Shown one piece after another: positions 1 to 64,000 of a DNA stretch of 64,000 nucleotides (its first letter is position 1; each line of letters starts with the position of its first letter). The notes under the pieces were generated by a model. That model did not search any database and was not told the DNA's origin. It saw only the letters and a program-made list of their open reading frames with translations. The DNA comes from Salinimicrobium profundisediminis (lineage in GTDB: Bacteria > Bacteroidota > Bacteroidia > Flavobacteriales > Flavobacteriaceae): NCBI RefSeq assembly GCF_026241755.1, contig NZ_JAPJDA010000009.1, positions 1 to 64,000 on the forward strand. Direction: 5' to 3'. The position numbers and the translations under genes are program-made.

Positions 1-178
1 TCAAAGCGGCTGCAAATATACAACTGAATTCTAATCCCACAAGCCTCCAACAAAAATATTTTAAGGTTTTTTTGACAATTTTATAAACCCCAAAACTAAG
101 ATGCTGAAAATGACATTTTTGAAGAGAGATTTTTTCTACACTTTTTTATCCTGAAATTAAAAGTAGAGGATGTATGGT

Positions 179-1100
179 TACAAGGATGGGCATTTTTCGA
201 TGGTGCGACCCCGCCGGGGTCGTGTGGGGACGACGGCGGGGGGGGGGGGGGGTATAAACATTGGACCCCTTAGGGGTCATGGACGTTACACTACCAAGGT
301 TACTAATATGAGACCCCGGTTGGGGTCATGGCATTCCTCCACTCCTGTTATAATTATGCAATCCCTTCGGGATTGTGTGTACATGATATGTCTTATATAT
401 ATATAGTATGTAGAGCAATTACCAGCAGGAGGTGCAATTTTATGAAAGTCGGGTAGTAATGTGGCTCCTTCGGAGCCTAAAGACATACATTATAAGATAA
501 GAGGTGCCGAAAATGGCATTTTTGAGAGGTACCGTTCTGGAAGGTGCGACCCCTTCGGGGCCGGTATCATCACGGTATCCAGGTTAAAAACATATGACCC
601 CGTCGGGGTCGCGTGGTTAACGACATTGTGATACTAACATGAGCCCCATCGGATCGTTGGTTCTGATGTGTCTTATATATAATATGTGGTGCGAATCACA
701 ACAGCAAGAGGTACAATTTTGTGAAAGCCCTATAATTATATGGTTCCTTCGGAGCCTGAGATATACCTATGAGAAAAGAGGTGCCGAAAATGGCATTTTT
801 GAGAAGTGACATTCCGGAAGGTGCGACCCCATCGGGGTCGAAGGTGTGACTACCTCTTAGTTACAAACATATGACCACTTCGGGGTCGTGGGGTTGAGAG
901 CTTCAGGTGTTATAAACATGTGACCCTTCAGGGTCATGGTTTGGGACGTGTTCCTGTTATTAAAGAATGAGAACCATTGGGCTCTTCGGTTCGTGACCTG
1001 TTACGTTACAAATAGACCCGTTAGGGTCTACCCATCAGGATCCAAAGGATCCGGTATTTGTATTATTCTTCAGCAGGGGTGACCCCGAAGGGGTCAAATG
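179..1100. repeat. Array of small palindromes (REP-like) in imperfect tandem copies
   Basis: No credible gene lies in the first 1.1 kb. Instead there are about fourteen short hairpins, mostly GACCCC-N3-GGGGTC: 207-221, 264-278, 312-327, 548-560, 596-610, 825-839, 873-887, 922-935 and 1081-1095. Others keep pairing with changed bases: 360-374 (AATCCC/GGGATT), 463-477 and 742-756 (GGCTCC- or GGTTCC-type stems), 1013-1030 and 1038-1052. They sit in larger imperfect tandem units: the segment starting gaggtgccgaaaatggc recurs at 501 and 778, a 277-bp period, and a related unit starts near 185. Changed but still paired stems suggest selection on structure. No REP-associated transposase gene is visible in the window. 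Small open frames here are chance. Confidence 0.75.
238..252 (+). repeat. Poly-G tract of 15
   Basis: An uninterrupted run of 15 G residues inside the hairpin array. Such tracts slip during replication and are also prone to sequencing error, so the length is uncertain. No gene is close enough for it to be an obvious phase-variation switch. Confidence 0.7.
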
Positions 1101-1214
1101 TTTATAGCTGATAAACGAAATATCCATCCGAATTACATTAATAGGAATCAAAACAATCCAATCCAATCCGATTTCATATAACATGAATCGAAAACAAACA
1201 TCCCAATCCATAAC

Positions 1215-1350
1215 ATTATTATTAATCGAAGACGTGTACCCGCGTTAGGGATAGCAGCGGAAATCCTTTTTGCAAGGCACGAGCAAAAAGATTGGAGCGG
1301 ATAGCCCGACCCGCATGAGCGGTAGCGAAGGTGGGGAACGCCCAAATGAT
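1215..1350 (-). ncRNA. Candidate structured element downstream of the DUF4294 gene
   Basis: The stretch between the hairpin array and the DUF4294 stop codon is GC-richer than its surroundings and full of paired segments. A CTTTTTGC/GCAAAAAG stem is flanked by the related blocks GGGATAGCAGCGG and GAGCGGATAGCCCG. I recall very similar sequence (GGGCGT...GGGTCGGGCTATCCGCT on the minus strand) in many flavobacterial intergenic regions, but I cannot name a family. It may be the 3' end or terminator region of the minus-strand transcript. Orientation and extent are approximate, and an overlapping 113-codon open frame is not convincing. Confidence 0.35.
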
Positions 1351-1358
1351 TAAAATTA

Positions 1359-2084
1359 TCAGGATTTGCGGTCTCCTTTTGCAGCAGGGGAAGACCATTT
1401 ATCTGTAAGTTCGAGGAAATTATAGTCGAGCGCAGAGGGTTGTCTTTCCAGCTGTCTCCCCTGAAAAGCCCTTTGTAAAATATCTTCAATATAATAGTCT
1501 TCCTGATTTTTTGCTGGATCGAATTCTTCTTTCAGCGAAATATCAAAGAAACTGGCCGTGGTGTTATACCAAAAAGCCCTCCAGCCACTCTTGAGATCTT
1601 TTACAAGATCAAAAGCCGTAATCCCGGTTTGCCTGTGAATCAATTTTACAAGGATCTGCCCCTCGGTGCGGGTCAATTTCTTTAATTCGGCCGAGAATTG
1701 ATTTTCAATATAATTCTGGACTATTTTTGTGTAGCGTTTTTGATCCCTCCTGGATTTTATTTGATCAAGCCTGCTATTGAGCTCTACCAACCGTTCTGAA
1801 GCCAGTTTGGCATAAGGGTAAACTTTTATCGTCTTGCGGCGAAGAATAAGATATTTACGCCTTTCAAGATCATTATCAAACTTAAGCCGGCTCAAAATAA
1901 GTACCTCGCCCAGGTCTATATGTGAGCGTGCAATGGTATCTCCCTCAATGATGTAATATTCATATTCCACACTGTCCTGCACGGGCTCTTTAACCTGAGC
2001 AAATGCAGCGGCCGGGATCAAACACAGAAAAATGAATAAAATCTGCTTCAAAATATTCGTTTTCAACATGGGAGCTAAAATCAT
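1359..2084 (-). CDS. DUF4294 family exported protein
   Basis: 241 residues of the DUF4294 type, a family I know mainly from Bacteroidota with no established function. The N-terminus has a signal peptide (hydrophobic segment near residues 12-29 ending at AFA-Q). The rest is soluble and charged, with a likely helical region around residues 85-150. A second in-frame ATG at residue 6 (about 2069) would give a tidier signal peptide. The protein should be periplasmic. It is divergent from the M42 peptidase gene, so the short gap at 2085-2154 must hold both promoters. Confidence 0.75.
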   Translation of the reverse strand: MILAPMLKTNILKQILFIFLCLIPAAAFAQVKEPVQDSVEYEYYIIEGDTIARSHIDLGEVLILSRLKFDNDLERRKYLILRRKTIKVYPYAKLASERLVELNSRLDQIKSRRDQKRYTKIVQNYIENQFSAELKKLTRTEGQILVKLIHRQTGITAFDLVKDLKSGWRAFWYNTTASFFDISLKEEFDPAKNQEDYYIEDILQRAFQGRQLERQPSALDYNFLELTDKWSSPAAKGDRKS

Positions 2085-2154
2085 TCCAAAATTACATTAT
2101 CTATAAATTGTCAGCTCTTCAAATCTTCCTAAATTCGTGCAAAAGAATAAAATA

Positions 2155-3243
2155 ATGAGTCAGGAAAAAATTCTTACTGAAAAGTCGATAGATTTCTTAG
2201 AAAAATATTTGAATAACGCAGCGCCTACAGGCTACGAATGGGAAGGCCAAAAGCTGTGGATGAATTACATAGAACCTTATGTTGATGAGTTCATTACAGA
2301 TACTTACGGTACCGCTGTAGGAGTGATAAACCCAAAAGCAAAATATAAGGTAGTAATAGAAGGTCACGCCGATGAGATCTCGTGGTATGTTAATTACATT
2401 ACCGATGATGGTTTGATCTACGTAATTCGCAATGGCGGTAGTGATCATCAAATCGCCGCTTCCAAAAGGGTAAACATTCACACCAAAAATGGTGTTGTAA
2501 AAGGGGTTTTTGGATGGCCTGCAATTCACACCCGCGATAAGGAGAAGGAACAGGCTCCAAAACTTGACAATATTTCTATAGACGTTGGCTGCTCTTCTAA
2601 AGAGGAAGTTGAAGCCCTGGGCGTACACGTGGGCTGTGTGATCACCTATCCCGATGAGTTCTTTATTCTGAACAAAGACAAATTCGTGAGCAGGGCTTTA
2701 GATAATCGCATTGGAGGTTTTATGATTGCTGAAGTTGCGCGCCTGCTGAAGGAGAATAAGAAGAAATTACCTTTCGGACTTTACATTACAAACTCGGTAC
2801 AGGAAGAAATTGGCCTAAGAGGTGCCGAAATGATCACCCAGCGCATTAAACCAAATGTTGCCATAGTGACCGATGTTACTCACGACACCACTACTCCAAT
2901 GATCGAGAAAAAAACCAACGGCCTTACCAAAATTGGAGATGGCCCGGTAATCTCGTATGCACCGGCCGTTCAAAACAAACTTCGCAATCTTCTTATCCAA
3001 ACTGCTGAAGACAAACAGATCCCTTTCCAACGTATGGCTTCTTCAAGAATGACAGGGACAGATACTGATGCATTTGCCTACAGCAACGGCGGTGTGGCAT
3101 CGGCTTTGATCTCCCTTCCCCTACGCTACATGCACACCACGGTTGAAATGGTGCACCGCGATGATGTTGAAAACGTGATTAAATTGATCTATGAAAGTTT
3201 ATTGCAACTAAAGGATGGGGATACCTTTAGCTACTTTGAATAA
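2155..3243 (+). CDS. M42 family metallopeptidase (glutamyl aminopeptidase/endoglucanase-like)
   Basis: A cytoplasmic di-metal aminopeptidase of the M42 family, which removes N-terminal residues from peptides. Expected metal and catalytic positions are visible: EGHADEIS near residue 70, SRALDNRIGG (bridging Asp) near 183, VQEEIG (catalytic/ligand Glu pair) near 217, a VTDVTHD segment near 240, and a C-terminal MHTTVEMVH histidine segment. The frame can be opened at a GTG six codons earlier, but the ATG at 2155 gives the usual N-terminus. Length (362 aa) is normal. A clear terminator follows. Confidence 0.9.
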   Translation: MSQEKILTEKSIDFLEKYLNNAAPTGYEWEGQKLWMNYIEPYVDEFITDTYGTAVGVINPKAKYKVVIEGHADEISWYVNYITDDGLIYVIRNGGSDHQIAASKRVNIHTKNGVVKGVFGWPAIHTRDKEKEQAPKLDNISIDVGCSSKEEVEALGVHVGCVITYPDEFFILNKDKFVSRALDNRIGGFMIAEVARLLKENKKKLPFGLYITNSVQEEIGLRGAEMITQRIKPNVAIVTDVTHDTTTPMIEKKTNGLTKIGDGPVISYAPAVQNKLRNLLIQTAEDKQIPFQRMASSRMTGTDTDAFAYSNGGVASALISLPLRYMHTTVEMVHRDDVENVIKLIYESLLQLKDGDTFSYFE

Positions 3244-3268
3244 ATAGCATCCAAAAATGCCATTTTTG

Positions 3269-3298
3269 AGCCTCCTTTTTTTAGGAGGCTTTATTTTT
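3269..3298 (+). terminator. Rho-independent terminator after the M42 gene
   Basis: A stem AGCCTCC/GGAGGCT (3269-3275 and 3284-3290) with a T-rich loop is followed by TTTATTTTTT. It comes directly after one copy of the AAAAATGNCATTTTT palindrome (3253-3267). Confidence 0.8.
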
Positions 3299-3366
3299 TC
3301 TGAAGTTTTCACATTTCTTTACATAGAAGAGATATCGATGAAAACTATATTTAGGAAAAAAAATTC

Positions 3367-4461
3367 ATGGTGCTTTCTTCAGATGAAGTAAATTCACTCA
3401 TCTCCAACCCCGATCTTGCTGCCGAAAAAGCCAACCTTCAGTATATTTCTGAAGAAGAGCTGTGCATAGAACGCCGAAAAAGGGGTAAAGGATATCAATA
3501 CCTGCACGAGGGAGAGCCGGTGAAAGATGAAAAGGCCCTGGCAAGGATCAAAAAACTGGTAATCCCACCCGCGTGGGAAAAAGTGCGAATCTGCCCCCAC
3601 TCCAACGGGCACTTACAGGTTGTGGGGCTGGATGCCAAGCAACGAAAGCAGTACATGTACCACCCCGACTGGACGAAACTCAGAAATCTTACGAAGTTTT
3701 ACAAAATGATCTCCTTCGGAAAAGTTTTACCTAAAATTCGGGCGCAGGTAGACCAGGATCTGGATAAAAAGGGAATGCCGCAGGAGAAAGTGCTGGCCCT
3801 GATTATAAGGCTCATGGAGGAAACGCATATTCGCATTGGAAATGAGACTTACGCCAAACAAAATAAATCTTACGGACTTTCCACACTTAGAAGTCGGCAT
3901 GTAAAGATCTCAAAAGGGGAAATGAAATTCAATTTTTTTGGGAAACGCGGAATTGAAAATACCGTTTCTATCCGCGATAAGAAGCTCATTAAGCTGGTGA
4001 ACCAATGTGAGGAAATTCCCGGGTGGGAGGTCTTCAAATACATTGGGGAAGACGGAAAAAAGCACAGCATTGATAGCGGGATGGTCAACGAGTACATACA
4101 GGATTTGAGCGGCGCACTTTTTTCGGCTAAAGATTTCAGGACCTGGAGCGCAACCAAGATATTTTTTGAGAAACTTCGGGAAATAGGTTTTACTGAAGAA
4201 GAAAAGCAGAATAAAAAGAACATTCTTGAAGCTTATGATGCCGCCGCCGAAGCTTTGAACAACACGCGTAGTGTATGCCGCAGTTATTACGTACACCCAC
4301 ACGTGGTCAAGCTTTATGAAACCGGGGATATTGTTACTTATTTCAAAAAGGTGGAAAGAAAACGCACTTACAAACCTAATCTTTCACAGACTGAAGAAGT
4401 ACTTCTTGAATTACTCAAGGATTTTGAAATAGAACTGGAAGAAAAAGAAGCTATATCTTAA
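3367..4461 (+). CDS. DNA topoisomerase IB (poxvirus-type)
   Basis: A type IB topoisomerase, which relaxes supercoils through a 3'-phosphotyrosyl intermediate without ATP. The family signatures are present: ETHIRIGNETYA and SYGLSTLRSRHV in the catalytic core (Arg residues), KDFRTWSATK, and the C-terminal NNTRSVCRSYYVHPHVV carrying the catalytic tyrosine near residue 307. 364 residues matches bacterial TopIB proteins. A TATATTTA box lies about 20 bp upstream of the ATG and may be the promoter -7 element. Confidence 0.92.
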   Translation: MVLSSDEVNSLISNPDLAAEKANLQYISEEELCIERRKRGKGYQYLHEGEPVKDEKALARIKKLVIPPAWEKVRICPHSNGHLQVVGLDAKQRKQYMYHPDWTKLRNLTKFYKMISFGKVLPKIRAQVDQDLDKKGMPQEKVLALIIRLMEETHIRIGNETYAKQNKSYGLSTLRSRHVKISKGEMKFNFFGKRGIENTVSIRDKKLIKLVNQCEEIPGWEVFKYIGEDGKKHSIDSGMVNEYIQDLSGALFSAKDFRTWSATKIFFEKLREIGFTEEEKQNKKNILEAYDAAAEALNNTRSVCRSYYVHPHVVKLYETGDIVTYFKKVERKRTYKPNLSQTEEVLLELLKDFEIELEEKEAIS

Positions 4462-4561
4462 TTTGCCTTTCATTTTCTGCTAAAAAAAATCCTTCTGAAA
4501 TTTCTTAAAAAAGGCTTCAGCATAGAATATTCCAACTATTTCTTTTGCCTAAATTAGCTGT

Positions 4562-6481
4562 ATGAAAAACACCATAGCAGCCAGGATAGCCGATTTTCTG
4601 AAGAATTTTCCGCCGTTTGACCTGCTTCAGCAAGAACAACTTTACACCCTTGCCAGCGAAGTGAAAGTGGTTTATGTTGAAAAAGGAAGAAGCATTTTTA
4701 AAGCCGGAGAAGAACAGCATCAGTACTTTTACGTGGTCAATAAGGGAGCGGTTTCAGTATTAAAGCCCCAAAATGACATTTTTGAGACCATAGATAAATG
4801 TGATGAAGGCGACATTTTTGGGTTGCGGCCATTGTTTGCGAAAGAAAATTACCTGCTGGAAACCCTGGCCGTCGAAGAGTCTATATTGTATGGAATTCCT
4901 ATTGATATCTTTAAACCCATTGCAGAAAATCATCCGAGGGTAAGAGAATTTTTATTGCAGAGTTTTGCTTCAAATACCCGAAACCCTTATGCTTCGGGAG
5001 ACAAAGGAAAACTTCTCACCTCAACTCCCCCCGTAGTTGCAGCGCAAAATCTTTTTGAACTACAACCGGCACCCATTACCCGTAAAGTAATTACCATTTC
5101 TCCTGCCACCACTGTTCAAAAAGCAGCACAGAAAATGAAATCCAGAATGGTAGGTTCTCTTGTTGTTGTAGAAGACAATATTCCTGTGGGTATAGTTACT
5201 GATGAAAATTTTAGAGACCTTGTTGCTAATGGAATGGCTCTTGAAGCAGTTCCTGTTTCAGAAATCATGAGTTCTCCTGTGATTTGTTATTCAAAAGGCA
5301 TTACTATTTCGCAGGCGCAACTCACTATGATGAAACACGGGATTGACCATATTTGTATTACTGAAGACGGCACTCCCAATTCAGAGGTCATCGGGATACT
5401 TTCTGCTCATAACATCATGCTGTCTGAAGGGAATAACCCTTCGATACTTATGAAGGCTATTCAGCGGTCCAACAGTACCAATGAACTGAAGAAGATCCGG
5501 AATAAAATCACTTTATTACTGAGAGGTTATCTTGAAAGTAATATTCCTCTAAACCTCATCTCAAAGATCATTTTTGAGCTTAATGATGCCTCTATAAAAA
5601 GGATCGTAGAAAGATGTATTAAAAAAATGCCTGCTCCTCCCCCAGCCGAATTTGCCTGGTTGTCTTTAGGGAGCCAGGGCCGGAAAGAGCAACTGTTGCA
5701 AACCGACCAGGACAATGCCATTATTTTTGATGATGTTGCCCCCGAACATCATGCTGCCACCAAAGCTTATTTTCTTGAACTGGCAAAAAAGGTAAATAAA
5801 CGCCTGAGTATAATTGGTTATGAATATTGCCCGGTAAATACTATGGCTAAAAATGAGCAATGGTGTAAAAGTCTTTCGGAATGGAAAGAACAGGTGGCAC
5901 TATGGATCACTAACGCAGGTAATGATGAATTGCTGCTAAGTTCAATTTTCTTTGATTTTGATATCTCTTACGGAAATGTAAAATTATCTAACGCACTATC
6001 TGACCACATTTTTGAATTAACCCGCAACAACAAAAGGTTCACTTCTGCCCTGGCTGCAGTTACATTGAGAAATCCGCCGCCTCTTGGATTTTTCCGGCAA
6101 TTCGTAGTAGAACACGATGGGGAAAACAAAGACACTTTTGATATTAAAAAGAGAGCCATAACTCCCCTCACAGATGCAGGAAGGCTTTTGATCCTCTCCC
6201 ACGAGGTTAAAAATTTGAGCAATACTTCCGAAAGATTTGATAAACTGACACAACTGGAGCCATCAAACAGGGAACTTTACCTCGCCTGTTCATTTGCATC
6301 TAAAGCTCTTCTGAAATTTCGAACAAAACAAGGTATTAAAGAACGTAATAACGGCAGGTTCATCAAACTCGAAGAACTAAGTAAGGAGGAAAAAATGAAG
6401 TTAAAACGGTGCTTTAGAAGCTTAAAAGAAGTGCAGGATCTTGTAAAGATTAGATTCGAAATTTCGGGATATCATGTTTAA
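4562..6481 (+). CDS. cNMP-binding/CBS/DUF294 nucleotidyltransferase-like signalling protein
   Basis: A 639-aa cytoplasmic protein with four recognisable parts: a cyclic-nucleotide-binding fold (about 10-130), a CBS pair (about 170-300), a DUF294 putative nucleotidyltransferase domain (about 340-480, LGSQGRKEQ followed by TDQDNAI, i.e. GSxGRxE...DxD) and DUF294 C-terminal helices. The architecture suggests an enzyme gated by nucleotide ligands, but its substrate is unknown. Its end overlaps the next gene by 8 bp, so it is probably co-translated with the exonuclease. One AAAAATGACATTTTT copy lies inside the gene at about 4770-4783. Confidence 0.88.
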   Translation: MKNTIAARIADFLKNFPPFDLLQQEQLYTLASEVKVVYVEKGRSIFKAGEEQHQYFYVVNKGAVSVLKPQNDIFETIDKCDEGDIFGLRPLFAKENYLLETLAVEESILYGIPIDIFKPIAENHPRVREFLLQSFASNTRNPYASGDKGKLLTSTPPVVAAQNLFELQPAPITRKVITISPATTVQKAAQKMKSRMVGSLVVVEDNIPVGIVTDENFRDLVANGMALEAVPVSEIMSSPVICYSKGITISQAQLTMMKHGIDHICITEDGTPNSEVIGILSAHNIMLSEGNNPSILMKAIQRSNSTNELKKIRNKITLLLRGYLESNIPLNLISKIIFELNDASIKRIVERCIKKMPAPPPAEFAWLSLGSQGRKEQLLQTDQDNAIIFDDVAPEHHAATKAYFLELAKKVNKRLSIIGYEYCPVNTMAKNEQWCKSLSEWKEQVALWITNAGNDELLLSSIFFDFDISYGNVKLSNALSDHIFELTRNNKRFTSALAAVTLRNPPPLGFFRQFVVEHDGENKDTFDIKKRAITPLTDAGRLLILSHEVKNLSNTSERFDKLTQLEPSNRELYLACSFASKALLKFRTKQGIKERNNGRFIKLEELSKEEKMKLKRCFRSLKEVQDLVKIRFEISGYHV

Positions 6482-7136
6482 TTTTTTTAGAAAAGAAAGT
6501 CCAGATTACCCAGAATTCTGGAACGCTTACGAAGCGAAATTTCAGGAGGAGCTACCTGCATTTGTTTCGCAAACAACTTTTGTTGTTTTAGACACAGAGA
6601 CCACAGGATTTGATTATAAAAACGACCGAATCCTGAGTATTGGCGCTGTGAAAGTAAGGTCTAATGAATTAGATGTTTCTCAAACTTTCGAACATTATTT
6701 ACAGCAGGAAAGATTTAATCCCGAATCGGTGAAAATTCACGGTATACTTAAAGAGGAAAAAACTGAAAGCCTTACAGAAGAAGAAGCTATCCGCAAATTT
6801 TTAAAGTACATAGGGAATGCTGTCCTGGTTGCCCATCACGCGGTTTTTGATATTAAAATGATCAATTCAGCTTTGAAAAGAAGGGGATTGCCAAAATTGA
6901 AGAACCCGGTTTTGGATACAGGATATCTTTACAGAAAGACGCTGTTAAACTCCAACCTCATAGACAGGGAGAAAAATTACTCTTTGGATGAAATTGCCGA
7001 GGCTTTTATTATTGATGTTAAAGACCGGCACACAGCCATTGGCGATGCATTCATTACTGCAATAGCTTTCCTAAAGATCCTCGGAAAAATCGACAAGAAA
7101 AAGGAGATGAAATTAAAGGAACTATTAAAGCTTTAA
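6474..7136 (+). CDS. 3'-5' exonuclease, DEDDh family (DnaQ/PolC epsilon-like)
   Basis: 220 residues with the DEDDh motifs: FVVLDTETTGFD (Exo I, D and E) near residue 37, VAHHAVFDIKMI (Exo II) near 120 and RHTAIGDAFIT (Exo III, H and D) near 185. Family knowledge: 3'-5' exonuclease on DNA or RNA, not necessarily part of the replicative polymerase. It overlaps the DUF294 gene by 8 bp; the same pairing with cNMP/CBS/DUF294 proteins is common in bacteria, which hints at a shared nucleotide-signalling role. Confidence 0.88.
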   Translation: MFNFFRKESPDYPEFWNAYEAKFQEELPAFVSQTTFVVLDTETTGFDYKNDRILSIGAVKVRSNELDVSQTFEHYLQQERFNPESVKIHGILKEEKTESLTEEEAIRKFLKYIGNAVLVAHHAVFDIKMINSALKRRGLPKLKNPVLDTGYLYRKTLLNSNLIDREKNYSLDEIAEAFIIDVKDRHTAIGDAFITAIAFLKILGKIDKKKEMKLKELLKL

Positions 7137-7184
7137 TCCTAAAAATTCATCTCCCTGTAAATTAATTATTTTTTCTACGCCAAT

Positions 7185-9095
7185 TTAATCATGCTTAGCC
7201 TCGGCCAAGATTTCATCCACAATTTCGGGGTTGAGCAGCGTTGAAGTGTCTCCAAGATTATCGGTATCATTAGAGGCGATCTTCCTTAGAATCCTCCTCA
7301 TAATTTTACCGCTTCTCGTTTTTGGAAGTCCGCTTACAAACTGGATTTTTTCAGGTTTTGCAATTGGGCCCAGGGTTTGAGAAACAATATCTTTGATTTC
7401 TTTTTCCAATTCTTCCGAAGGTTCCACTTTATCGTAGAGAATAACGTAAGCATAAAGTGCATTCCCTTTAACTTCGTGTGGAAAACCTACTACCGCACTC
7501 TCTACTACGTTTTCATGTTCATCAATAGCATTTTCTGTGGCAGCAGTTCCCAGGTTGTGACCAGATACAATAACTATATCATCAACCCTTCCTGTAATTC
7601 GATAGTTACCTGTGGCATCGCGATATGCCCCGTCACCTGTAAAATATTTGTTTTCAAAAGTAGAAAAATAGACTTCTTTATAACGTTGATGGTCACCGTA
7701 AATAGTACGCGCAATAGATGGCCAGGGGAACTTAATGGCCAGCCTACCTTCAACAGGTTCGGTGGTATTGGGGATCTCCTCTCCTTCATTATCCATTAGC
7801 ACAGGCTGTACACCCGGCAGTGGCAGGGTGGCAAAAGTTGGCCTGGTAGGGGTGATCCCGGCAAGCGGTGAAATCATGATAGCGCCGGTTTCGGTTTGCC
7901 ACCACGTATCAACCACAGGGCAATTTCCTTTCCCAACATTATCATTATACCAGTGCCAGGCTTCCTCATTAATTGGTTCTCCCACACTTCCGAGGGCTTT
8001 GAGAGAAGACAGGTCATGATTCTCTACAAAACTCAGGGGTTGTTTAGCAAGTGATCTTATTGCTGTAGGAGCAGTATAAAAATGGGTGACCTTTAATTTA
8101 TCTACAATATCCCAGAACCTTCCGTAGTCGGGATAACTGGGAATTCCTTCAAACATCACGGTAGTGGCACCCGAGGCCAGCGGACCGTAAATAATATAGG
8201 AGTGACCGGTAATCCAGCCTATATCGGCAGTACACCAGTACACATCATCTTTTTCGAGCTGAAACACGTTTTGAAAGGAGTAAGTAGTACCCACAAGATA
8301 ACCTCCCACTGTATGCACCATGCCCTTAGGTTTTCCTGTTGAGCCTGAAGTATAAAGTATAAACAACATATCTTCGGCATCCATAACTTCTGGAGGGCAT
8401 TCTTTTTCGGCTTTTTGAAGTTCATCAAACCAGAACTTATCCCGCCCCTCTTTCATAGGTGTTGGTTCTACTGTACGGCGATAAACAATTACTGTTTCCA
8501 CCCCGGGAGTTTGCTCCAGGGCCTTATCACACATCTCCTTTAAATTCACCTTTTTGGAACCTCTGTAAACTTCATTTGCCGTGATGAGCATCTTACAATC
8601 TGAATCATTAATCCGCTTTGCAATGGCAGAGCTGGAAAATCCGGCAAACACAATAGAGTGAACAGCGCCAATACGGGCGCAGGCAAGCATTGCAATGGCC
8701 AGTTCGGGGATCATGGGCATATAAAGACAAACCCTGTCCCCCTTTTTGATACCATTATTCTTAAGCACATTCGCAAAATGGGAAACTTTTACAAAAAGCT
8801 GCCTATAAGTAATGTAGCGGGATTCCTCATCAGGGTCGTTAGGTTCCCAAATTATGGCAGTTTTATTTCCCAGGGTGTCCAGGTGACGGTCAAGGCAGTT
8901 TTCTGTGATATTCAACTTTCCGCCCTGAAACCATTTTACTTCTGGTTTTTTAAAATCCCACTCCAGGGTTTTATCCCACTTTTTCTGCCAGGTAAAAGTA
9001 GATGCTACTTCATCCCAAAAAGCTTCAGGATCTTTTATGCTTTTTTTGTAAGCCTTCTTATAGTCGGCAAAGGTGCGTAATTGTAGATTTTCCAT
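7185..9095 (-). CDS. acs: Acetyl-CoA synthetase (acetate--CoA ligase)
   Basis: An AMP-forming acetate-CoA ligase: acetate + ATP + CoA gives acetyl-CoA via acetyl-AMP, allowing growth on acetate. The 636-aa length is typical. Visible signatures are the adenylate-forming loop LYTSGSTGKPKGMVH (about 248-262), VDTWWQTETGA (about 395), and the C-terminal PKTRSGKIMRR with the lysine that is acetylated in homologues. It is convergent with the exonuclease gene and has its own promoter region at 9096-9269. Confidence 0.96.
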   Translation of the reverse strand: MENLQLRTFADYKKAYKKSIKDPEAFWDEVASTFTWQKKWDKTLEWDFKKPEVKWFQGGKLNITENCLDRHLDTLGNKTAIIWEPNDPDEESRYITYRQLFVKVSHFANVLKNNGIKKGDRVCLYMPMIPELAIAMLACARIGAVHSIVFAGFSSSAIAKRINDSDCKMLITANEVYRGSKKVNLKEMCDKALEQTPGVETVIVYRRTVEPTPMKEGRDKFWFDELQKAEKECPPEVMDAEDMLFILYTSGSTGKPKGMVHTVGGYLVGTTYSFQNVFQLEKDDVYWCTADIGWITGHSYIIYGPLASGATTVMFEGIPSYPDYGRFWDIVDKLKVTHFYTAPTAIRSLAKQPLSFVENHDLSSLKALGSVGEPINEEAWHWYNDNVGKGNCPVVDTWWQTETGAIMISPLAGITPTRPTFATLPLPGVQPVLMDNEGEEIPNTTEPVEGRLAIKFPWPSIARTIYGDHQRYKEVYFSTFENKYFTGDGAYRDATGNYRITGRVDDIVIVSGHNLGTAATENAIDEHENVVESAVVGFPHEVKGNALYAYVILYDKVEPSEELEKEIKDIVSQTLGPIAKPEKIQFVSGLPKTRSGKIMRRILRKIASNDTDNLGDTSTLLNPEIVDEILAEAKHD

Positions 9096-9147
9096 TTTTT
9101 AAAATTAGGAAAAGCTTCTTCAAAAACAAATAAATTTTCAGGGGGTA

Positions 9148-9168
9148 CTCAAAAATGACATTTTTGAG
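9148..9168. repeat. Example of the AAAAATGNCATTTTT odd palindrome
   Basis: This copy, between acs and the dnaJ-like gene, is perfectly self-complementary over 21 bases around one central A. Other copies lie at 107-120, 510-523, 787-800, 3253-3267, 4770-4783, 12206-12220, 17160-17173 and 18513-18527, with a variant at 15431-15445. Most are intergenic, at gene ends. Function unknown. Confidence 0.8.
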
Positions 9169-9269
9169 AGGTATTTTTCCGAAGGAATAAATATTACCCA
9201 CGTTCGTTATTTTTTCTGAAATATGTATCTTTAAAGAAGTACAGGATTTTTTAAACTTCAGAAAAACCT

Positions 9270-10205
9270 ATGGAATTTATCGACTATTACAAGGTTTTAG
9301 AGCTGGATAAGAATGCTACTAAAAGTGATATAAAGAAGGCTTACCGAAAGCTGGCCCGAAAATACCACCCCGACCTCAACCCCAATGACACCGCTGCCCA
9401 AAAAAAATTTCAGCAGATCAATGAGGCTCATGAAGTGCTCATAGATCCCGAAAAGCGGAAAAAATACGACCAGTACGGCAAAGACTGGCAACATGCCGAA
9501 GAATTTGAAAAAGCAAAAGCCCAGCAACAGTATCAGCGGCAGTCTGGTAGCGGTTTTGGGGGAAGAACCGGAGGATTTGGCGGTGCAGAAAGTTTTAGCA
9601 GCGGCGGATTTGAAGGGGGGGATTTTTCTGACTTTTTTGAATCTATGTTTGGAGGAGCTGCTGGCGGAAGGCATAGAACCACCCGTTTTAGAGGGCAGGA
9701 TTACAACGCCGAACTGCAACTTAACCTCACCGATGTTTACAGAACCCACAAACAAACCCTTACCGTAAACGGAAAGAATATAAGGCTCACCATTCCTGCA
9801 GGAGTGGAAAACGGGCAAACCATAAGGATTAAAGGCTATGGCGGCGAAGGAATGAACGGCGGGCCCAACGGAGATTTGCTCCTAACTTTCGCCATTAACA
9901 ACAACAGCAGGTTTAAACGCGAAGGGCAGCATCTTTATAAAGACGTGGAGCTGGATATTTTTACGGCTATATTGGGCGGCGAACTCATGGTGGATACTTT
10001 TGACGGAAAGGTAAAACTTACCGTAAAGCCCGAAACTCAAAATGGCACTACCGTAAAGCTGAAAGGAAAAGGCTTTCCGGTATATAAAAAAGATGGCAAA
10101 TTTGGTGATCTCTTTATAACTTATACCCTAAAGATCCCAACCCACCTGAATGCTCGTGAGAAGGAACTTTTACAGGAACTGAAAAAACTGCGGAAAAATG
10201 GATGA
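9270..10205 (+). CDS. cbpA: CbpA-type DnaJ-family co-chaperone
   Basis: 311 residues: an N-terminal J domain ([23 protein letters not shown] near residues 35-37) that stimulates DnaK ATPase, a Gly/Phe-rich linker (about 88-130) and a C-terminal substrate-binding domain. There is no CxxCxGxG zinc finger, which separates it from DnaJ proper and places it with CbpA/DnaJ class B. The next gene is the CbpM modulator and overlaps it by 8 bp, which supports the CbpA assignment. A TATCTTTA box about 40 bp upstream may be the promoter. Confidence 0.9.
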
Positions 10206-10488
10206 TCAATATATCTCAATCGTAGAATTTTGTCACTGCTACAAACTGGAGTATTCGTTTATACAGTCGCTCACAGAACACGGCCTGATACAGACTGTGA
10301 TCATTGAAGAAAACGAATACATAGAACAGGAGCAAATAAGGGAGCTGGAACGCTTGATGCGCCTGCATTATGACCTGGATATAAACCTGGAAGGCATAGA
10401 GGCTATAAATCATTTACTTGACCGGGTTTCCCACTTACAGAATGAAGTGAGGCAGCTGCAAAATCGGCTTAAACTATATGAAGACTAA
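10198..10488 (+). CDS. cbpM: CbpM-like chaperone modulator
   Basis: A 96-aa protein with a MerR-like N-terminal fold (residues 1-65, [21 protein letters not shown]) and a C-terminal coiled coil ([19 protein letters not shown]). CbpM homologues bind the J domain of CbpA and restrain it. It overlaps cbpA by 8 bp, so the two are translationally coupled. Confidence 0.85.
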
Positions 10489-10503
10489 CCATTAAAACTA
10501 CTT

Positions 10504-10839
10504 ATGAAATTAGCACTTATTATTTTTACAGGAGTTACTTTACTATTATCTCTACAAACCTGCAATAACAGCCAGGCTCAGCAAGATCATCCCGCTTCGG
10601 CTGAAGCAAACGAGAAAACCATCGAGCTGGCCGGTAACATTCGGGAACAGGGAATAACCTCTTACCAATATGGTACCCATACCATTACCACTTCAGACGA
10701 CAAGTTCTATGCTCTCAAAAGTGATGCAGTAGACCTGGATAATTATGTAGAGGAAAAGGTAACTTTGGTTGCTCAAAAAATTGAAGGCTACCCTCTTTCA
10801 GGAGGCCCTGATTATTTGCTGGTGCTGGAAGTGAAATGA
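10504..10839 (+). CDS. Small exported hypothetical protein
   Basis: 111 residues with an N-terminal hydrophobic segment (about 3-18) followed by LQTC, a weak lipobox, so it may be a lipoprotein. The mature part is small and beta-rich and does not match a family I recognise. It lies 15 bp after cbpM on the same strand and may share its transcript. Function unknown. Confidence 0.7.
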   Translation: MKLALIIFTGVTLLLSLQTCNNSQAQQDHPASAEANEKTIELAGNIREQGITSYQYGTHTITTSDDKFYALKSDAVDLDNYVEEKVTLVAQKIEGYPLSGGPDYLLVLEVK

Positions 10840-11212
10840 AGTACGAAGGTAGAAGTACGAAGGTAGAAATATGTATTTCAGTTGGCAGTGCGCAGGCTTA
10901 AGTAGGCAGTGGTAAGAAAAGTAAGACTATGATTTTTTTAGATAATTGCTGGGTGTTGCCCTATCAATTTGAAAATATCTCAGTTGACATAATAGGCGCT
11001 TATCTGGAACACAGGTTGGGCTAAAGCCCTGTTTAACTGGATTTCATTAGTCCCCGACTTAAAAGTCGGGGCAATTTGTCTTTTGGGAGACATTGTTCAA
11101 ATAGTGGCTTCGACTATTTTTCACACCCTACCGATGATGAAAAAAGCTCAGCCTGGCAATCTGTTACACACTAAACTTCTAACTTCGTATTTTAAAATCT
11201 AACTCTTCAATC
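10840..11212. repeat. Non-coding gap with short repeats and two hairpins
   Basis: The 373-bp gap between two convergent genes holds no credible gene. It has a 14-bp tandem duplication (agtacgaaggtaga twice, about 10838-10867), a GGCAGT-rich block at about 10880-10915 related to one at 14553-14588, a GGGCT-AA-AGCCC hairpin (11018-11029) and a stronger CCCCGACTT-AA-AAGTCGGGG hairpin (11052-11071). The last two resemble dispersed flavobacterial extragenic elements and may also end transcription. Confidence 0.6.
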
Positions 11213-12160
11213 CTAACTACTAAGAAACTCCAGCACATTTTTCTCAATCCGCTCTTCAATCCTTGAGATGTCGGCTTTTATGAATTGTTCGCCGGTAATT
11301 TGTTCGTAAAGCTCAATGTACCTATCTGACACCGAATTGATGTACTCCTCGCTCATCTCCGGAATTTGCTGACCTTCTTTTCCCTGGAAGCCATTCTGAA
11401 TAAGCCATTGCCTTACAAATTCTTTGGAGAGTTGCTTTTGTGGTTCTCCCGAAGCTAACCTGTCAGGATAACCTTCAGCATAAAAATAACGGGAAGAATC
11501 TGGGGTATGAATCTCATCTATGAGTACAATCTCGCCATTTTTGGTCTTGCCAAATTCATATTTTGTATCTACCAGGATGAGCCCGTTTTTCTTAGCGAGT
11601 TCAGTTCCACGAAGAAAAAGTTGTCGGGTATAGATTTCGAGTGTATTGTAATCTGCTTCAGAAACAATTCCTTTTTTGAGGATCTCTTCGCGCGAAATAT
11701 CCATATCATGCTCGCCTGAATCTGCCTTGGTGGTGGGCGTAATGATAGGTGCTGCAAAAGCTTCATTTTCCTTCATACCTTCAGGCAAATGTACCCCGCA
11801 CAAACTTCGTTTTCCGCTGGCATATTCTCTGGCAGCATGGCCGGTGAGATATCCTCTTATCACCATCTCGACCTTAAAGGGCTCGCAGCTTTCCCCTACT
11901 GCCACATTAGGATCGGGCGTGGCCTGCAGCCAGTTGGGCACGATATCTTCTGTAGCTTTCATCATTTTTGTAGCCAGTTGGTTGAGGATTTGTCCTTTAT
12001 AAGGAATTCCTTTTGGCATTACAACATCAAAGGCCGATAGCCTGTCGGTCACGATCATGACCAGCCGGTTATCTTCAAGGGTGTAAACATCCCGAACTTT
12101 TCCTTTATAAACTTCTTTCTGTCCGGGAAAATTAAAATTGGTAGCGGTAATAGTGTTCAT
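11213..12160 (-). CDS. purC: Phosphoribosylaminoimidazole-succinocarboxamide synthase
   Basis: SAICAR synthase, which joins CAIR and aspartate with ATP in purine biosynthesis. Signatures: YKGKVRDVY near residue 20 (ATP-binding), [21 protein letters not shown] and [14 protein letters not shown]. About 315 residues, the longer form found in Bacteroidota. A TTG codon precedes the ATG at 12160; the ATG is the likelier start. Confidence 0.95.
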
Positions 12161-12182
12161 CAAAACATGAGGTTATATGAAA

Positions 12183-12204
12183 AGATCCCACGGGTGCGGG
12201 ATCT
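12183..12204 (-). terminator. Hairpin between phoH and purC
   Basis: AGATCCC and GGGATCT form a 7-bp stem just downstream of phoH on the minus strand, followed in that direction by TTTTC. It probably ends the phoH transcript. A copy of the AAAAATGNCATTTTT palindrome overlaps the phoH stop next to it. Confidence 0.6.
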
Positions 12205-12218
12205 CAAAAATGACATTT

Positions 12219-13172
12219 TTATTCGGCGTTTTCTATTCTTTTATAAGCAGCAATAATTTTCTTGACCAGTTTATGGCGAATCACATCTTTATCATCAAGA
12301 TGAATAATTCCCACCCCATCAACATCCTGCAAGACAAGAATTGCTTCTTTAAGCCCTGAAATTACCCTTTTTGGAAGGTCAATTTGGCCGGGATCACCCG
12401 TTACCATGAACTTTGCGCTCTTTCCCATCCGGGTTAAAAACATTTTCATTTGGGCATGGGTGGTATTTTGTGCTTCATCGAGAATTACAAAAGCATGGTC
12501 TAGTGTACGGCCACGCATAAAAGCAAGGGGAGCTATTTGTATCACCCCTTTTTCGATGTAGCTTTCCAGCTTTTCGTGTGGGATCATATCGCGCAGCGCA
12601 TCATAGAGCGGCTGCATGTATGGATCGAGCTTTTCTTTAAGGTCACCGGGTAGGAAACCGAGGTTTTCACCTGCTTCTACGGCAGGCCGGGTAAGAATGA
12701 TCCTTTTTACCTGCTTTTCCTTTAGCGCTTTCACTGCCAAAGCCACTCCCGTATATGTTTTTCCAGTACCGGCAGGACCAATGGCAAAAACCATATCATT
12801 CTTCTTCATCAACTCTACCAGGCGACGCTGATTGGCCGTTTGGGCACGAATCATCCTGCCACTCACGCCGTGAACCAGCACTTCCCCGCTTTCATTAGAA
12901 GTTTCATAATCTTCTTTACTCTCACTGGTAAGTACCCGTTCTATGGAATTTTCATCGAGACGATTGAATTTTCCGTAGTGGTCTATAAGCATATTGAACC
13001 TTCTGTCAAATTCTTCGAGCATTTCTTCGTTACCGTAAATGCGAAGTTTATTGCCTCTTGCCACAATTTTGAGCTTTGGAAAATATTTCTTCAAAAGCTC
13101 AATATGTGAATTTTGTTCCCCAAAAAAATCTCTGGGACTTATTTCAGAAAGTTCAATGATAAGTTCGTTCAA
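12219..13172 (-). CDS. phoH: PhoH-like ATPase
   Basis: 317 residues of the PhoH family: an N-terminal RNA-binding-like segment and a P-loop ATPase with Walker A FAIGPAGTGKT near residue 133, Walker B FVILDEAQN near 230 and MVTGDPGQIDLP near 265. Homologues are linked to RNA metabolism and stress, and the exact substrate is unsettled. The open frame starts at a TTG (13172) and no better ATG is visible upstream in frame, so a TTG start is likely. Divergent from the SAM hydrolase gene. Confidence 0.9.
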   Translation of the reverse strand: MNELIIELSEISPRDFFGEQNSHIELLKKYFPKLKIVARGNKLRIYGNEEMLEEFDRRFNMLIDHYGKFNRLDENSIERVLTSESKEDYETSNESGEVLVHGVSGRMIRAQTANQRRLVELMKKNDMVFAIGPAGTGKTYTGVALAVKALKEKQVKRIILTRPAVEAGENLGFLPGDLKEKLDPYMQPLYDALRDMIPHEKLESYIEKGVIQIAPLAFMRGRTLDHAFVILDEAQNTTHAQMKMFLTRMGKSAKFMVTGDPGQIDLPKRVISGLKEAILVLQDVDGVGIIHLDDKDVIRHKLVKKIIAAYKRIENAE

Positions 13173-13212
13173 AAGCGACCGGATTAAATTTAAAAAATGA
13201 CTTAATTATCTT

Positions 13213-13220
13213 TAGATTTG
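13213..13220 (+). promoter_or_regulatory. Bacteroidota promoter -7 box (TAGATTTG)
   Basis: TAGATTTG fits the TAnnTTTG consensus of the Bacteroidota primary sigma factor and lies 59 bp before the SAM hydrolase start codon. A -33 TTTG element is not clear. Confidence 0.45.
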
Positions 13221-13279
13221 CATTACAAACTTAGCTAAATAAAGGTTTAAGTTAGGAAAAATATTATTAGAAATTGCCC

Positions 13280-14107
13280 ATGGCCATAATTACCTTAACG
13301 ACAGATTTTGGGGAAAAAGATCATTTTGCAGGGGCAGTTAAAGGAGCGATTTACACCGAGGTACCTTCGGCAAAGATTGTAGACATCTCCCACTCCATCG
13401 CCCCGTTTCACATTACTGAAGCCTCTTACATCATTAAAAACGCCTACAGAAGCTTTCCTGAAGGCAGTATTCATATTATTGGGGTAGACTCTGAACTTAC
13501 GCCTGAAAATAAACATATTGCATTAAAACTTGATGGGCATTACTTTATTTGTGCCAATAATGGTATACTCTCTTTAATTGCTTCGGAATATGTTCCCGAA
13601 AAGATTGTAGAGATCAATATACACGATAAGGTACAGAGTAATTTTCCGGTTCTGGATGTATTTGTGAAAGTAGCCGGTCACCTGTCAAGAGGTGGCACCC
13701 TGGAAGTTATTGGAAAATCCATTCCCGGAATAAAGCAGCTAAAGGAAATGGAACCCCTTATCAATCCTGAAATGAACCAGATCAAAGGAAATGTAATTTA
13801 CATTGACAATTACGGCAATGTGGTGACAAATATTCCGAAGAAGCTGTTTGAGAAAATTGGCAAAGGCCGAAAGTTTAGTATGCGTGCCAGGACCGCTACT
13901 TTTACCGATATCTATAACACTTACAGCGAAGCCATCAATTTTGACACCGACATGATCAACCGGGAAGATGGTAAAAAACTGGCAATCTTTAATTCGGGAG
14001 GATATATTGAACTGGCAATCTACAAGAGTAACCCCAGTACGGTTGGCAGTGCCTCTACCCTCTTCGGACTCGAGTACAGGGATACGGTAACGGTGGATTT
14101 TGTTTAG
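13280..14107 (+). CDS. SAM hydrolase / SAM-dependent halogenase family protein (DUF62)
   Basis: 276 residues of the DUF62 family. Bacterial members mostly hydrolyse S-adenosylmethionine to adenosine and methionine; fluorinase and chlorinase belong to the same fold. Signatures: ITLTTDFGEKDHFAGAVKG at the N-terminus, IVDISHSIAPF, and IDNYGNVVTNIP in the middle. The TTG six bases upstream extends the frame, but the ATG at 13280 fits the family start. Hydrolase activity is more likely than halogenation here, from family frequency only. Confidence 0.88.
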   Translation: MAIITLTTDFGEKDHFAGAVKGAIYTEVPSAKIVDISHSIAPFHITEASYIIKNAYRSFPEGSIHIIGVDSELTPENKHIALKLDGHYFICANNGILSLIASEYVPEKIVEINIHDKVQSNFPVLDVFVKVAGHLSRGGTLEVIGKSIPGIKQLKEMEPLINPEMNQIKGNVIYIDNYGNVVTNIPKKLFEKIGKGRKFSMRARTATFTDIYNTYSEAINFDTDMINREDGKKLAIFNSGGYIELAIYKSNPSTVGSASTLFGLEYRDTVTVDFV

Positions 14108-14258
14108 CGCAAAGGCGGTTTTCAGTTTTCGGTTCTCAATTGTCCGTTTTTGTTATTGGTTAATTAGGTATAGTGAATAGTTGATTAGAATAATCTACTC
14201 TCGTTTTACTATCCTCTTTTTATTTGATGAAAATTTTTAAATATAAGTTGAAAATAAT

Positions 14259-14579
14259 ATGTTGATCCGGATCGTAAAAATGACTTTTGAAACTTCAGAA
14301 ACTGAAGATTTTCAGGAGCTATTTCAGCAGAATAAAGAAAAGATCAGAGGCTTTGAAGGCTGTGAATTTTTAGAACTCTATCGAGATAAGAACAATAAAA
14401 ATATCTTTTTTACGTACAGTTACTGGCAAAATGAAGAGGCCCTGGAAAATTATCGCGGTTCTTTCCTTTTTAAAGAAGTTTGGAGCGAGACCAGGAAAAT
14501 GTTTGCCGCTAAACCTGAAGCGTGGAGCGTGGATAAAATATGGACCTCAGGTTCAGTAGGCAGTGCCAGTTTTAAGTAG
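14259..14579 (+). CDS. Antibiotic biosynthesis monooxygenase (ABM) fold protein
   Basis: 106 residues with the small ferredoxin-like ABM fold (MLIRIVKMTFE..., FLELYRDKNNKNIFFTYSYWQNEEAL). Members act as quinol or heme monooxygenases or have unknown roles. The last ten residues (SGSVGSASFK) are encoded by a GGCAGT-rich repeat that also occurs in the non-coding gap near 10880, so the C-terminus seems to have been extended by an intergenic repeat. Confidence 0.8.
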   Translation: MLIRIVKMTFETSETEDFQELFQQNKEKIRGFEGCEFLELYRDKNNKNIFFTYSYWQNEEALENYRGSFLFKEVWSETRKMFAAKPEAWSVDKIWTSGSVGSASFK

Positions 14580-14684
14580 GCAGTAGGTTTCGCGTTCAGG
14601 GTTTAAAATAGATTGGAATTTGGAATTTGGGATTTGGATTTTTTTTACCTTAAACAATATTCAATATACATTATACATTAAAAA

Positions 14685-15419
14685 GTGTTAGCAGTTTTAA
14701 AGAAAGAAATTAACGCATTTTTCGCCTCTCCCACAGGCTATCTGGTCATAGGGCTATTTCTCGTGGTGAACGGACTTTTTCTTTGGGTCTTTAAAGGCGA
14801 GTATAATATCCTGGACAGCGGGTTTGCCAATCTGGAGCCCTTTTTTACGCTTGCACCCTGGGTGTTTTTATTTCTCATACCGGCAATTTCCATGAAGAGT
14901 TTTTCCGAAGAAATAAAACAGGGAACATTAGAATTACTACTTACCAAACCTTTAACAACTGTAGAACTGGTACTGGGTAAATACCTGGGGGCACTTGTTT
15001 TAATACTTCTTGCCATTTTACCAACGCTGCTGTACATTGTGGCTATCTGGTATTTAATGAGTCCGGGCGGAGACCTGGACAGCGGCGTCATTCTTGGTTC
15101 CTATTTAGGGCTCATCTTTCTTGGCGCCTGCTATGCCGCCGTCGGGATTTTTGCCTCCATACTTTCCCCAAACCAAATTGTATCTTTTATACTTGCCATT
15201 TTTCTTTGCTTTATCGCTTATTTTGCTTTTGAAGCCCTGGCAACTCTGAATATATTTGGCAGCGGAGCATTTGGAGTGGAAGAACTGGGTCTCAATGCAC
15301 ATTATGAGAGCATTAGCCGGGGGATTATTGACACCCGGGATGTCATCTATTTTTTAAGTTTCATCTTTCTTTTCCTGGCGCTCACCAGCTTTATTCTTAA
15401 CAAAAAAAAACAATCCTGA
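14685..15419 (+). CDS. gldF: Gliding motility ABC transporter permease GldF
   Basis: 244 residues with six predicted membrane segments, of the ABC-2 permease type and starting at a GTG. With GldG (next gene, 1 bp away) and the ATPase GldA (not in this window) it forms an ABC transporter associated with flavobacterial gliding and Bacteroidota surface functions. Recognisable parts: an N-terminal helix pair (about 20-75) with SMKSFSEEIKQGTLELLLTKP between helices, typical of GldF/NosY-type permeases. Confidence 0.92.
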   Translation: MLAVLKKEINAFFASPTGYLVIGLFLVVNGLFLWVFKGEYNILDSGFANLEPFFTLAPWVFLFLIPAISMKSFSEEIKQGTLELLLTKPLTTVELVLGKYLGALVLILLAILPTLLYIVAIWYLMSPGGDLDSGVILGSYLGLIFLGACYAAVGIFASILSPNQIVSFILAIFLCFIAYFAFEALATLNIFGSGAFGVEELGLNAHYESISRGIIDTRDVIYFLSFIFLFLALTSFILNKKKQS

Positions 15420-15420
15420 A

Positions 15421-17094
15421 ATGAAGTCTCAAAAATCGCATTTTTGGAAGGTATTTTTGTTGTTGCTCGCAATCATCGGGATTAACGTGCTTTCCTATAA
15501 TTTCTTCGGAAGGTTTGACCTCACTGCCGATAAACGCTATACTTTATCTGAAGCTTCAGAAGAAATCATTTCCAAAGCCGAAGCGCCTGTAATTATCGAT
15601 ATTTTTCTGGAAGGAGAATTTCCACCCGAATTTAGGAGGTTACAGGTAGAGACCAGGCAGCTGCTCGAAGAATTTGCCGCTGTAAACCCTCAAATCAAAT
15701 ACCGGTTTACCAACCCCCTTGAAGAAGGTGGCAATGCTAATGATATTGCCACACAATTCTATGAAATGGGGATGACCCCCGCACGTATCAATGTGGTGGA
15801 AAACGGCCGAACAAGCGAAGCCATAGTGTTTCCCTGGGCCATGGCCAACTTCGGAAATAAATCGGTTGCCATTCCTTTACTGAAAAATCAGTTGGGAGCA
15901 ACCACCGAAGATCGCGTGGCAGCATCGGTACAACAACTGGAATATGCTTTTGCTGATGCTTTCTCAAAACTACTGGAGCCAAAGCGTAAAAAAGTGGCGG
16001 TAATGCGAGGTAACGGTGAGCTTGAAGACAGGTATATAGCCGACTTTATCAGGAAAATTCAGGAATATTATTACATAGCACCCTTTACTTTAGATTCTGT
16101 AACTGTAGATCCTCAGGGAACCCTGGCACAGCTTAAGGAGTATGATTTGGTGATAGAAGCTAAACCCACTGAACCTTACACAGAAGCCGAAAAATTGGTT
16201 TTAGACCAATATCTCATGAACGGCGGAAAACAATTATGGTTGATAGAACATGCTGCGATGGAAACCGACAGCCTTTTCACGCCTGCAGCAACTGCCTTTG
16301 CCCTACCCCGCGACCTGAACTTAGGAGATTATTTCTTTAAGTACGGCTTAAGAATTAATCCGGCACTTGTCAAAGACCTTTACTCGGCTCCTATAGTTTT
16401 GGCTACTGGCTCGGGCAACAACGCCCAGTTCAATCCTTATCCCTGGTTTTATTTTCCGATTTCTTCCTCCCCTTCAACTCATCCTGTGGTGAACAACCTG
16501 GAGGCAGTAAAGTTTGAATACGCCAGCCCCATCGACACCCTCAAAAATAACATTGATAAAACGGTACTCTTAGCTACTTCTCCCCGATCTGCAGTTGTGG
16601 GTCTTCCAAGAGAAATAAGTTTGGAAGAGATCACCGCAAAGCCCGACCCATCCGAATTTACTTCAGGTGAACTGCCTTTAGCCGTTCTTTTTGAAGGAAA
16701 TTTCAGTTCAGTTTATGACAACCGAATTTTGCCATTTGTACTTAATAACTTCCGAAGTAAAAGTGAAGAAACAAAAATGCTGGTGATAAGCGATGGTGAT
16801 GTCATTAAAAATCAGTTACAACGAGGGGAGCCGCTTGAGTTGGGCTATGATCGTTATACGGGCACAACATATGGCAACAGGGAATTTTTACTCAATGCAG
16901 TCAATTATCTCCTGGATGACACCGGACTCATCAACATTCGGAGTAAAGAGGTGAAAATAGCATTTCTCGACCCCGAAAAAGTGGAAGAGGAAAGAACCTT
17001 TTGGCAAATGATGAATATTGCACTCCCAATTGGCCTGCTGGCACTGTTTGCAGCATTGTTTAGGGCAATAAGGAGAAATAAATACGTAAAGTAG
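15421..17094 (+). CDS. gldG: Gliding motility-associated ABC transporter substrate-binding protein GldG
   Basis: 557 residues with an N-terminal membrane anchor (about 11-28), a large extracytoplasmic ABC-transport-auxiliary domain (FDLTADKRYTLS, VMRGNGELED) and a C-terminal membrane helix (about 527-545). It follows gldF after one base, so the two are cotranslated. A variant of the recurrent palindrome (AAAAATCGCATTTTT) is embedded in its first codons. Confidence 0.93.
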   Translation: MKSQKSHFWKVFLLLLAIIGINVLSYNFFGRFDLTADKRYTLSEASEEIISKAEAPVIIDIFLEGEFPPEFRRLQVETRQLLEEFAAVNPQIKYRFTNPLEEGGNANDIATQFYEMGMTPARINVVENGRTSEAIVFPWAMANFGNKSVAIPLLKNQLGATTEDRVAASVQQLEYAFADAFSKLLEPKRKKVAVMRGNGELEDRYIADFIRKIQEYYYIAPFTLDSVTVDPQGTLAQLKEYDLVIEAKPTEPYTEAEKLVLDQYLMNGGKQLWLIEHAAMETDSLFTPAATAFALPRDLNLGDYFFKYGLRINPALVKDLYSAPIVLATGSGNNAQFNPYPWFYFPISSSPSTHPVVNNLEAVKFEYASPIDTLKNNIDKTVLLATSPRSAVVGLPREISLEEITAKPDPSEFTSGELPLAVLFEGNFSSVYDNRILPFVLNNFRSKSEETKMLVISDGDVIKNQLQRGEPLELGYDRYTGTTYGNREFLLNAVNYLLDDTGLINIRSKEVKIAFLDPEKVEEERTFWQMMNIALPIGLLALFAALFRAIRRNKYVK

Positions 17095-17244
17095 AAGCAC
17101 TTCTTCAGGAAAGCCTTTGTTTATTAACAATTTCAGAATATAAAAAACATAAGATGCTGAAAATGACATTTTTGAAAGGTATTTTAGAGGATTTACTGTT
17201 AATAAAAAATGACTCCTGCTTTCATGCCTTTTGAAGGATTAGGA

Positions 17245-17252
17245 TATATTTG
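17245..17252 (+). promoter_or_regulatory. Bacteroidota promoter -7 box for dnaN (TATATTTG)
   Basis: TATATTTG matches TAnnTTTG and lies 27 bp upstream of the dnaN start codon. The candidate -33 element upstream is unclear; a TTTTG 12 bp upstream is closer than usual. Confidence 0.5.
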
Positions 17253-17279
17253 TATCAAGATTAACTTATTACGAAGCCA

Positions 17280-18398
17280 ATGAAATTTATTGTATCGAGC
17301 ACATATTTGCTAAAACAGCTACAAATACTGGGGGGTGTGATTAACAATAACAACACTCTGCCTATTCTGGATAACTTCCTTTTTGAATTAAATCAAGACG
17401 AACTTACCGTTTCTGCATCAGATTTGGAGACTACAATGTCTGCCAAACTTTCTGTAGAATCTGATTCTGAAGGAAAAATTGCAGTGCCTGCCCGCCTGTT
17501 ACTGGAAACTTTAAAGACTTTTCCGGAACAGCCGCTGACTTTTGTAGTGGAAGATAACAATACCATTGAGCTAAGTTCTAACCACGGGAAGTATGCCCTG
17601 GCTTATGCCGGCGGTGAAGAATTCCCAAAGGCTGTGAGCCTTGAAGAGCCAAGCAGTACTGCTATTGTGGGAGATATTTTGGCAACGGCCATTAGCAAAA
17701 CCATTTTTGCTTCGGGAAATGACGACCTGAGACCTGTAATGAGTGGGGTATTTTTCCAGTTCACCCAGGACAGCCTTACTTTTGTAGCTACAGATGCTCA
17801 TAAACTGGTAAAATATTCTCGAAACGATATTGCGGCTTCTCAAACGGCAGAATTTATTATGCCGAAAAAACCCCTGAACCTGTTAAAAGGAATTCTTTCG
17901 GGTTCAGATTCTGAAGTTATTATTGAATACAACGAGTCAAACGCACGTTTTACTTTTGAAGACACCACTTTGGTTTGCCGACTTATTGACGGGAAATATC
18001 CGAATTATGAAGCGGTAATCCCTAAGGAAAATCCGAATAAACTGGTCATTGACCGCGGGCAATTCCTTAGCTCAGTAAAAAGGGTCTCTATTTTCTCTAA
18101 TAAAACAACACACCAGGTTCGCCTGAAGATTGCAGGTGCTGAACTAAATATTTCTGCGGAAGATGTAGATTACAGCAACAAGGCCGAGGAACGGCTTACC
18201 TGTTCTTACCAGGGAGACGATATGCAAATTGGATTTAATTCCCGTTTTCTTACCGAAATGCTTTCGAACCTTAATGCTAATGAAGTGCAGCTTGAAATGA
18301 GCCTTCCAAACCGCGCCGGAATACTTACTCCTGTAGACGGATTAGATGATGGAGAGCAGGTAACAATGCTTGTGATGCCGGTAATGTTGAACAATTAA
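17280..18398 (+). CDS. dnaN: DNA polymerase III beta subunit (sliding clamp)
   Basis: 372 residues, the normal length for the ring-shaped clamp that tethers DNA polymerase III to DNA. It starts MKFIVSSTYLLKQLQILGGV and ends MLVMPVMLNN, the characteristic C-terminal segment near the partner-binding pocket. Its neighbours are gldG and a DUF4870 gene rather than dnaA, as is usual in Bacteroidota. Confidence 0.97.
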   Translation: MKFIVSSTYLLKQLQILGGVINNNNTLPILDNFLFELNQDELTVSASDLETTMSAKLSVESDSEGKIAVPARLLLETLKTFPEQPLTFVVEDNNTIELSSNHGKYALAYAGGEEFPKAVSLEEPSSTAIVGDILATAISKTIFASGNDDLRPVMSGVFFQFTQDSLTFVATDAHKLVKYSRNDIAASQTAEFIMPKKPLNLLKGILSGSDSEVIIEYNESNARFTFEDTTLVCRLIDGKYPNYEAVIPKENPNKLVIDRGQFLSSVKRVSIFSNKTTHQVRLKIAGAELNISAEDVDYSNKAEERLTCSYQGDDMQIGFNSRFLTEMLSNLNANEVQLEMSLPNRAGILTPVDGLDDGEQVTMLVMPVMLNN

Positions 18399-18410
18399 AT
18401 CGCTGCGCTG

Positions 18411-18473
18411 TTAGATTTTAGATTTTAGATTTTAGATTTTAGATTTTAGATTTTAGATTTTAGATTTTAGATT
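18411..18473. repeat. Nine perfect copies of heptamer TTAGATT
   Basis: 63 bases made of exactly nine TTAGATT units begin 12 bp after the dnaN stop codon. Short heptamer repeats of this kind are common in flavobacterial intergenic DNA and probably vary in copy number. Confidence 0.9.
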
Positions 18474-18540
18474 GCCTCCTTCGGAGGCTGTTAGATAAAA
18501 AAATACCCTCTGAAAAATGACATTTTTCAGAGGGTATTTT
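18474..18540. terminator. Two hairpins ending dnaN, one a 41-bp perfect odd palindrome
   Basis: GCCTCC-TTC-GGAGGC (18474-18488) is followed by a perfect 20-bp stem with a single central A (18500-18540) ending in TATTTT on both strands. The long stem contains the AAAAATGACATTTTT motif in its centre. It can serve as a bidirectional terminator between dnaN and the oppositely oriented DUF4870 gene. The 18541-18732 remainder holds no gene I can support. Confidence 0.75.
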
Positions 18541-18732
18541 ACTTTATATCTTTCTCTTCTTTGGAAGAAGATTTATTTTGACCAGAATGGGAAACTCACT
18601 ACGCTTGACAATACTTCAGAAAAAAACCTACAGAGTGAAAAATCACCTTGCAGGTTCGTTTTATTTAATTGTGCTTCTAATTTTATTAGTGTTACCTCAA
18701 GCGGAAACTTCTCTTTAAACGCCCAAAGCCTA

Positions 18733-19095
18733 TTATTTTAAAATATTTATGCTCATTGGATAAGACGGAATTTCTCCATTGTTGACTTTTATTGCATTAA
18801 GTATCGGAAAAACTATAGCAATAATACCGATACCAATGAGGATAAGAATTCCCAGTCCGAACAAAAAGATGAGCGGTATAGCAATAATAGAATAGATAAA
18901 AAGGGAGATCTGGAAATTCAGGATCATTTTCCCATGGGCGTCCATCCCCAGAACCTTTTCTTTTTGCGTAAGCCAAATAACCAGCGGAACTAGAAATCCG
19001 CCAATCCCCGTTACCAGGTCCAGTAACTGACTCAGGTGGGTAAGCATTAATAACTGTCTGTCTTCTCTCATGATTGTTGCATTTGAATATTCCAT
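18733..19095 (-). CDS. DUF4870 family small membrane protein
   Basis: 120 residues with three hydrophobic segments (about 32-46, 63-85 and 88-108) and the typical N-terminal MLTHLSQLLDLVTGIGGFLVPLVIWL. DUF4870 proteins are inner-membrane proteins of unknown role. The 283-bp gap up to mnmE holds no further gene. Confidence 0.8.
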   Translation of the reverse strand: MEYSNATIMREDRQLLMLTHLSQLLDLVTGIGGFLVPLVIWLTQKEKVLGMDAHGKMILNFQISLFIYSIIAIPLIFLFGLGILILIGIGIIAIVFPILNAIKVNNGEIPSYPMSINILK

Positions 19096-19366
19096 TTTTG
19101 ATTTGATTGATGATTATACTTCAAATATACGATTTAATATAGTACTATGTTATAAAAGATAGTGTTTTTTTATTCTAACTTGCAGCCTCCATTCTTCGCA
19201 ATACCCAATATTAAGAGAATAGGAAAAATAAGTTTGGAAGTAAGTTCTCTTATTCCGTGGGGCTTTCCTCTTCATAAATGTCAAAATCAGAATTGCCTGG
19301 TTAAACGACCAGATACATTCCTTATTTACAACATTTAAGTACTTCTAACTTTTAACTTCATTTCGC

Positions 19367-19374
19367 TACTTTTG
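19367..19374 (+). promoter_or_regulatory. Promoter -7 box TACTTTTG adjacent to the mnmE start
   Basis: TACTTTTG fits TAnnTTTG, but only four bases separate it from the mnmE ATG at 19379. If it is used, the transcript would begin at or very near the start codon. Confidence 0.45.
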
Positions 19375-19378
19375 CATC

Positions 19379-20782
19379 ATGAAATTAAACGACAACATCG
19401 TAGCACTTGCCACTCCTTCGGGTGCCGGAGCTATAGCAGTGATAAGAGTTTCAGGGCCCGATGCAGTGAAGCTGGTAGCTCCCATTTTTAGAGCAAAAAG
19501 CAAAAAGGACCTTTTAGATCAACCTTCGCACACGCTACACCTTGGAAATATTATTGATGGAGAAAGAATTATCGACGAGGTACTGATTTCAGTTTTTCAT
19601 GGGCCAAAATCTTATACCGGAGAAAATACTATCGAGGTTTCCTGTCACGGTAGCCCCTATATACAGCAGGAGATCATTCAGTTGTTGATTAGAAGAGGCT
19701 GTCGTTCTGCCGAAGCCGGCGAATTTACCTTACGTGCCTTCCTCAATGGAAAAATGGACCTAAGCCAGGCAGAAGCTGTGGCCGATCTTATTTCTTCGGA
19801 AAATGCTGCCAGCCATCAAATGGCGATGCAGCAAATGCGCGGGGGATTTTCAAACGAAATTCAGAAACTACGACAGGAACTTCTTGATTTTGCTTCCTTA
19901 ATAGAATTAGAACTCGATTTTGCTGAAGAAGATGTGGAATTTGCCAATCGCGATGAATTCAAACAACTGGTAAGCCGCATTCAAAATGTACTTAAAAAGC
20001 TTATCGATTCCTTCGCTGTAGGGAATGTTTTAAAGAATGGAATACCCGTAGCAATTGTAGGCGAACCTAACGTTGGGAAATCGACACTTCTAAATGCCCT
20101 TTTAAACGAGGAAAGAGCAATAGTTTCTGAAATTGCCGGTACCACGCGTGATACCATTGAAGATGAGATCTCCATTGGGGGAATTGGCTTCAGGTTTATT
20201 GACACTGCCGGAATTCGTGAAACCGAAGATGTAGTGGAAAGCATTGGGATCAAAAGAACCTTTGAAAAGATAAGTCAGGCGCAGGTAGTAATTTTTCTGC
20301 TTGACGCCGAAAAGTTCAAGGTACAAGGTTCAAGGTTCAGGGTGGAGATTGAAAAAATAAAGAATCAATTTCCGCAGAAGCCTTTAATCATTGTTGCCAA
20401 TAAGATAGATCAATCATCTGAATCTGAAATTGCAGAACTTAATGTCACCCTGAACTCCGTAGAAGGCTCTCACTATTTGCCAATTTCCGCTAAAAGTGGA
20501 ACAGGCGTGGAAGAACTCCAACAAAAACTTCTGCAGTTTGTGAACACCGGCGAGCTGCGTAACAATAATACCATTGTAACCAACAGTCGACATTACAATG
20601 CCCTGCTTTCAGCCCTGGAAGAGATTAACAAGGTTCAGGATGGGCTAAACCACAATCTTTCTGGCGACCTGCTGGCGATCGATATTCGGGAAGCCCTGCA
20701 CTATTTTGGAGAGATCACCGGCGAGATCACCAATGATGACCTGCTTGGGAATATTTTTTCGAATTTTTGTATTGGCAAATAA
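19379..20782 (+). CDS. mnmE: tRNA modification GTPase MnmE (TrmE)
   Basis: 467 residues: an N-terminal tetrahydrofolate-binding domain, a helical domain, and a G domain with G1 GEPNVGKST, switch GTTRDT, DTAGIRE and NKID. It ends FCIGK with the conserved cysteine. With MnmG it makes 5-carboxymethylaminomethyluridine in tRNA wobble positions. The gene is complete. A heptamer-like repeat is inserted in the G domain (20314-20341). An accessory element begins right after its stop codon. Confidence 0.96.
   Translation: MKLNDNIVALATPSGAGAIAVIRVSGPDAVKLVAPIFRAKSKKDLLDQPSHTLHLGNIIDGERIIDEVLISVFHGPKSYTGENTIEVSCHGSPYIQQEIIQLLIRRGCRSAEAGEFTLRAFLNGKMDLSQAEAVADLISSENAASHQMAMQQMRGGFSNEIQKLRQELLDFASLIELELDFAEEDVEFANRDEFKQLVSRIQNVLKKLIDSFAVGNVLKNGIPVAIVGEPNVGKSTLLNALLNEERAIVSEIAGTTRDTIEDEISIGGIGFRFIDTAGIRETEDVVESIGIKRTFEKISQAQVVIFLLDAEKFKVQGSRFRVEIEKIKNQFPQKPLIIVANKIDQSSESEIAELNVTLNSVEGSHYLPISAKSGTGVEELQQKLLQFVNTGELRNNNTIVTNSRHYNALLSALEEINKVQDGLNHNLSGDLLAIDIREALHYFGEITGEITNDDLLGNIFSNFCIGK
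20314..20341 (+). repeat. Four heptamer units inside the mnmE G domain
   Basis: GTTCAAG, GTACAAG, GTTCAAG and GTTCAGG follow one another in frame between the LLDAEK strand and the IEKIKNQF helix, coding for KFKVQGSRFRV. The same kind of heptamer is usually intergenic in flavobacteria. It falls between the G3 and G4 motifs, probably in a surface loop. Confidence 0.75.
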
Positions 20783-20903
20783 ACAGGAAATTTAATTTGG
20801 TATTATTTGATCACAAATCCCAATAAAACCTAATAAAACCCCGTAATACTGGACATTTTCGTCACTTCTATCTTTTCCCATTTTCACCCATGTTTAGAAT
20901 ATA

Positions 20904-20964
20904 TTTACACCTAGTTTACACCTCGTCCATAATTGTGATAAACGAGGTGTAAAAATTTACACCT
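20904..20964. promoter_or_regulatory. Cluster of TTTACACCT sites, candidate integrase or excisionase arm sites
   Basis: Four copies of the 9-mer TTTACACCT lie within 61 bp: direct at 20904-20912, 20915-20923 and 20956-20964, and inverted at 20945-20953. Copies two and three form a 12-bp perfect inverted repeat TTTACACCTCGT/ACGAGGTGTAAA spaced by 15 bases. The position, 120 bp past mnmE at the element edge, suggests recombination protein sites or an operator. No gene is seen in 20783-21242. Confidence 0.55.
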
Positions 20965-21135
20965 CATGGCATCCATTGTAATAATTTCGCCAATTAATCC
21001 ATACTTTTCATCTCTGAGTAAAGAATTTTACTCAGAGACTAATATATACATAAACCCCTGTTATTAAATAGGTTATTGTAAATAAACTCCTATTTAACAA
21101 CACAAGATTTGGAAAATTATTCGGCGAGATTATGT

Positions 21136-21210
21136 CCCTTATTTCCCCTTAATTACCCTTATTTATCCTTATTTCTTCTTATTTACCCTTATATACCCTT
21201 AAATCTCCTT
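21136..21210 (+). repeat. Eight CCCTT units at exact 10-bp spacing
   Basis: CCCTT or a one-base variant (TCCTT, TTCTT) occurs at 21136, 21146, 21156, 21166, 21176, 21186, 21196 and 21206, each separated by five A/T-rich bases. Exact helical-turn phasing puts all units on one face of the DNA. It ends 32 bp before the excisionase-like gene, so it may be an operator array, an intrinsically curved segment or a recombination site. Confidence 0.7.
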
Positions 21211-21242
21211 ATCTTTGTTTATGTAAGTTAAAAATTCAGATC

Positions 21243-21599
21243 ATGAGCACTAATATTAGGGTAGAATCAACCTGTGATTTCTGTGGTAAAAATTTTATAG
21301 CTAAGACATTAAAAACAAGATATTGTTCACACACATGTAATAGCAGAGACTATAAAATGAAATTGAAGAATAAGAAGCTAAGAGGAGAAGTAAAAAGTCG
21401 GAAAGACAACAAGATCAGTAAGGACCTGGAAGCACTAAAACACAAGGAGTATTTGTCGGCCCAGGATGCAGCAATCATAGTAGGCTGCTCTACAAAAACT
21501 ATATATAGACTATTGAATGATGGAACGATAAAAGGTGTGAATCTTTCAAAGCGGTTAACTAGAATTAATAAAAAATCTTTGGACAAAATTATCTCCTAA
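21243..21599 (+). CDS. Zinc-finger plus helix-turn-helix protein (excisionase-like)
   Basis: 118 residues. The N-terminus has a Cys4 pattern (CDFCGKNF...RYCSHTCNSR, residues 11-34). The C-terminus is an HTH_17/excisionase-type domain (LSAQDAAIIVGCSTKTIYRL, about 70-90, then NDGTIKGVNLSKRLTRI). Such proteins sit at the ends of Bacteroidota integrative elements and may act as recombination directionality factor or regulator. It is the first gene after mnmE and has its own upstream repeat array. Confidence 0.75.
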   Translation: MSTNIRVESTCDFCGKNFIAKTLKTRYCSHTCNSRDYKMKLKNKKLRGEVKSRKDNKISKDLEALKHKEYLSAQDAAIIVGCSTKTIYRLLNDGTIKGVNLSKRLTRINKKSLDKIIS

Positions 21600-21788
21600 C
21601 ATAGGCCATGTATTGGTTTGTTAAACCGCAAAAAATTGTACTTCAGATTACAACCCTAAACTTTTTAATCAAGCCGGATCTACTGAACTCTTAAAAATAG
21701 CTATTTGCCGAGGTGGAAAGTGAGGAACTATCCACTATGCGATTTATCCGGTCGGTTATAGGTGCACTGGTGGTAATACTATTGGATA

Positions 21789-24700
21789 TTAGGTCAACTC
21801 CTCCAATAACTTCAGATTTTTATGCCAGAATCTTACATCCTGCAAAACCATATCCAACATTACTAGAAGAGTTTTACGTAGATCTTTTACCGCCGGACTC
21901 GAGGTGTTCAACGCATGAAAAGCACCAACAATAAAACGAGTTACCAAGGCATGGTTCCCGTACATTATATTGTTAGTGTTGATTTTTTGAGTCTGCTTTA
22001 ACAAAGATTCAAAGAGAGAAATTGCCTTTTCAGGGGAGTGATGACACTGATGCAATAAGTAAGAAACAAAGTTATCCGAAGGACTAAATTCAGGAGACTC
22101 CACATACTCCTTTAAAAAAGGGTAAATATTTTCTAAAGGAATACCCTCCATTTTATTAAAGAAAAATCTGCGCCTCTGGGAAAACTCATTTGGCTGAATA
22201 TTTTTTAAAGCGTACAACAACACCTTGTTCGATAGTTCGCTAGGTATAAAAGGTTCTTGATAATGTTTTATTATTTGATTAAAAGACGTGTTTCTTGCAT
22301 CCGGGCTATGTTTTAGAAGTTTATAGAGCAAGTCTTCCGCCCCACTTTTCTCATGTATAGTTCCCCTATATAAAATACTAAACAACAGTCGTGTATCCTC
22401 ACTTCCCAATCTGTCAGAACGAACCATTTTGGATAGGATGGGTATAGTAGCCTCAAAATTATGGTTTGTTAAATAATTCAAGGCTTCTAAAGAAGATGCC
22501 AACACGAAAACATCTTCCTCCATTGTCATATATTCTATAAACAGCCTGAATGCCTTCTCTTTATTGAGACTCATCAAATAGGCATATCTGAACAACAATA
22601 CCGCCTTTGTGGACGCACTATGAGAAGTAAATAAGTGGCCAATAAAATCAAAAACCTCCACCTCCATCTCTGTACTGGAACAAAAAGCGAGAGCTTGTGC
22701 AATGGAACCATGAACAGAATTAATACCTTGAGTAACCAAACCATTAATAGAGGTTTTTGCTGAAGGATCCCTTAACTGTTGGTGTTTATCTATAGGAGTC
22801 TTTTTACTCGTATCTAACAAAAAATTAAAAATTGTTCGATCTGCTTGTTCGTTTTTAATAAGAAATTCTGCTATCCTAATGCAAGCCATAAGCTGACTCT
22901 CAAAATTAACATCCGCCAGAATCTTTTTGAATAAGGCTTCCACTTTTTTAGGATCTCCTTTTGCTTCACATAAGCCACTAAGTCCAAGAATAGGGTAAGA
23001 ACTATCGATTTGGTGATGCCCAATACTCTCTTTTATAATACTTATTTTTTCAGGACTTGGATCCTTCTTTACTGCCTCTTGAAACGCCCAAGAGTGCTCA
23101 TGTAAACCGCCTTTCAAAAATTCCTTCTGAAACTGTGTCCGGTCTTTGTTATATTTTATGAATGAACGCAACCATTGTCGTTTTGACATTAGTTCATAAG
23201 CCGTATCTTGCAAAGGGCGCTGAACTATTCCCGCCATAGCGCGATTAGAAGAAATGTCATCAAAATCCGGAAATTTACGTTGAAGCTCAAGATATTGCTT
23301 TAGTAAATCTGCATTTCCGCAAATAATGGCCATTGGGATACAGCGTAATAATCCCAGTTTACTCAACCCCCAAGATTTTATATAATAAGATTTATTTCGC
23401 CGTTTAATAACAAACGCTTCACTAGGAACTCTAAGTTCCCTTATAATATTTAAACTCTCTTCCTTTTGAAAATCAGTAAAATAATGAAAAGCCTCACCTA
23501 ACAGATTCCGGAACTCTCGGCCAGGTTTATCATAAAACCCCAAAAGACCTAGTTTGTTAAATAATTGTAATAAATGAAATACCGAATCGAAATACTGCCT
23601 TTCATTCCCTTGCAGACTAAAGACGATGAGCCTTAATACTGGAAAGTACTCTGAACAATTATATTGCTTTAAAAACTTTAAATACACTGGTGAACCAGCC
23701 TCTGCTGCCGACCTAAGTCCTTTAGCAAGTATTTGATAAACAACATCCTTTCCTCCTGGATCTTCCTCAGTTTCCAAGTCCACTCCCTCATATGGGTTAG
23801 AAGAAGAAAAATCCATTTGCTCGCTTTCCTTCTCAGGATTATCAAGATCATAAATAACCTTTTCCATTAAATCAGGAATAAGAACTTCCGGAATTTTCTT
23901 AACTAAGACCTGTAAAGTGTTGATTAAAGTGTAATCATGTGGATAAGCCTTCTGAAGGTAAGAATTAGAAAGAAAGTAGTCTTTCAGCTCTTCCCATACA
24001 AAAGCTGGTTTAAACTTCACCAGATTCGCCATTATAGTTTGATAATGGAAAGAGGTAAATTCCAAAGGAGGACAGTCCTTATAAAGCGCATAGGTCTTTG
24101 GGTGCGACCAATCTTCCCTCCTTAACAATATTTCCTTCTTGACTTCCGGCACAGTTTCATTTTCTACAAAACTCCAAGCATCAATATTATTTTTATTCAC
24201 ATAATAACTCAGAAAATTAATCCCAGTATTCCACAGGTATCTGGTATTACGTTCTTCCTTTCCTTCATTCTCAGGTACGGAATCTTGAGGCGGATCATTT
24301 AAAAATTTAAATTTATCTTCCTCTACTATTACCTTGAACCAGCTATCTGACCGAGCTAATTCGAAAAACAAAATTTTTAAAGCTATTGAGTGCTTTAAGC
24401 AATCTAGAAGTAAAGCTGATTCTTCTTTTGTCGGTTCTTCCTGGAAAGCCAAAAGGGATATCAACATATGCTTGATATGAAATAAAACTCTGCTATCCTT
24501 TAATAAAATTTTGTTAGTTGCGTAATACTTATGGGGATCAAACTCTCTTAAATAACTGACAATCATTTTTACGGCAGAACGAATCAGTAATGATTGCTCC
24601 TGTTCAAGTATGTAACTTAAAAGGTCCTTCTGGTCCTCGACAAATTTCTTAGCAAAAATGAAATCATAAAATGTCTGATGAAAAAGCTGAAGTTGATCCT

Positions 24701-26372
24701 TTTCTCGCTTAATAAGATGTTCACTTTCCAGATAAGATAACTCCCTTGAGAATTTTTCAAATCTGTTTAAGTGCACCTCTGTTCGTTGATTCTCAAAAAA
24801 ATACTGGACAATTTTATATAGCAATTTCCTGATTCTTTTTGATTTTAACCCCAGATTTTCCGGTTTCAAAATTACTTGTTGCTTCCATAATTCACTATAA
24901 AGGTCATGAATGGATAGTAAGCCCGTAAAGTTGCTTTTACCCTTAGCAATACGAGAAAATATGTTTAGGTGATGAGGAACCCTTAGTAGATAAATTAGCT
25001 TGGCAGGAAGCCGTTCATGGGTTATATCCAGTTTTTTTAGTTGACTGAGAACCTGGTCTTCGCTCAAAAGGCCGACTTTAATATGTTCGATAGCCCGATA
25101 AGACTTTAGAGTTGGATCATAAAATAGATCTTTTAACCGAATGGACAGAACAAGACGAATTTTAGGACGATGTGTGAAGTAATCGATAAGTGACTTAAAT
25201 ACCATTAGGTAATTTCGCTCACTCGACATAGATTGAGATAAAGCATCTAATTGATCCAGAATTAAAACAGTTTTCGTAAACTTCTCCTCACATTTATTTA
25301 GGAAGTCAATTATGGGAATACTCAACCCCACCATATGTTGGAATTCATTGATTGAGGAGACATATATCTTATCTGTCTTTAAACCAAGTACCGGAATAGA
25401 ATCTTGGGATAAAGCCTCATAAAGATCCTTTAATATCACTGTTTTACCCATTCCAGCATCACCAGCTAAAATACAGATGTTTAATGGTTTATTTTCGCTA
25501 TTGACTTCTAAGGGTTCATGAATCCATTTTAAAAGCCTTTGGGTTTCTTCTCGGGGAATATGTGAGTTCGGTATTTCATCAAACTCGTTCTTTTCCAGCT
25601 TTAAGCTATTAGATCCTAATGATAATTGGTGCCTTATCTGTTCCTCATTAAGCTGGCTCCCTACCATTTCTTCTAATTGCACAGCCAAATTTTTTACTTC
25701 TTCGTTATCAACCACACTTCTTACCTGAAAAAATAACGGAATGAGTTCTTTGCATTCTCTTTGACTTAAATAGCGATCAAGGTCCTGAGGGTTAATCTTT
25801 TTAACATTTATATTCTCAAGTACCAAAATGACATAAGAAAGAGCATTATCAATTTTAATCTCTGAAAATAATTCATTTTTCAGATGCTTTTGAATCCATT
25901 GAATTACAGCCTGGTCATTCCTGATCTCAACTTTAATCTTATCTATAAAGTCACTACAGGAATCAGCGAAACCACTGGAAGCTGCTATGTAGTACGTAAA
26001 CCGATTTATATCAAACTTCACCTCCTCATAAACCAAAGTATATAGCAAGAACTTTATCAGCTCTTCACCAAATCGGTTTTTACCAAGAGGAGATGCATAT
26101 TTTTTACACTGAATAAGCCCTGTAAAACTGGATCTCGTGTATAATGTGCAGTCTCTTCCCTTATCTCTAACTCCGCTCATCAAACTTATCTCATCAAAAG
26201 CTAGAAAATCTTTACTTCTTATTTTTTCCTGAAAAATAGAATAAACCAGCTCTTCATATCTTCTATGATCTGCTAGTTCATTATAAGGAAAGCCTTTATT
26301 TTCAAGAGCTACCGGAGCCGAATGTTTTCCGGTAATTTTAGGTTTAATAAACAGGATTTCAGACACATTCAA
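21789..26372 (-). CDS. Avs-like antiviral STAND ATPase with N-terminal PD-(D/E)xK nuclease
   Basis: 1527 residues in three parts. Residues about 30-150 form a Mrr/Cap4-like nuclease: E41 (YEELVYSIF), D74 (GRDCTLY) and QCK at 88-90. Residues about 270-500 are a STAND/NACHT-type ATPase: Walker A GDAGMGKT at 304-311, Walker B VLILDQLDAL near 369-378, then RLVLSIR. The remaining thousand residues are predicted helical repeats, the usual sensor arm. Family knowledge: Avs proteins recognise phage proteins and then activate an N-terminal nuclease. The gene sits on a mobile element, divergent from the integrase. The exact Avs subtype and trigger cannot be read from the sequence. Confidence 0.8.
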   Translation of the reverse strand: MNVSEILFIKPKITGKHSAPVALENKGFPYNELADHRRYEELVYSIFQEKIRSKDFLAFDEISLMSGVRDKGRDCTLYTRSSFTGLIQCKKYASPLGKNRFGEELIKFLLYTLVYEEVKFDINRFTYYIAASSGFADSCSDFIDKIKVEIRNDQAVIQWIQKHLKNELFSEIKIDNALSYVILVLENINVKKINPQDLDRYLSQRECKELIPLFFQVRSVVDNEEVKNLAVQLEEMVGSQLNEEQIRHQLSLGSNSLKLEKNEFDEIPNSHIPREETQRLLKWIHEPLEVNSENKPLNICILAGDAGMGKTVILKDLYEALSQDSIPVLGLKTDKIYVSSINEFQHMVGLSIPIIDFLNKCEEKFTKTVLILDQLDALSQSMSSERNYLMVFKSLIDYFTHRPKIRLVLSIRLKDLFYDPTLKSYRAIEHIKVGLLSEDQVLSQLKKLDITHERLPAKLIYLLRVPHHLNIFSRIAKGKSNFTGLLSIHDLYSELWKQQVILKPENLGLKSKRIRKLLYKIVQYFFENQRTEVHLNRFEKFSRELSYLESEHLIKREKDQLQLFHQTFYDFIFAKKFVEDQKDLLSYILEQEQSLLIRSAVKMIVSYLREFDPHKYYATNKILLKDSRVLFHIKHMLISLLAFQEEPTKEESALLLDCLKHSIALKILFFELARSDSWFKVIVEEDKFKFLNDPPQDSVPENEGKEERNTRYLWNTGINFLSYYVNKNNIDAWSFVENETVPEVKKEILLRREDWSHPKTYALYKDCPPLEFTSFHYQTIMANLVKFKPAFVWEELKDYFLSNSYLQKAYPHDYTLINTLQVLVKKIPEVLIPDLMEKVIYDLDNPEKESEQMDFSSSNPYEGVDLETEEDPGGKDVVYQILAKGLRSAAEAGSPVYLKFLKQYNCSEYFPVLRLIVFSLQGNERQYFDSVFHLLQLFNKLGLLGFYDKPGREFRNLLGEAFHYFTDFQKEESLNIIRELRVPSEAFVIKRRNKSYYIKSWGLSKLGLLRCIPMAIICGNADLLKQYLELQRKFPDFDDISSNRAMAGIVQRPLQDTAYELMSKRQWLRSFIKYNKDRTQFQKEFLKGGLHEHSWAFQEAVKKDPSPEKISIIKESIGHHQIDSSYPILGLSGLCEAKGDPKKVEALFKKILADVNFESQLMACIRIAEFLIKNEQADRTIFNFLLDTSKKTPIDKHQQLRDPSAKTSINGLVTQGINSVHGSIAQALAFCSSTEMEVEVFDFIGHLFTSHSASTKAVLLFRYAYLMSLNKEKAFRLFIEYMTMEEDVFVLASSLEALNYLTNHNFEATIPILSKMVRSDRLGSEDTRLLFSILYRGTIHEKSGAEDLLYKLLKHSPDARNTSFNQIIKHYQEPFIPSELSNKVLLYALKNIQPNEFSQRRRFFFNKMEGIPLENIYPFLKEYVESPEFSPSDNFVSYLLHQCHHSPEKAISLFESLLKQTQKINTNNIMYGNHALVTRFIVGAFHALNTSSPAVKDLRKTLLVMLDMVLQDVRFWHKNLKLLEELT

Positions 26373-26585
26373 AACTTTAGGTCTAAAGATAGGTTTACGA
26401 ATTTGGTTTTAAAAATTTGTTTAATCTGTTTTGCAGAAATGACATTTAATCCACCTGCTTACGAACAAAAAATCTCCACGCTTGTTATGACTACCCGAGC
26501 AAGGATCCATAAATAAAACAATAATTGATGACTTTTTACCCATAAGAATATTTCAACAAGCGAATCCGCAAGATGTTTAAATTAT

Positions 26586-26611
26586 AATATCATTTAAAAC
26601 CAAATGATATT
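26586..26611. promoter_or_regulatory. 10-bp inverted repeat upstream of the integrase
   Basis: AATATCATTT and AAATGATATT are perfect inverted arms with a 6-base spacer, 94 bp upstream of the integrase ATG and between it and the divergent Avs-like gene. This could be an operator or recombinase site. The rest of 26373-26704 is A/T-rich with no gene. Confidence 0.5.
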
Positions 26612-26704
26612 CTTTTAACTATTCTGATTTTCAGCAAGTTTACTTATCTTTCCTTTCTCTTTTTATACCATAAATTTCTTGTTTCTGTAAAAAATAATAA
26701 AGCC

Positions 26705-27847
26705 ATGAAAATTACACTGAGAAAAAAGAAGCTTACGACCGGAAAGTACAGTCTGTACATCGAATATTACAAGGGTTCAAGTCAAAACGACCAGGGAAAA
26801 ACAGAACATGCACGTCAATTTGAATACCTGAAAGAATACCTCATAATGGATCCTCAGACACCTCAGGATAGAAAAGCTAATGAGGAAGTGCAGACTAAAG
26901 CAGAACAAATACTGGCCATCCGTCGCGCTGAATATGCTCAAGGTAAATATGGTATTAAAGACAGGTCCAAAAATAAACTGCAATTTCTTACCTACTATGA
27001 TAAATTGAAGGAAGAACGATATGAGACTAAAGGAAACTATGATAACTGGGATGCCGCTCAAAAGCATATAGAAAACTACTGCAAAAAAAGAAAAATCACT
27101 TTTGAAGATATTGATGAAGAATTTGTGCTAGGGTTTAAAAAGTATCTTGCAGTTAATGCTAGAACCAAATCAAGCACTCCCTTATCCCAAAACACCAGAT
27201 TCACCTACTATAATAAATTTAAGGCATGCTTGAGAAAGGCCTTTGAAGAGGGATATACCAGTAAAAATTATGCAACTACGGTTAAAGGTTTTGCCCAGGG
27301 AGAGACTTCAAGAGAATATTTAACCCACGAGGAACTCCAGGCAATGGCAAAAGCTGAATGTAAACATCCTATACTCAAATCTGCTTTTTTATTTAGTTGC
27401 CTTACAGGACTAAGATGGAGCGACATCAACAAACTTACCTGGTCCGAAGTTCGAGAAGCTGGTGATGAGACACAACTGGTATTTAAGCAAAAGAAAACTG
27501 CAGGACAAGAGTACCAATTTATTTCTCCTCAGGCACGGAACTTAATGGGAAAAAGAAAGCAGGAAAAGGACCGTGTATTTCAAGGACTTAAATATGGAGC
27601 TCACTTTAATGCCGAAATTCTAAGATGGTGTATGAGGGCGGGTATCACGAAGCACATAACTTTTCACAGCGCCAGACATACGCACGCGGTTCTTTTGTTA
27701 GAAAATGGTGCTGATATATATACAGTGTCTAAAGTTTTAGGACACAGAGAAATTAGAACTACGCAGGTTTATGCCAAAATAGTAGATAAGAAAAAGAAGG
27801 AAGCTGCCTATTTGATCCCGGAGCTTGGAATAAATCATGAATTTTGA
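26705..27847 (+). CDS. Tyrosine recombinase (site-specific integrase)
   Basis: 380 residues: an Arm-DNA-binding-like N-terminus, a core-binding SAM-like domain (about 95-190) and a C-terminal catalytic domain. The catalytic set is complete: R237 (TGLRWSDI), K264 region, H321 and R324 (HSARHTH), H347 (LGHREI), Y356 (TTQVYAKI). It should integrate and excise the element. Its attachment site is probably the mnmE 3' end, inferred from position only. It overlaps the following membrane protein gene by 11 bp. Confidence 0.92.
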   Translation: MKITLRKKKLTTGKYSLYIEYYKGSSQNDQGKTEHARQFEYLKEYLIMDPQTPQDRKANEEVQTKAEQILAIRRAEYAQGKYGIKDRSKNKLQFLTYYDKLKEERYETKGNYDNWDAAQKHIENYCKKRKITFEDIDEEFVLGFKKYLAVNARTKSSTPLSQNTRFTYYNKFKACLRKAFEEGYTSKNYATTVKGFAQGETSREYLTHEELQAMAKAECKHPILKSAFLFSCLTGLRWSDINKLTWSEVREAGDETQLVFKQKKTAGQEYQFISPQARNLMGKRKQEKDRVFQGLKYGAHFNAEILRWCMRAGITKHITFHSARHTHAVLLLENGADIYTVSKVLGHREIRTTQVYAKIVDKKKKEAAYLIPELGINHEF

Positions 27848-28556
27848 CCTGTTTATATACCTCGCTAGTATAGCCCTTATTTATGTGTATGGGCGATTTG
27901 TGATTCACATGGCCACACCAATCTTTCACTATTTTCTAGTTGAACCCTTTGACTGGCAAAAGCAGGTAGAAAAACCCAGAATATTTCTGCACCTGACGGG
28001 ACTAGGCTTTATGCATCTTATGGTCTACTCCAATTCATCACTAGAAACTAAAGGAATTCTAATTCAGGTAATAATATGGCTTACATTTATTCTTGGATTC
28101 CTTTTTTGTCAATTTACCTGGACTGAGAAATTTAAAAATACTTTTGTACCAAAGGTTACGAGGTCTACTGCCGAATCTTCTCAAAATTTTAATATTTCTA
28201 TATCTGATCTTCAGCTGATTCAACTTTATAATGAACTGGTAAGATTTGATCTATTAAACCAGGATTTGACTGCCTTAGAGGATTTCAGAAATGTTTTGCT
28301 AAAGGATTGGAAGGAACACAATTCTAAACTTCACTTAAAAATGGACGGACCAAGTTGCCGGGAATTTTTTGAACAACTGGCTCAGACCTTCCCCAATAAT
28401 TCTCTTTCTCTTATAGACTTTTTTGACCGCTCGAAATTAATTGTAAGGCCAGACGGCAAGAGATATAAATATAATACTATAAAAAATGCTCCTACCAGAA
28501 GTAGCCAATCCAAAAAACATTTCGAATTGAAACAAATTTTTAGTAAAATCAATTAG
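27837..28556 (+). CDS. Hypothetical membrane protein after the integrase
   Basis: 239 residues with three hydrophobic segments in the first 95 residues (about 5-30, 48-63 and 72-92) and a soluble C-terminus of helical character. It overlaps the integrase gene by 11 bp, so it is cotranslated. I do not recognise a family. Candidate roles are cargo or element maintenance. Confidence 0.65.
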   Translation: MNFDLFIYLASIALIYVYGRFVIHMATPIFHYFLVEPFDWQKQVEKPRIFLHLTGLGFMHLMVYSNSSLETKGILIQVIIWLTFILGFLFCQFTWTEKFKNTFVPKVTRSTAESSQNFNISISDLQLIQLYNELVRFDLLNQDLTALEDFRNVLLKDWKEHNSKLHLKMDGPSCREFFEQLAQTFPNNSLSLIDFFDRSKLIVRPDGKRYKYNTIKNAPTRSSQSKKHFELKQIFSKIN

Positions 28557-28599
28557 GGTCAATGAGAAATCTTTTTTATCCCATTGAGTTTTCATCTTA

Positions 28600-28627
28600 C
28601 AATTCGCGATTCGCGAATCGCGAATTG
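28600..28627. repeat. 28-bp perfect palindrome
   Basis: Two 14-base arms, CAATTCGCGATTCG and its reverse complement, meet without a spacer. It contains TCGCGA units in an otherwise A/T-rich gap, 43 bp after the membrane protein stop. Followed by imperfect further copies of GAATTG/GAATT. It may be a terminator, a protein site or a hairpin hot spot. Confidence 0.8.
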
Positions 28628-28682
28628 AGAATTGTGAATTAAATTTAAATTATGCCCTTTCTATTCCCTGAGGCTGGTTTTG

Positions 28683-28848
28683 TTAATTTGTACACCAAAA
28701 AATCTGTTCTAAAAATTTAAAATCCGTTTTAAAGGCTGGTGCCATTAAGAGTTGTTGACCATTGCTCAGGCCAATTTGTTTTGCAACAGCTTTCCATTGC
28801 CCAACAACGGACAAAACTTCTTTTATTATACCATCAAGCAGTTCTAAT
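28683..28848 (-). pseudogene. C-terminal remnant of a HipA kinase gene
   Basis: Reading the minus strand gives LELLDGIIKEVLSVVGQW then KAVAKQIGLSNGQQLLMAPAFK, about 54 codons with stop at 28683. This resembles the last helices of HipA toxins. It is preceded in frame by a stop codon, with no HipA N-terminal or kinase part left between it and the HipB-like gene at 28885. I infer that a deletion removed most of hipA. Confidence 0.5.
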
Positions 28849-28884
28849 TAGGGGAAGCTTACAAAATTTTCCTTCTGCCATTTC

Positions 28885-29172
28885 CTAAAGTAGATTTAGA
28901 TCTTGAAGCTTGCGCCCCAGTTGATCATCTTCAGCAATATGATAAAAGTCCTTTTCCAAATTTAAAACCTTAAGTACATTGAAATAAATTCCCATAGCAA
29001 CAGCAACGTCTCCCTTTTCGACCCGGTGCAAAGTGGCGCGATGGATACCGGCACGTTCTGCAACCTGGGCGGCAGTGAGTTTCCTGCGCTTTCGGGCGAG
29101 CTTAATATTTTCTCCTATTTTATCAAATATTTTTTGGTACTTGGGTAGGATTATCGCCTTTTTGGATTTCAT
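28885..29172 (-). CDS. XRE-family regulator, orphan HipB-like antitoxin
   Basis: 95 residues with a central HTH_3 domain (LARKRRKLTAAQVAERAG, HRATLHRVEKG). The C-terminal DDQLGRKLQDLNLL is typical of antitoxins placed upstream of HipA kinases. The expected HipA is reduced to a fragment downstream (28683-28848), so the toxin half of this locus seems lost. A TATTGACA-rich stretch upstream may contain its promoter. Confidence 0.7.
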   Translation of the reverse strand: MKSKKAIILPKYQKIFDKIGENIKLARKRRKLTAAQVAERAGIHRATLHRVEKGDVAVAMGIYFNVLKVLNLEKDFYHIAEDDQLGRKLQDLNLL

Positions 29173-29413
29173 AATGTCGCTTATTTACATCAAATATACC
29201 CTTATTGACATTAATAAACGACACTTTTATAGAAGTGCTTTCTCTAAGCCCATGGGATATGGTCCACTTCTACTAAGAGAAACTTGAAAAATGGCTCCTT
29301 CTAATTCTCCTAAATCAAAAAATTCCAGACTTAACCACTTGACTATGCCTCACGAAATTTCAAATTGAGCAGCCCGTAATGACATGTATATTCAGTATTA
29401 CCAACCTCTAATT

Positions 29414-30358
29414 TTAATTGATTTTGGTGTAACGCTCCTCTAAAAGGTGTAAATATTTTTTTTGATATTCTTCAGAAAGAAAGGATTTACGGATCCAGTC
29501 TAAAGCAACTTTCTTGTTACGGTTAAACCTTTTAAAAACTCCACTTATCTGTTTCGTGTTCAAATTTAAACTGAGACCTAAGCTTTCAAAATGCTCTCTG
29601 CTAAGTTTTCTCTTCTTACCCTCCAGGGTCAGTGCAAGTTCTTCCTCATCATCCGGATTAACAATAGAAACGTTCAGCAAATCATAGGCAGGTGACAATC
29701 CCCACATATTTCCTCTTTTGATAAGCGAGAAATTCTTGAGATGCATATCATTATTTCCTGTTAGGAAACTGAAAACAGCTAACTCAAAAAAGTAGAGCTT
29801 ATCCAATAATGTGTTGTTGGAATATTGCCCAATAGCCTTTCCTACCTTTTCCATTGAACCTTTATACTTGTCTGTAGCTTCAAGGATCTGGAACATATCG
29901 AGCATATGAATTTTCTCATCTTCATCAGTGCGATCTACTCTTCTTGTGATGTAAGACAACTCGCCACTCTGAAGCCGAATTAGGTTTGAGAGCACAGTTT
30001 TAATTCCAAATGCTTCTGCAATCCTCATGGTCAAATGTTCGTTCTCCGGCATCTGAGGAAAAGCTTCGGAAGGTGGTTTTAAAATGTATTTTCCTCCCAG
30101 GGCTCCAACCACTGTCAGCCTCTGCCCTTCTTCATTTAAAGAACCTTCCACAAGAGAAAGTGATAACTTCGGTTGGACTCCCGGCACTGCAATACGTCTT
30201 TCAACTACATTCCTGGCAAGATTGACCATCTGGTTTAACGAATATTCCAGTTCTGGAGGTTCTTCTGTACCAAAAAAAGTTTTTACACAATTCCTGTGGA
30301 AATCCTCAAAATCACTTTTTTGTAGCTCCTGGTAACAGTAAAGACATCTATTCTTCAT
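29414..30358 (-). CDS. hipT: HipT serine/threonine kinase toxin
   Basis: 314 residues, the kinase part of a HipA-type toxin without the N-terminal subdomain, which is encoded separately by the gene upstream. It has an N-terminal Cys/His motif (C5, C8, H21, C24), a VPGVQPKLSLSL segment (about 58-69) like the HipA core, the catalytic loop NNDMHLKNFSLI (D204, K208, N209) and PAYDLL with metal Asp 226. HipT kinases phosphorylate aminoacyl-tRNA synthetases in studied systems; the target here is unknown. It overlaps hipS by 11 bp. Confidence 0.82.
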   Translation of the reverse strand: MKNRCLYCYQELQKSDFEDFHRNCVKTFFGTEEPPELEYSLNQMVNLARNVVERRIAVPGVQPKLSLSLVEGSLNEEGQRLTVVGALGGKYILKPPSEAFPQMPENEHLTMRIAEAFGIKTVLSNLIRLQSGELSYITRRVDRTDEDEKIHMLDMFQILEATDKYKGSMEKVGKAIGQYSNNTLLDKLYFFELAVFSFLTGNNDMHLKNFSLIKRGNMWGLSPAYDLLNVSIVNPDDEEELALTLEGKKRKLSREHFESLGLSLNLNTKQISGVFKRFNRNKKVALDWIRKSFLSEEYQKKYLHLLEERYTKIN

Positions 30359-30683
30359 TTCCCTCAGCTATTGGATGAACACTAACTGCACCTATACAGT
30401 TTTTACAACAGGCTAAAAGCAGTCCCATACGGTCACTCCTGTTTATTTTCCAGTTTTTGGAGGCAATATCAAGTAACCAGCCTTCAGGAATAAGACCTTC
30501 GAAAAAAGGAAAAAGATGCTTTTCTACATAGGGTTCTTCTCTTACCGGCATTGTGAATGTTAAAAACTGGTTAGGGCTTTCTTTCATATAAGTTTTATCA
30601 TATACAAATTTGTATTCTCCCTCGTCGGTTTCTGTTAAGATCCCGGCTAAAGTATTGCCATAAAAAATTTCTGCCTGTCTCAT
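30348..30683 (-). CDS. hipS: HipS, HipA N-terminal subdomain protein
   Basis: 111 residues matching the HipA N-terminal subdomain 1 (couple_hipA): MRQAEIFYGNTLAGILTETD, YDKTYMKESPNQFLTFTMP and HLFPFFEGLIPEGWL. In the studied E. coli HipBST system this small protein, not HipB, neutralises the kinase. It lies 3 bp after hipB and overlaps hipT. Confidence 0.82.
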   Translation of the reverse strand: MRQAEIFYGNTLAGILTETDEGEYKFVYDKTYMKESPNQFLTFTMPVREEPYVEKHLFPFFEGLIPEGWLLDIASKNWKINRSDRMGLLLACCKNCIGAVSVHPIAEGNEE

Positions 30684-30686
30684 AAT

Positions 30687-30893
30687 TTAGAAAATTTCTT
30701 TTTGCTCCACCGGTGCCAATACGTGGCCAAACATTTTTAGGACATGATTTACTTTTTCCAAATTCAGATTCTCTTTCCCTTGCTCAATCTTCCGTATAAC
30801 GGTTAAGGCCACTCCTGCTCTCTCAGCGAACTCTTCCTGGGTAAGATTATTCTCTTTTCTCTTTTCTTTTAAAAACTGCGAAAGACTCTTCAT
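30687..30893 (-). CDS. hipB: HipB-like HTH regulator of the HipBST operon
   Basis: 68 residues, almost entirely an HTH_3 domain (FLKEKRKENNLTQEEFAERA, IRKIEQGKENLNLEKV). First gene of the hipB-hipS-hipT operon. It probably represses the operon through the palindromes directly upstream (30893-30991). Confidence 0.82.
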   Translation of the reverse strand: MKSLSQFLKEKRKENNLTQEEFAERAGVALTVIRKIEQGKENLNLEKVNHVLKMFGHVLAPVEQKEIF

Positions 30894-30991
30894 TATATGT
30901 GATCTGATATAAATTTAATCAAATATACACTATTATATGTTATCACATATAAAAAATAAGAACAAACAGGTATTATATGCTAAAACATATA
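30893..30991. promoter_or_regulatory. Three TTATAT-type palindromes upstream of hipB, candidate operators
   Basis: TTATAT-N8-ATATAA (30893-30912) overlaps the hipB start, TTATATGT-N4-ACATATAA (30933-30952) is perfect, and TATATG-N6-CATATA (30974-30991) follows. Related half-sites at about 40-bp spacing suit cooperative binding by HipB. The remaining 30992-31203 holds no gene I can see. Confidence 0.6.
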
Positions 30992-31203
30992 CTTTACTTG
31001 CTTCAGAACATTTTTCCAGTATATGCCATTAATCTTACTACTCGACACTCATGATTATTTTCCTAAAACACATACATGATCGACAATTTTCCATACCGGG
31101 CATTCAATGTATCCATTTTCAACTGTTTCCCTTTTTAGCTTAGCTCCAGAATTCTACCAACAAAAGCGCTTTTGTTCATTTATCAACCTTAAAACCTATA
31201 AAA

Positions 31204-31497
31204 ATGAACGAACTAAAAATTATGGAACAACTTGACCGGATCGAAAATCTTCTACGGGCAAGTAAAACTGTGATGTCTCTGGAAGAGGCAAGTGAATACT
31301 CGAGCATCTCCCGCAGCTATCTCTACAAGCTGACAGCCAAGGGTGAAATTCCCTTTTCCAAACCAAGAGGAAAAATGATCTACTTCTCCAAAGAGAAACT
31401 GGATGAATGGTTGCTTTCTAATTCTCGGAAATCAGGAAGAGAAATAAAGACTGAAGCTATTGACTACGCCTTCAGGAATAAGAAAAAATTTTTGTAA
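31204..31497 (+). CDS. Helix-turn-helix (HTH_17) DNA-binding protein
   Basis: 97 residues with an excisionase-family HTH (MSLEEASEYSSISRSYLYKL, TAKGEIPFSKPRGKMIYF). It is the first gene of the replication/mobilisation module (31204-35404), the usual place for such a regulator in Bacteroidota mobilisable elements. Confidence 0.8.
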   Translation: MNELKIMEQLDRIENLLRASKTVMSLEEASEYSSISRSYLYKLTAKGEIPFSKPRGKMIYFSKEKLDEWLLSNSRKSGREIKTEAIDYAFRNKKKFL

Positions 31498-31518
31498 AAC
31501 CTCCTAAAGTTTTGTGCT

Positions 31519-32703
31519 ATGGATGGCAAACATGAAAAGCTTTATGGGGTGAAGGAACAGAAGAAAAAAACCGTTTATGACTTCATCTTTGAATACACCA
31601 GTGAAAAGTATGATATCAGATATGATGAACTGGGACATGACTTTCAAATCTCTTTAAAAGATCAGAATGAATGGGAAATTCTGGATGTGAACTCTTTCAT
31701 GATTGAACTTGCACAATCTAACATAGAAGTTACTCCTGCAAAACTTGAAATTTTCCTCAGATCCAAATTCGTCCCGAAGTTTAATCCCATAGAAGAATAC
31801 TTCCGATTGCTGCCGAAGTCATACAACGGAGATCCCATTAAAGAAATCGCATCATATCTTCCGCTTAAGGAACCAGATCTATTTCTCTATCATTTCAGGA
31901 AGTGGCTTGTTCGCACCGTAAGGTGTGGAATTGAAAAAGAGTACTTCAACAAACAGTGCCTGGTTCTGGTTCACTCTCAACAGAACTCCGGGAAATCAAC
32001 ATGGTGTAGGTTCCTAAACCCTCCTGCCCTCTCCAGGTATTTTGCCGAAGACATGACCACTGATAAGGATGCAAGGATCCAACTGACAAGAAATTTCCTC
32101 ATCAACCTTGATGAATTATCTATCCTGGCAAAAAAAGAAATAAATGCTCTAAAAGCCTATTTCTCCAAGACAATGATAAATGAAAGGTTGCCTTATGATC
32201 GGAAGAATTCTACACTCCCCCGAACCTGTAGTTTTATTGGATCAACAAACCGGGCAACCTTTCTTAATGATGAAACGGGATCTGTCAGATGGCTCTGCTT
32301 TGAACTCAAAGGAACAATTGATTTCTCTTATTCCCGGGAGGTTGATATAAACAAGGTCTGGGCCCAGGCATACTACCTGGCTTATATAGATGAGCAATTC
32401 TGTTCTGAACTTACACTGGATGACATTCAGCAAAATGAAACCAGAAATAGAACGTACCGGGAATCCAATATGGAAGAGGAAATGATCTCCAAATTTTACA
32501 CTCACAGTTCAGATCCTGCAGATTTTAAAACAGCATCAGAACTTGTGATTGAGCTGTCGCCTATTAACCCGCGTCTCAACATGTATAATATGGGAAGGGC
32601 TTTAAAATCTTTGGAATATGAAAGGGTGAAATCCGGCAGTACAAGAAGCTACGGCTATCTAATCAAACCGAAGTTTAAAGCTTCACCCATAGAACTTTTA
32701 TAA
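31519..32703 (+). CDS. VapE-like (virulence-associated E) P-loop ATPase
   Basis: 394 residues. The central domain has Walker A QQNSGKST (about residue 155), LINLDELS as Walker B, and DRKNSTLPRTCSFIGSTN followed by ETGSVRWLCFEL, as in VapE/D5-like primase-helicases of mobile elements. It should drive replication of the excised element together with the primase downstream. It lies 21 bp after the HTH gene. Confidence 0.82.
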   Translation: MDGKHEKLYGVKEQKKKTVYDFIFEYTSEKYDIRYDELGHDFQISLKDQNEWEILDVNSFMIELAQSNIEVTPAKLEIFLRSKFVPKFNPIEEYFRLLPKSYNGDPIKEIASYLPLKEPDLFLYHFRKWLVRTVRCGIEKEYFNKQCLVLVHSQQNSGKSTWCRFLNPPALSRYFAEDMTTDKDARIQLTRNFLINLDELSILAKKEINALKAYFSKTMINERLPYDRKNSTLPRTCSFIGSTNRATFLNDETGSVRWLCFELKGTIDFSYSREVDINKVWAQAYYLAYIDEQFCSELTLDDIQQNETRNRTYRESNMEEEMISKFYTHSSDPADFKTASELVIELSPINPRLNMYNMGRALKSLEYERVKSGSTRSYGYLIKPKFKASPIELL

Positions 32704-32711
32704 AAACTATT

Positions 32712-32870
32712 TACCCAATTACCCCAACTCCTTAAAGCCCCTGAAACCATTGGGCTTCTAATGTGGTAATTAGATTTTTTAGAATCTACCCATGGGTAAT
32801 TGGGTAGATAGAAATTACAACAAAAAAAGAAATAAACCCTTGTATTTACTGGGCTGGGTAGATGGGTAAT
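32712..32870. other. Candidate replication origin with GGGTAATT-type repeats
   Basis: In the gap between the VapE-like and primase genes, TACCCAATTACCC (32712-32724) is exactly inverted as GGGTAATTGGGTA (32794-32806). The second copy lies inside a further inverted repeat ATCTACCCA/TGGGTAGAT (32784-32809). A related GGGTAGATGGGTAATT follows at 32856-32871. Repeated sites between helicase and primase genes are what an iteron-like origin or primase assembly site would look like. Confidence 0.5.
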
Positions 32871-32885
32871 TAAAAATAGAAAAAC

Positions 32886-33746
32886 ATGAATAAAAATTCT
32901 ATCAACTTATCGTGGAGTAGTGCCCGTCAAATTTGCATCGTAAAAACTCTTGCAAATTCAGGCCACTACCCCACCAGGAAATCGGAGAAAGAAGCTTGGT
33001 TTCTGAGTCCCCTGCGGTCAGAAACCCAAGCATCTTTCAGCGTCTCTTTGATTAAGAACCTGTGGTATGACTACGGAATAGGGAAAGGTGGAAACATCAT
33101 AGACCTGGTCATGGCCATAAACAACTGCTCTGCTCATGAAGCAGTACGCCGCCTGCAGGAAAAGATTCAGTTTTCTTTTTGCCCGGAAAAAATCATTCAG
33201 AAAAAAAATTCCGTTCAAATTAGGAATGTGAAGGTGATAAAGCATATTGCCCTCGTCGAATATCTCAAGTCAAGAAAAATTCCACTGGAGGTAGCTCAAC
33301 GCTTTTGCCAGGAGGTATGGTTTAGTCTTAACAAGAAAATCTATTTTTCTATTGGACTTCGAAATGATGCCGGAGGATACGAACTCAGGAACAAATTCTT
33401 TAAATGCTCTACCTCCCCTAAGACTATTTCCTCTTTCATAAGAGGCTTTAAAAGACTGGTAATTACTGAAGGTATGTTTGATTTCCTTTCCCTAAAAGTG
33501 CTGAAAAATGAAATCTTTTCTTCCTCGGATATCGTCGTGCTAAATTCCCTTGGAAACATTGGACTTATTCCGGAAGTATGGAACTCCTATTCTGAAATAT
33601 ATCTTCTCCTGGATAATGATCCTGCAGGAAGAACTGCTACCCAACAACTTCTGAAGAAGTTTTCTAATGCCATTGATGAAAGTCAATTCTACTTCGATTA
33701 CAAGGACCTTAATAATATGCTGACTCATGAAAGAATGGAAAAATGA
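32886..33746 (+). CDS. CHC2-like/Toprim DNA primase of the mobile element
   Basis: 286 residues. The N-terminus resembles the CHC2 zinc domain (AWFLSPLRSETQASFSV, NLWYDYGIGKGGNIIDLV), but the zinc-binding cysteines are not obvious, so it is a degenerate form. A Toprim domain follows (LVITEGMFDFLSL near 190, IYLLLDNDPAGR near 240). It overlaps the mobilisation gene by 20 bp. Confidence 0.8.
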   Translation: MNKNSINLSWSSARQICIVKTLANSGHYPTRKSEKEAWFLSPLRSETQASFSVSLIKNLWYDYGIGKGGNIIDLVMAINNCSAHEAVRRLQEKIQFSFCPEKIIQKKNSVQIRNVKVIKHIALVEYLKSRKIPLEVAQRFCQEVWFSLNKKIYFSIGLRNDAGGYELRNKFFKCSTSPKTISSFIRGFKRLVITEGMFDFLSLKVLKNEIFSSSDIVVLNSLGNIGLIPEVWNSYSEIYLLLDNDPAGRTATQQLLKKFSNAIDESQFYFDYKDLNNMLTHERMEK

Positions 33747-34230
33747 AAGGAAGAAACCTATAGTAATAGATGTTTCTAAACTGGATCCTGCTTCTGAAGG
33801 ATTATCTATAGAAGAAATAGAGGCTTCTCTGGAAGAGCATCCTACTATTGAACCGAATTCTAATTCAAGATGTGTGCCTGTGGGCACAAAAATAATTGCT
33901 CCCGGTGGTCGCAATAAAAAAGAGATGTTTAAGGCGAAAAGGGAATTCGTGAAATTTAGATGTTCCGTCTATGAAAAGAAGCTGCTGTACATCAAAGCCA
34001 AAAGAAGCAGGCTTAGCGTTAGCGAGTTTTGTCGCAGGTCCATTTTTAATCTGGAGATCAAAGAACGTCTTTCCGATGATCATATCGAGATCCTTAAGAC
34101 CCTTAGCAAATATCATAACAACTTTAAGTCCATAGGAAACATGTTCCGGAAAAAGGACCCACGACTTACTGCGGCAGTTTATGCCCTGGCAGATGAGATA
34201 AAACAACAATTTGAAAAGGTTCAGAAATGA
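33727..34230 (+). CDS. MobC-like mobilisation accessory protein
   Basis: 167 residues: a variable N-terminus, then a ribbon-helix-helix-like segment (VKFRCSVYEKKLLYIKAKRS, LSVSEFCRRSIF) and a helical C-terminus, as in MobC/BmgB-type relaxosome proteins. It should help the relaxase open oriT. It overlaps the primase (20 bp) and shares an ATGA overlap with the relaxase. Confidence 0.78.
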   Translation: MKEWKNERKKPIVIDVSKLDPASEGLSIEEIEASLEEHPTIEPNSNSRCVPVGTKIIAPGGRNKKEMFKAKREFVKFRCSVYEKKLLYIKAKRSRLSVSEFCRRSIFNLEIKERLSDDHIEILKTLSKYHNNFKSIGNMFRKKDPRLTAAVYALADEIKQQFEKVQK

Positions 34231-35084
34231 TTGGCAAAGGAAAATCCATTTCCCATACCCGCGCATCAATGGCTTACGGATGGAACCAGGAAAAGAATGC
34301 TGAAGTGGTATACCGGCAACATCTCGTAGGAGACAATCCAAAAGAGATCAGCCGGGAATTTCAGCTGATCCAGGAACAGAATGTCAATTGCAAAAAGAAT
34401 ACGCTGTCTTTTGTACTCAGTCCTGCAATTGAAGATGGAAAGAAACTTCACAAGGCTGAGCTTCAAAAAATATGTGCAGCTTTTATGGAAAAAATGAAGC
34501 TGGGAGAAAGACAGGCAATTGCTTTTGTACACCGGGACAAACAACACCTGCATATACATCTATACGTGAACAGGATCGACTTCAATGGAACTGCATATAA
34601 CGACAGCTTTATTGGAAAGCGTTGTCAACAGGCTGCGGAAAAAGTGGCACACCAATATCAGTTAACAACAGTAAAGCACCTACAAATTGAGAAGGAATTT
34701 AACCTGAAAGACATACGGGCAGAAATTAAGCGACGGCATGACATCACCATGAAAAACTTCAAACCAAAAAGCTTTGATCAGTACATCAAGGCCATGGAAG
34801 CCAATAAGGTGAAAGTAATTCCCTGTATCAATAAAGCTAACAAGTTGCAGGGTTTCCGGTTTGAGTTTGATGGTTACAACCTCAAAGGAAGCGAAATCCA
34901 CAGGTCAATGAGTGGCGGAAATATCGGAAAAGCCATGGCCAGCCAGGTCGGTGTAAAACCATTTCTAAAAGAAAATGAACAGTTGAAGATGGCAGGAAAA
35001 GCAGTACAGCTCTCAAATCGAATGATCGTGAGCATCACAAAACATGTTCTAAAACAAATTATTAGCCGGGGAATTGAATACTAA
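34227..35084 (+). CDS. Relaxase/mobilisation nuclease
   Basis: 285 residues of the HUH relaxase type. The histidine triad is HLHIHLYVNRID (H107, H109, H111), and candidate catalytic tyrosines lie near the N-terminus (Y17, Y29). It nicks oriT and pilots the strand in conjugation, using a helper element's transfer machinery because no such genes occur here. oriT is probably close, but I cannot mark it. Confidence 0.87.
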   Translation: MIGKGKSISHTRASMAYGWNQEKNAEVVYRQHLVGDNPKEISREFQLIQEQNVNCKKNTLSFVLSPAIEDGKKLHKAELQKICAAFMEKMKLGERQAIAFVHRDKQHLHIHLYVNRIDFNGTAYNDSFIGKRCQQAAEKVAHQYQLTTVKHLQIEKEFNLKDIRAEIKRRHDITMKNFKPKSFDQYIKAMEANKVKVIPCINKANKLQGFRFEFDGYNLKGSEIHRSMSGGNIGKAMASQVGVKPFLKENEQLKMAGKAVQLSNRMIVSITKHVLKQIISRGIEY

Positions 35085-35095
35085 AACATGGGACT

Positions 35096-35404
35096 ATGAC
35101 TAAATTGGAGGAATTATCAGAAATGCTCGTTTCAGAAATTGAACAGTTTGAAAAGACTGTAGAAAAGTTGCAGAAAATTCAGGAGCAAAAAATTTTAATC
35201 GATAGCAGAGCCTTAGAAAAAACGATCTGGCTGCAGCAGGAAAGACTGGAAAAGGCTTTATCCTCGCACAATCAAGAAATGAAGAACCTTGGCCACTCCC
35301 TTGAAAAGGCAAAGGCATATCCAGTCTGGGCTTTGACCTTATTTGTTGCATCTTTAATTCTTAATGGGATATTGGCCTATATAATCATCGCTAAAGTGGT
35401 ATAA
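35096..35404 (+). CDS. Small coiled-coil membrane protein of the mobilisation module
   Basis: 102 residues: a long N-terminal coiled coil (about 1-75) and a C-terminal membrane helix (about 78-98, VWALTLFVASLILNGILAYI). Proteins of this shape regularly follow relaxase genes in Bacteroidota elements. No function known. The 250 bp after it, up to manA, holds no gene and no visible copy of the mnmE end. Confidence 0.75.
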   Translation: MTKLEELSEMLVSEIEQFEKTVEKLQKIQEQKILIDSRALEKTIWLQQERLEKALSSHNQEMKNLGHSLEKAKAYPVWALTLFVASLILNGILAYIIIAKVV

Positions 35405-35654
35405 TTGTCCAATTAAAGCGGTACTTTCTTTTTAATTTCAAGAAGATAGACCCTAGTGCTATTGTTGAAAGATAATATTTTGACCAATTTTAGTAGCCAT
35501 TATAAACGAAACCAAAAAATATTTAGAGCTACTTCATAGAACCATTCTAAAAATCAATTAATCTATTAATATCGTTTTATCATGTCCGCTGGAAATTTTA
35601 TTCTTCACCTGGTCTTTTGGTTTTAATCTTCTACCGGTTCGAAATACATATAAG

Positions 35655-36626
35655 TCAATCAACAAATATTTCCAACAACTCAACCCGCTCCGAAGTTATT
35701 TCCACTTCCATATTTTTGGCGGGAATAAGGAAGGACTGACCCATGGCAATAGTTTCAGTATTACCCTCAATAGAAATTACAGCCTCCCCTCCGACACACA
35801 TGTAAATCACAAAAGAGTCCAACCGAGAATAATCCTTTACCATGTGACCCTTTATCAAAATGAAATTAGTAGTAAAGTATTTACAGCTAACTATATTTGA
35901 AGTTTCGTTAAGACGTCTATCGACTAGCATTCTGAAATCTTCTTTTCTTTCAAGATCAATTACATTTAATGCAAGATCAGTATGCAATTCCCTGGAATTC
36001 CCTTCGGCATCCGTTCGATCCCAGTCATAGATGCGATATGTAATATCAGATGTTTGCTGGATTTCTGCGAGAAGGACACCGGATCCAATGGCATGTACCT
36101 TTCCGGTTTTTATAAAAAATGAATCTCCCTTTTTTACTTCCTCAAAATTTAGGAGTGAGACAATTTTCCCCGCCTCAAGACATTGTAAATATTCAGATTT
36201 AGAAATATTTTTTGAAAACCCTATGTTGATTTTTGATCCTTCGTCAGCCTGAACAACATACCACATTTCATTTTTTCCGAAGGAATCATGGCGCTCCCTG
36301 GCCACTTCATCGTGAGGATGCACCTGAACAGATAAATCTTTATTGGCATCTATAAATTTTATAAGTAGGGGAAAACTTGTTCCAAATACCTCAAAATTTT
36401 TCTTGCCAACAAGATCATGTTGATATTCCTCAATTAGATCCGATAATGCTTTTCCTTTCAAAGGGCCATTTTCAACAATGGAAGTATTATCCTTTACACT
36501 CGATATTTCCCAGCTTTCTCCAATATTTTTTTGGGTTGTTTTTTTATTTAAAATTTCTTTTAACTTATTACCTCCCCATATTTTTTCTTTAAGTATAGGA
36601 TGAAATTTTAATGGGTAATTTATCAT
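35655..36626 (-). CDS. manA: Mannose-6-phosphate isomerase
   Basis: 323 residues, a short type I phosphomannose isomerase that interconverts mannose-6-phosphate and fructose-6-phosphate. Zinc-site elements are visible: LSVQVHPHDE near residue 100 and KTGKVHAIGSG near 172, then LAEIQQTSDITYRIYDWDR. As last gene of the mannan operon it routes mannose into glycolysis. Confidence 0.93.
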   Translation of the reverse strand: MINYPLKFHPILKEKIWGGNKLKEILNKKTTQKNIGESWEISSVKDNTSIVENGPLKGKALSDLIEEYQHDLVGKKNFEVFGTSFPLLIKFIDANKDLSVQVHPHDEVARERHDSFGKNEMWYVVQADEGSKINIGFSKNISKSEYLQCLEAGKIVSLLNFEEVKKGDSFFIKTGKVHAIGSGVLLAEIQQTSDITYRIYDWDRTDAEGNSRELHTDLALNVIDLERKEDFRMLVDRRLNETSNIVSCKYFTTNFILIKGHMVKDYSRLDSFVIYMCVGGEAVISIEGNTETIAMGQSFLIPAKNMEVEITSERVELLEIFVD

Positions 36627-36637
36627 GTTGTGGTAAT

Positions 36638-37933
36638 CTATTTTAATTCGTTAGATAATTTAGAAAACTTAGAGCTATACCTTGATATTAGTTTCAGAGT
36701 TGTGGCATCGTGATCGTATATTGAATACCAACCCTGTAATTCATGTGGCGGATCTCCGATGAAATCATCTCCTGGTCGCCAAATGGCACCCGCCTTTCGC
36801 GGCCGACCTTCACCCCCCCAGGCCCAGAAATTCACTCCGGAAACCTGTGGAATACTTTTGGCGTAAGTAAAAAAGGTACTGAAAATAAAATCAAAATACC
36901 TGTTTCGATAGCTCACCGACGCATCAAAATGATGGCTGTTGGCATCCCTGGAGATACCAAATTCCTCCAGAACAATAGGTATATTTAGTTCATTGGCCAC
37001 CTGAAAATGGTCCTGAATATAAGCACTAGCTTTCAAAATAGCATCGTCGAAAGTTTCCTCTGCTCTCTCCGGATCATACCAGCCCCAGTTCTGGATCCAC
37101 ACGTGAAATGTAGCATAATCGATATATGGTGAGTCATGATCCTTTCGGAAATTTGTCCCGTTTTGGGGAGAAGGTGTGTTCCCTTCGCTCCCAATGCTTA
37201 CCAGATGCTGCCCATCGAGTTCCTTAATAAATTTCGCAGTATTGTGAAGCCAATTCCTATAAGCTTCTTCATAGGCTCCCCCCTGAGGTTCATTGGTAAG
37301 CTGCCAGGCCATAATCGTAGTGTCTTCTTTGTAGGCAACACCTGTAAGGCTGTTCTCTCTTTCTATAATTGTCCTAATAAAATTTCGAAACCATTCTTTA
37401 GCTGTTTCGTTGGTGTAGAACTGGGAAGCATAAGCCTGATAAGTACCCCAGTCTCCTCCTTCTGCAGGAGGGGGATATGGAATGGCTTCATTATCGTTGG
37501 CCCAGGAGACATATTGTGAAAAACCTCCAGACCAGGGCCAAAAGTTATTGAGGCAAACAACTGCCAGCATATTCCTCTTCTTCATTTCCGCCAACAAAAA
37601 ATCCAGCCCTTGTAGAAGATCTTCATTATAATTCCCGGGGAATTCCTGTACGGTGGGCTGCATACGCCAGGGGGTACCCTCTGCTCCTTCAGAGCCTGCC
37701 ATTATTCTCAGGTTCTTCACCCCAAGATCCTCTAACCTGTCTAATTCGCGGACGAGCCTTTCTTTATCTTCATGGCCCAGGTTCATCCCGTACCAGAAAT
37801 TGGTACCCAAAAAATGGTAAGGTTTCCCCTGATGAACAAAACCACCATGCTCTACCTGCACAAATTTCTGACCTACTGCCTCTGTGGTTAACACACACAA
37901 AAACAATAAGTAATAAACAATCTCTCTTTTCAT
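36638..37933 (-). CDS. GH5 endo-beta-1,4-mannanase (probably subfamily 7)
   Basis: 431 residues with a signal peptide (cleavage after AVG-Q near 21) and a GH5 (beta/alpha)8 barrel. Acid/base E215 is in WQLTNEPQGG and nucleophile E324 in VLEEFGIS. The N-terminal HFLGTNFWYGMNLG resembles GH5_7 mannanases. No lipobox, so periplasmic or secreted. It should cut internal mannan bonds. Confidence 0.88.
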   Translation of the reverse strand: MKREIVYYLLFLCVLTTEAVGQKFVQVEHGGFVHQGKPYHFLGTNFWYGMNLGHEDKERLVRELDRLEDLGVKNLRIMAGSEGAEGTPWRMQPTVQEFPGNYNEDLLQGLDFLLAEMKKRNMLAVVCLNNFWPWSGGFSQYVSWANDNEAIPYPPPAEGGDWGTYQAYASQFYTNETAKEWFRNFIRTIIERENSLTGVAYKEDTTIMAWQLTNEPQGGAYEEAYRNWLHNTAKFIKELDGQHLVSIGSEGNTPSPQNGTNFRKDHDSPYIDYATFHVWIQNWGWYDPERAEETFDDAILKASAYIQDHFQVANELNIPIVLEEFGISRDANSHHFDASVSYRNRYFDFIFSTFFTYAKSIPQVSGVNFWAWGGEGRPRKAGAIWRPGDDFIGDPPHELQGWYSIYDHDATTLKLISRYSSKFSKLSNELK

Positions 37934-37940
37934 CTTTACG

Positions 37941-40172
37941 TTATTTAACCTGAAAGTTTACTTTTTCTGTTGTGTCACTGCTACCTCCCAGCCACAGCTC
38001 ATATTCCCCCGGCTCCACTACTTCCTCCATATCGCGATTCCAGAATGCCAGGCTCCTTATATTAATTTCAAAATGCACTACTGTTTGCTCCCCCGGTGCC
38101 AAGGTGATTCTTTTAAAATCCTTAAGTTCCTTCACCGGGCGGATCACACTGGCATACAGATCACGAGTGTACAACTGCACCACCTCTGTTGCCATTGCTT
38201 TACCCGTATTTTTTAGAGTCACTTCAACTTTTAGTATACCGTCCTTTTGCAGTACATCCTCAAGGAGCTCAATACGCCCATATTCAAAAGTGGTATAAGT
38301 GAGGCCGTAACCAAATGGAAAGAGGGGCTCATGTCCGCTATCAAGATAGAAGGACCTGTTCCCCAGGGAGGTCTGGGAAGCTTCTACAGGAATTTCATCT
38401 ATTAGCATCTCATTGTCAGTGGCCGGCCTTCCTGTATTTTCATGGCTGTAATAAATGGGAATCTGCCCTACATTTTTGGGAAAAGTCATGGGTAATTTTC
38501 CAGAAGGGCTCGATTTTCCGAACAGCACATCGGCTATAGCAGGCCCTCCCATGGTACCTGGATGCCAGGCATATATTACCGCATCGGAAAGTTCCACCTC
38601 CTTTTCAATCTCAAGTGGCCTACCGGCCAGAAAAACCGAAACCAATGGCTTATTGAGTGCCGCAAGCTCTTTTAACATTTTAGATTGTGCTCCCTGGAGC
38701 CGAAGGTTGGATAAACTGTGTGCTTCCCCCGAAAGAATTGATTCCTCTCCCAAAAATACAACTATTGCATCAGCCGCTGCAGCAAGCTTCCTCATTTTCA
38801 CAAAGCTGGTGGTATCTTTATCCCTCGAGAATTTCAGTCCTGGGTGATGAAGAATCTCCACCTGTTCGCCGTACATTTTTTTTAAGGCATCTAAAGGCGT
38901 TATGGTGTGGTCTTTCTCCCCATCGAATACCCATGTGCCAAGTTGTTCATGCGGGGCATCGGAAAGAGGTCCAAAAACAGCCAGAGTCTTTATGTTTTTC
39001 AAAGGGAGTGTCTCCTCCTGGTTTTTTAGAAGTACGAAGGATTCTTCTGCTGCCTTCTTAGCCAGGGCCAAGTGCTCTGTGTGGTAAAATTTACTATCCC
39101 TGTCCTCCTCTACGTAAGGGTTCTCAAACAAACCTAGTCGGAATTTAACCCTTAAAATATTGCTAACCGCATTATTAAGATCCTCCATGGAAAGGCTGCC
39201 CTGACGCACAAGCTTTTCCCCATGTTCTACAAAGGTGCCACTGACCATTTCCATGTCAATACCAGCCTCTATGGCCTGATTTGCAGCCTGTGAACGATTT
39301 TGACTATAACCGTGTACCACCATTTCATCTACCGAAGCCCAGTCGGAAACCACAAAACCGTCAAAGCCCCACTCGTCCCTGAGAATACTCTTCAAAAGAT
39401 GCTTGTCACCCGTAGCCGGAATTCCGTCATTGGCATGAAAGGCCGACATTATGGTGGCCAGACCAGCCTCCTTTACAGCAGCTTCGAAGGGCTTTAAGTA
39501 AAGGTTCCTCATTTGCCTTTCGGGGATATATGTAGAATTATAATCTCTTCCTCCTTCCGCAGCACCATATCCCGCAAAATGCTTGGCAGAGGCGGCAAGG
39601 GAGGTAGGATTGGAAAGATCTTTCCCTTGGAAACCTTTTACCATAGCCACAGCCATTCGGGAGGCCAGAAACGGGTCCTCCCCGGGACTTTCAGCTACTC
39701 GACCCCAACGTGGGTCACGGGTGATATCTACCATGGGTGCAAAGGTCCAGCGTATTCCTACTTCCGATGCCTCCACTGCCGCCGTTCTTGCCGCTTCTTC
39801 CACGATATCAGGATCAAAACTTGCAGCCTGACCTAAAGGAATAGGAAATATAGTTTTGAAACCATGGATCACATCCCGGCCAATGATGATGGGAATTCCC
39901 ATCCTAGACTCCTCCATGGCTATCTGCTGAGCCTTGTTGGCCACGGCAGGATCTGTTATGCTTAGAACAGAACCGGCCATTCCCCTCCGAATCAAGTCAT
40001 AATTAACCTCCATATTATCGGCGGAAAGCTGGTTCATCTGCCCTAGTTTTTCCTGTATTGTCATCTCTTTAAGGAGCCAGTCAATCTGCTGCTCAATCTC
40101 CTCAGAGAAATGCTGTGCTGTCATAGGGGTGTAAATTTGTATAAGCAGAAAACAAAACAATATTTTTTTCAT
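37941..40172 (-). CDS. GH3 beta-glycosidase (BglX-like)
   Basis: 743 residues with a signal peptide, a GH3 N-terminal barrel with nucleophile Asp in FVVSDWASV, KHFAGYGAAEGGRDYN, a GH3 C-terminal sandwich (GEAHSLSNL) and a fibronectin type III-like end. It probably releases terminal beta-glucose (or xylose) in the periplasm. In a mannan locus a beta-glucosidase points to glucomannan as substrate. Confidence 0.9.
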   Translation of the reverse strand: MKKILFCFLLIQIYTPMTAQHFSEEIEQQIDWLLKEMTIQEKLGQMNQLSADNMEVNYDLIRRGMAGSVLSITDPAVANKAQQIAMEESRMGIPIIIGRDVIHGFKTIFPIPLGQAASFDPDIVEEAARTAAVEASEVGIRWTFAPMVDITRDPRWGRVAESPGEDPFLASRMAVAMVKGFQGKDLSNPTSLAASAKHFAGYGAAEGGRDYNSTYIPERQMRNLYLKPFEAAVKEAGLATIMSAFHANDGIPATGDKHLLKSILRDEWGFDGFVVSDWASVDEMVVHGYSQNRSQAANQAIEAGIDMEMVSGTFVEHGEKLVRQGSLSMEDLNNAVSNILRVKFRLGLFENPYVEEDRDSKFYHTEHLALAKKAAEESFVLLKNQEETLPLKNIKTLAVFGPLSDAPHEQLGTWVFDGEKDHTITPLDALKKMYGEQVEILHHPGLKFSRDKDTTSFVKMRKLAAAADAIVVFLGEESILSGEAHSLSNLRLQGAQSKMLKELAALNKPLVSVFLAGRPLEIEKEVELSDAVIYAWHPGTMGGPAIADVLFGKSSPSGKLPMTFPKNVGQIPIYYSHENTGRPATDNEMLIDEIPVEASQTSLGNRSFYLDSGHEPLFPFGYGLTYTTFEYGRIELLEDVLQKDGILKVEVTLKNTGKAMATEVVQLYTRDLYASVIRPVKELKDFKRITLAPGEQTVVHFEINIRSLAFWNRDMEEVVEPGEYELWLGGSSDTTEKVNFQVK

Positions 40173-40181
40173 GCCAAATTT

Positions 40182-41819
40182 TTAAAAAAAGATGTAATAC
40201 ATTCCAAAGCAAGCTAGTACCAGTAAGAGGGCTTGAAACCTAAAATTCTTATACCAAACAGTTCCTTCCAATTCCTTGGTTTCGTCTTTCCAGATCTGTA
40301 TCGTCCATGTGTTCTTTTCCACCTTTTCCAGTTCCGGAGGAGCCGTCATAAGACTTACCAGTACATTGACAATTAAACTAAGAAGCATTACTATAGGCGC
40401 CAGTAAAAGGAAGTGTAAACCTATTTCAATCTCCAGTACATACTTTGTAAACATAATTGCAGCTGCCATTACAAGTCCGGACATGAGTCCGCTAAAGGCT
40501 CCTACTGCATTGGAACGTTTCCAGAAGAGTCCAAGGAAAAAGGTCGCTACTACCGGGGGAGCGAGATAACTTACGATCTCCTGGTAATAAGCTATTAAAG
40601 AATCAAACTCCTCGATGAAGGGGGCCCAAACCACTGAAACTATTAATGCTACCACCGCTGTAATTTTACCCACCCTGACTTTTTCCTTACTAGAAGCATT
40701 TTTATTCCATTTGCTGTAAAAATCCATTGTAAAGAGAGTGGAGACTGAGCTTAAAGTCGCACTTAAAGTTGATGTTAGTGCTGAAATCATAGCTGAAAGA
40801 ATAATTCCGATTAGCCCGATTGGAAGCAGTTCAACTATCAGTCGGGGATAAACTTCATCAGTATTCACACCGTAATCTGTCTTTAATGTGCTCCCACTAA
40901 TAATACTATCGGGCAAGTTTTCTACTCCGAATAGATTTATACCTCTGGCTATCAGACCAGGCATTATAAAAATGAAAATTGTAAACAGATAGAGGAAACC
41001 TACCAACAGTACCCCTTTTCTACCATGATCAACAGACCGTGCAGAAAGCACCCTTTGAACCATCACCTGGTTGTTAGCCCAGAAATAAAAGCCAAGGATT
41101 GGAATCCCAACCCACATACCCAGCCAGGGCACAGTAGGATCATCCATGGGGCGAGTCAATTTGAGCCAAAAACCCTCGTTAAATCGGTCTATGAAGGTTT
41201 CCCATCCACCTATTTCATTCATAGCAAAAAAGGCCAATATGGTGGAACCAACAATTAGAACGCTTGCCTGTATTACATCGGCATTAATTGCAGAGGAGAG
41301 TCCCCCTATAATAGTATAACTTCCAGCTACAGCAGCCATTCCTATAATAATCCACATTACCTCTGCTTCTGGAAAGATCATCTTAATAATTAATGCCCCG
41401 GTATAAAGTGTTGCAGAAGCATCCAAAAAAACATTTCCTATAATCGTTATAAATGAAAAATAAGTTCTGGATTTTCCGTCGAATCGCTTCTCCAGAAATT
41501 CAGGCATTGTAAAAATTCCGGAACGGATGTAAAATGGCAGGAAAAAAAGAGCAAAGAAGACCATCACCAGGACCGAAATCCAGTTGTAATTAAAAACGGC
41601 GATGCCACTTATAAATCCTTCTCCCGAATGTCCCATTAACGTGGAACTAGAGACACTGGCAGCAAATAAAGAGAGGCCCACTACAGGCCATGTTAGATCG
41701 CGTCCTGCAAGGAAATAGGAATCCGAGTCTTTAGCTTTTCCGTGCTTTAACGCCCACCAGATAATAAAAACAATATATAAGACAAGAACGATTAAATCTA
41801 TAGTGGATAATTGAGCCAT
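40182..41819 (-). CDS. Sodium:solute symporter (SSS family)
   Basis: 545 residues with about 13-14 membrane helices and the SSS pattern (SDSYFLAGRDLTWPVVGLSL, FAASVSSSTLMGHSGEGF). Sodium-coupled uptake of a sugar across the inner membrane is inferred from its place in the operon; the most likely cargo is mannobiose, mannose or glucosyl-mannose. Confidence 0.9.
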   Translation of the reverse strand: MAQLSTIDLIVLVLYIVFIIWWALKHGKAKDSDSYFLAGRDLTWPVVGLSLFAASVSSSTLMGHSGEGFISGIAVFNYNWISVLVMVFFALFFLPFYIRSGIFTMPEFLEKRFDGKSRTYFSFITIIGNVFLDASATLYTGALIIKMIFPEAEVMWIIIGMAAVAGSYTIIGGLSSAINADVIQASVLIVGSTILAFFAMNEIGGWETFIDRFNEGFWLKLTRPMDDPTVPWLGMWVGIPILGFYFWANNQVMVQRVLSARSVDHGRKGVLLVGFLYLFTIFIFIMPGLIARGINLFGVENLPDSIISGSTLKTDYGVNTDEVYPRLIVELLPIGLIGIILSAMISALTSTLSATLSSVSTLFTMDFYSKWNKNASSKEKVRVGKITAVVALIVSVVWAPFIEEFDSLIAYYQEIVSYLAPPVVATFFLGLFWKRSNAVGAFSGLMSGLVMAAAIMFTKYVLEIEIGLHFLLLAPIVMLLSLIVNVLVSLMTAPPELEKVEKNTWTIQIWKDETKELEGTVWYKNFRFQALLLVLACFGMYYIFF

Positions 41820-41830
41820 TAAATTGATCT

Positions 41831-43384
41831 TTAATATTTATAGGTGGTATATAAAACCACACTTTTAGAAGGAATATTTATTGTGCTGGTTTTGTCTTTA
41901 AAGGTCAAATTTTCTTCGTGCGGAACCGGAAAATTATTGCTATCGACCGGCCTTAAATCTTCACTATATATGAATTTCCTGAAGACCTGATCCTGATATA
42001 TTTCAGTATCAAGCTGAAACGTGGCATCACTGACACTATTATTTACAACAGCAAAAGTGATTTGCTCTTCCTCTGTACGACCCACGACCATCCTAACCCC
42101 TTGCATGTTTAAACCAGAATTCTTAACTATAATCATTTCTCCGGGAAAATAGCGCGTCATTATGGACCAGGTATAGAACCATGGTCGAATGTCTTCCTCT
42201 GCAGAATCTCCAGTAAGCTCTTTCCCTAGTATATTCCACATCCCCCATTTCTTTAGTTGAGTCTTATCACCAGTATCTCCATTGGTATGCATTGCATCAT
42301 CCAAGCCCCAAGCTATCACTGCATCAAAGCCACTATTCATTGATTGCACCAACACATCGGCCATGTCTACACCATAATCAAAATCATATATTGACATCTG
42401 ACTATCAGGGCTTGCAAATTCATCAGCTTCGTATCGCTCAATATTTTCTTCAACATATTTTTCAAAACCTATTTCTCCCAATATGAAAGGCTTTCTAGCC
42501 ACACTGTCAGCAAAGGAAACCAAGGACCCATAGTGGGCTCCGAATTCACCTGACCTCACAAAATCCTTTGTAGGATAGTCGTGTACATCATAAGCTCCCA
42601 GTACGTCACTTAGCTGCAATACGGCTTCTCTTGCCCACTCCTCCCCTGTGTAAGCAGAGGCTTCATTATTGTAAGGCGTGGCATCGGGTCCGATAATTTC
42701 AATCTCCTCTTTCAGGCCTCTGGCGACAAAGGCACTGTCGAGCATCAAAATACCTTCCTTCCATTCTTCCCAGTTACCATCAACAGTAGACCAATATCCG
42801 TTAGGCTCGTTGACCAGGTTGTAGTAATCGATAGTGGTATAGCCTTTTTCTTTGATGAGAAACTCCACATGATCGGCAATTATAGAAATCCACCGGGGGT
42901 CATTTGTCCCGGTGAAAGCATCCTGCATGTTTAGATTTGTATCATGAATTTTATAGGGTTGTCCCCATTCTCCGAGAATTACTTTCACATTATTCTCCTG
43001 ACAGTAATCAAGTAATTTGAAAAGGGCTTCCATTTCGGGATTGTCAAATTCGACTATGGGATTCCCGTCGTCATCCATCCCTTTTAAATATCTCCAGTTT
43101 GCCTGATCTAACACCCTTACAATTTGGGGCTTCATATAATCCAATCGATCAAATACTTGTTGCCACTTGTCTTCGGTCATCAAAAGCCCCCATTCAGCAT
43201 CTGGTGAATCGGCATGTGGATAGGCAGACCACTCCACCCCGTTTCCAATGAACTCAGATGAAATGACATTGTCCATTTCAATTCTTACCAGTTCATTTTC
43301 CTTCTCCTGTGTATTCTGACAGGAGGTGAAAAACCCCGCCGCCAGTGAAAGAAATATGAAGAAGCTGATATTTTTATTTTTCAT
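41831..43384 (-). CDS. Clan GH-A glycoside hydrolase lipoprotein, family unassigned
   Basis: 517 residues. Lipobox FTSC with Cys22, so lipoprotein. The barrel shows the clan GH-A pair: acid/base E193 in NLVNEPNGYW and nucleophile E304 in ILGEIGFEKY. It is a paralogue of the gene at 45652. I cannot place it in a named CAZy family with confidence; it may be an exo-mannanase or mannosidase. Its first codons overlap the end of the GH130 gene by 11 bp. Confidence 0.75.
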   Translation of the reverse strand: MKNKNISFFIFLSLAAGFFTSCQNTQEKENELVRIEMDNVISSEFIGNGVEWSAYPHADSPDAEWGLLMTEDKWQQVFDRLDYMKPQIVRVLDQANWRYLKGMDDDGNPIVEFDNPEMEALFKLLDYCQENNVKVILGEWGQPYKIHDTNLNMQDAFTGTNDPRWISIIADHVEFLIKEKGYTTIDYYNLVNEPNGYWSTVDGNWEEWKEGILMLDSAFVARGLKEEIEIIGPDATPYNNEASAYTGEEWAREAVLQLSDVLGAYDVHDYPTKDFVRSGEFGAHYGSLVSFADSVARKPFILGEIGFEKYVEENIERYEADEFASPDSQMSIYDFDYGVDMADVLVQSMNSGFDAVIAWGLDDAMHTNGDTGDKTQLKKWGMWNILGKELTGDSAEEDIRPWFYTWSIMTRYFPGEMIIVKNSGLNMQGVRMVVGRTEEEQITFAVVNNSVSDATFQLDTEIYQDQVFRKFIYSEDLRPVDSNNFPVPHEENLTFKDKTSTINIPSKSVVLYTTYKY

Positions 43385-44435
43385 TTTTTAACAAATTTAA
43401 AAGTTCATCCAGGTCACAGGTAGCAAGCCCCACAAATCGATCTGCTGCTCCGTAATATACGTACAAGGTACCGTCGATTATCATATTCCCTGTAGGGAAC
43501 ACACAGCCTTTATAGAAACCGTCAATCTCATAATCGTGCTCCGGTTCCATCACCCAGTCATCAAGTCTGCATTTTACGATAGAGGGATCCTCCAGGTCAA
43601 GCAAAGCCACACCTACACGATAATATCCCTGCCCTCCATTTTCCACTCCGTGATAAATAATGAGCCATCCGTCTTTAGTTTTCAAAGGAGGGGTGCTACC
43701 TCCAATTTTCTCTTCCCAAGAATTTTTCTTCCCGGCCAAAAGCAGTGTACTAGGCTCATCCCAAACCATCAAATCATCTGAATACCGCAGCCAAATTGAT
43801 GGATGCTCACATCCATATTCTTTTCCCACCCACTCCTTTGGCCGATGCAACATAGCATACCTTCCGTTAATTTTCTCTGGAAATAGGATAACATCTCTAT
43901 CATCTAAATTGCTCTGGGTAATCCTGCCCAGCCTCCGGTAATTCTTAAAATCAGTGGTAAGAGCAAGACCGGAATTGGCTATATTATTTTTCAGTACCTC
44001 GGGCGCATCTGGACCACACTCTGGCAGATTGATTTCGTCATGACCAAATTTCCAGTACTGACCTGGAGGATAAGGCCTATAAGCATAAGTGATATAGTAT
44101 TCATCTTCGAACTTTACGATTCTCGGGTCTTCTACAGCACCCATGTCAGGTCCGTCTACACTAGGAGAAAAAACGGGCTCTCGGTAAGCTCTCTGAAAAT
44201 CCACTCCATTTTTACTAGTGGCCAGACCAAAGCGGATTACATGATCCTCATCATCCCCAGCGGCTCGATAAAGCATATAAAAGGTTCCATTTTCATACCA
44301 TACTCCTGGATTACAAACTACCAGACTCTCCCAATAATTCTCCGGATTTGGTTTTAAAATTGGATTAGCCTCACTTTTTTTAAATTTAAATTTCACTGCC
44401 TTATTGCTTGCTGCTTGTTGCTGCATCTTATTCAC
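43374..44435 (-). CDS. GH130 beta-mannoside phosphorylase
   Basis: 353 residues without signal peptide, hence cytoplasmic. GH130 five-bladed propeller with VCNPGVWYENGTFYMLYRA and catalytic Asp103 in GAVEDPRIVKF. It uses phosphate to split beta-1,4-mannosides, giving mannose-1-phosphate. No mannobiose 2-epimerase lies nearby, so direct mannobiose or mannan-oligosaccharide phosphorolysis is more likely than the mannosylglucose route. Start may be GTG (44435) or the ATG at 44426. Confidence 0.9.
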   Translation of the reverse strand: MNKMQQQAASNKAVKFKFKKSEANPILKPNPENYWESLVVCNPGVWYENGTFYMLYRAAGDDEDHVIRFGLATSKNGVDFQRAYREPVFSPSVDGPDMGAVEDPRIVKFEDEYYITYAYRPYPPGQYWKFGHDEINLPECGPDAPEVLKNNIANSGLALTTDFKNYRRLGRITQSNLDDRDVILFPEKINGRYAMLHRPKEWVGKEYGCEHPSIWLRYSDDLMVWDEPSTLLLAGKKNSWEEKIGGSTPPLKTKDGWLIIYHGVENGGQGYYRVGVALLDLEDPSIVKCRLDDWVMEPEHDYEIDGFYKGCVFPTGNMIIDGTLYVYYGAADRFVGLATCDLDELLNLLKNEK

Positions 44436-44451
44436 GATTCTATGTTTATAT

Positions 44452-45645
44452 TTAATTAAAATCTATCCCGTTGACCATTTCATACATCTCAGGAAGGTCA
44501 CTGCTGAAAAGTATGTGGTCCATTGCAAAAAATTTCTGAAAATCAGGAGCTGAACTATGTCCTTCAAATGGAGCGAAAAAATGAAACCCTGTATTGGACG
44601 GATCATATTTGTTTCTCCACATCACAACCATAGATATTTTCTTTCCAGCTAAAGGAGTTCCAATTTCCCGGGTCCAATATTCTTCATAAGTTTCCCCGTC
44701 CGAACCTAAAATACCTTCAATTCCAGTTTCAGTAACTCCTGAAGGTTTGTTTTTCTCCTGTGAAAGAATAGCCAGATTCCTTAAGTTACTGCTAAAAGCA
44801 GCTGTATTAGTACCATGGTAACTGTCCATTCCTAAAAAATCTACATAATTATCACCCGGCCACCTGAATAGCAAGTTTTCCTTGCTACCAAGTTGATCAA
44901 GCTGGGGGGAAATAGCATAAATGAAGTTGTGTACTTCCTTTTCATTTTTTAGATAATCGATAGTAAACCTCCATAAATCAATGAATTCCTGTTGGGTTGT
45001 AGCACTTCTACCCCACCAGGACCAGGTTTGGTTATGTTCATGATAAGGGCGAAAAATAACAGGAATAGGCTTTCCATTATCATCTACCAAACTATGGGCC
45101 ACTGCTGCCAATCTATCTAACCAATCAAGATATTTTTGATTAGTTGGACTTCCCTCAATCAATATTTCCTTAACCACATCATTTCTGGAGTTATCCCAGG
45201 AATCACCACCCGTTAAAGGATTGTTTAAATGTGCATTAGCCAAAATTACCTCTCCTCTTCTTCTGGATTCTTTTATGGTTCTCACCCGATGCTCATTTAA
45301 TTCCGCAGTGGCATAGCGATCGTCCATCAATTCAGCGAAGTCCACACTAAATACTGCAGGGTAATCACCTACTACGTCCTTAATGTCAGATCGTCCGTGT
45401 TCGACATACCAGTTTCTTCCATAAAGTAAAGCGTCGTGATGCCCAAACATGACCCCCTGCTCCTGTATGCTCCATAAATTGGAATACAGAGCCTTGGTTT
45501 CCTCCGTTGCCTGTTTATCCACAAGTGAAAGGGCTGTATTTTCCCCTGGCTGAGGTTTTTCACCTCCGCCATCATGGTTATCATCTGTAGAACAACCCAT
45601 GTTTAAAAAAAATATTAAGGATAAATATGCAGTAATCTTTTTCAT
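44452..45645 (-). CDS. GH26 endo-beta-1,4-mannanase lipoprotein
   Basis: 397 residues with lipobox NMGC (Cys18). The GH26 barrel has acid/base E203 in FRPYHEHNQTWSWWG and nucleophile E306 in GVTETGIEG. The acidic linker after the lipid site (DDNHDGGGE) is a typical surface-export signal, so it may sit on the cell surface and start mannan breakdown. Confidence 0.92.
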   Translation of the reverse strand: MKKITAYLSLIFFLNMGCSTDDNHDGGGEKPQPGENTALSLVDKQATEETKALYSNLWSIQEQGVMFGHHDALLYGRNWYVEHGRSDIKDVVGDYPAVFSVDFAELMDDRYATAELNEHRVRTIKESRRRGEVILANAHLNNPLTGGDSWDNSRNDVVKEILIEGSPTNQKYLDWLDRLAAVAHSLVDDNGKPIPVIFRPYHEHNQTWSWWGRSATTQQEFIDLWRFTIDYLKNEKEVHNFIYAISPQLDQLGSKENLLFRWPGDNYVDFLGMDSYHGTNTAAFSSNLRNLAILSQEKNKPSGVTETGIEGILGSDGETYEEYWTREIGTPLAGKKISMVVMWRNKYDPSNTGFHFFAPFEGHSSAPDFQKFFAMDHILFSSDLPEMYEMVNGIDFN

Positions 45646-45651
45646 ATATAA

Positions 45652-47175
45652 TTAATAAGTAAAATTTGTCAGTACGATCAGAGTTTCAGGGGTAATTTCC
45701 ATCTCCAGGCTCTCAGCGGAATTAATCTTAAGACCTGTCTCATTGGGTAAGATCTTGTGATCCCCTTCAGTTATGATTAAGTCCTCCGAATAAATGAATT
45801 TTTTCATTCCTTCAAGGTTCGGCAAATTTTCAAAACTAACTTTGATATGCTTTTTTTCTTTGCCTACATTTACTATAGCGAGCATATGGCTTCCATCTTT
45901 TTCCAGGGAAATGGCTTTAACAGATTCATCTCCTTCCCGAACAGTCTCTATTATGCGAGACCCGGAAGGCATATATTTTGTCAGTAATGACCATGCGTAG
46001 AACCATGGTCGAACCGCTTCCTCTTCCGCACCAAAAAATTCCTCTCCGAGAATATTCCAGAAACCCCATACTTTTAGCTTATGTCTTTCTTCTTTTGAAT
46101 GCATGGCATCGTCGAGCATCCAAACTACACACCCCGAGTAACCTTCATTCACCGTCTGGAAAAGCGCATCGGCCATATCCGTACCGTAGACATGATCATA
46201 AACAAACATTTGGGAATCCTCTACAGAAGCGTAGGGCTTAGCCTCTGCCCTGACAATATTTTCCTCATTCAGATGTTTATCTTCTTCCGCCACAAACTTG
46301 AATCCGATCTCACCCATAATTATAGGCACATCATCTGGAGCTTCTTCTTTATAAGCCCTGATTATCTCAGAATATTCGCCAGAATTTACGGTGGATTTGG
46401 AAGGATAAGTATGGATATCGTAAAGTCCCACCGCTTCCCCCAAATCTCTTTCGGTCCTACTAATCCAGTCCGTTTCATCAGTGTCCCAAATAGCGATATC
46501 CGGACCCATGATACTCACTTTATTTGTAAGGCCACGAGATTCCAGTTGTTCCTGAAAGTAGGCCGTAGCATCTCTCCATAGGGTGTAGCTCTCATCTGTC
46601 ACTGACCAGAAGCCATTGGGCTCATTGATCATGTTGTAGTACTTAATACAAGAGAAACCCTTGTCGTTAACCAAAAAATCCAAATATTTCGCTGCATATT
46701 CCAGATGCCTTTCTGAAATAGTATCCGCTTTAGAATCCACCATTCTTCCTCCCCAATCTCCAAAGGTGACAGTAACATCTCTGGACTGGCAATACTCCAA
46801 AATGGGCAGCAGTTGCTCAAGACCCTTTTGAACGTTAAGAGTGTCCCCCTCCATGGCTGAGACCGTATTAATCATCACACGCATTACCTGGGGTCTCATA
46901 AAATCCAGACGGTCATAAATTTTCTTCCAGTCAGCCTCCGATATGGATAGATTCACTTTCCCATAGTCCAGTTGATAAGGGTCCCATTGGGCTCCATTTC
47001 CTAAGTAGGATTGGGTAATTATGCGGGCTCCATCAATAATAATATTGGCATCTACTACCGGTCTTGGAGAATCTTCGGGATCTGAAGTATCACCTGGTTT
47101 TATAACACAGGAGGAAAAAATAAAAAACATAATGATACCCAAGATCATCCTTGAACCTGTAACTTTTTGCAACAT
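45652..47175 (-). CDS. Second clan GH-A glycoside hydrolase lipoprotein, paralogue
   Basis: 507 residues with lipobox FSSC (Cys23). Acid/base E186 in NMINEPNGFW and nucleophile E289 in IIMGEIGFKF correspond to those of the gene at 41831, and the two align along their length (DRLDFMRPQVMRV against DRLDYMKPQIVRV). The duplication suggests related but distinct specificities. Family not assignable from memory. Confidence 0.75.
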   Translation of the reverse strand: MLQKVTGSRMILGIIMFFIFSSCVIKPGDTSDPEDSPRPVVDANIIIDGARIITQSYLGNGAQWDPYQLDYGKVNLSISEADWKKIYDRLDFMRPQVMRVMINTVSAMEGDTLNVQKGLEQLLPILEYCQSRDVTVTFGDWGGRMVDSKADTISERHLEYAAKYLDFLVNDKGFSCIKYYNMINEPNGFWSVTDESYTLWRDATAYFQEQLESRGLTNKVSIMGPDIAIWDTDETDWISRTERDLGEAVGLYDIHTYPSKSTVNSGEYSEIIRAYKEEAPDDVPIIMGEIGFKFVAEEDKHLNEENIVRAEAKPYASVEDSQMFVYDHVYGTDMADALFQTVNEGYSGCVVWMLDDAMHSKEERHKLKVWGFWNILGEEFFGAEEEAVRPWFYAWSLLTKYMPSGSRIIETVREGDESVKAISLEKDGSHMLAIVNVGKEKKHIKVSFENLPNLEGMKKFIYSEDLIITEGDHKILPNETGLKINSAESLEMEITPETLIVLTNFTY

Positions 47176-47193
47176 GATTTTCTGTTTTAGAGG

Positions 47194-48132
47194 TTACTCC
47201 TTCACTACATCTATCCAGTACCTACGCGGTTTTTTAACGAACTTGTCATAGTCAGAATAAATATTGTCCCAGTCATCAGTCCCATTTAAATTAAAGGCAA
47301 ATGCATAATTCTCGATGGTTTTGGATAACCCGTTGCCCAGATCCTCTGTTCCCGGACCTTCAAAAGTACCAGTTGTGGTTCGACCATCTTCGAAGGTGAA
47401 GGTTATGGTTCCATTTGTGTAATTGCGGGACCATTCCGCCTGACCTTTAGGTATTTTTCTGTAAAAATGATTTACATCGGTTGTAGGTTCGGCCACAAAG
47501 GTAAAATCGGCATAGGTTTCGTCCTCCCCGGCATAATTAGTCACTGTTCCGTAGGTATTTCCTTCCTCAGTAATTCCCGAAAGCTCAAAAACAAGATAAT
47601 TGTCAAGCTCCTTTTCGGGACCATTCTCCGGCCATACCCATGGTTTAGAGGTCAAAGACAACACGCCTCCACCTCCATATTCTGGACCCGTCCCCCCGTA
47701 GAGTACTAGATCCTGAATTTGATAAGTACCTAGAATAGTTTCCTGAAACGGATTTACCTTAATAGTATACTCCCTGGTTTTACCTGTTGGAGAAGTAACG
47801 ACAAGGCTTGATGTATTGTTTTCATTTTCAAAATTAAGACTCTCACCTTCAACAACAGTGCTTTTCGCATTATAAGAAAGAACCAGTTGTTCAAGTGTAA
47901 TACTACTTAAATCAGGGACAGCATCTGCATTGATAGAAACCTCTATTTCACCTGTGTTCTCATCAGTTCTGGTTATAACTGGTTGTCCTATCTGGTTTTC
48001 AAATTTTAATGAAAGAATACTTCTTTCATTATTCCAGTTTCCTTCCTCAATATCTTCCCATGGATCAGTTTGACAACCTGTCAACGCTAAACTGACAAAG
48101 GCTGTTATTACTATGGCTATTTTCTTCATCAT
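47194..48132 (-). CDS. Surface glycan-binding lipoprotein (SusE/SGBP-like)
   Basis: 312 residues with lipobox LTGC (Cys19) followed by TDPWED. An N-terminal domain (about 35-130, ending TSPTGKTREYTIKVNPF) resembles DUF5018/Ig-like modules. The C-terminal beta-rich domain (about 132-312, aromatic-rich) may bind mannan. Its position directly after susD is where SGBPs normally occur. Confidence 0.7.
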   Translation of the reverse strand: MMKKIAIVITAFVSLALTGCQTDPWEDIEEGNWNNERSILSLKFENQIGQPVITRTDENTGEIEVSINADAVPDLSSITLEQLVLSYNAKSTVVEGESLNFENENNTSSLVVTSPTGKTREYTIKVNPFQETILGTYQIQDLVLYGGTGPEYGGGGVLSLTSKPWVWPENGPEKELDNYLVFELSGITEEGNTYGTVTNYAGEDETYADFTFVAEPTTDVNHFYRKIPKGQAEWSRNYTNGTITFTFEDGRTTTGTFEGPGTEDLGNGLSKTIENYAFAFNLNGTDDWDNIYSDYDKFVKKPRRYWIDVVKE

Positions 48133-48146
48133 CTTATTATTTAATA

Positions 48147-49640
48147 TTATAAATTCGGATTAAGATCTATTTCGGTTTGGGGAATTGGATAGAAATTTGC
48201 CTCGGTTTCTGATAGACCTGAAGCTTCAGGAACTACTTCTGTGACTCTGTTGAATCTCCTCAAATCAAACAACCTGTTTCCTTCCCAGGAAAGTTCCCAC
48301 TTCCTTTCATTCAGAATGGCTTCACGGAATTCGTTTAGCCCCATTCCAGATGGCAAATCTTCCAGTCCAGCTCTATTGCGAATAAAATTAACATATGAAT
48401 AAGCTTCGGCAGTTGGTCCGGCAGCTTCGGCATATACCAGGGCGATATCTGAAAAACGAAGTAGGAAAGGCTTAGTACTGGTTTTATCCCCAATAAAATC
48501 GGGATCAATATATTTCCGGGTAAAAGGATAAACAATAGCTCCCGGGTACGTTGCAACGACTTCCCCTGCTGCATTATAAACAGTATCTACAATTAATTCT
48601 GTTTTTCTTCTGTCATTATCAGCAAAACTATTGTAGAACTCTGTAGTAGTCTGAAAGACACTCCAACCATCATGTGTAGGCACCAGACTGCCATCGGGGT
48701 TTTCTAAGTAAACTGTAGCCCCATCTATATAAGGGATAAACAACTTTGAGATTTTTGAATAATCCCCCTCAATTTCTCCAGATCGATCCATTGACAAAAG
48801 AAAAATATTCTCTCTACCTAATGGTTGGTCGACGTCATAGATTTCAATCAGATCTTCCTCAAATCCGTACACAGACTGACCTTCCAATACTTCCTTGGCA
48901 CGTTGTGCAGCAAGATTATACATTTCGTCCACATCCTTATTCATTTCCGTGTAAAGAGAAACCCCATGTTCTTTTGAGGAGGCAATTTGTAGGTACACTT
49001 TGGAAAGTAGTGCCTGTGCAGCGACTTTATCTACTCTTCCCAACCTCTGCTCAAGCCCCATTAGACCTATCGCCTGTTGTAAATCTGATATGACAAGGTC
49101 ATACACTTCATCGAGATTGGCAGAAAGAGGGCTGGTAGTGCGGTCGATACTCTCCACAAGCTCAGTTTGCATAGGTACGTTTCCATACGCCTTCACTAAG
49201 TTAAAATAACTCCAGGCTCGTAAAAAGTACGCTTCACCCATTAATCGATCTTTGATCCCCTGGTCGAAATCCCCGTTAGGAATATTCTTTATTACTGCGT
49301 TAGAACGATTGATTATGATATAGCTATACTTAAAATAGTTTGATAGAATCCCATTTGTGCCAAAATTAGAGACTGTCCAATTGTGCAGATCCTGAACATC
49401 TGCACCTTCATCCGATTTTGGAAAGGCTTCATCTGTTGGAAGATCTCCAAGATAAAAATAAGCCCTGGAGTATTCTAAGTATGTTAAAGCATCATAGGCA
49501 TAATTTACTGCAGCATCGGCATCTTCTGCCGTTTGATAGAAATTGTCCTCAGAATAGAATCCATAAGGCTCTTCCTCCAATTCGCACGAGACAAGGCCGA
49601 GAGTAAAAAGAAAAAATAAATACTTATAAGTTGATTTCAT
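48147..49640 (-). CDS. susD: RagB/SusD-family outer-membrane lipoprotein
   Basis: 497 residues from the ATG at 49640, which gives a proper lipoprotein signal (MKSTYKYLFFLFTLGLVSC). The frame can be opened 23 codons earlier, but that part overlaps the susC end. SusD signatures include the TPR-like LMGEAYFLRAWSYFNLVKAY and the C-terminal NERKWELSWEGNRLFDLRRF. It forms the lid of the SusC channel. Confidence 0.93.
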   Translation of the reverse strand: MKSTYKYLFFLFTLGLVSCELEEEPYGFYSEDNFYQTAEDADAAVNYAYDALTYLEYSRAYFYLGDLPTDEAFPKSDEGADVQDLHNWTVSNFGTNGILSNYFKYSYIIINRSNAVIKNIPNGDFDQGIKDRLMGEAYFLRAWSYFNLVKAYGNVPMQTELVESIDRTTSPLSANLDEVYDLVISDLQQAIGLMGLEQRLGRVDKVAAQALLSKVYLQIASSKEHGVSLYTEMNKDVDEMYNLAAQRAKEVLEGQSVYGFEEDLIEIYDVDQPLGRENIFLLSMDRSGEIEGDYSKISKLFIPYIDGATVYLENPDGSLVPTHDGWSVFQTTTEFYNSFADNDRRKTELIVDTVYNAAGEVVATYPGAIVYPFTRKYIDPDFIGDKTSTKPFLLRFSDIALVYAEAAGPTAEAYSYVNFIRNRAGLEDLPSGMGLNEFREAILNERKWELSWEGNRLFDLRRFNRVTEVVPEASGLSETEANFYPIPQTEIDLNPNL

Positions 49641-49651
49641 CGTAATTTTTT

Positions 49652-52600
49652 TTAAAAAGTTAAATCCAGTCCTAAAGTCAATTGCCTCAGTCGAGGATAT
49701 CCACCCCAATAAATCCCATCACCTCCTACTTCAGGATCATAACCACTGAAGTCAGTAAAAGTATATAAGTTGTTACCGTTAATATACACACGTGCCGAAC
49801 TAGTGTTTTGTGTAGAAAGATTGAATGTATAACCAACAGTTACATTCTGGACCCGCACAAAAGAACCATCTTCCAGCCACCAGTCAGATAGGTTAGTCAG
49901 ACGTCCATCCCTGAGACGCGGATAAGCATTAGTTGGGTTATCAGGTGTCCATCGTAAAGGCTGATTGCTCGGCTGATTAAAGGCCTGTGTATTAAGAACA
50001 TCCTGCCCAAAAGCACCGTTAAGAAACAGGTTAAAATCAAAATTGGCATAATTCAAATCAAATCCAAGACTGGCATGAAAATCAGGATTCGGATCTCCAA
50101 TTATTGTACGGTCTTCAGTATTTATGATACCATCACCATTAATATCAACATATTTAAATTCTCCAGGCTGTGCCAGACTTCCATCCAAACCTGCTTCAAT
50201 TCCTTCCTGCAAGTTTTGAATAATACCGTCTGTTTTGTAACCGTAAAAGATATTAATTGGCTGACCGACAGCAAGAAGATTTGGATATTGACGGAATTGC
50301 TCTATACTATTTCCCCAATATTCGAATTGCATTCCAGTGTTTGGATCAATGGTTAAACCGGATTCAGCAGTATTTCCGAGACTTACCACTTCATTCTGAT
50401 TCCTTGAAAAAATTAAGGTTGTATTTAGAGTCAAATTATCAGATTGGATTAACCCTGCGTCCAGACTTAATTCAAAACCACGATTTTTAATTTCACCGTC
50501 GTTTACCCAAAGTCTGTCATACCCAGATGAAAGAGGCAAAATGCGCTCCCTTAGTAGATCACTAGTATGCTTCTGGTAGTAATCGAACGTAAGGTTCAAT
50601 CGCTCTTCAAAGAAGGAAAGATCTGCTCCTAAATTCCATTGAGATGTAGTTTCCCATTTTAGATCAGGATTGGGAATTCCTCCCCATAACGCTTCAATTC
50701 CTCCCTGACCCGCTCTTCCAACAATATACCCCGGACCAACAGCAGTAACCCAACTTCCATTGTTATAATAATTACTGACTCCATACCGGCTAAGGGTCTG
50801 ATAAGGACTTATCCCCTGATTTCCTGAAATTCCGTAGCTGGCCCGAAGCTTAAATTGATCAAGTTCATCAAAGTCAGCCATAAATTCTTCTTCGTGCACC
50901 TTCCAACTTAGTGCTCCCGAAGGAAAATAAGCCCACTTGTTATTTTCTCCAAATTTAGAAGATCCGTCTGCTCTGGCAGTAAAGGTTGCCAGATACCTGT
51001 CGTCATATCCATAGTTGATCCTAAAAATACCTGAAACCAGCTCGGTTTCTACACGACCATTCTGAACCTGATTTAATTCTGGATTACCGGCCTCCATGTT
51101 CTCATTCCCCAGGGTTTCATTCACGAAATCAAAAGCTCCAAGATTTGAGCTCCTTGAAGAATAATTCTCATATGTAAAACCGGCTGTTATCCCTAAATTG
51201 TGCTTTCCGAACCAGTCATTATAATTAGCAAAGGTTTCCGAAACGTAATTATGATCTTCCCAATTACGGATCCATCCCGCTCCATCATTAAAATCTCCGG
51301 TTTCCGTATATACATCTGGAAAATATTGATCATTAATAGATTTGCCATGCTTATAATTAAGCCTGCTAGTAAGCTTTAAAGGGGCTATAATCCTCCATTC
51401 TAAAGCAGCTGAAGTAATTAAGTCTAACATTTCGGTCTCATCCAATCTGTTTTCTGAGATAGCCAAAGGATGTGAGTAATCATTAGTTCCTATAAGATTG
51501 TATTCACCTTGGGAGTTGTAGACTGGAAAAATAGGATTCCTCCAATACGCTAAACCTCCATTGTACTCCCTCATTCCTTTCGAGAGTATATTAGATACCC
51601 TGATAGATAAATTGTCTAGAAGATCATGCTTCACCCTTAAGTTATATCCATATTTGCTATAGTCATCATCGATGTAGACCCCCATATCGGTATAGTAATT
51701 TGCACTTAGATTGAAACTAGTCTTTTCAGTTCCACTATTAACACTAATAGTAGTATTGTTGGACATGGGGTTATCACGAAATACAATATCATCCCACTCT
51801 GTAAAATGAGGCCATTCCCCTGACTGCAGTTCCCAAATAGAGGGATAGTAAACTCCTGTAGAATTCTCAGCTCCTATATAGAGTGGTTCGAAACCACCAT
51901 TCCTTCTTGATTCATTATTCAACTGAGCCATCAATAATGGATCTCGCCATAAATCAACCTTTGAAGTAAAAGCAGATACGGTAGATTGTTGCTGAATTCT
52001 CACCTGCGTTTTCCCTTCTTTGGCCATTTTAGTAGTTATAATAATTACTCCATTAGCACCTCTGGAACCATAAATTGCCGAAGCAGAAGCATCTTTCAAA
52101 ACATCTACACTTTGGATGTCCGACGGGTTAATTTGTTTTAAATTCCCAGCATCCCCAAGTGGAAATCCATCCACCACAATTAAAGGTGCATTGGAACCAC
52201 GCAAGGAGCTTCCCCCTCTAATACGAATCGTAGCCCCAGCTCCTGGATCCTGAGATGGAGTAGCGACCTGCAGACCTGCCACTCGCCCCTGAAGGACACG
52301 CTCTATCGAATTAGCAGGAATATCTTCAATTTCGCCCACATCAATTGTACTAACAGAGCCCGTTAGATCCTTTCTCCTGACTTCACCATAACCAACAACA
52401 ACTACCTCAGACAACTCTTGCATGTTATTCATAAGAGTAACAGTCATTTGCCCATCTCGAGGAATCGAAATCGTTTTAGTAATAAAACCTATACTAGAAA
52501 ACACAAGTTCTCCATCAGGGTTTTCCACCTCTAATGTGAAGTTTCCATCAAAATCGGTCACTGCACCGTTATCTGGAGTATTCTTTTCAAAAATATTTAC

Positions 52601-52723
52601 ACCCGGCAATGGCATTCCATCCTCAGAGACCACGGTACCACTCACAGACATTTGCGCAAGTACCGGTAGGCTGAAGACAAAGAAGCCAAGTAAGAGTGCA
52701 TATTTACTTAACACGTATTTCAT
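49652..52723 (-). CDS. susC: SusC/RagA TonB-dependent outer-membrane transporter
   Basis: 1023 residues: signal peptide (ends LPVLAQ), carboxypeptidase-regulatory-like domain (SVSGTVVSEDGMPLPGVNIF), TonB box region and plug (ELSEVVVVGYGEVRRKDLTG, then IRIRGGSSLRGSNAPLIVVD), and a 22-strand barrel to the terminal LGLDLTF. First gene of the mannan operon; no N-terminal FecR-interacting extension, so not controlled through anti-sigma signalling by that route. Confidence 0.95.
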   Translation of the reverse strand: MKYVLSKYALLLGFFVFSLPVLAQMSVSGTVVSEDGMPLPGVNIFEKNTPDNGAVTDFDGNFTLEVENPDGELVFSSIGFITKTISIPRDGQMTVTLMNNMQELSEVVVVGYGEVRRKDLTGSVSTIDVGEIEDIPANSIERVLQGRVAGLQVATPSQDPGAGATIRIRGGSSLRGSNAPLIVVDGFPLGDAGNLKQINPSDIQSVDVLKDASASAIYGSRGANGVIIITTKMAKEGKTQVRIQQQSTVSAFTSKVDLWRDPLLMAQLNNESRRNGGFEPLYIGAENSTGVYYPSIWELQSGEWPHFTEWDDIVFRDNPMSNNTTISVNSGTEKTSFNLSANYYTDMGVYIDDDYSKYGYNLRVKHDLLDNLSIRVSNILSKGMREYNGGLAYWRNPIFPVYNSQGEYNLIGTNDYSHPLAISENRLDETEMLDLITSAALEWRIIAPLKLTSRLNYKHGKSINDQYFPDVYTETGDFNDGAGWIRNWEDHNYVSETFANYNDWFGKHNLGITAGFTYENYSSRSSNLGAFDFVNETLGNENMEAGNPELNQVQNGRVETELVSGIFRINYGYDDRYLATFTARADGSSKFGENNKWAYFPSGALSWKVHEEEFMADFDELDQFKLRASYGISGNQGISPYQTLSRYGVSNYYNNGSWVTAVGPGYIVGRAGQGGIEALWGGIPNPDLKWETTSQWNLGADLSFFEERLNLTFDYYQKHTSDLLRERILPLSSGYDRLWVNDGEIKNRGFELSLDAGLIQSDNLTLNTTLIFSRNQNEVVSLGNTAESGLTIDPNTGMQFEYWGNSIEQFRQYPNLLAVGQPINIFYGYKTDGIIQNLQEGIEAGLDGSLAQPGEFKYVDINGDGIINTEDRTIIGDPNPDFHASLGFDLNYANFDFNLFLNGAFGQDVLNTQAFNQPSNQPLRWTPDNPTNAYPRLRDGRLTNLSDWWLEDGSFVRVQNVTVGYTFNLSTQNTSSARVYINGNNLYTFTDFSGYDPEVGGDGIYWGGYPRLRQLTLGLDLTF

Positions 52724-52964
52724 TTGGTATTAATTTTAGAAGGTTTGTAATATCATATTTCACAAAGTAATAACATTTACTTCTACCCACTTTTGTAAAT
52801 TATGCCTCATAATGATACTTTAATGAAAAAAATGAAGTCATTAAAGCCTATTTTACCTTGTGTTCTCTTCATTTTTATTTATTTACTTTATATTTGTGAC
52901 CATAATCATTTAGTATATAGAGGGAAAACGCTAATCCTAATAAAACTATAAAATTTGTATTATT
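52724..52964. promoter_or_regulatory. Divergent control region of the mannan locus with two inverted repeats
   Basis: This 241-bp region lies between susC and the araC-type gene. CTTTAATGA and TCATTAAAG (52818-52826 and 52838-52846) are perfect 9-bp arms, and ATTATG-CCT-CATAAT lies at 52799-52813. These are candidate regulator sites. I see no strong TAnnTTTG box for susC and no match to the candidate guide downstream of the Cas12f-like gene. Confidence 0.5.
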
Positions 52965-53831
52965 ATGAATGAACACAAACGGATAATGCGGGAATTAGTG
53001 CCTATTTCTGAAGATGATTTTTTCATCGTCCTTAACCATCGTAATGCTAAATTTGACTTCCCTTTGCACTTTCACCCAGAACTGGAGTTGAACCTGGTGC
53101 TAAATTCCTCCGGTAAACGAATTATTGGAGATTCAATTTTGGAATATCAAGGTTCTGATCTGGTACTAGTTGGAGCCAATACTCCCCACACCTGGATAGG
53201 AACAGAAGGCGAAGCTCATGTGGTAACAATCCAGTTCCACCAGCATTTCTTAGCACCGGAATCTCTAAACCGAAAGCTAATGCTATCTATTAAAGAATTG
53301 CTGGAACGTTCAAAGCGAGGAATATTATTTTCTGAAGAAACCATTGAAAAATTGAAGCCAAGAATTCTTGAGTTATCAGAAACACAAGATTTTGATTCCC
53401 TTCTGAAGTTTTTATCCATTCTTTACGATTTGTCTATCGCAAGAAATACTAAGATGCTTGCCTCTCATTCTTATGTGGATTATTATCGTATTTCAAAAAG
53501 CAGAAGAATTGAAAAGGTGAATAATTTCGTCCAAGAAAATCTTAATCAAAAAATCAATCTTAAGGATGTAGCTAACCTGATAAATATGTCAGAAACCGCC
53601 TTTAGCCATTTTTTTAGAAAATCTACAAATACCTCCTTTACTGACTACGTGAATGACTTGCGCCTGGGTCACGCAGCAAGACTCCTCACCGAAACAGAAC
53701 TGACTATAAATGAAATATGTTTCGATAGCGGATTTAATAATGTATCTAATTTTAACAGGACATTTAAAAGAAAAATTGGCTTTACTCCAACAGGATTTAG
53801 AGCACAACAAAAGCTTATTACCAAACATTAA
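52965..53831 (+). CDS. AraC-family transcriptional regulator of the mannan locus
   Basis: 288 residues: N-terminal cupin (FDFPLHFHPELELNLVLNS, HTWIGTEGEAHVVTIQFHQH) as sugar sensor, and two C-terminal HTHs (INLKDVANLINMSETAFSHF, LTINEICFDSGFNNVSNFNR, FKRKIGFTPTGFR). It lies divergent from susC, which suggests it activates the operon in response to mannose or manno-oligosaccharides. Inferred from context only. Confidence 0.9.
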   Translation: MNEHKRIMRELVPISEDDFFIVLNHRNAKFDFPLHFHPELELNLVLNSSGKRIIGDSILEYQGSDLVLVGANTPHTWIGTEGEAHVVTIQFHQHFLAPESLNRKLMLSIKELLERSKRGILFSEETIEKLKPRILELSETQDFDSLLKFLSILYDLSIARNTKMLASHSYVDYYRISKSRRIEKVNNFVQENLNQKINLKDVANLINMSETAFSHFFRKSTNTSFTDYVNDLRLGHAARLLTETELTINEICFDSGFNNVSNFNRTFKRKIGFTPTGFRAQQKLITKH

Positions 53832-54145
53832 TAGTCTCAGTGAGATTTAAAGACTTTTTTATTTCCTGATTTAGGCATCTATACCCAGCCCAACTGTTCA
53901 AGGTTGAATAAATCCACTCAAAAAAATCTACCTATATCATTCTTAAGCTATTCATTCCAAAATAGTATAAGTGTAGGTAGCAAACAATCACTGGGAAAAG
54001 TCTCGGGCTCTTTCAACAGAGCTTTCCTCATCTCTCGCTTGATCACCAAAAGATAGAAACTATAAAACTTTCTCGTGTTACTGCTTAGAAAGCGCACAGG
54101 AATTTAGGGAAAACCTTAAATTTTCATCCTCATAAACATGTAGTG
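53832..54145. other. Non-coding gap with a nested imperfect hairpin
   Basis: No gene is seen in 314 bp. At 53928-53980, CTACCTA/TAGGTAG encloses CTTA/TAAG and CTATT/AATAG, a nested stem with internal loops. It could be a structured RNA or a boundary between the mannan locus and the next accessory block. Confidence 0.4.
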
Positions 54146-55273
54146 ATGATAGAGCAAATTACCTTCTCCCGTCAGGAACTTTATTCTCTAGTTTGGGAAC
54201 ATCCTCTCTCCTATTTTACAAACAGGTATATGGTTTCATACCCGAGCTTTAAGAATATCTGCAAAGAAAATGATATTCCTTTACCTCCAGGAGGGTACTG
54301 GTCAAAAAAGAAATTTGGAAAAGAAGGTTTACAGCCTGAATATTCTAAATTAAAAAACGAGAAAGAAATCGTTCTTTACCTCCGCCTTGAGGGAGACAAT
54401 CGCGATTTCGGCTACCTAACCAAAATGGATAAAAAAATCCTGGAGATTGATGCAGATCCAAAGGTGAATTTGACTATTCCGGAAAAACTACCACCAAAAG
54501 TAGATCCGATTATAAAAGCAACAAAAAAATGGTTTAAGAAGGAAATTAAGGTTCCCGAGAAACTGGACTACTATGATCGATATTCTCCAGGTCCAATTCG
54601 CTGTTATGTGTCGGAAAAACAGTTGAAACGTTCTCTCATCATTCTTTCTGTTCTAGTAAAGAACATTAAGGCCCGGGGACATGATTTTACTTTTGGAAGA
54701 TACCATTCCTTTGTCAAGTTGTACGGAATTGAATTTGAATTAAGTATTTCAGAAAAAAAGAAAAGAATTAAGATTCAAGGAAAGTATGGAAGTGACTATA
54801 AATCTGAACCTACCGGTATGCTTTCCATTCAGGCTGGAGAAAATTTTTACAGTAAAGCCTGGAATGACGCTAAGACAATTAAACTTGATGGTAAACTTTC
54901 GACAATAATAGCATGGTTGGAAATTGAAGCTGAAGACGAGAGGCAACGTGAAATTAAAAGAAAAATTCGAGAGGAAGAGCGAAAGGAGCAAGAAAGGATC
55001 GAAAGGGAAAAGCAGGAACTTATTCAACAGGAATTGAAAGCTTTCAATGACCTCTACAAGAAGTCACAGCTATGGCACGAAGCTCAAAAATTGAGAAAAT
55101 ATCTAAGAAAATTGGAAGAGCAGTTGGAAAAGGATGATCAATTGACCCAAGAAAATATCGAAATGCTTCACTTTGGATTTCAAAAGGCTGATTGGCTGGA
55201 TCCCTTTACCACAAATGAAGATGATCTTTTTTCTAATTTAGACCCTTATAACCTCCTGAAAAAATTAATATAG
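54146..55273 (+). CDS. Hypothetical protein with N-terminal HTH-like motif and long coiled coil
   Basis: About 375 residues; the frame can also start at GTG three bases earlier. The N-terminus (FSRQELYSLVWEHPLSYFTN, then SYPSFKNICKENDIPLPPGG and YWSKKKFGK) matches a pattern I remember in proteins of unknown function on mobile elements. The C-terminal half (about 255-345) is a charged coiled coil. Middle part beta-rich. No function can be given. Confidence 0.72.
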   Translation: MIEQITFSRQELYSLVWEHPLSYFTNRYMVSYPSFKNICKENDIPLPPGGYWSKKKFGKEGLQPEYSKLKNEKEIVLYLRLEGDNRDFGYLTKMDKKILEIDADPKVNLTIPEKLPPKVDPIIKATKKWFKKEIKVPEKLDYYDRYSPGPIRCYVSEKQLKRSLIILSVLVKNIKARGHDFTFGRYHSFVKLYGIEFELSISEKKKRIKIQGKYGSDYKSEPTGMLSIQAGENFYSKAWNDAKTIKLDGKLSTIIAWLEIEAEDERQREIKRKIREEERKEQERIEREKQELIQQELKAFNDLYKKSQLWHEAQKLRKYLRKLEEQLEKDDQLTQENIEMLHFGFQKADWLDPFTTNEDDLFSNLDPYNLLKKLI

Positions 55274-55283
55274 AACTATCCCT

Positions 55284-55309
55284 AAACAACGAATACGTTG
55301 TTTTATTTA
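55284..55309 (+). terminator. Terminator after the coiled-coil protein gene
   Basis: AAACAACG-AATA-CGTTGTTT, a perfect 8-bp stem (55284-55303), is followed by TATTTAA on the plus strand. The minus-strand reading also ends in T-rich sequence weakly, so it may stop transcripts from both sides, including any guide RNA. Confidence 0.7.
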
Positions 55310-55439
55310 ATTTATTAGGACTCCATAAAATGGCCGCCTTAAAAATAAAATCTGACTCAATTGCGATCGCCGGATGGTGTAAATAATCCATTACACTGGC
55401 CCGGGAACAAACCAAAGACTATCGTTGGGTAAATATTTG

Positions 55440-55571
55440 TCTTCTTGTTTATGAACGGCCAGGCTTAATCAAAATAAGTGAGCCCACGCGTTGTATATGC
55501 TATATGCATTTAGTGAGTGTAATCCTATACCTCACCCTGTGGGTGTACAAGCACCCTCATGACTAATTCAA
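55440..55571 (-). ncRNA. Candidate guide RNA region downstream of the Cas12f-like gene
   Basis: The 298 bp after the Cas12f-like stop codon have no gene. On the minus strand they begin with consecutive hairpins: GGGTG-CTTGTA-CACCC (alternatively CACCC-ACA-GGGTG), GTGAGGTA/TAC-A-CTCAC, an ATAT-AGC-ATAT hairpin and GGCT/AGCC (about 55455-55480). TnpB and Cas12f guide RNAs are encoded in this position, scaffold first and guide at the 3' end. The guide would then start near 55450 or further left. No second repeat copy is visible, and I found no target in the window. Confidence 0.4.
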
Positions 55572-56669
55572 CTAATCTGTTATAACTTCAATACCTGCTT
55601 TTTCAGCCTTATATTTAATCTTGGTTATAAGGTCGTAATAACTCCAGTTTCGTAGTACGAATTCTTCTTCCTTAGCTATGCCAGCTTTGTCCTCCTGATT
55701 CATTAAAATTAAAGTTCCCGCCTGGTGCTTAATACAGAAATCGATTAACCTCCTGCTATAAACATGGATGCGATTGGATACATAATTACTTTCAGTATTG
55801 TGGAATCTATTCACCGCCTTAAGTTTTCTCTTTATTCCCTTTCCTGATTTAGAAAATGTTGCTCCTTTTTGTGCTCTTTTTCGGGACGCTTGAATAGCTA
55901 ATCTTCTGTACAAAAATTCTTCTCTGCTACCAATGGTAAGTCTTTCGGTTCCGGTTTTAACTACTATGGGATATTCAAGAGACATAGAAGCTTCTGCAAC
56001 CACTTGCGGCTTAAGAGCATGTTGCTCTTTTTTTATCTCAAATACAGGAAGCCAAAAAATCTTTCCATCCTTTAATTTTATGTGTGATGTACAAAGCCTT
56101 ATTTCTCCTTTTACAGCTTGCTCTAAAAGGTGGCGTTTGTCTGTGTAATCCTTCCCGAGATAAGTTTTTAGAGGAAGGCTAAATAGCCGAAAACAAAAAG
56201 CTCTTCTTTCTTCGTCGTATGAAAAACCACTGATTCCTTCCATATCGAATGGAAAGGCCATATCTCTTCTAAAGTTCCTTAAAGAGCTTTCTCCACTCCA
56301 GTATTTCATTTTGTCTTTATTGAAAGAGCTGTACAAAGACTGCTTCAGATTAGATAAAATGTTAGTGGGAATTTCACCTTTGAACCGGCTGGACACTGCT
56401 CGATAGGTCGTATGGATCCGTGAGCATTGCAAAATCCCTAATTCATCTTTTTTTTCGTCTACCAGTTTATATTGAACTCTTTCGGTTAAATAGAGAAAAT
56501 CTTTGATCATTTCCTGAACGTACAAATGGGAAACCATCATGTTGGCTGCTCTAAAAGCCCTGTTCTGCCATTGGTATAGTTTATCCAGTGCCTCCTTCCT
56601 TTCTGCCTGAGTTGGAAGGTCCACCAGTAGCTGTATTTTCCGGGTAAGTTTAAGAGTGGAGTTTTTCAT
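55572..56669 (-). CDS. Nuclease-dead Cas12f/TnpB-like protein
   Basis: 365 residues resembling miniature Cas12f/TnpB proteins: the REC-like N-terminal half, WED-like segment, and the Cas12f core KSGKGIKRKLKAVNRFHNTE, VSNRIHVYSRRLIDFCIKH and AGTLILMNQED. The RuvC-I segment reads AEASMSLEYP where a GVDLGIKYP-like motif is expected, so the Asp is replaced (S228). The RuvC-II Glu is replaced (M323/N324). The protein stops after YKAEKAGIEVITD, before zinc ribbon and RuvC-III. No frameshifted remnant of these parts follows. It therefore cannot cut but may bind RNA and DNA. It lies one base after the sigma gene. Confidence 0.78.
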   Translation of the reverse strand: MKNSTLKLTRKIQLLVDLPTQAERKEALDKLYQWQNRAFRAANMMVSHLYVQEMIKDFLYLTERVQYKLVDEKKDELGILQCSRIHTTYRAVSSRFKGEIPTNILSNLKQSLYSSFNKDKMKYWSGESSLRNFRRDMAFPFDMEGISGFSYDEERRAFCFRLFSLPLKTYLGKDYTDKRHLLEQAVKGEIRLCTSHIKLKDGKIFWLPVFEIKKEQHALKPQVVAEASMSLEYPIVVKTGTERLTIGSREEFLYRRLAIQASRKRAQKGATFSKSGKGIKRKLKAVNRFHNTESNYVSNRIHVYSRRLIDFCIKHQAGTLILMNQEDKAGIAKEEEFVLRNWSYYDLITKIKYKAEKAGIEVITD

Positions 56670-56670
56670 G

Positions 56671-57456
56671 TTAAGCAGATTGTAACTGTTCTTGATGCTT
56701 TTCCTCCAGAAATTTGTACGCAGCTATAAAAATTTTATGGACTTCCTTCTGGGAGAGGCTCAACTCAGTAGCAATAGCAGCAAATGAATAATTCTTCTCA
56801 CTACGCAACTGCAACACTTTTTCCTGTTCTTCGGTCATGGAACCCTCAACCTTTATTGTTGTAGCAGGTTGATTTTTAGCTTCAAGATCAGTTCCCTGAT
56901 AAATAAAATTTTTAATCTCCTGGATGGCTTTCTTTACTTCTATACTAACTTCCTTAATGCTGATTCCCATAGCATCGGCAATAGCTTTATATTGAAACCC
57001 GTATTTAAGGCAGAGTTCTATCAGGTGTTTTCTCTTATCACTCAATAGTGGCAATACGCTATTGATTCTGTTAAGGGCCTTTTGATCTGCTTGCTGGTCT
57101 GATAGGTGCTCATCTTCTTTCTGTGGGTCATAACCATGCATATATTTCTGATAGTCTTCATAATTTTCCAACCTGTTGATGTTCCTGTAAAAGTCATTTT
57201 TGGGCCGACAATAGTAGTAGGTACATTCCCGTTTCATCACATAACGAAGAAAAAAGTAAATATGTTCCGGCCGTTCAATATCTTCCCTTTTCTCCCACAG
57301 TTTCAAGAAAGTATCTTGAAGGATGGTTTCAATGACAAATTCATCGCTAATCAGTTGCTTTCCCACCCAGAAGATCCTGCGGTGGTATTTGGAATAGATA
57401 AACTCTAAAGCATCAGGATGTCCTTGTTTTAATAGTTCAAAATTATCATGTGACAT
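56671..57456 (-). CDS. ECF-type sigma factor with extra C-terminal HTH
   Basis: 261 residues. Region 2 (about 14-85, FIYSKYHRRIFWVGKQLI, DTFLKLWEKREDIERPEH) and region 4 (about 132-187, LLSDKRKHLIELCLKYGFQY, IADAMGISIKEVSIEVKKA) match ECF sigma factors. A second HTH (about 207-254, MTEEQEKVLQLRSEKNYSFA, IATELSLSQKEVHKIF) is unusual for the family. No anti-sigma gene is near; instead the Cas12f-like gene follows, suggesting recruitment by that protein. Leader hairpin at 57472-57487. Confidence 0.82.
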   Translation of the reverse strand: MSHDNFELLKQGHPDALEFIYSKYHRRIFWVGKQLISDEFVIETILQDTFLKLWEKREDIERPEHIYFFLRYVMKRECTYYYCRPKNDFYRNINRLENYEDYQKYMHGYDPQKEDEHLSDQQADQKALNRINSVLPLLSDKRKHLIELCLKYGFQYKAIADAMGISIKEVSIEVKKAIQEIKNFIYQGTDLEAKNQPATTIKVEGSMTEEQEKVLQLRSEKNYSFAAIATELSLSQKEVHKIFIAAYKFLEEKHQEQLQSA

Positions 57457-57471
57457 AGGAGATATATTTGA

Positions 57472-57487
57472 ACCTGAGCTCTCAGGT
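57472..57487. promoter_or_regulatory. Inverted repeat in the sigma gene leader
   Basis: ACCTGAG-CT-CTCAGGT is a perfect 7-bp stem with a 2-base spacer, 16 bp upstream of the sigma start codon. It may be an operator for a nearby HTH protein or an RNA hairpin limiting translation. Confidence 0.5.
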
Positions 57488-57504
57488 CGGGTTATATTAT
57501 TAAT

Positions 57505-57684
57505 TTATAGGTCAGACTTTAAAGCCTTTTCTACCTGCTCCAGTTTCTTTTTATATTCTGCAATTAATTCATCTGCATATAGGGGAGTTCTATCTCCACT
57601 GAGACAATATCTTATGTAACGAGGAGTCACCTTATATTTACAGGCAAGGGCTTTTACTACCTCCGTGTTATAAGTTTTCTTCAT
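57505..57684 (-). CDS. 59-aa HTH-like protein upstream of the sigma gene
   Basis: A short gene reading MKKTYNTEVVKALACKYKVT, PRYIRYCLSGDRTPLYADEL and IAEYKKKLEQVEKALKSDL. The first part fits a small HTH (KALACKYKVTPRYIRYCL), followed by a helix. It is 48 bp upstream of the sigma gene on the same strand and divergent from the CI-like gene, so it may belong to the sigma-Cas12f operon or form a Cro-like partner to the CI-like repressor. Confidence 0.6.
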   Translation of the reverse strand: MKKTYNTEVVKALACKYKVTPRYIRYCLSGDRTPLYADELIAEYKKKLEQVEKALKSDL

Positions 57685-57777
57685 AAATTACGTAAGTTTG
57701 CCTGTTCATTTATTTGTTCCTTTCACCGGAACAAAATCAAATATAGTTGATAATTTTCAACTAATCAAAAAACTTTT

Positions 57778-57793
57778 GAAGATAATTATCTTC
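57778..57793. promoter_or_regulatory. 16-bp palindrome overlapping the CI-like gene leader
   Basis: GAAGATAATTATCTTC is perfectly self-complementary and ends 3 bp before the CI-like ATG. A GTTCC-N7-GGAAC repeat lies further upstream. These are candidate operators in the divergent promoter region between the 59-aa HTH gene and the CI-like gene. Confidence 0.6.
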
Positions 57794-57796
57794 TAT

Positions 57797-58198
57797 ATGA
57801 GAAATATTTTACAAGTTTTCACTGATATCGCCCAGAATGAAGGGATAACTATTACCAATTTAGAAAAGAAAATTGGTGCAAGTAAGGGTGTCCTTTCCCG
57901 TGCAATAAGTAAAGGCACAGATATTCAGGCAAAATGGCTAATTGCACTAGTTGATAATTATCCCCTATATAGTGCTGAGTGGATACTAACCGGTACTGGT
58001 CCGATGCTTCAAAGAGATTCCGCTGAATCTATTAGTAAAGAAACCGATCCAGTTGTTCTTCGTGAAAAATTAATTAATCTCCAAAATCAATTGGATGCTC
58101 TTGAAAAAGCAAATAATGCTTTGGAAGACGCCAATGAATCTCTAAAAGAAACTAAATTGATACTGCAAAAACGGATTGCGGAACTCGAAGGTAAATAA
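57797..58198 (+). CDS. CI-like HTH repressor with coiled-coil tail
   Basis: 133 residues from the ATG at 57797; an upstream GTG-type opening adds 33 unlikely residues. N-terminal HTH (ITNLEKKIGASKGVLSRAI), then YSAEWILTGTGPML, a motif common in Bacteroidota phage-type repressors, and a C-terminal coiled coil (LREKLINLQNQLDALEKANN, ALEDANESLKETKLILQ). Probably autoregulated through the palindrome at 57778. The following 58199-58406 holds no gene I can support. Confidence 0.78.
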   Translation: MRNILQVFTDIAQNEGITITNLEKKIGASKGVLSRAISKGTDIQAKWLIALVDNYPLYSAEWILTGTGPMLQRDSAESISKETDPVVLREKLINLQNQLDALEKANNALEDANESLKETKLILQKRIAELEGK

Positions 58199-58406
58199 CA
58201 GATTGAAAACTTTTTGATAGGTCAGAAGATAGACCTGTGACAAAAGCCGATCTAAAGGATGCTGGAGATAGATTTGAGAGAATAGCTTGACCTGAAATGG
58301 CATTTCCGCCTTTAAGGCCAATACTCAAAAGTCACCCAACTAGCAAAAATGAAGAGAATGGCATTAATTGAAATCTGCCTGTAATAAACATTGAGTTATC
58401 ATTTAA

Positions 58407-59627
58407 TCATAAAGTCGTGAACCGATACCAATTCAAAATTTCTCTTCCAATGTTGGGTTTTAATTGCCTGTGTTCAAGAATATTTAATCTCCCAACAGCA
58501 CACTGATGTTCCCGTTGTCTAAAATTTTTGAAATCCGGAGGTACTGAAGCTTCCGAAGGATAGAGCAGCATGGCACGAACCGACTTCCAGTAATCATTAT
58601 AAACATACATCTGCCGCAGGTCCTGGGTGGAAGGATTGAAATTCTGAATATTCTTCCATTTAGTATCGATGACAAAATACTCGTCATCCTTTTTCACCAC
58701 GATATCAGGGCGAATGGTTATCCCCTGCCAGAATTCTCTTGACTGCTGCCCGTAAACCTCCACATTTTCAAGTGAAGCAGCCTCCTGTTTTAATTTTACC
58801 AGCACATATTCTTCCCATAAGTTATTCATATCAAAGAGAAGTGCGAGCATCTTTTCATCGCCTGCAGAAATATTGGGTGCATAATTCAAAATGATGAGAC
58901 GGGCGATTTCCAAAGCAGTAGCATAAGGAGCTGTTTTTCTACCTTTTTTGACTCTCAAAAAAGTGGTCTTATCTACTTTGATCTCTTTCACCTCAGGAAA
59001 ATCCAGGCGGACAGATTTACACATGGAATACAGGTAAGTACCTTTCGTAAAATCTTCTATAATATATAAAGCTTTAGAAAGTATCCGGTGAATGAGGTGA
59101 TCCTTGTCGTAGATCTGGTGTGTAGTATAAAAACGTTCCTTATGGATCAGGTTCTTCCTAAGGTGGCCGGCAAACTCCAGTTTTCCTTTAAGTGTCTTTA
59201 CATTCTTCGTTTGCTTGTAGTACTGCTTAATTAGGCCGTTATGGATCAATAGCTCCAACTCATTGAGAAACCATTCGAAATATATATCGAGGAGGTGAAT
59301 GTTTTGCCGGGAGACATTCGCGTTTCCCACTTTTTGAACCTGTAGCTTCCGGGTGGTCTTTAGCATCTCGATGAGAACCGACTGCCATAGCTCTTCATTG
59401 GTTTCAGCAGCATCGATCTTGGGAAGGATCTCGACCGTCAAACCATCTACCTGGATCACCCCAACAAAGTTTTTGAATTTTATCCCGTTGTACCGGAGAT
59501 CAAAATACATATCATTATGCAGGGCATTCAGTTTGGAAAAAGCCTTTAAATGCTTTTGCTGAAACTGCTCCCCTACCTGCAGCAATTCATGCTCAAAAAC
59601 CTTTATGATCTTATTCCCCTGCCTCAT
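58407..59627 (-). CDS. mcrC: McrC-type nuclease subunit of an McrBC restriction system
   Basis: 406 residues: the N-terminal McrC domain (LRYNGIKFKNFVGVIQVDGL, VEILPKID) and a C-terminal PD-(D/E)xK nuclease (GITIRPDIVVKKDDEYFVID then TKWK, i.e. D...DxK). With McrB it cuts DNA carrying modified bases, mostly of phage origin. It overlaps mcrB by 17 bp. Confidence 0.88.
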   Translation of the reverse strand: MRQGNKIIKVFEHELLQVGEQFQQKHLKAFSKLNALHNDMYFDLRYNGIKFKNFVGVIQVDGLTVEILPKIDAAETNEELWQSVLIEMLKTTRKLQVQKVGNANVSRQNIHLLDIYFEWFLNELELLIHNGLIKQYYKQTKNVKTLKGKLEFAGHLRKNLIHKERFYTTHQIYDKDHLIHRILSKALYIIEDFTKGTYLYSMCKSVRLDFPEVKEIKVDKTTFLRVKKGRKTAPYATALEIARLIILNYAPNISAGDEKMLALLFDMNNLWEEYVLVKLKQEAASLENVEVYGQQSREFWQGITIRPDIVVKKDDEYFVIDTKWKNIQNFNPSTQDLRQMYVYNDYWKSVRAMLLYPSEASVPPDFKNFRQREHQCAVGRLNILEHRQLKPNIGREILNWYRFTTL

Positions 59628-62136
59628 CTTCCCGGTTGAGTAAGATTCGGACAGCTGATTCTATATCCTCCACTTCTTTAAGATGATAAGAAGGTAGAAC
59701 TTCCGGAAGATCCAATTTTGGAAATTTCGCGAAGCTAACTTTACCCTCTTTTCGCTCCACAAATCCGGCACCGAGTATAAGAGCAACTTTTTCGTAGTCA
59801 TGATAAAAATACTCCTGCAGTAAGGGAATGATCTTATTCTCAAACGCCTCCTGAAGTGCTTCGGTATCTCCGCTATTGGTCTTAATGAAATAGGAATGCC
59901 CAATGGTATGGTCACGATCCAGAAGGGCCTCTATTCTTTCGTTGATCGTACTTAATAACTCCTCTAGGTTGAACCTTTTAAATTCAATATTTCTCAGCAG
60001 TTCGGGGCGAGGCATGATTTCTTCAAAGACAAAGCGCCTTCTCAAAGCTGTATCCAGGGCTTCAACTGAACGATCGGCGGTGTTCATGGTACCAATGATA
60101 TGAAGGTTTGGCGGCACTCCTAATTCAGTTTTTGAATACGGCAATTTTGCCCGTAGTTCATTTTCTTCTCCTAGCCTCTTATCATCTTCTATAAGGGTGA
60201 TGAGTTCGCCAAAAATAGACGAAACATTACCGCGGTTTATTTCATCTATAAAAAGAGCATAAGGATTTTCCCTGTCAGCATCTGCTTTTAGACACATTTT
60301 TTTAAAAATTCCATCTTCTATACGATACGAAACATTGTTTTCTTCCTCATCTAAATTGGGTTTGATTCCCTCAATAAAATCTTCGTAGCTAAAGGATTGA
60401 TGAAAAGTCACAAATTCATAGTTCTTTATAAATTTATCTGGATTAGGATGGTAATTTTTTACCTCTTCCAAAAGAGTATAAGCTTCGGGGTAAAACTGCT
60501 CTAAAAGATCTTCCTTTACTTCCCAATATGAATTTTGATCTTTATAAAAAATTGGATTCGAACTCCTGTCCGCGACCTTTACATACTCACATTCGGGATC
60601 AGTATAATGCTGTAAATAGCCCCAAATTGTGGCATTAGGATTTTTACTATTCGAGAGCTTTGTTTTTATCAGCAAAAGCTCATGAGAAACAATATCAGTT
60701 ACTTTTGATTTCTTAATATCCAATAAAACTATAGCAGCAACCTTCCACCATTTTAAATCTGAAACTATGTTTTCCAGGTATTGCTCTCTGCTCAAGGAAG
60801 TTTCCTGAACAGTGAATTCTTTGAAATAGCTATCCTGTAATTGAAACGTTTTTCCGGTTCCGGGAGGTCCGTAGAGGATCCGGTTTAATTTTTCGCTATA
60901 ATCCATTCTTGCCGCTGACTTATCTCCTGACATAATTCCCAGGAGTCGTTCGTAATAAGTATTATAATTTGGATCCTCTGTTTTGTACGGAGTAATATCG
61001 GTAAGGGTTTTAGTCACGATATCAAACTGAGTATTCCAGGATCCTTTTTGTCTCCAATCCACTTTTCGGCATTTTTGAAAGTATGGACGCTGTGCATCGT
61101 AAAAGTAATCTGATGTTACCACACCATAGCCAAGTAGGGTTCGCTTTCCTTTTTTAACAATGATAACATCTCCGTTTTTTACCTTTTTCAAAAAGTCATC
61201 ACAAGCAGTTGCATCGTTTTTTTTAGAAGAATCGGAATTCTCCCATTCCTGAAGTTTCTCAATGATTTCTTCCTTTGTGGAATATTTTTGGAGATCTCCA
61301 AGTCGATCCCAGCCTATGGCTATTATTCCTTCTGAATAGAATTCTTCCCAGTGCTTAGCCTGTTTTCCTGGAGAATATAACCAATATTGCCTATGAGAAA
61401 TCTTGACAGACATCCTTTTGATTTTATTATATTCCTCTTCGGTAGCCGTGAAATTAGTACCCTGGTTCCCTGCTTTAAAGTGCTGAAATTCGGGCAGTTC
61501 TTTAATGTCAGCCCACAGCACGGGATCATCTGCCAGATAGTCGATAACTTTGATTTTTACCCGTTCTTCTTCTTTTGAAGCTGAAACAGGACCTTTATAA
61601 TACTGTTTCTCATAACTTTCTTCCTCGATATCTCCCACCTCAGAAACAACGTCGGCCAACGCATAACACCCTGCTTTATCTCCCGTTTGCCAAAGAATAA
61701 CCTTGTCACCGGGTTTTATTCTGTCTTTATGAGCTGCAATTTTCCAGGATTTAAGATGTCCTGCACGTAAGGCTCTTTCAATATCATATATTTCAGGACT
61801 TCCCTGGAAGATCCAATAGTTGGGCTGGTCTAATGACTTGGAACTAAATTTTTCCTCAATAAATCTGAGATAGTTCTCCTTTCCTAAAAGTGCTCGCGGG
61901 CGGTGATGGCTCACTCCGGCGCTATAGCTATTGAAGGCTCCATCTTTCCGATATAATTCTTTTTTTAGATAGCTGAGGATTTCCTTGTAATTTGACTCCT
62001 GTACGTCAAAAATATTTCGGTCAAATCTCTTATTTGATTCTTCCAAATCCTGAGAAACAGTATTTTCATTTAAGGATGAATATCTCCCGTTAGCATTCTT
62101 AAAAAACCACTGTATAAATTCTTCTTTAAGACTCAT
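59611..62136 (-). CDS. mcrB: McrB-type AAA GTPase with two EVE-like reader domains
   Basis: 841 residues. About 105-240 is an EVE-like domain (NYWIFQGSPEIYDIERALRA, IKPGDKVILWQTGDKAG), and about 249-370 a second one (QYWLYSPGKQAKHWEEFYSE, GDVIIVKKGKRTLLGYG). The AAA module has Walker A GPPGTGKT at 423-430, FVTFHQSFSYEDFIEGIKP, Walker B ALFIDEINRGN and the McrB motif GTMNTADRS. EVE domains bind modified bases, so the pair probably reads 5-methyl-, hydroxymethyl- or similar cytosines. A helical insert between Walker A and EDFIEG is usual for this group. Confidence 0.88.
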   Translation of the reverse strand: MSLKEEFIQWFFKNANGRYSSLNENTVSQDLEESNKRFDRNIFDVQESNYKEILSYLKKELYRKDGAFNSYSAGVSHHRPRALLGKENYLRFIEEKFSSKSLDQPNYWIFQGSPEIYDIERALRAGHLKSWKIAAHKDRIKPGDKVILWQTGDKAGCYALADVVSEVGDIEEESYEKQYYKGPVSASKEEERVKIKVIDYLADDPVLWADIKELPEFQHFKAGNQGTNFTATEEEYNKIKRMSVKISHRQYWLYSPGKQAKHWEEFYSEGIIAIGWDRLGDLQKYSTKEEIIEKLQEWENSDSSKKNDATACDDFLKKVKNGDVIIVKKGKRTLLGYGVVTSDYFYDAQRPYFQKCRKVDWRQKGSWNTQFDIVTKTLTDITPYKTEDPNYNTYYERLLGIMSGDKSAARMDYSEKLNRILYGPPGTGKTFQLQDSYFKEFTVQETSLSREQYLENIVSDLKWWKVAAIVLLDIKKSKVTDIVSHELLLIKTKLSNSKNPNATIWGYLQHYTDPECEYVKVADRSSNPIFYKDQNSYWEVKEDLLEQFYPEAYTLLEEVKNYHPNPDKFIKNYEFVTFHQSFSYEDFIEGIKPNLDEEENNVSYRIEDGIFKKMCLKADADRENPYALFIDEINRGNVSSIFGELITLIEDDKRLGEENELRAKLPYSKTELGVPPNLHIIGTMNTADRSVEALDTALRRRFVFEEIMPRPELLRNIEFKRFNLEELLSTINERIEALLDRDHTIGHSYFIKTNSGDTEALQEAFENKIIPLLQEYFYHDYEKVALILGAGFVERKEGKVSFAKFPKLDLPEVLPSYHLKEVEDIESAVRILLNREDEAGE

Positions 62137-62183
62137 TTGTTTAGGTATTGGTTCTACTTAAAAAGCAGCTGCAGTCATATGTT

Positions 62184-62407
62184 TTACCTCATCTTAACAA
62201 AAGCATTTGCTTCGGGATCATAGCGCAAAGTATCTACCCTGTATTTGCCTACCGTAATTCTGAGAATAAACTCCAGCTGAAATAACTCCTCTGTATTTCC
62301 TTCAATTAAAATTTGAATATCTCTTTCCAGCCTGAAAGATTTAATGTCAACTAGTTTGATCTGACTATTCGTTATTATAAAAAGTTCAATACTTCAGAAT
62401 TTTTCAT
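62184..62407 (-). pseudogene. Frameshifted N-terminal fragment of a DUF5655/NucS-like protein
   Basis: The minus strand reads IELFIITNSQIKLVDIKSFR, LERDIQILIEGNTEELFQLE and FILRITVGKYRVDTLRYDPE, ending ANAFVKMR then stop. The pattern matches the start of PD-(D/E)xK-like proteins in which FVIIEYK would follow. The ATG at 62407 is one base out of frame (slip in an A run), and the part with the catalytic motif is missing. A remnant in a defence block. Confidence 0.5.
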
Positions 62408-62421
62408 GTCTAGTCAATTTT

Positions 62422-64000
62422 TTATTCTTCGACAATTAGATTATATTCTTTATAGGCGTAAATCTCGATATGTTTTTTAATTCTTCTAGATTGTACAAAT
62501 GGTAGTAAGAACGTCATTAACAAGAATACAAAGGAAATGGTGGCAATGAAGGTATCTTTCTCATCTTTAATGTAAAAAGCCAATAACAGTAAAATGAAGA
62601 ATAAGAAGACCTGACCGCTCAACAAAAGTAATTTCAATCTTTTCATTTTTTTCCTTCCTTTTTCTTTGGCCTCAGCAATTTTTTGCTCTTTTAACTCTCT
62701 AATTGTTTTTTCTTGTTGCTCGGCAGTTTGCTTCAACTCATCGATTTTCTTTTGTCTTTCCGCCAGTTTAGTATTTTTGGCTGATTCATTTCTTAGATAA
62801 TCTTCTAAATCATTTTTCTTATAAATAAATTCAATCTGCTCTAAAATATTTTCTTTGTTTATGTCCTCTGGGCGGAAAGTATTATTTCTTAATCTTAAAT
62901 AATAATCTTTTACTTCTTCTTCCTTTCGAACACCACTTTTTACATCACCTAAGAGTTTCTCGTACCTCTGTCTTACATTGTTATTTATTTGACCGGTAAT
63001 TATTATCTGAGCCTTGTTGACAATGTCTAAAGTCGCAGGTAATTTTGATGTAAATCCTAAACCGCGATTTAACCTATACCAGAGCTTTTGAGTAACATAA
63101 TATATATCTGTAGCAAAAGAAAAATCCAGATCTTCCACCTTTACATCAAGATCTGAACTCATTAACCTAGTGATCCTATCACCTGTAAGGATAATATGTC
63201 CTATTTTCTCAAATTTCCGGTTATTCCTTCCTCTCCTTAAAATATTTATGTATGTAAAGCTTTCAAGAATTTTGTTAATCTCTTCTTCCTCTTTTTCGTC
63301 TTTATATTTATTTAAGGCTTTCTCATCTACAACATTAAATTCAGTATTTTCAAATAAATCAATTTCATCAGCTAATAGAATATTCAAATTCTTAAGGTCT
63401 GAGAAAAATTTACTTTCTTTTTGAGTTACGTCTGTACGAGTTTCACAACCTTCAATAATTGACATAATTGCAGTCTTCCCAGGCTTAACAGCTCCATTAC
63501 CTTCAACTATCTTTTTACATGCATAAAATAAATTTTCTACTTCTGACCTAACAGAAGAAGTGTATTTCAATTTTATTAAAGACTTTTGATATTTTTCTCT
63601 TGTTATTGCATTTATTTGTCTTACAAGCTCATAAAAATCATATAGAATACTCTTAAAAGTTTCACCATTAAATCCAATGATGCTTAACAAATGCTCTGTA
63701 TCTAAATACATTGTAAGCTCATCATTCCAAATACTAGTATCATTAAAATCAGAAGAGTATTGGATACCTTTTAAAATAGTAGCTCCTTCTCGGATTAGAT
63801 TCAAGGCCGTTAAAAATTCAGGTCTATCTTCATTTCTTACAATAAATGCACTTACGAGCGCAGCATATTCATCATCAATATTATTATCGAATAAAAATTC
63901 TATAAAGGTGGATTCTAATTTCTTGAGCTGGTCTTCGTTTAGTGGTCCCTTTTTCCATTCAATAAACTTTATTAAATCTTTAAACAAGTCAGAATGTTCT
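62422..64000 (-). CDS. Membrane-anchored coiled-coil protein, 5' end beyond the window
   Basis: At least 525 codons; the frame stays open to the window edge (a TTG at 63987 is one possible start, but the reading continues upstream). N-terminal half is helical without a family I know. About 385-440 forms a coiled coil (RQKKIDELKQTAEQQEKTIR), then two membrane helices (LLLLSGQVFLFFILLLLAFY and TFIATISFVFLLMTFLLPFV). It is 14 bp or so from the nuclease fragment and on the same strand as mcrBC. Role unknown; the neighbourhood suggests defence. Confidence 0.65.
   Translation of the reverse strand, partial: EHSDLFKDLIKFIEWKKGPLNEDQLKKLESTFIEFLFDNNIDDEYAALVSAFIVRNEDRPEFLTALNLIREGATILKGIQYSSDFNDTSIWNDELTMYLDTEHLLSIIGFNGETFKSILYDFYELVRQINAITREKYQKSLIKLKYTSSVRSEVENLFYACKKIVEGNGAVKPGKTAIMSIIEGCETRTDVTQKESKFFSDLKNLNILLADEIDLFENTEFNVVDEKALNKYKDEKEEEEINKILESFTYINILRRGRNNRKFEKIGHIILTGDRITRLMSSDLDVKVEDLDFSFATDIYYVTQKLWYRLNRGLGFTSKLPATLDIVNKAQIIITGQINNNVRQRYEKLLGDVKSGVRKEEEVKDYYLRLRNNTFRPEDINKENILEQIEFIYKKNDLEDYLRNESAKNTKLAERQKKIDELKQTAEQQEKTIRELKEQKIAEAKEKGRKKMKRLKLLLLSGQVFLFFILLLLAFYIKDEKDTFIATISFVFLLMTFLLPFVQSRRIKKHIEIYAYKEYNLIVEE

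Follow-up and report, generated by a model that had tools for sequence, protein, structure and literature searches.

The window analysed is a stretch of 64,000 nucleotides from Salinimicrobium profundisediminis (contig NZ_JAPJDA010000009.1). On its minus strand an ECF-type sigma gene (57456 to 56671) is followed, after the single base 56670, by a gene for a Cas12f-like protein (56669 to 55572), the arrangement which a first-pass annotation had described with the strand unstated. The features of the locus, from the upstream end of the operon to its downstream end, are as follows.

57797–58198, plus strand: divergent small gene with an ATG start (the ORF list has a TTG start at 57698)
57738–57772, minus strand: Bacteroidota-type promoter candidate over a dyad (TAnnTTTG as TATATTTG at 57745–57738; TTTG near 57769)
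57505–57684, minus strand: small ORF of 59 aa, helix-turn-helix (HTH)-like by eye
56671–57456, minus strand: ECF-type sigma gene (261 aa); its C-terminus carries another region-4-like HTH
55572–56669, minus strand: dcas12f, a nuclease-dead Cas12f homologue, 365 aa, without RuvC-I Asp and RuvC-II Glu and stopping before the zinc ribbon
55490–55558, minus strand: guide-RNA scaffold, 69 nt, three hairpins, beginning 13 nt past the dcas12f stop
55474–55489, minus strand: first 16 nt of the guide, GCGTGGGCTCACTTAT; its 3' end is undefined by sequence

The stretch 57738–57772 was read as a promoter candidate by its motif, TAnnTTTG being of the Bacteroidota type. In this genome the operon perhaps begins with the 59-aa ORF. 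The divergent gene occupies the position of a small regulator-like ORF in relatives; because the family search gave no HTH family over cut-off for it, a regulator role is assigned by position only.

The sigma protein matched TIGR02937 (sigma70-ECF) with 72.2 bits (cut-off 42.9) and Pfam Sigma70_r4 with 38.6 bits, above cut-off, and region 2 scored 23.2, slightly below the cut-off of 24; the Pfam spans were residues 206–242 for Sigma70_r4, this being the second region-4-like HTH, and 130–178 for Sigma70_r4_2. The best PDB relatives of the 365-aa protein were Cas12f/TnpB, in agreement with the group membership proposed in the first-pass annotation, and NCBIfam guided_TnpB was matched at E 3.6e-20 with 72.6 bits, below the cut-off of 100. 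When the protein was aligned to Cas12f 9nzo, Ser228 stood at the place of the RuvC-I Asp of the family and Met323/Asn324 at that of the RuvC-II Glu. For the homologues, 51 of 53 rows were aligned, the broken copies L050 and L053 being left out: Asp at 228 and Glu at 323 or 324 each occurred in 0/51, and Asp at 324 in 2/51. The loss of both residues and of the zinc ribbon, read earlier from this one sequence, thus holds for the protein, which lacks the RuvC Asp, RuvC Glu and zinc ribbon of an active TnpB or Cas12f nuclease and differs in this from active Cas12f (9nzo, 9nzr). Homologues were 364–366 aa long in 49 of the 51 cases, and the short form is therefore the normal form of the family. Truncation and lost catalytic residues would also be expected of a decayed transposon TnpB adjoining an unrelated sigma gene; this reading was rejected on conservation of length, replaced residues and gene order, the frame being open and the guide RNA conserved as well, and we consider it next to incredible.

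Within the 198 genomes searched, dCas12f was present in 11, own genome included, with 15 matches, one of which is a 52-aa remnant; a second collection, of named genomes, contained 38 dcas12f loci in 33 genomes. The check for homologous pairs with conserved order, proposed in the first-pass annotation, was run on 53 locus rows (including two duplicated places, L002/L020 and L012/L026), and the sigma gene ended 1–2 nt before dcas12f in 45 of them. The remaining eight rows either begin too near the gene (L031b, L045), have a broken dcas12f frame (L050, L053), have longer gaps (L009, L015, L043) or have no detectable sigma gene (L010). The presence in 11 genomes, the 38 loci of the second collection and this spacing together argue that the pair is not due to chance. 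At L010 (G001 C35) the dCas12f is divergent (45% identity) and no sigma gene was detected in the 1.4 kb upstream; this is possibly a sigma-less variant of the system.

Both proteins have solved relatives. Sigma residues 2–261 aligned with PDB chain 9n9q_C ('RpoE') at E 9.6e-89, and the chain 'Nuclease-deactivated Cas12f' of the same entry matched dCas12f over nearly its full length at E 2.2e-183; the RNA polymerase beta chain nearest to the beta of the own genome is also in 9n9q. By their titles, 9n9c is a dCas12f-gRNA complex and 9n9m a dCas12f-gRNA-DNA complex (partial R-loop). The likeness to 9n9q thus covers both proteins at the same lengths (365 and 261 aa) with RNA polymerase beta in the entry, and the only difference from the PDB systems seen in this comparison of proteins is sequence divergence (65–66% identity in structural alignment, among the matches listed by Foldseek). 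Bacteroidota dCas12f-sigma systems were reportedly described by Hoffmann et al. 2025 (PDB 9n9c, 9n9m, 9n9o, 9n9q), in agreement with the reports of nuclease-dead Cas12f-sigma systems to which the first-pass annotation refers. The operon has the parts of such a system, namely a dead Cas12f, a linked homologous ECF sigma and an adjacent conserved guide RNA. Among the literature matches listed, nothing was found on dCas12f-sigma systems or on the leader element described below, and the part of PMC12857756 that was available contains a single passing mention of Cas12f.

No debris of the missing nuclease parts had been seen downstream of dcas12f in the first-pass annotation, correctly; what follows the stop is the guide RNA, which had been overlooked. 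The scaffold, with the sequence blocks GAGGGTGCTTGTACACCC...GGTGAGGT...ACACTCACTAAATGC...GCATATACAAC, was found 3' of dcas12f at 51/53 loci, the misses being L010 (contig end, with 31 nt downstream only) and L011 (the 52-aa remnant). In an alignment of 62 distinct copies, made after removal of identical copies and of two pattern matches that were degenerate or false, the three hairpins had 99.1% of cells paired, with 13 two-sided changes vs 2.5 ± 1.5 in shuffles; the fold energy by itself was weak (z −1.6). The scaffold model matched 11/198 genomes, 10 of them with dcas12f; the exceptions were an orphan copy in G006 (C8 939517–939585; L093, L220), a genome without dcas12f and without leader element, and G001, which has no copy and whose contig ends there. 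The sequence after the scaffold was mostly [G]GCGTGGGCTC[A/T]CTTAT and was very different in L005, L015, L031, L043 and single copies elsewhere; such variability is expected of a guide. Three consecutive guide-RNA copies, with partly or wholly different guides, lie 3' of dcas12f in L005, L023, L035 and L049; displaced copies were seen in L043 (16155–16220, 5 kb downstream of dcas12f) and L015 (1392–1457, between sigma and dcas12f), and a decayed orphan copy (E 2.7e-4) in the own genome (C15 17119–17181; L100), on the same contig as one leader element. Searches with Rfam covariance models gave no family match for the guide-RNA stretches (window; L054, L055 and L057 at E up to 1). No regularly spaced CRISPR array lies beside the operon in window positions 53000–60000, which contain only irregular two- and three-copy repeats of 67–85%; in contrast to active Cas12f (9nzo, 9nzr), the guide is here a single RNA beside the gene.

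When the own genome was searched with the 15-nt guide core at up to two mismatches, four places were found, the guide itself and three others, and the reversed-pattern control gave 0. Of the three non-self sites, one on contig C6 and one on C68 each precede a TonB-dependent receptor gene by about 500 nt, and the third lies within the C68 receptor gene (54357–54371; L056 1501–1515; L206), with 22 identical bases; guide matches are thus found upstream of genes, as in a dCas12f-sigma system, at 2/3 sites. The copy inside the gene is an exact 22 nt of the target including the preceding bases and encodes PGVGSLI, where paralogues differ. Against the two upstream targets the own guide has one mismatch, at position 11; a third target, on C15, has an insertion. 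Downstream of the C6 target (L205 3–2537) the receptor gene is split into two open frames, which is a broken gene or an assembly error. Across the 198 genomes the pattern GCGTGGGCTCNCTTA was found at 32 sites in 19 genomes, and the reversed pattern at 0. Among the loci examined, the listed sites all lie inside one conserved element with a G before each; this holds for the sites other than guide RNAs, the coding match L061, which lacks the preceding G, and the copy within the receptor gene. A G preceding the target site is expected of a dCas12f-sigma system; because this G is also part of the terminator helix of the leader, its presence does not count as separate evidence for a target motif. 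For the odd guides of G110, the match to the own element was 4/16, and the genome search gave 4 matches, two of which are the guides themselves, vs 7 in the reversed control.

The leader element is conserved and about 145 nt long; its model was built from 29 guide-matching sites, five of the seeds being from genomes of the named loci. The own genome has three elements (C6, C68, C15), each before a receptor gene with Plug and CarbopepD_reg_2 domains. Elements were present in 37/198 genomes, in 10/11 of those with dcas12f vs 27/187 of those without (Fisher p 1.6e-7, related genomes not being independent), and in 32/33 genomes of the 38 named loci, in one of these via a weak match only. In G031 (L011, L212) a 52-aa dcas12f remnant still has the guide RNA adjoining and three leader elements are present in the genome, which is perhaps a loss in progress. 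Among 100 distinct elements, 47 are followed within 1.8 kb by a susC-like gene, 27 by a sigma gene and 23 by neither, and three have too little sequence; the sigma genes behind elements are mostly those of the sigma-dcas12f system itself. At 18 of the 38 named dcas12f loci the sigma gene has an element a short distance upstream (L041 and L045 have too little sequence to judge). By the element-model search of the window, none lies before the own sigma gene, and autoregulation via a leader element was rejected for this genome. The window's own SusCD locus (49652–52723) was likewise rejected as a target, since element model and pattern search found neither leader element nor guide core there. An opposite-strand ORF of at least 70 aa starts no more than 330 nt upstream of the element in 95/99 cases, a raw count; many of these ORFs are HTH-regulator-like by eye, and of two checked against HTH families one matched below cut-off and the other not at all. 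Past the element and before the receptor start, L204–L206 contain some 400 nt of additional leader, again similar and including another hairpin (AAGCCTTCC...GGAAGGCTT in L205).

A profile search (A4) of the 27 element-bearing genomes without dcas12f found no hidden distant dCas12f, its matches being only the known G001 and G031, and an undetected dCas12f was rejected as the explanation of these genomes. A known RNA family was also rejected as the identity of the element, there being no relevant Rfam match: L054, L055 and L057, searched at E up to 1, gave U6, mir-194 and NRON off the element. Since the element occurs in 27/187 genomes without dCas12f, with the guide-matching strand kept in half, it has a function of its own.

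Two folds of the leader are supported by covariation in an alignment of 88 of the 100 elements (12 were omitted to shorten it). The first, a long helix, had 98.5% of cells paired and 204 two-sided changes, vs 65 ± 6 in shuffled and at most 37 in slid alignments. The second, a 5' stem crossing the long helix together with a 3' terminator helix of GGCGTG[G/A]GCTC with GAGTT[C/T]CACGCC, mostly followed by T's, had 97.2% paired and 41 two-sided changes, vs 7 ± 2.5 shuffled and at most 16 slid. Strand GGCGTGGGCTC is common to the apical part of the long helix and the terminator of the second fold, and since both folds use it they are mutually exclusive; the guide sequence is this shared strand. Energy folding, which covered the C6 and C68 elements, gave the long helix for C6 (z −3.2) and the terminator for C68 (z −4.0); the different states may be an effect of the energy model and are no proof of switching. 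The element resembles riboswitch and attenuator leaders in its two mutually exclusive covarying folds, of which one closes with a GC helix that is usually followed by a T run; it differs from these in having no relevant Rfam match or known ligand, and in that the strand common to both folds also serves as the site for an RNA-guided factor.

A guide identical to a strand that is paired in either of the covarying folds, in elements of which C6 and C68 take one state each by energy, could also act on RNA. The guide RNA would then pair with the leader transcript, at the 3' arm of the terminator (GAGTTCCACGCC) or at the 5' arm of the leader (GCTCACG), and switch it, with dCas12f as an RNA chaperone and sigma acting elsewhere. 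We judge this improbable: entry 9n9m is the structure of a relative in complex with guide RNA and DNA as a partial R-loop, 9n9q contains dCas12f together with sigma and the beta chain of RNA polymerase, and the guides unlike the element (L005, L015, L031, L043) fit DNA targeting of other sites better.

The coupling of guide and element was analysed in 37 genomes (41 minus four without an element extractable by pattern), and the guide matched the own element at 14/16 positions or more in 26 of them; such match counts are partly circular, because the element model was seeded with guide-found sites. In the elements of relatives, the guide-matching strand was kept (at least 14/16) in 20/25 with dCas12f vs 20/39 without (p 0.033), counted over 64 element matches at E up to 1e-10 and without G104; within the own family the figures were 9/10 vs 16/28 (p 0.12). 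Eight weaker element matches in named dCas12f genomes gave 1/8 at this level. This recount replaced a comparison in which strand conservation had looked equal with and without dCas12f (68/77 vs 18/23), and which included only 23 of the roughly 50 matches in dCas12f-less genomes, 14 of the 23 found via the guide sequence. The leader RNA thus accounts for at least part of the conservation, with some extra where dCas12f is present. Genome-specific co-variation of guide and element was absent (permutation p 0.87), and guide-target co-variation was rejected as proof of targeting, the private pair of G209, GGCGTGTCATCC, being an anecdote.

Taken from sequence and homology, the locus is very probably a dCas12f-sigma RNA-guided transcription operon acting at leader elements before receptor genes. 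RNA-guided initiation of transcription is a recent and rare mechanism. The first-pass annotation had proposed a system of this kind, and the 9n9q homology, the titles of 9n9c and 9n9m, and a guide RNA with matches upstream of receptor genes speak for it; the missing anti-sigma gene, also adduced there, fits the reading but proves little. As judged by homology, dCas12f would bind the guide RNA encoded just past its gene, the guide would open the leader DNA where it matches the shared strand, and the attached sigma would bring RNA polymerase to the opened site, where the R-loop, in place of a promoter, would determine the start point. The leader element is probably read from its own upstream promoter and can fold into the long helix or the terminator. 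Initiation at the guide site, within or past the element and with the transcription start downstream of the 5' arm of the terminator, would lead into the receptor genes and bypass both promoter control and terminator. Nutrient-uptake genes would, on this sequence evidence, appear to be switched on at sites named by the guide.

Repression would be the opposite outcome. TldR, a nuclease-dead TnpB, represses (PMC13418256). Like the present protein it has a dead RuvC and belongs to the TnpB/Cas12f superfamily, as a transcription factor guided by RNA. With such precedent dCas12f could block the leader, sigma being a mere neighbour with promoters of its own, and at the one guide match inside a receptor gene a block is easily imagined. 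The present dCas12f differs from TldR in having sigma as its usual partner, with order and spacing kept in most locus rows, and sigma, dCas12f and polymerase occur together in the solved entry 9n9q; repression of this kind is accordingly very unlikely.

Activation by the dCas12f-sigma pair at DNA is thus preferred, and a more specific form of it is put forward tentatively, at somewhat less than even chances: the regulon would be defined by an uncatalogued two-fold leader RNA, the guide would be a captured copy of the shared strand, transcription would start past the terminator, and pairing of this guide with the transcribed leader would be possible as well. As a copy of the shared strand, one guide would address every operon with the leader, that is, the receptors and, in relatives, sigma-dcas12f. 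The kind of system is already known from solved structures; new here, as judged from the literature matches listed, are the leader targets and a guide that copies the shared strand of a two-fold leader. If true, this would be a promoter-independent, RNA-addressed bypass of riboregulation and a new regulatory logic. The natural targets become concrete as the element of 37 of the 198 genomes, with about half of the 100 distinct elements before receptor genes and about a quarter before sigma genes; the purpose of natural dCas12f-sigma systems, perhaps control of outer-membrane receptor expression, can now be tested, as can the way in which guide RNA and two-fold leader RNA use one sequence.

Elsewhere in the window, a McrBC-like restriction pair lies at 58407–62136 on the minus strand (NCBIfam matches below cut-off), a SusCD receptor locus with an AraC-type regulator in divergent orientation, in which no guide target was found, at 47194–53831, and a Flavo-1 RNA (Rfam RF01705, 58.5 bits) at 1234–1315 on the plus strand.
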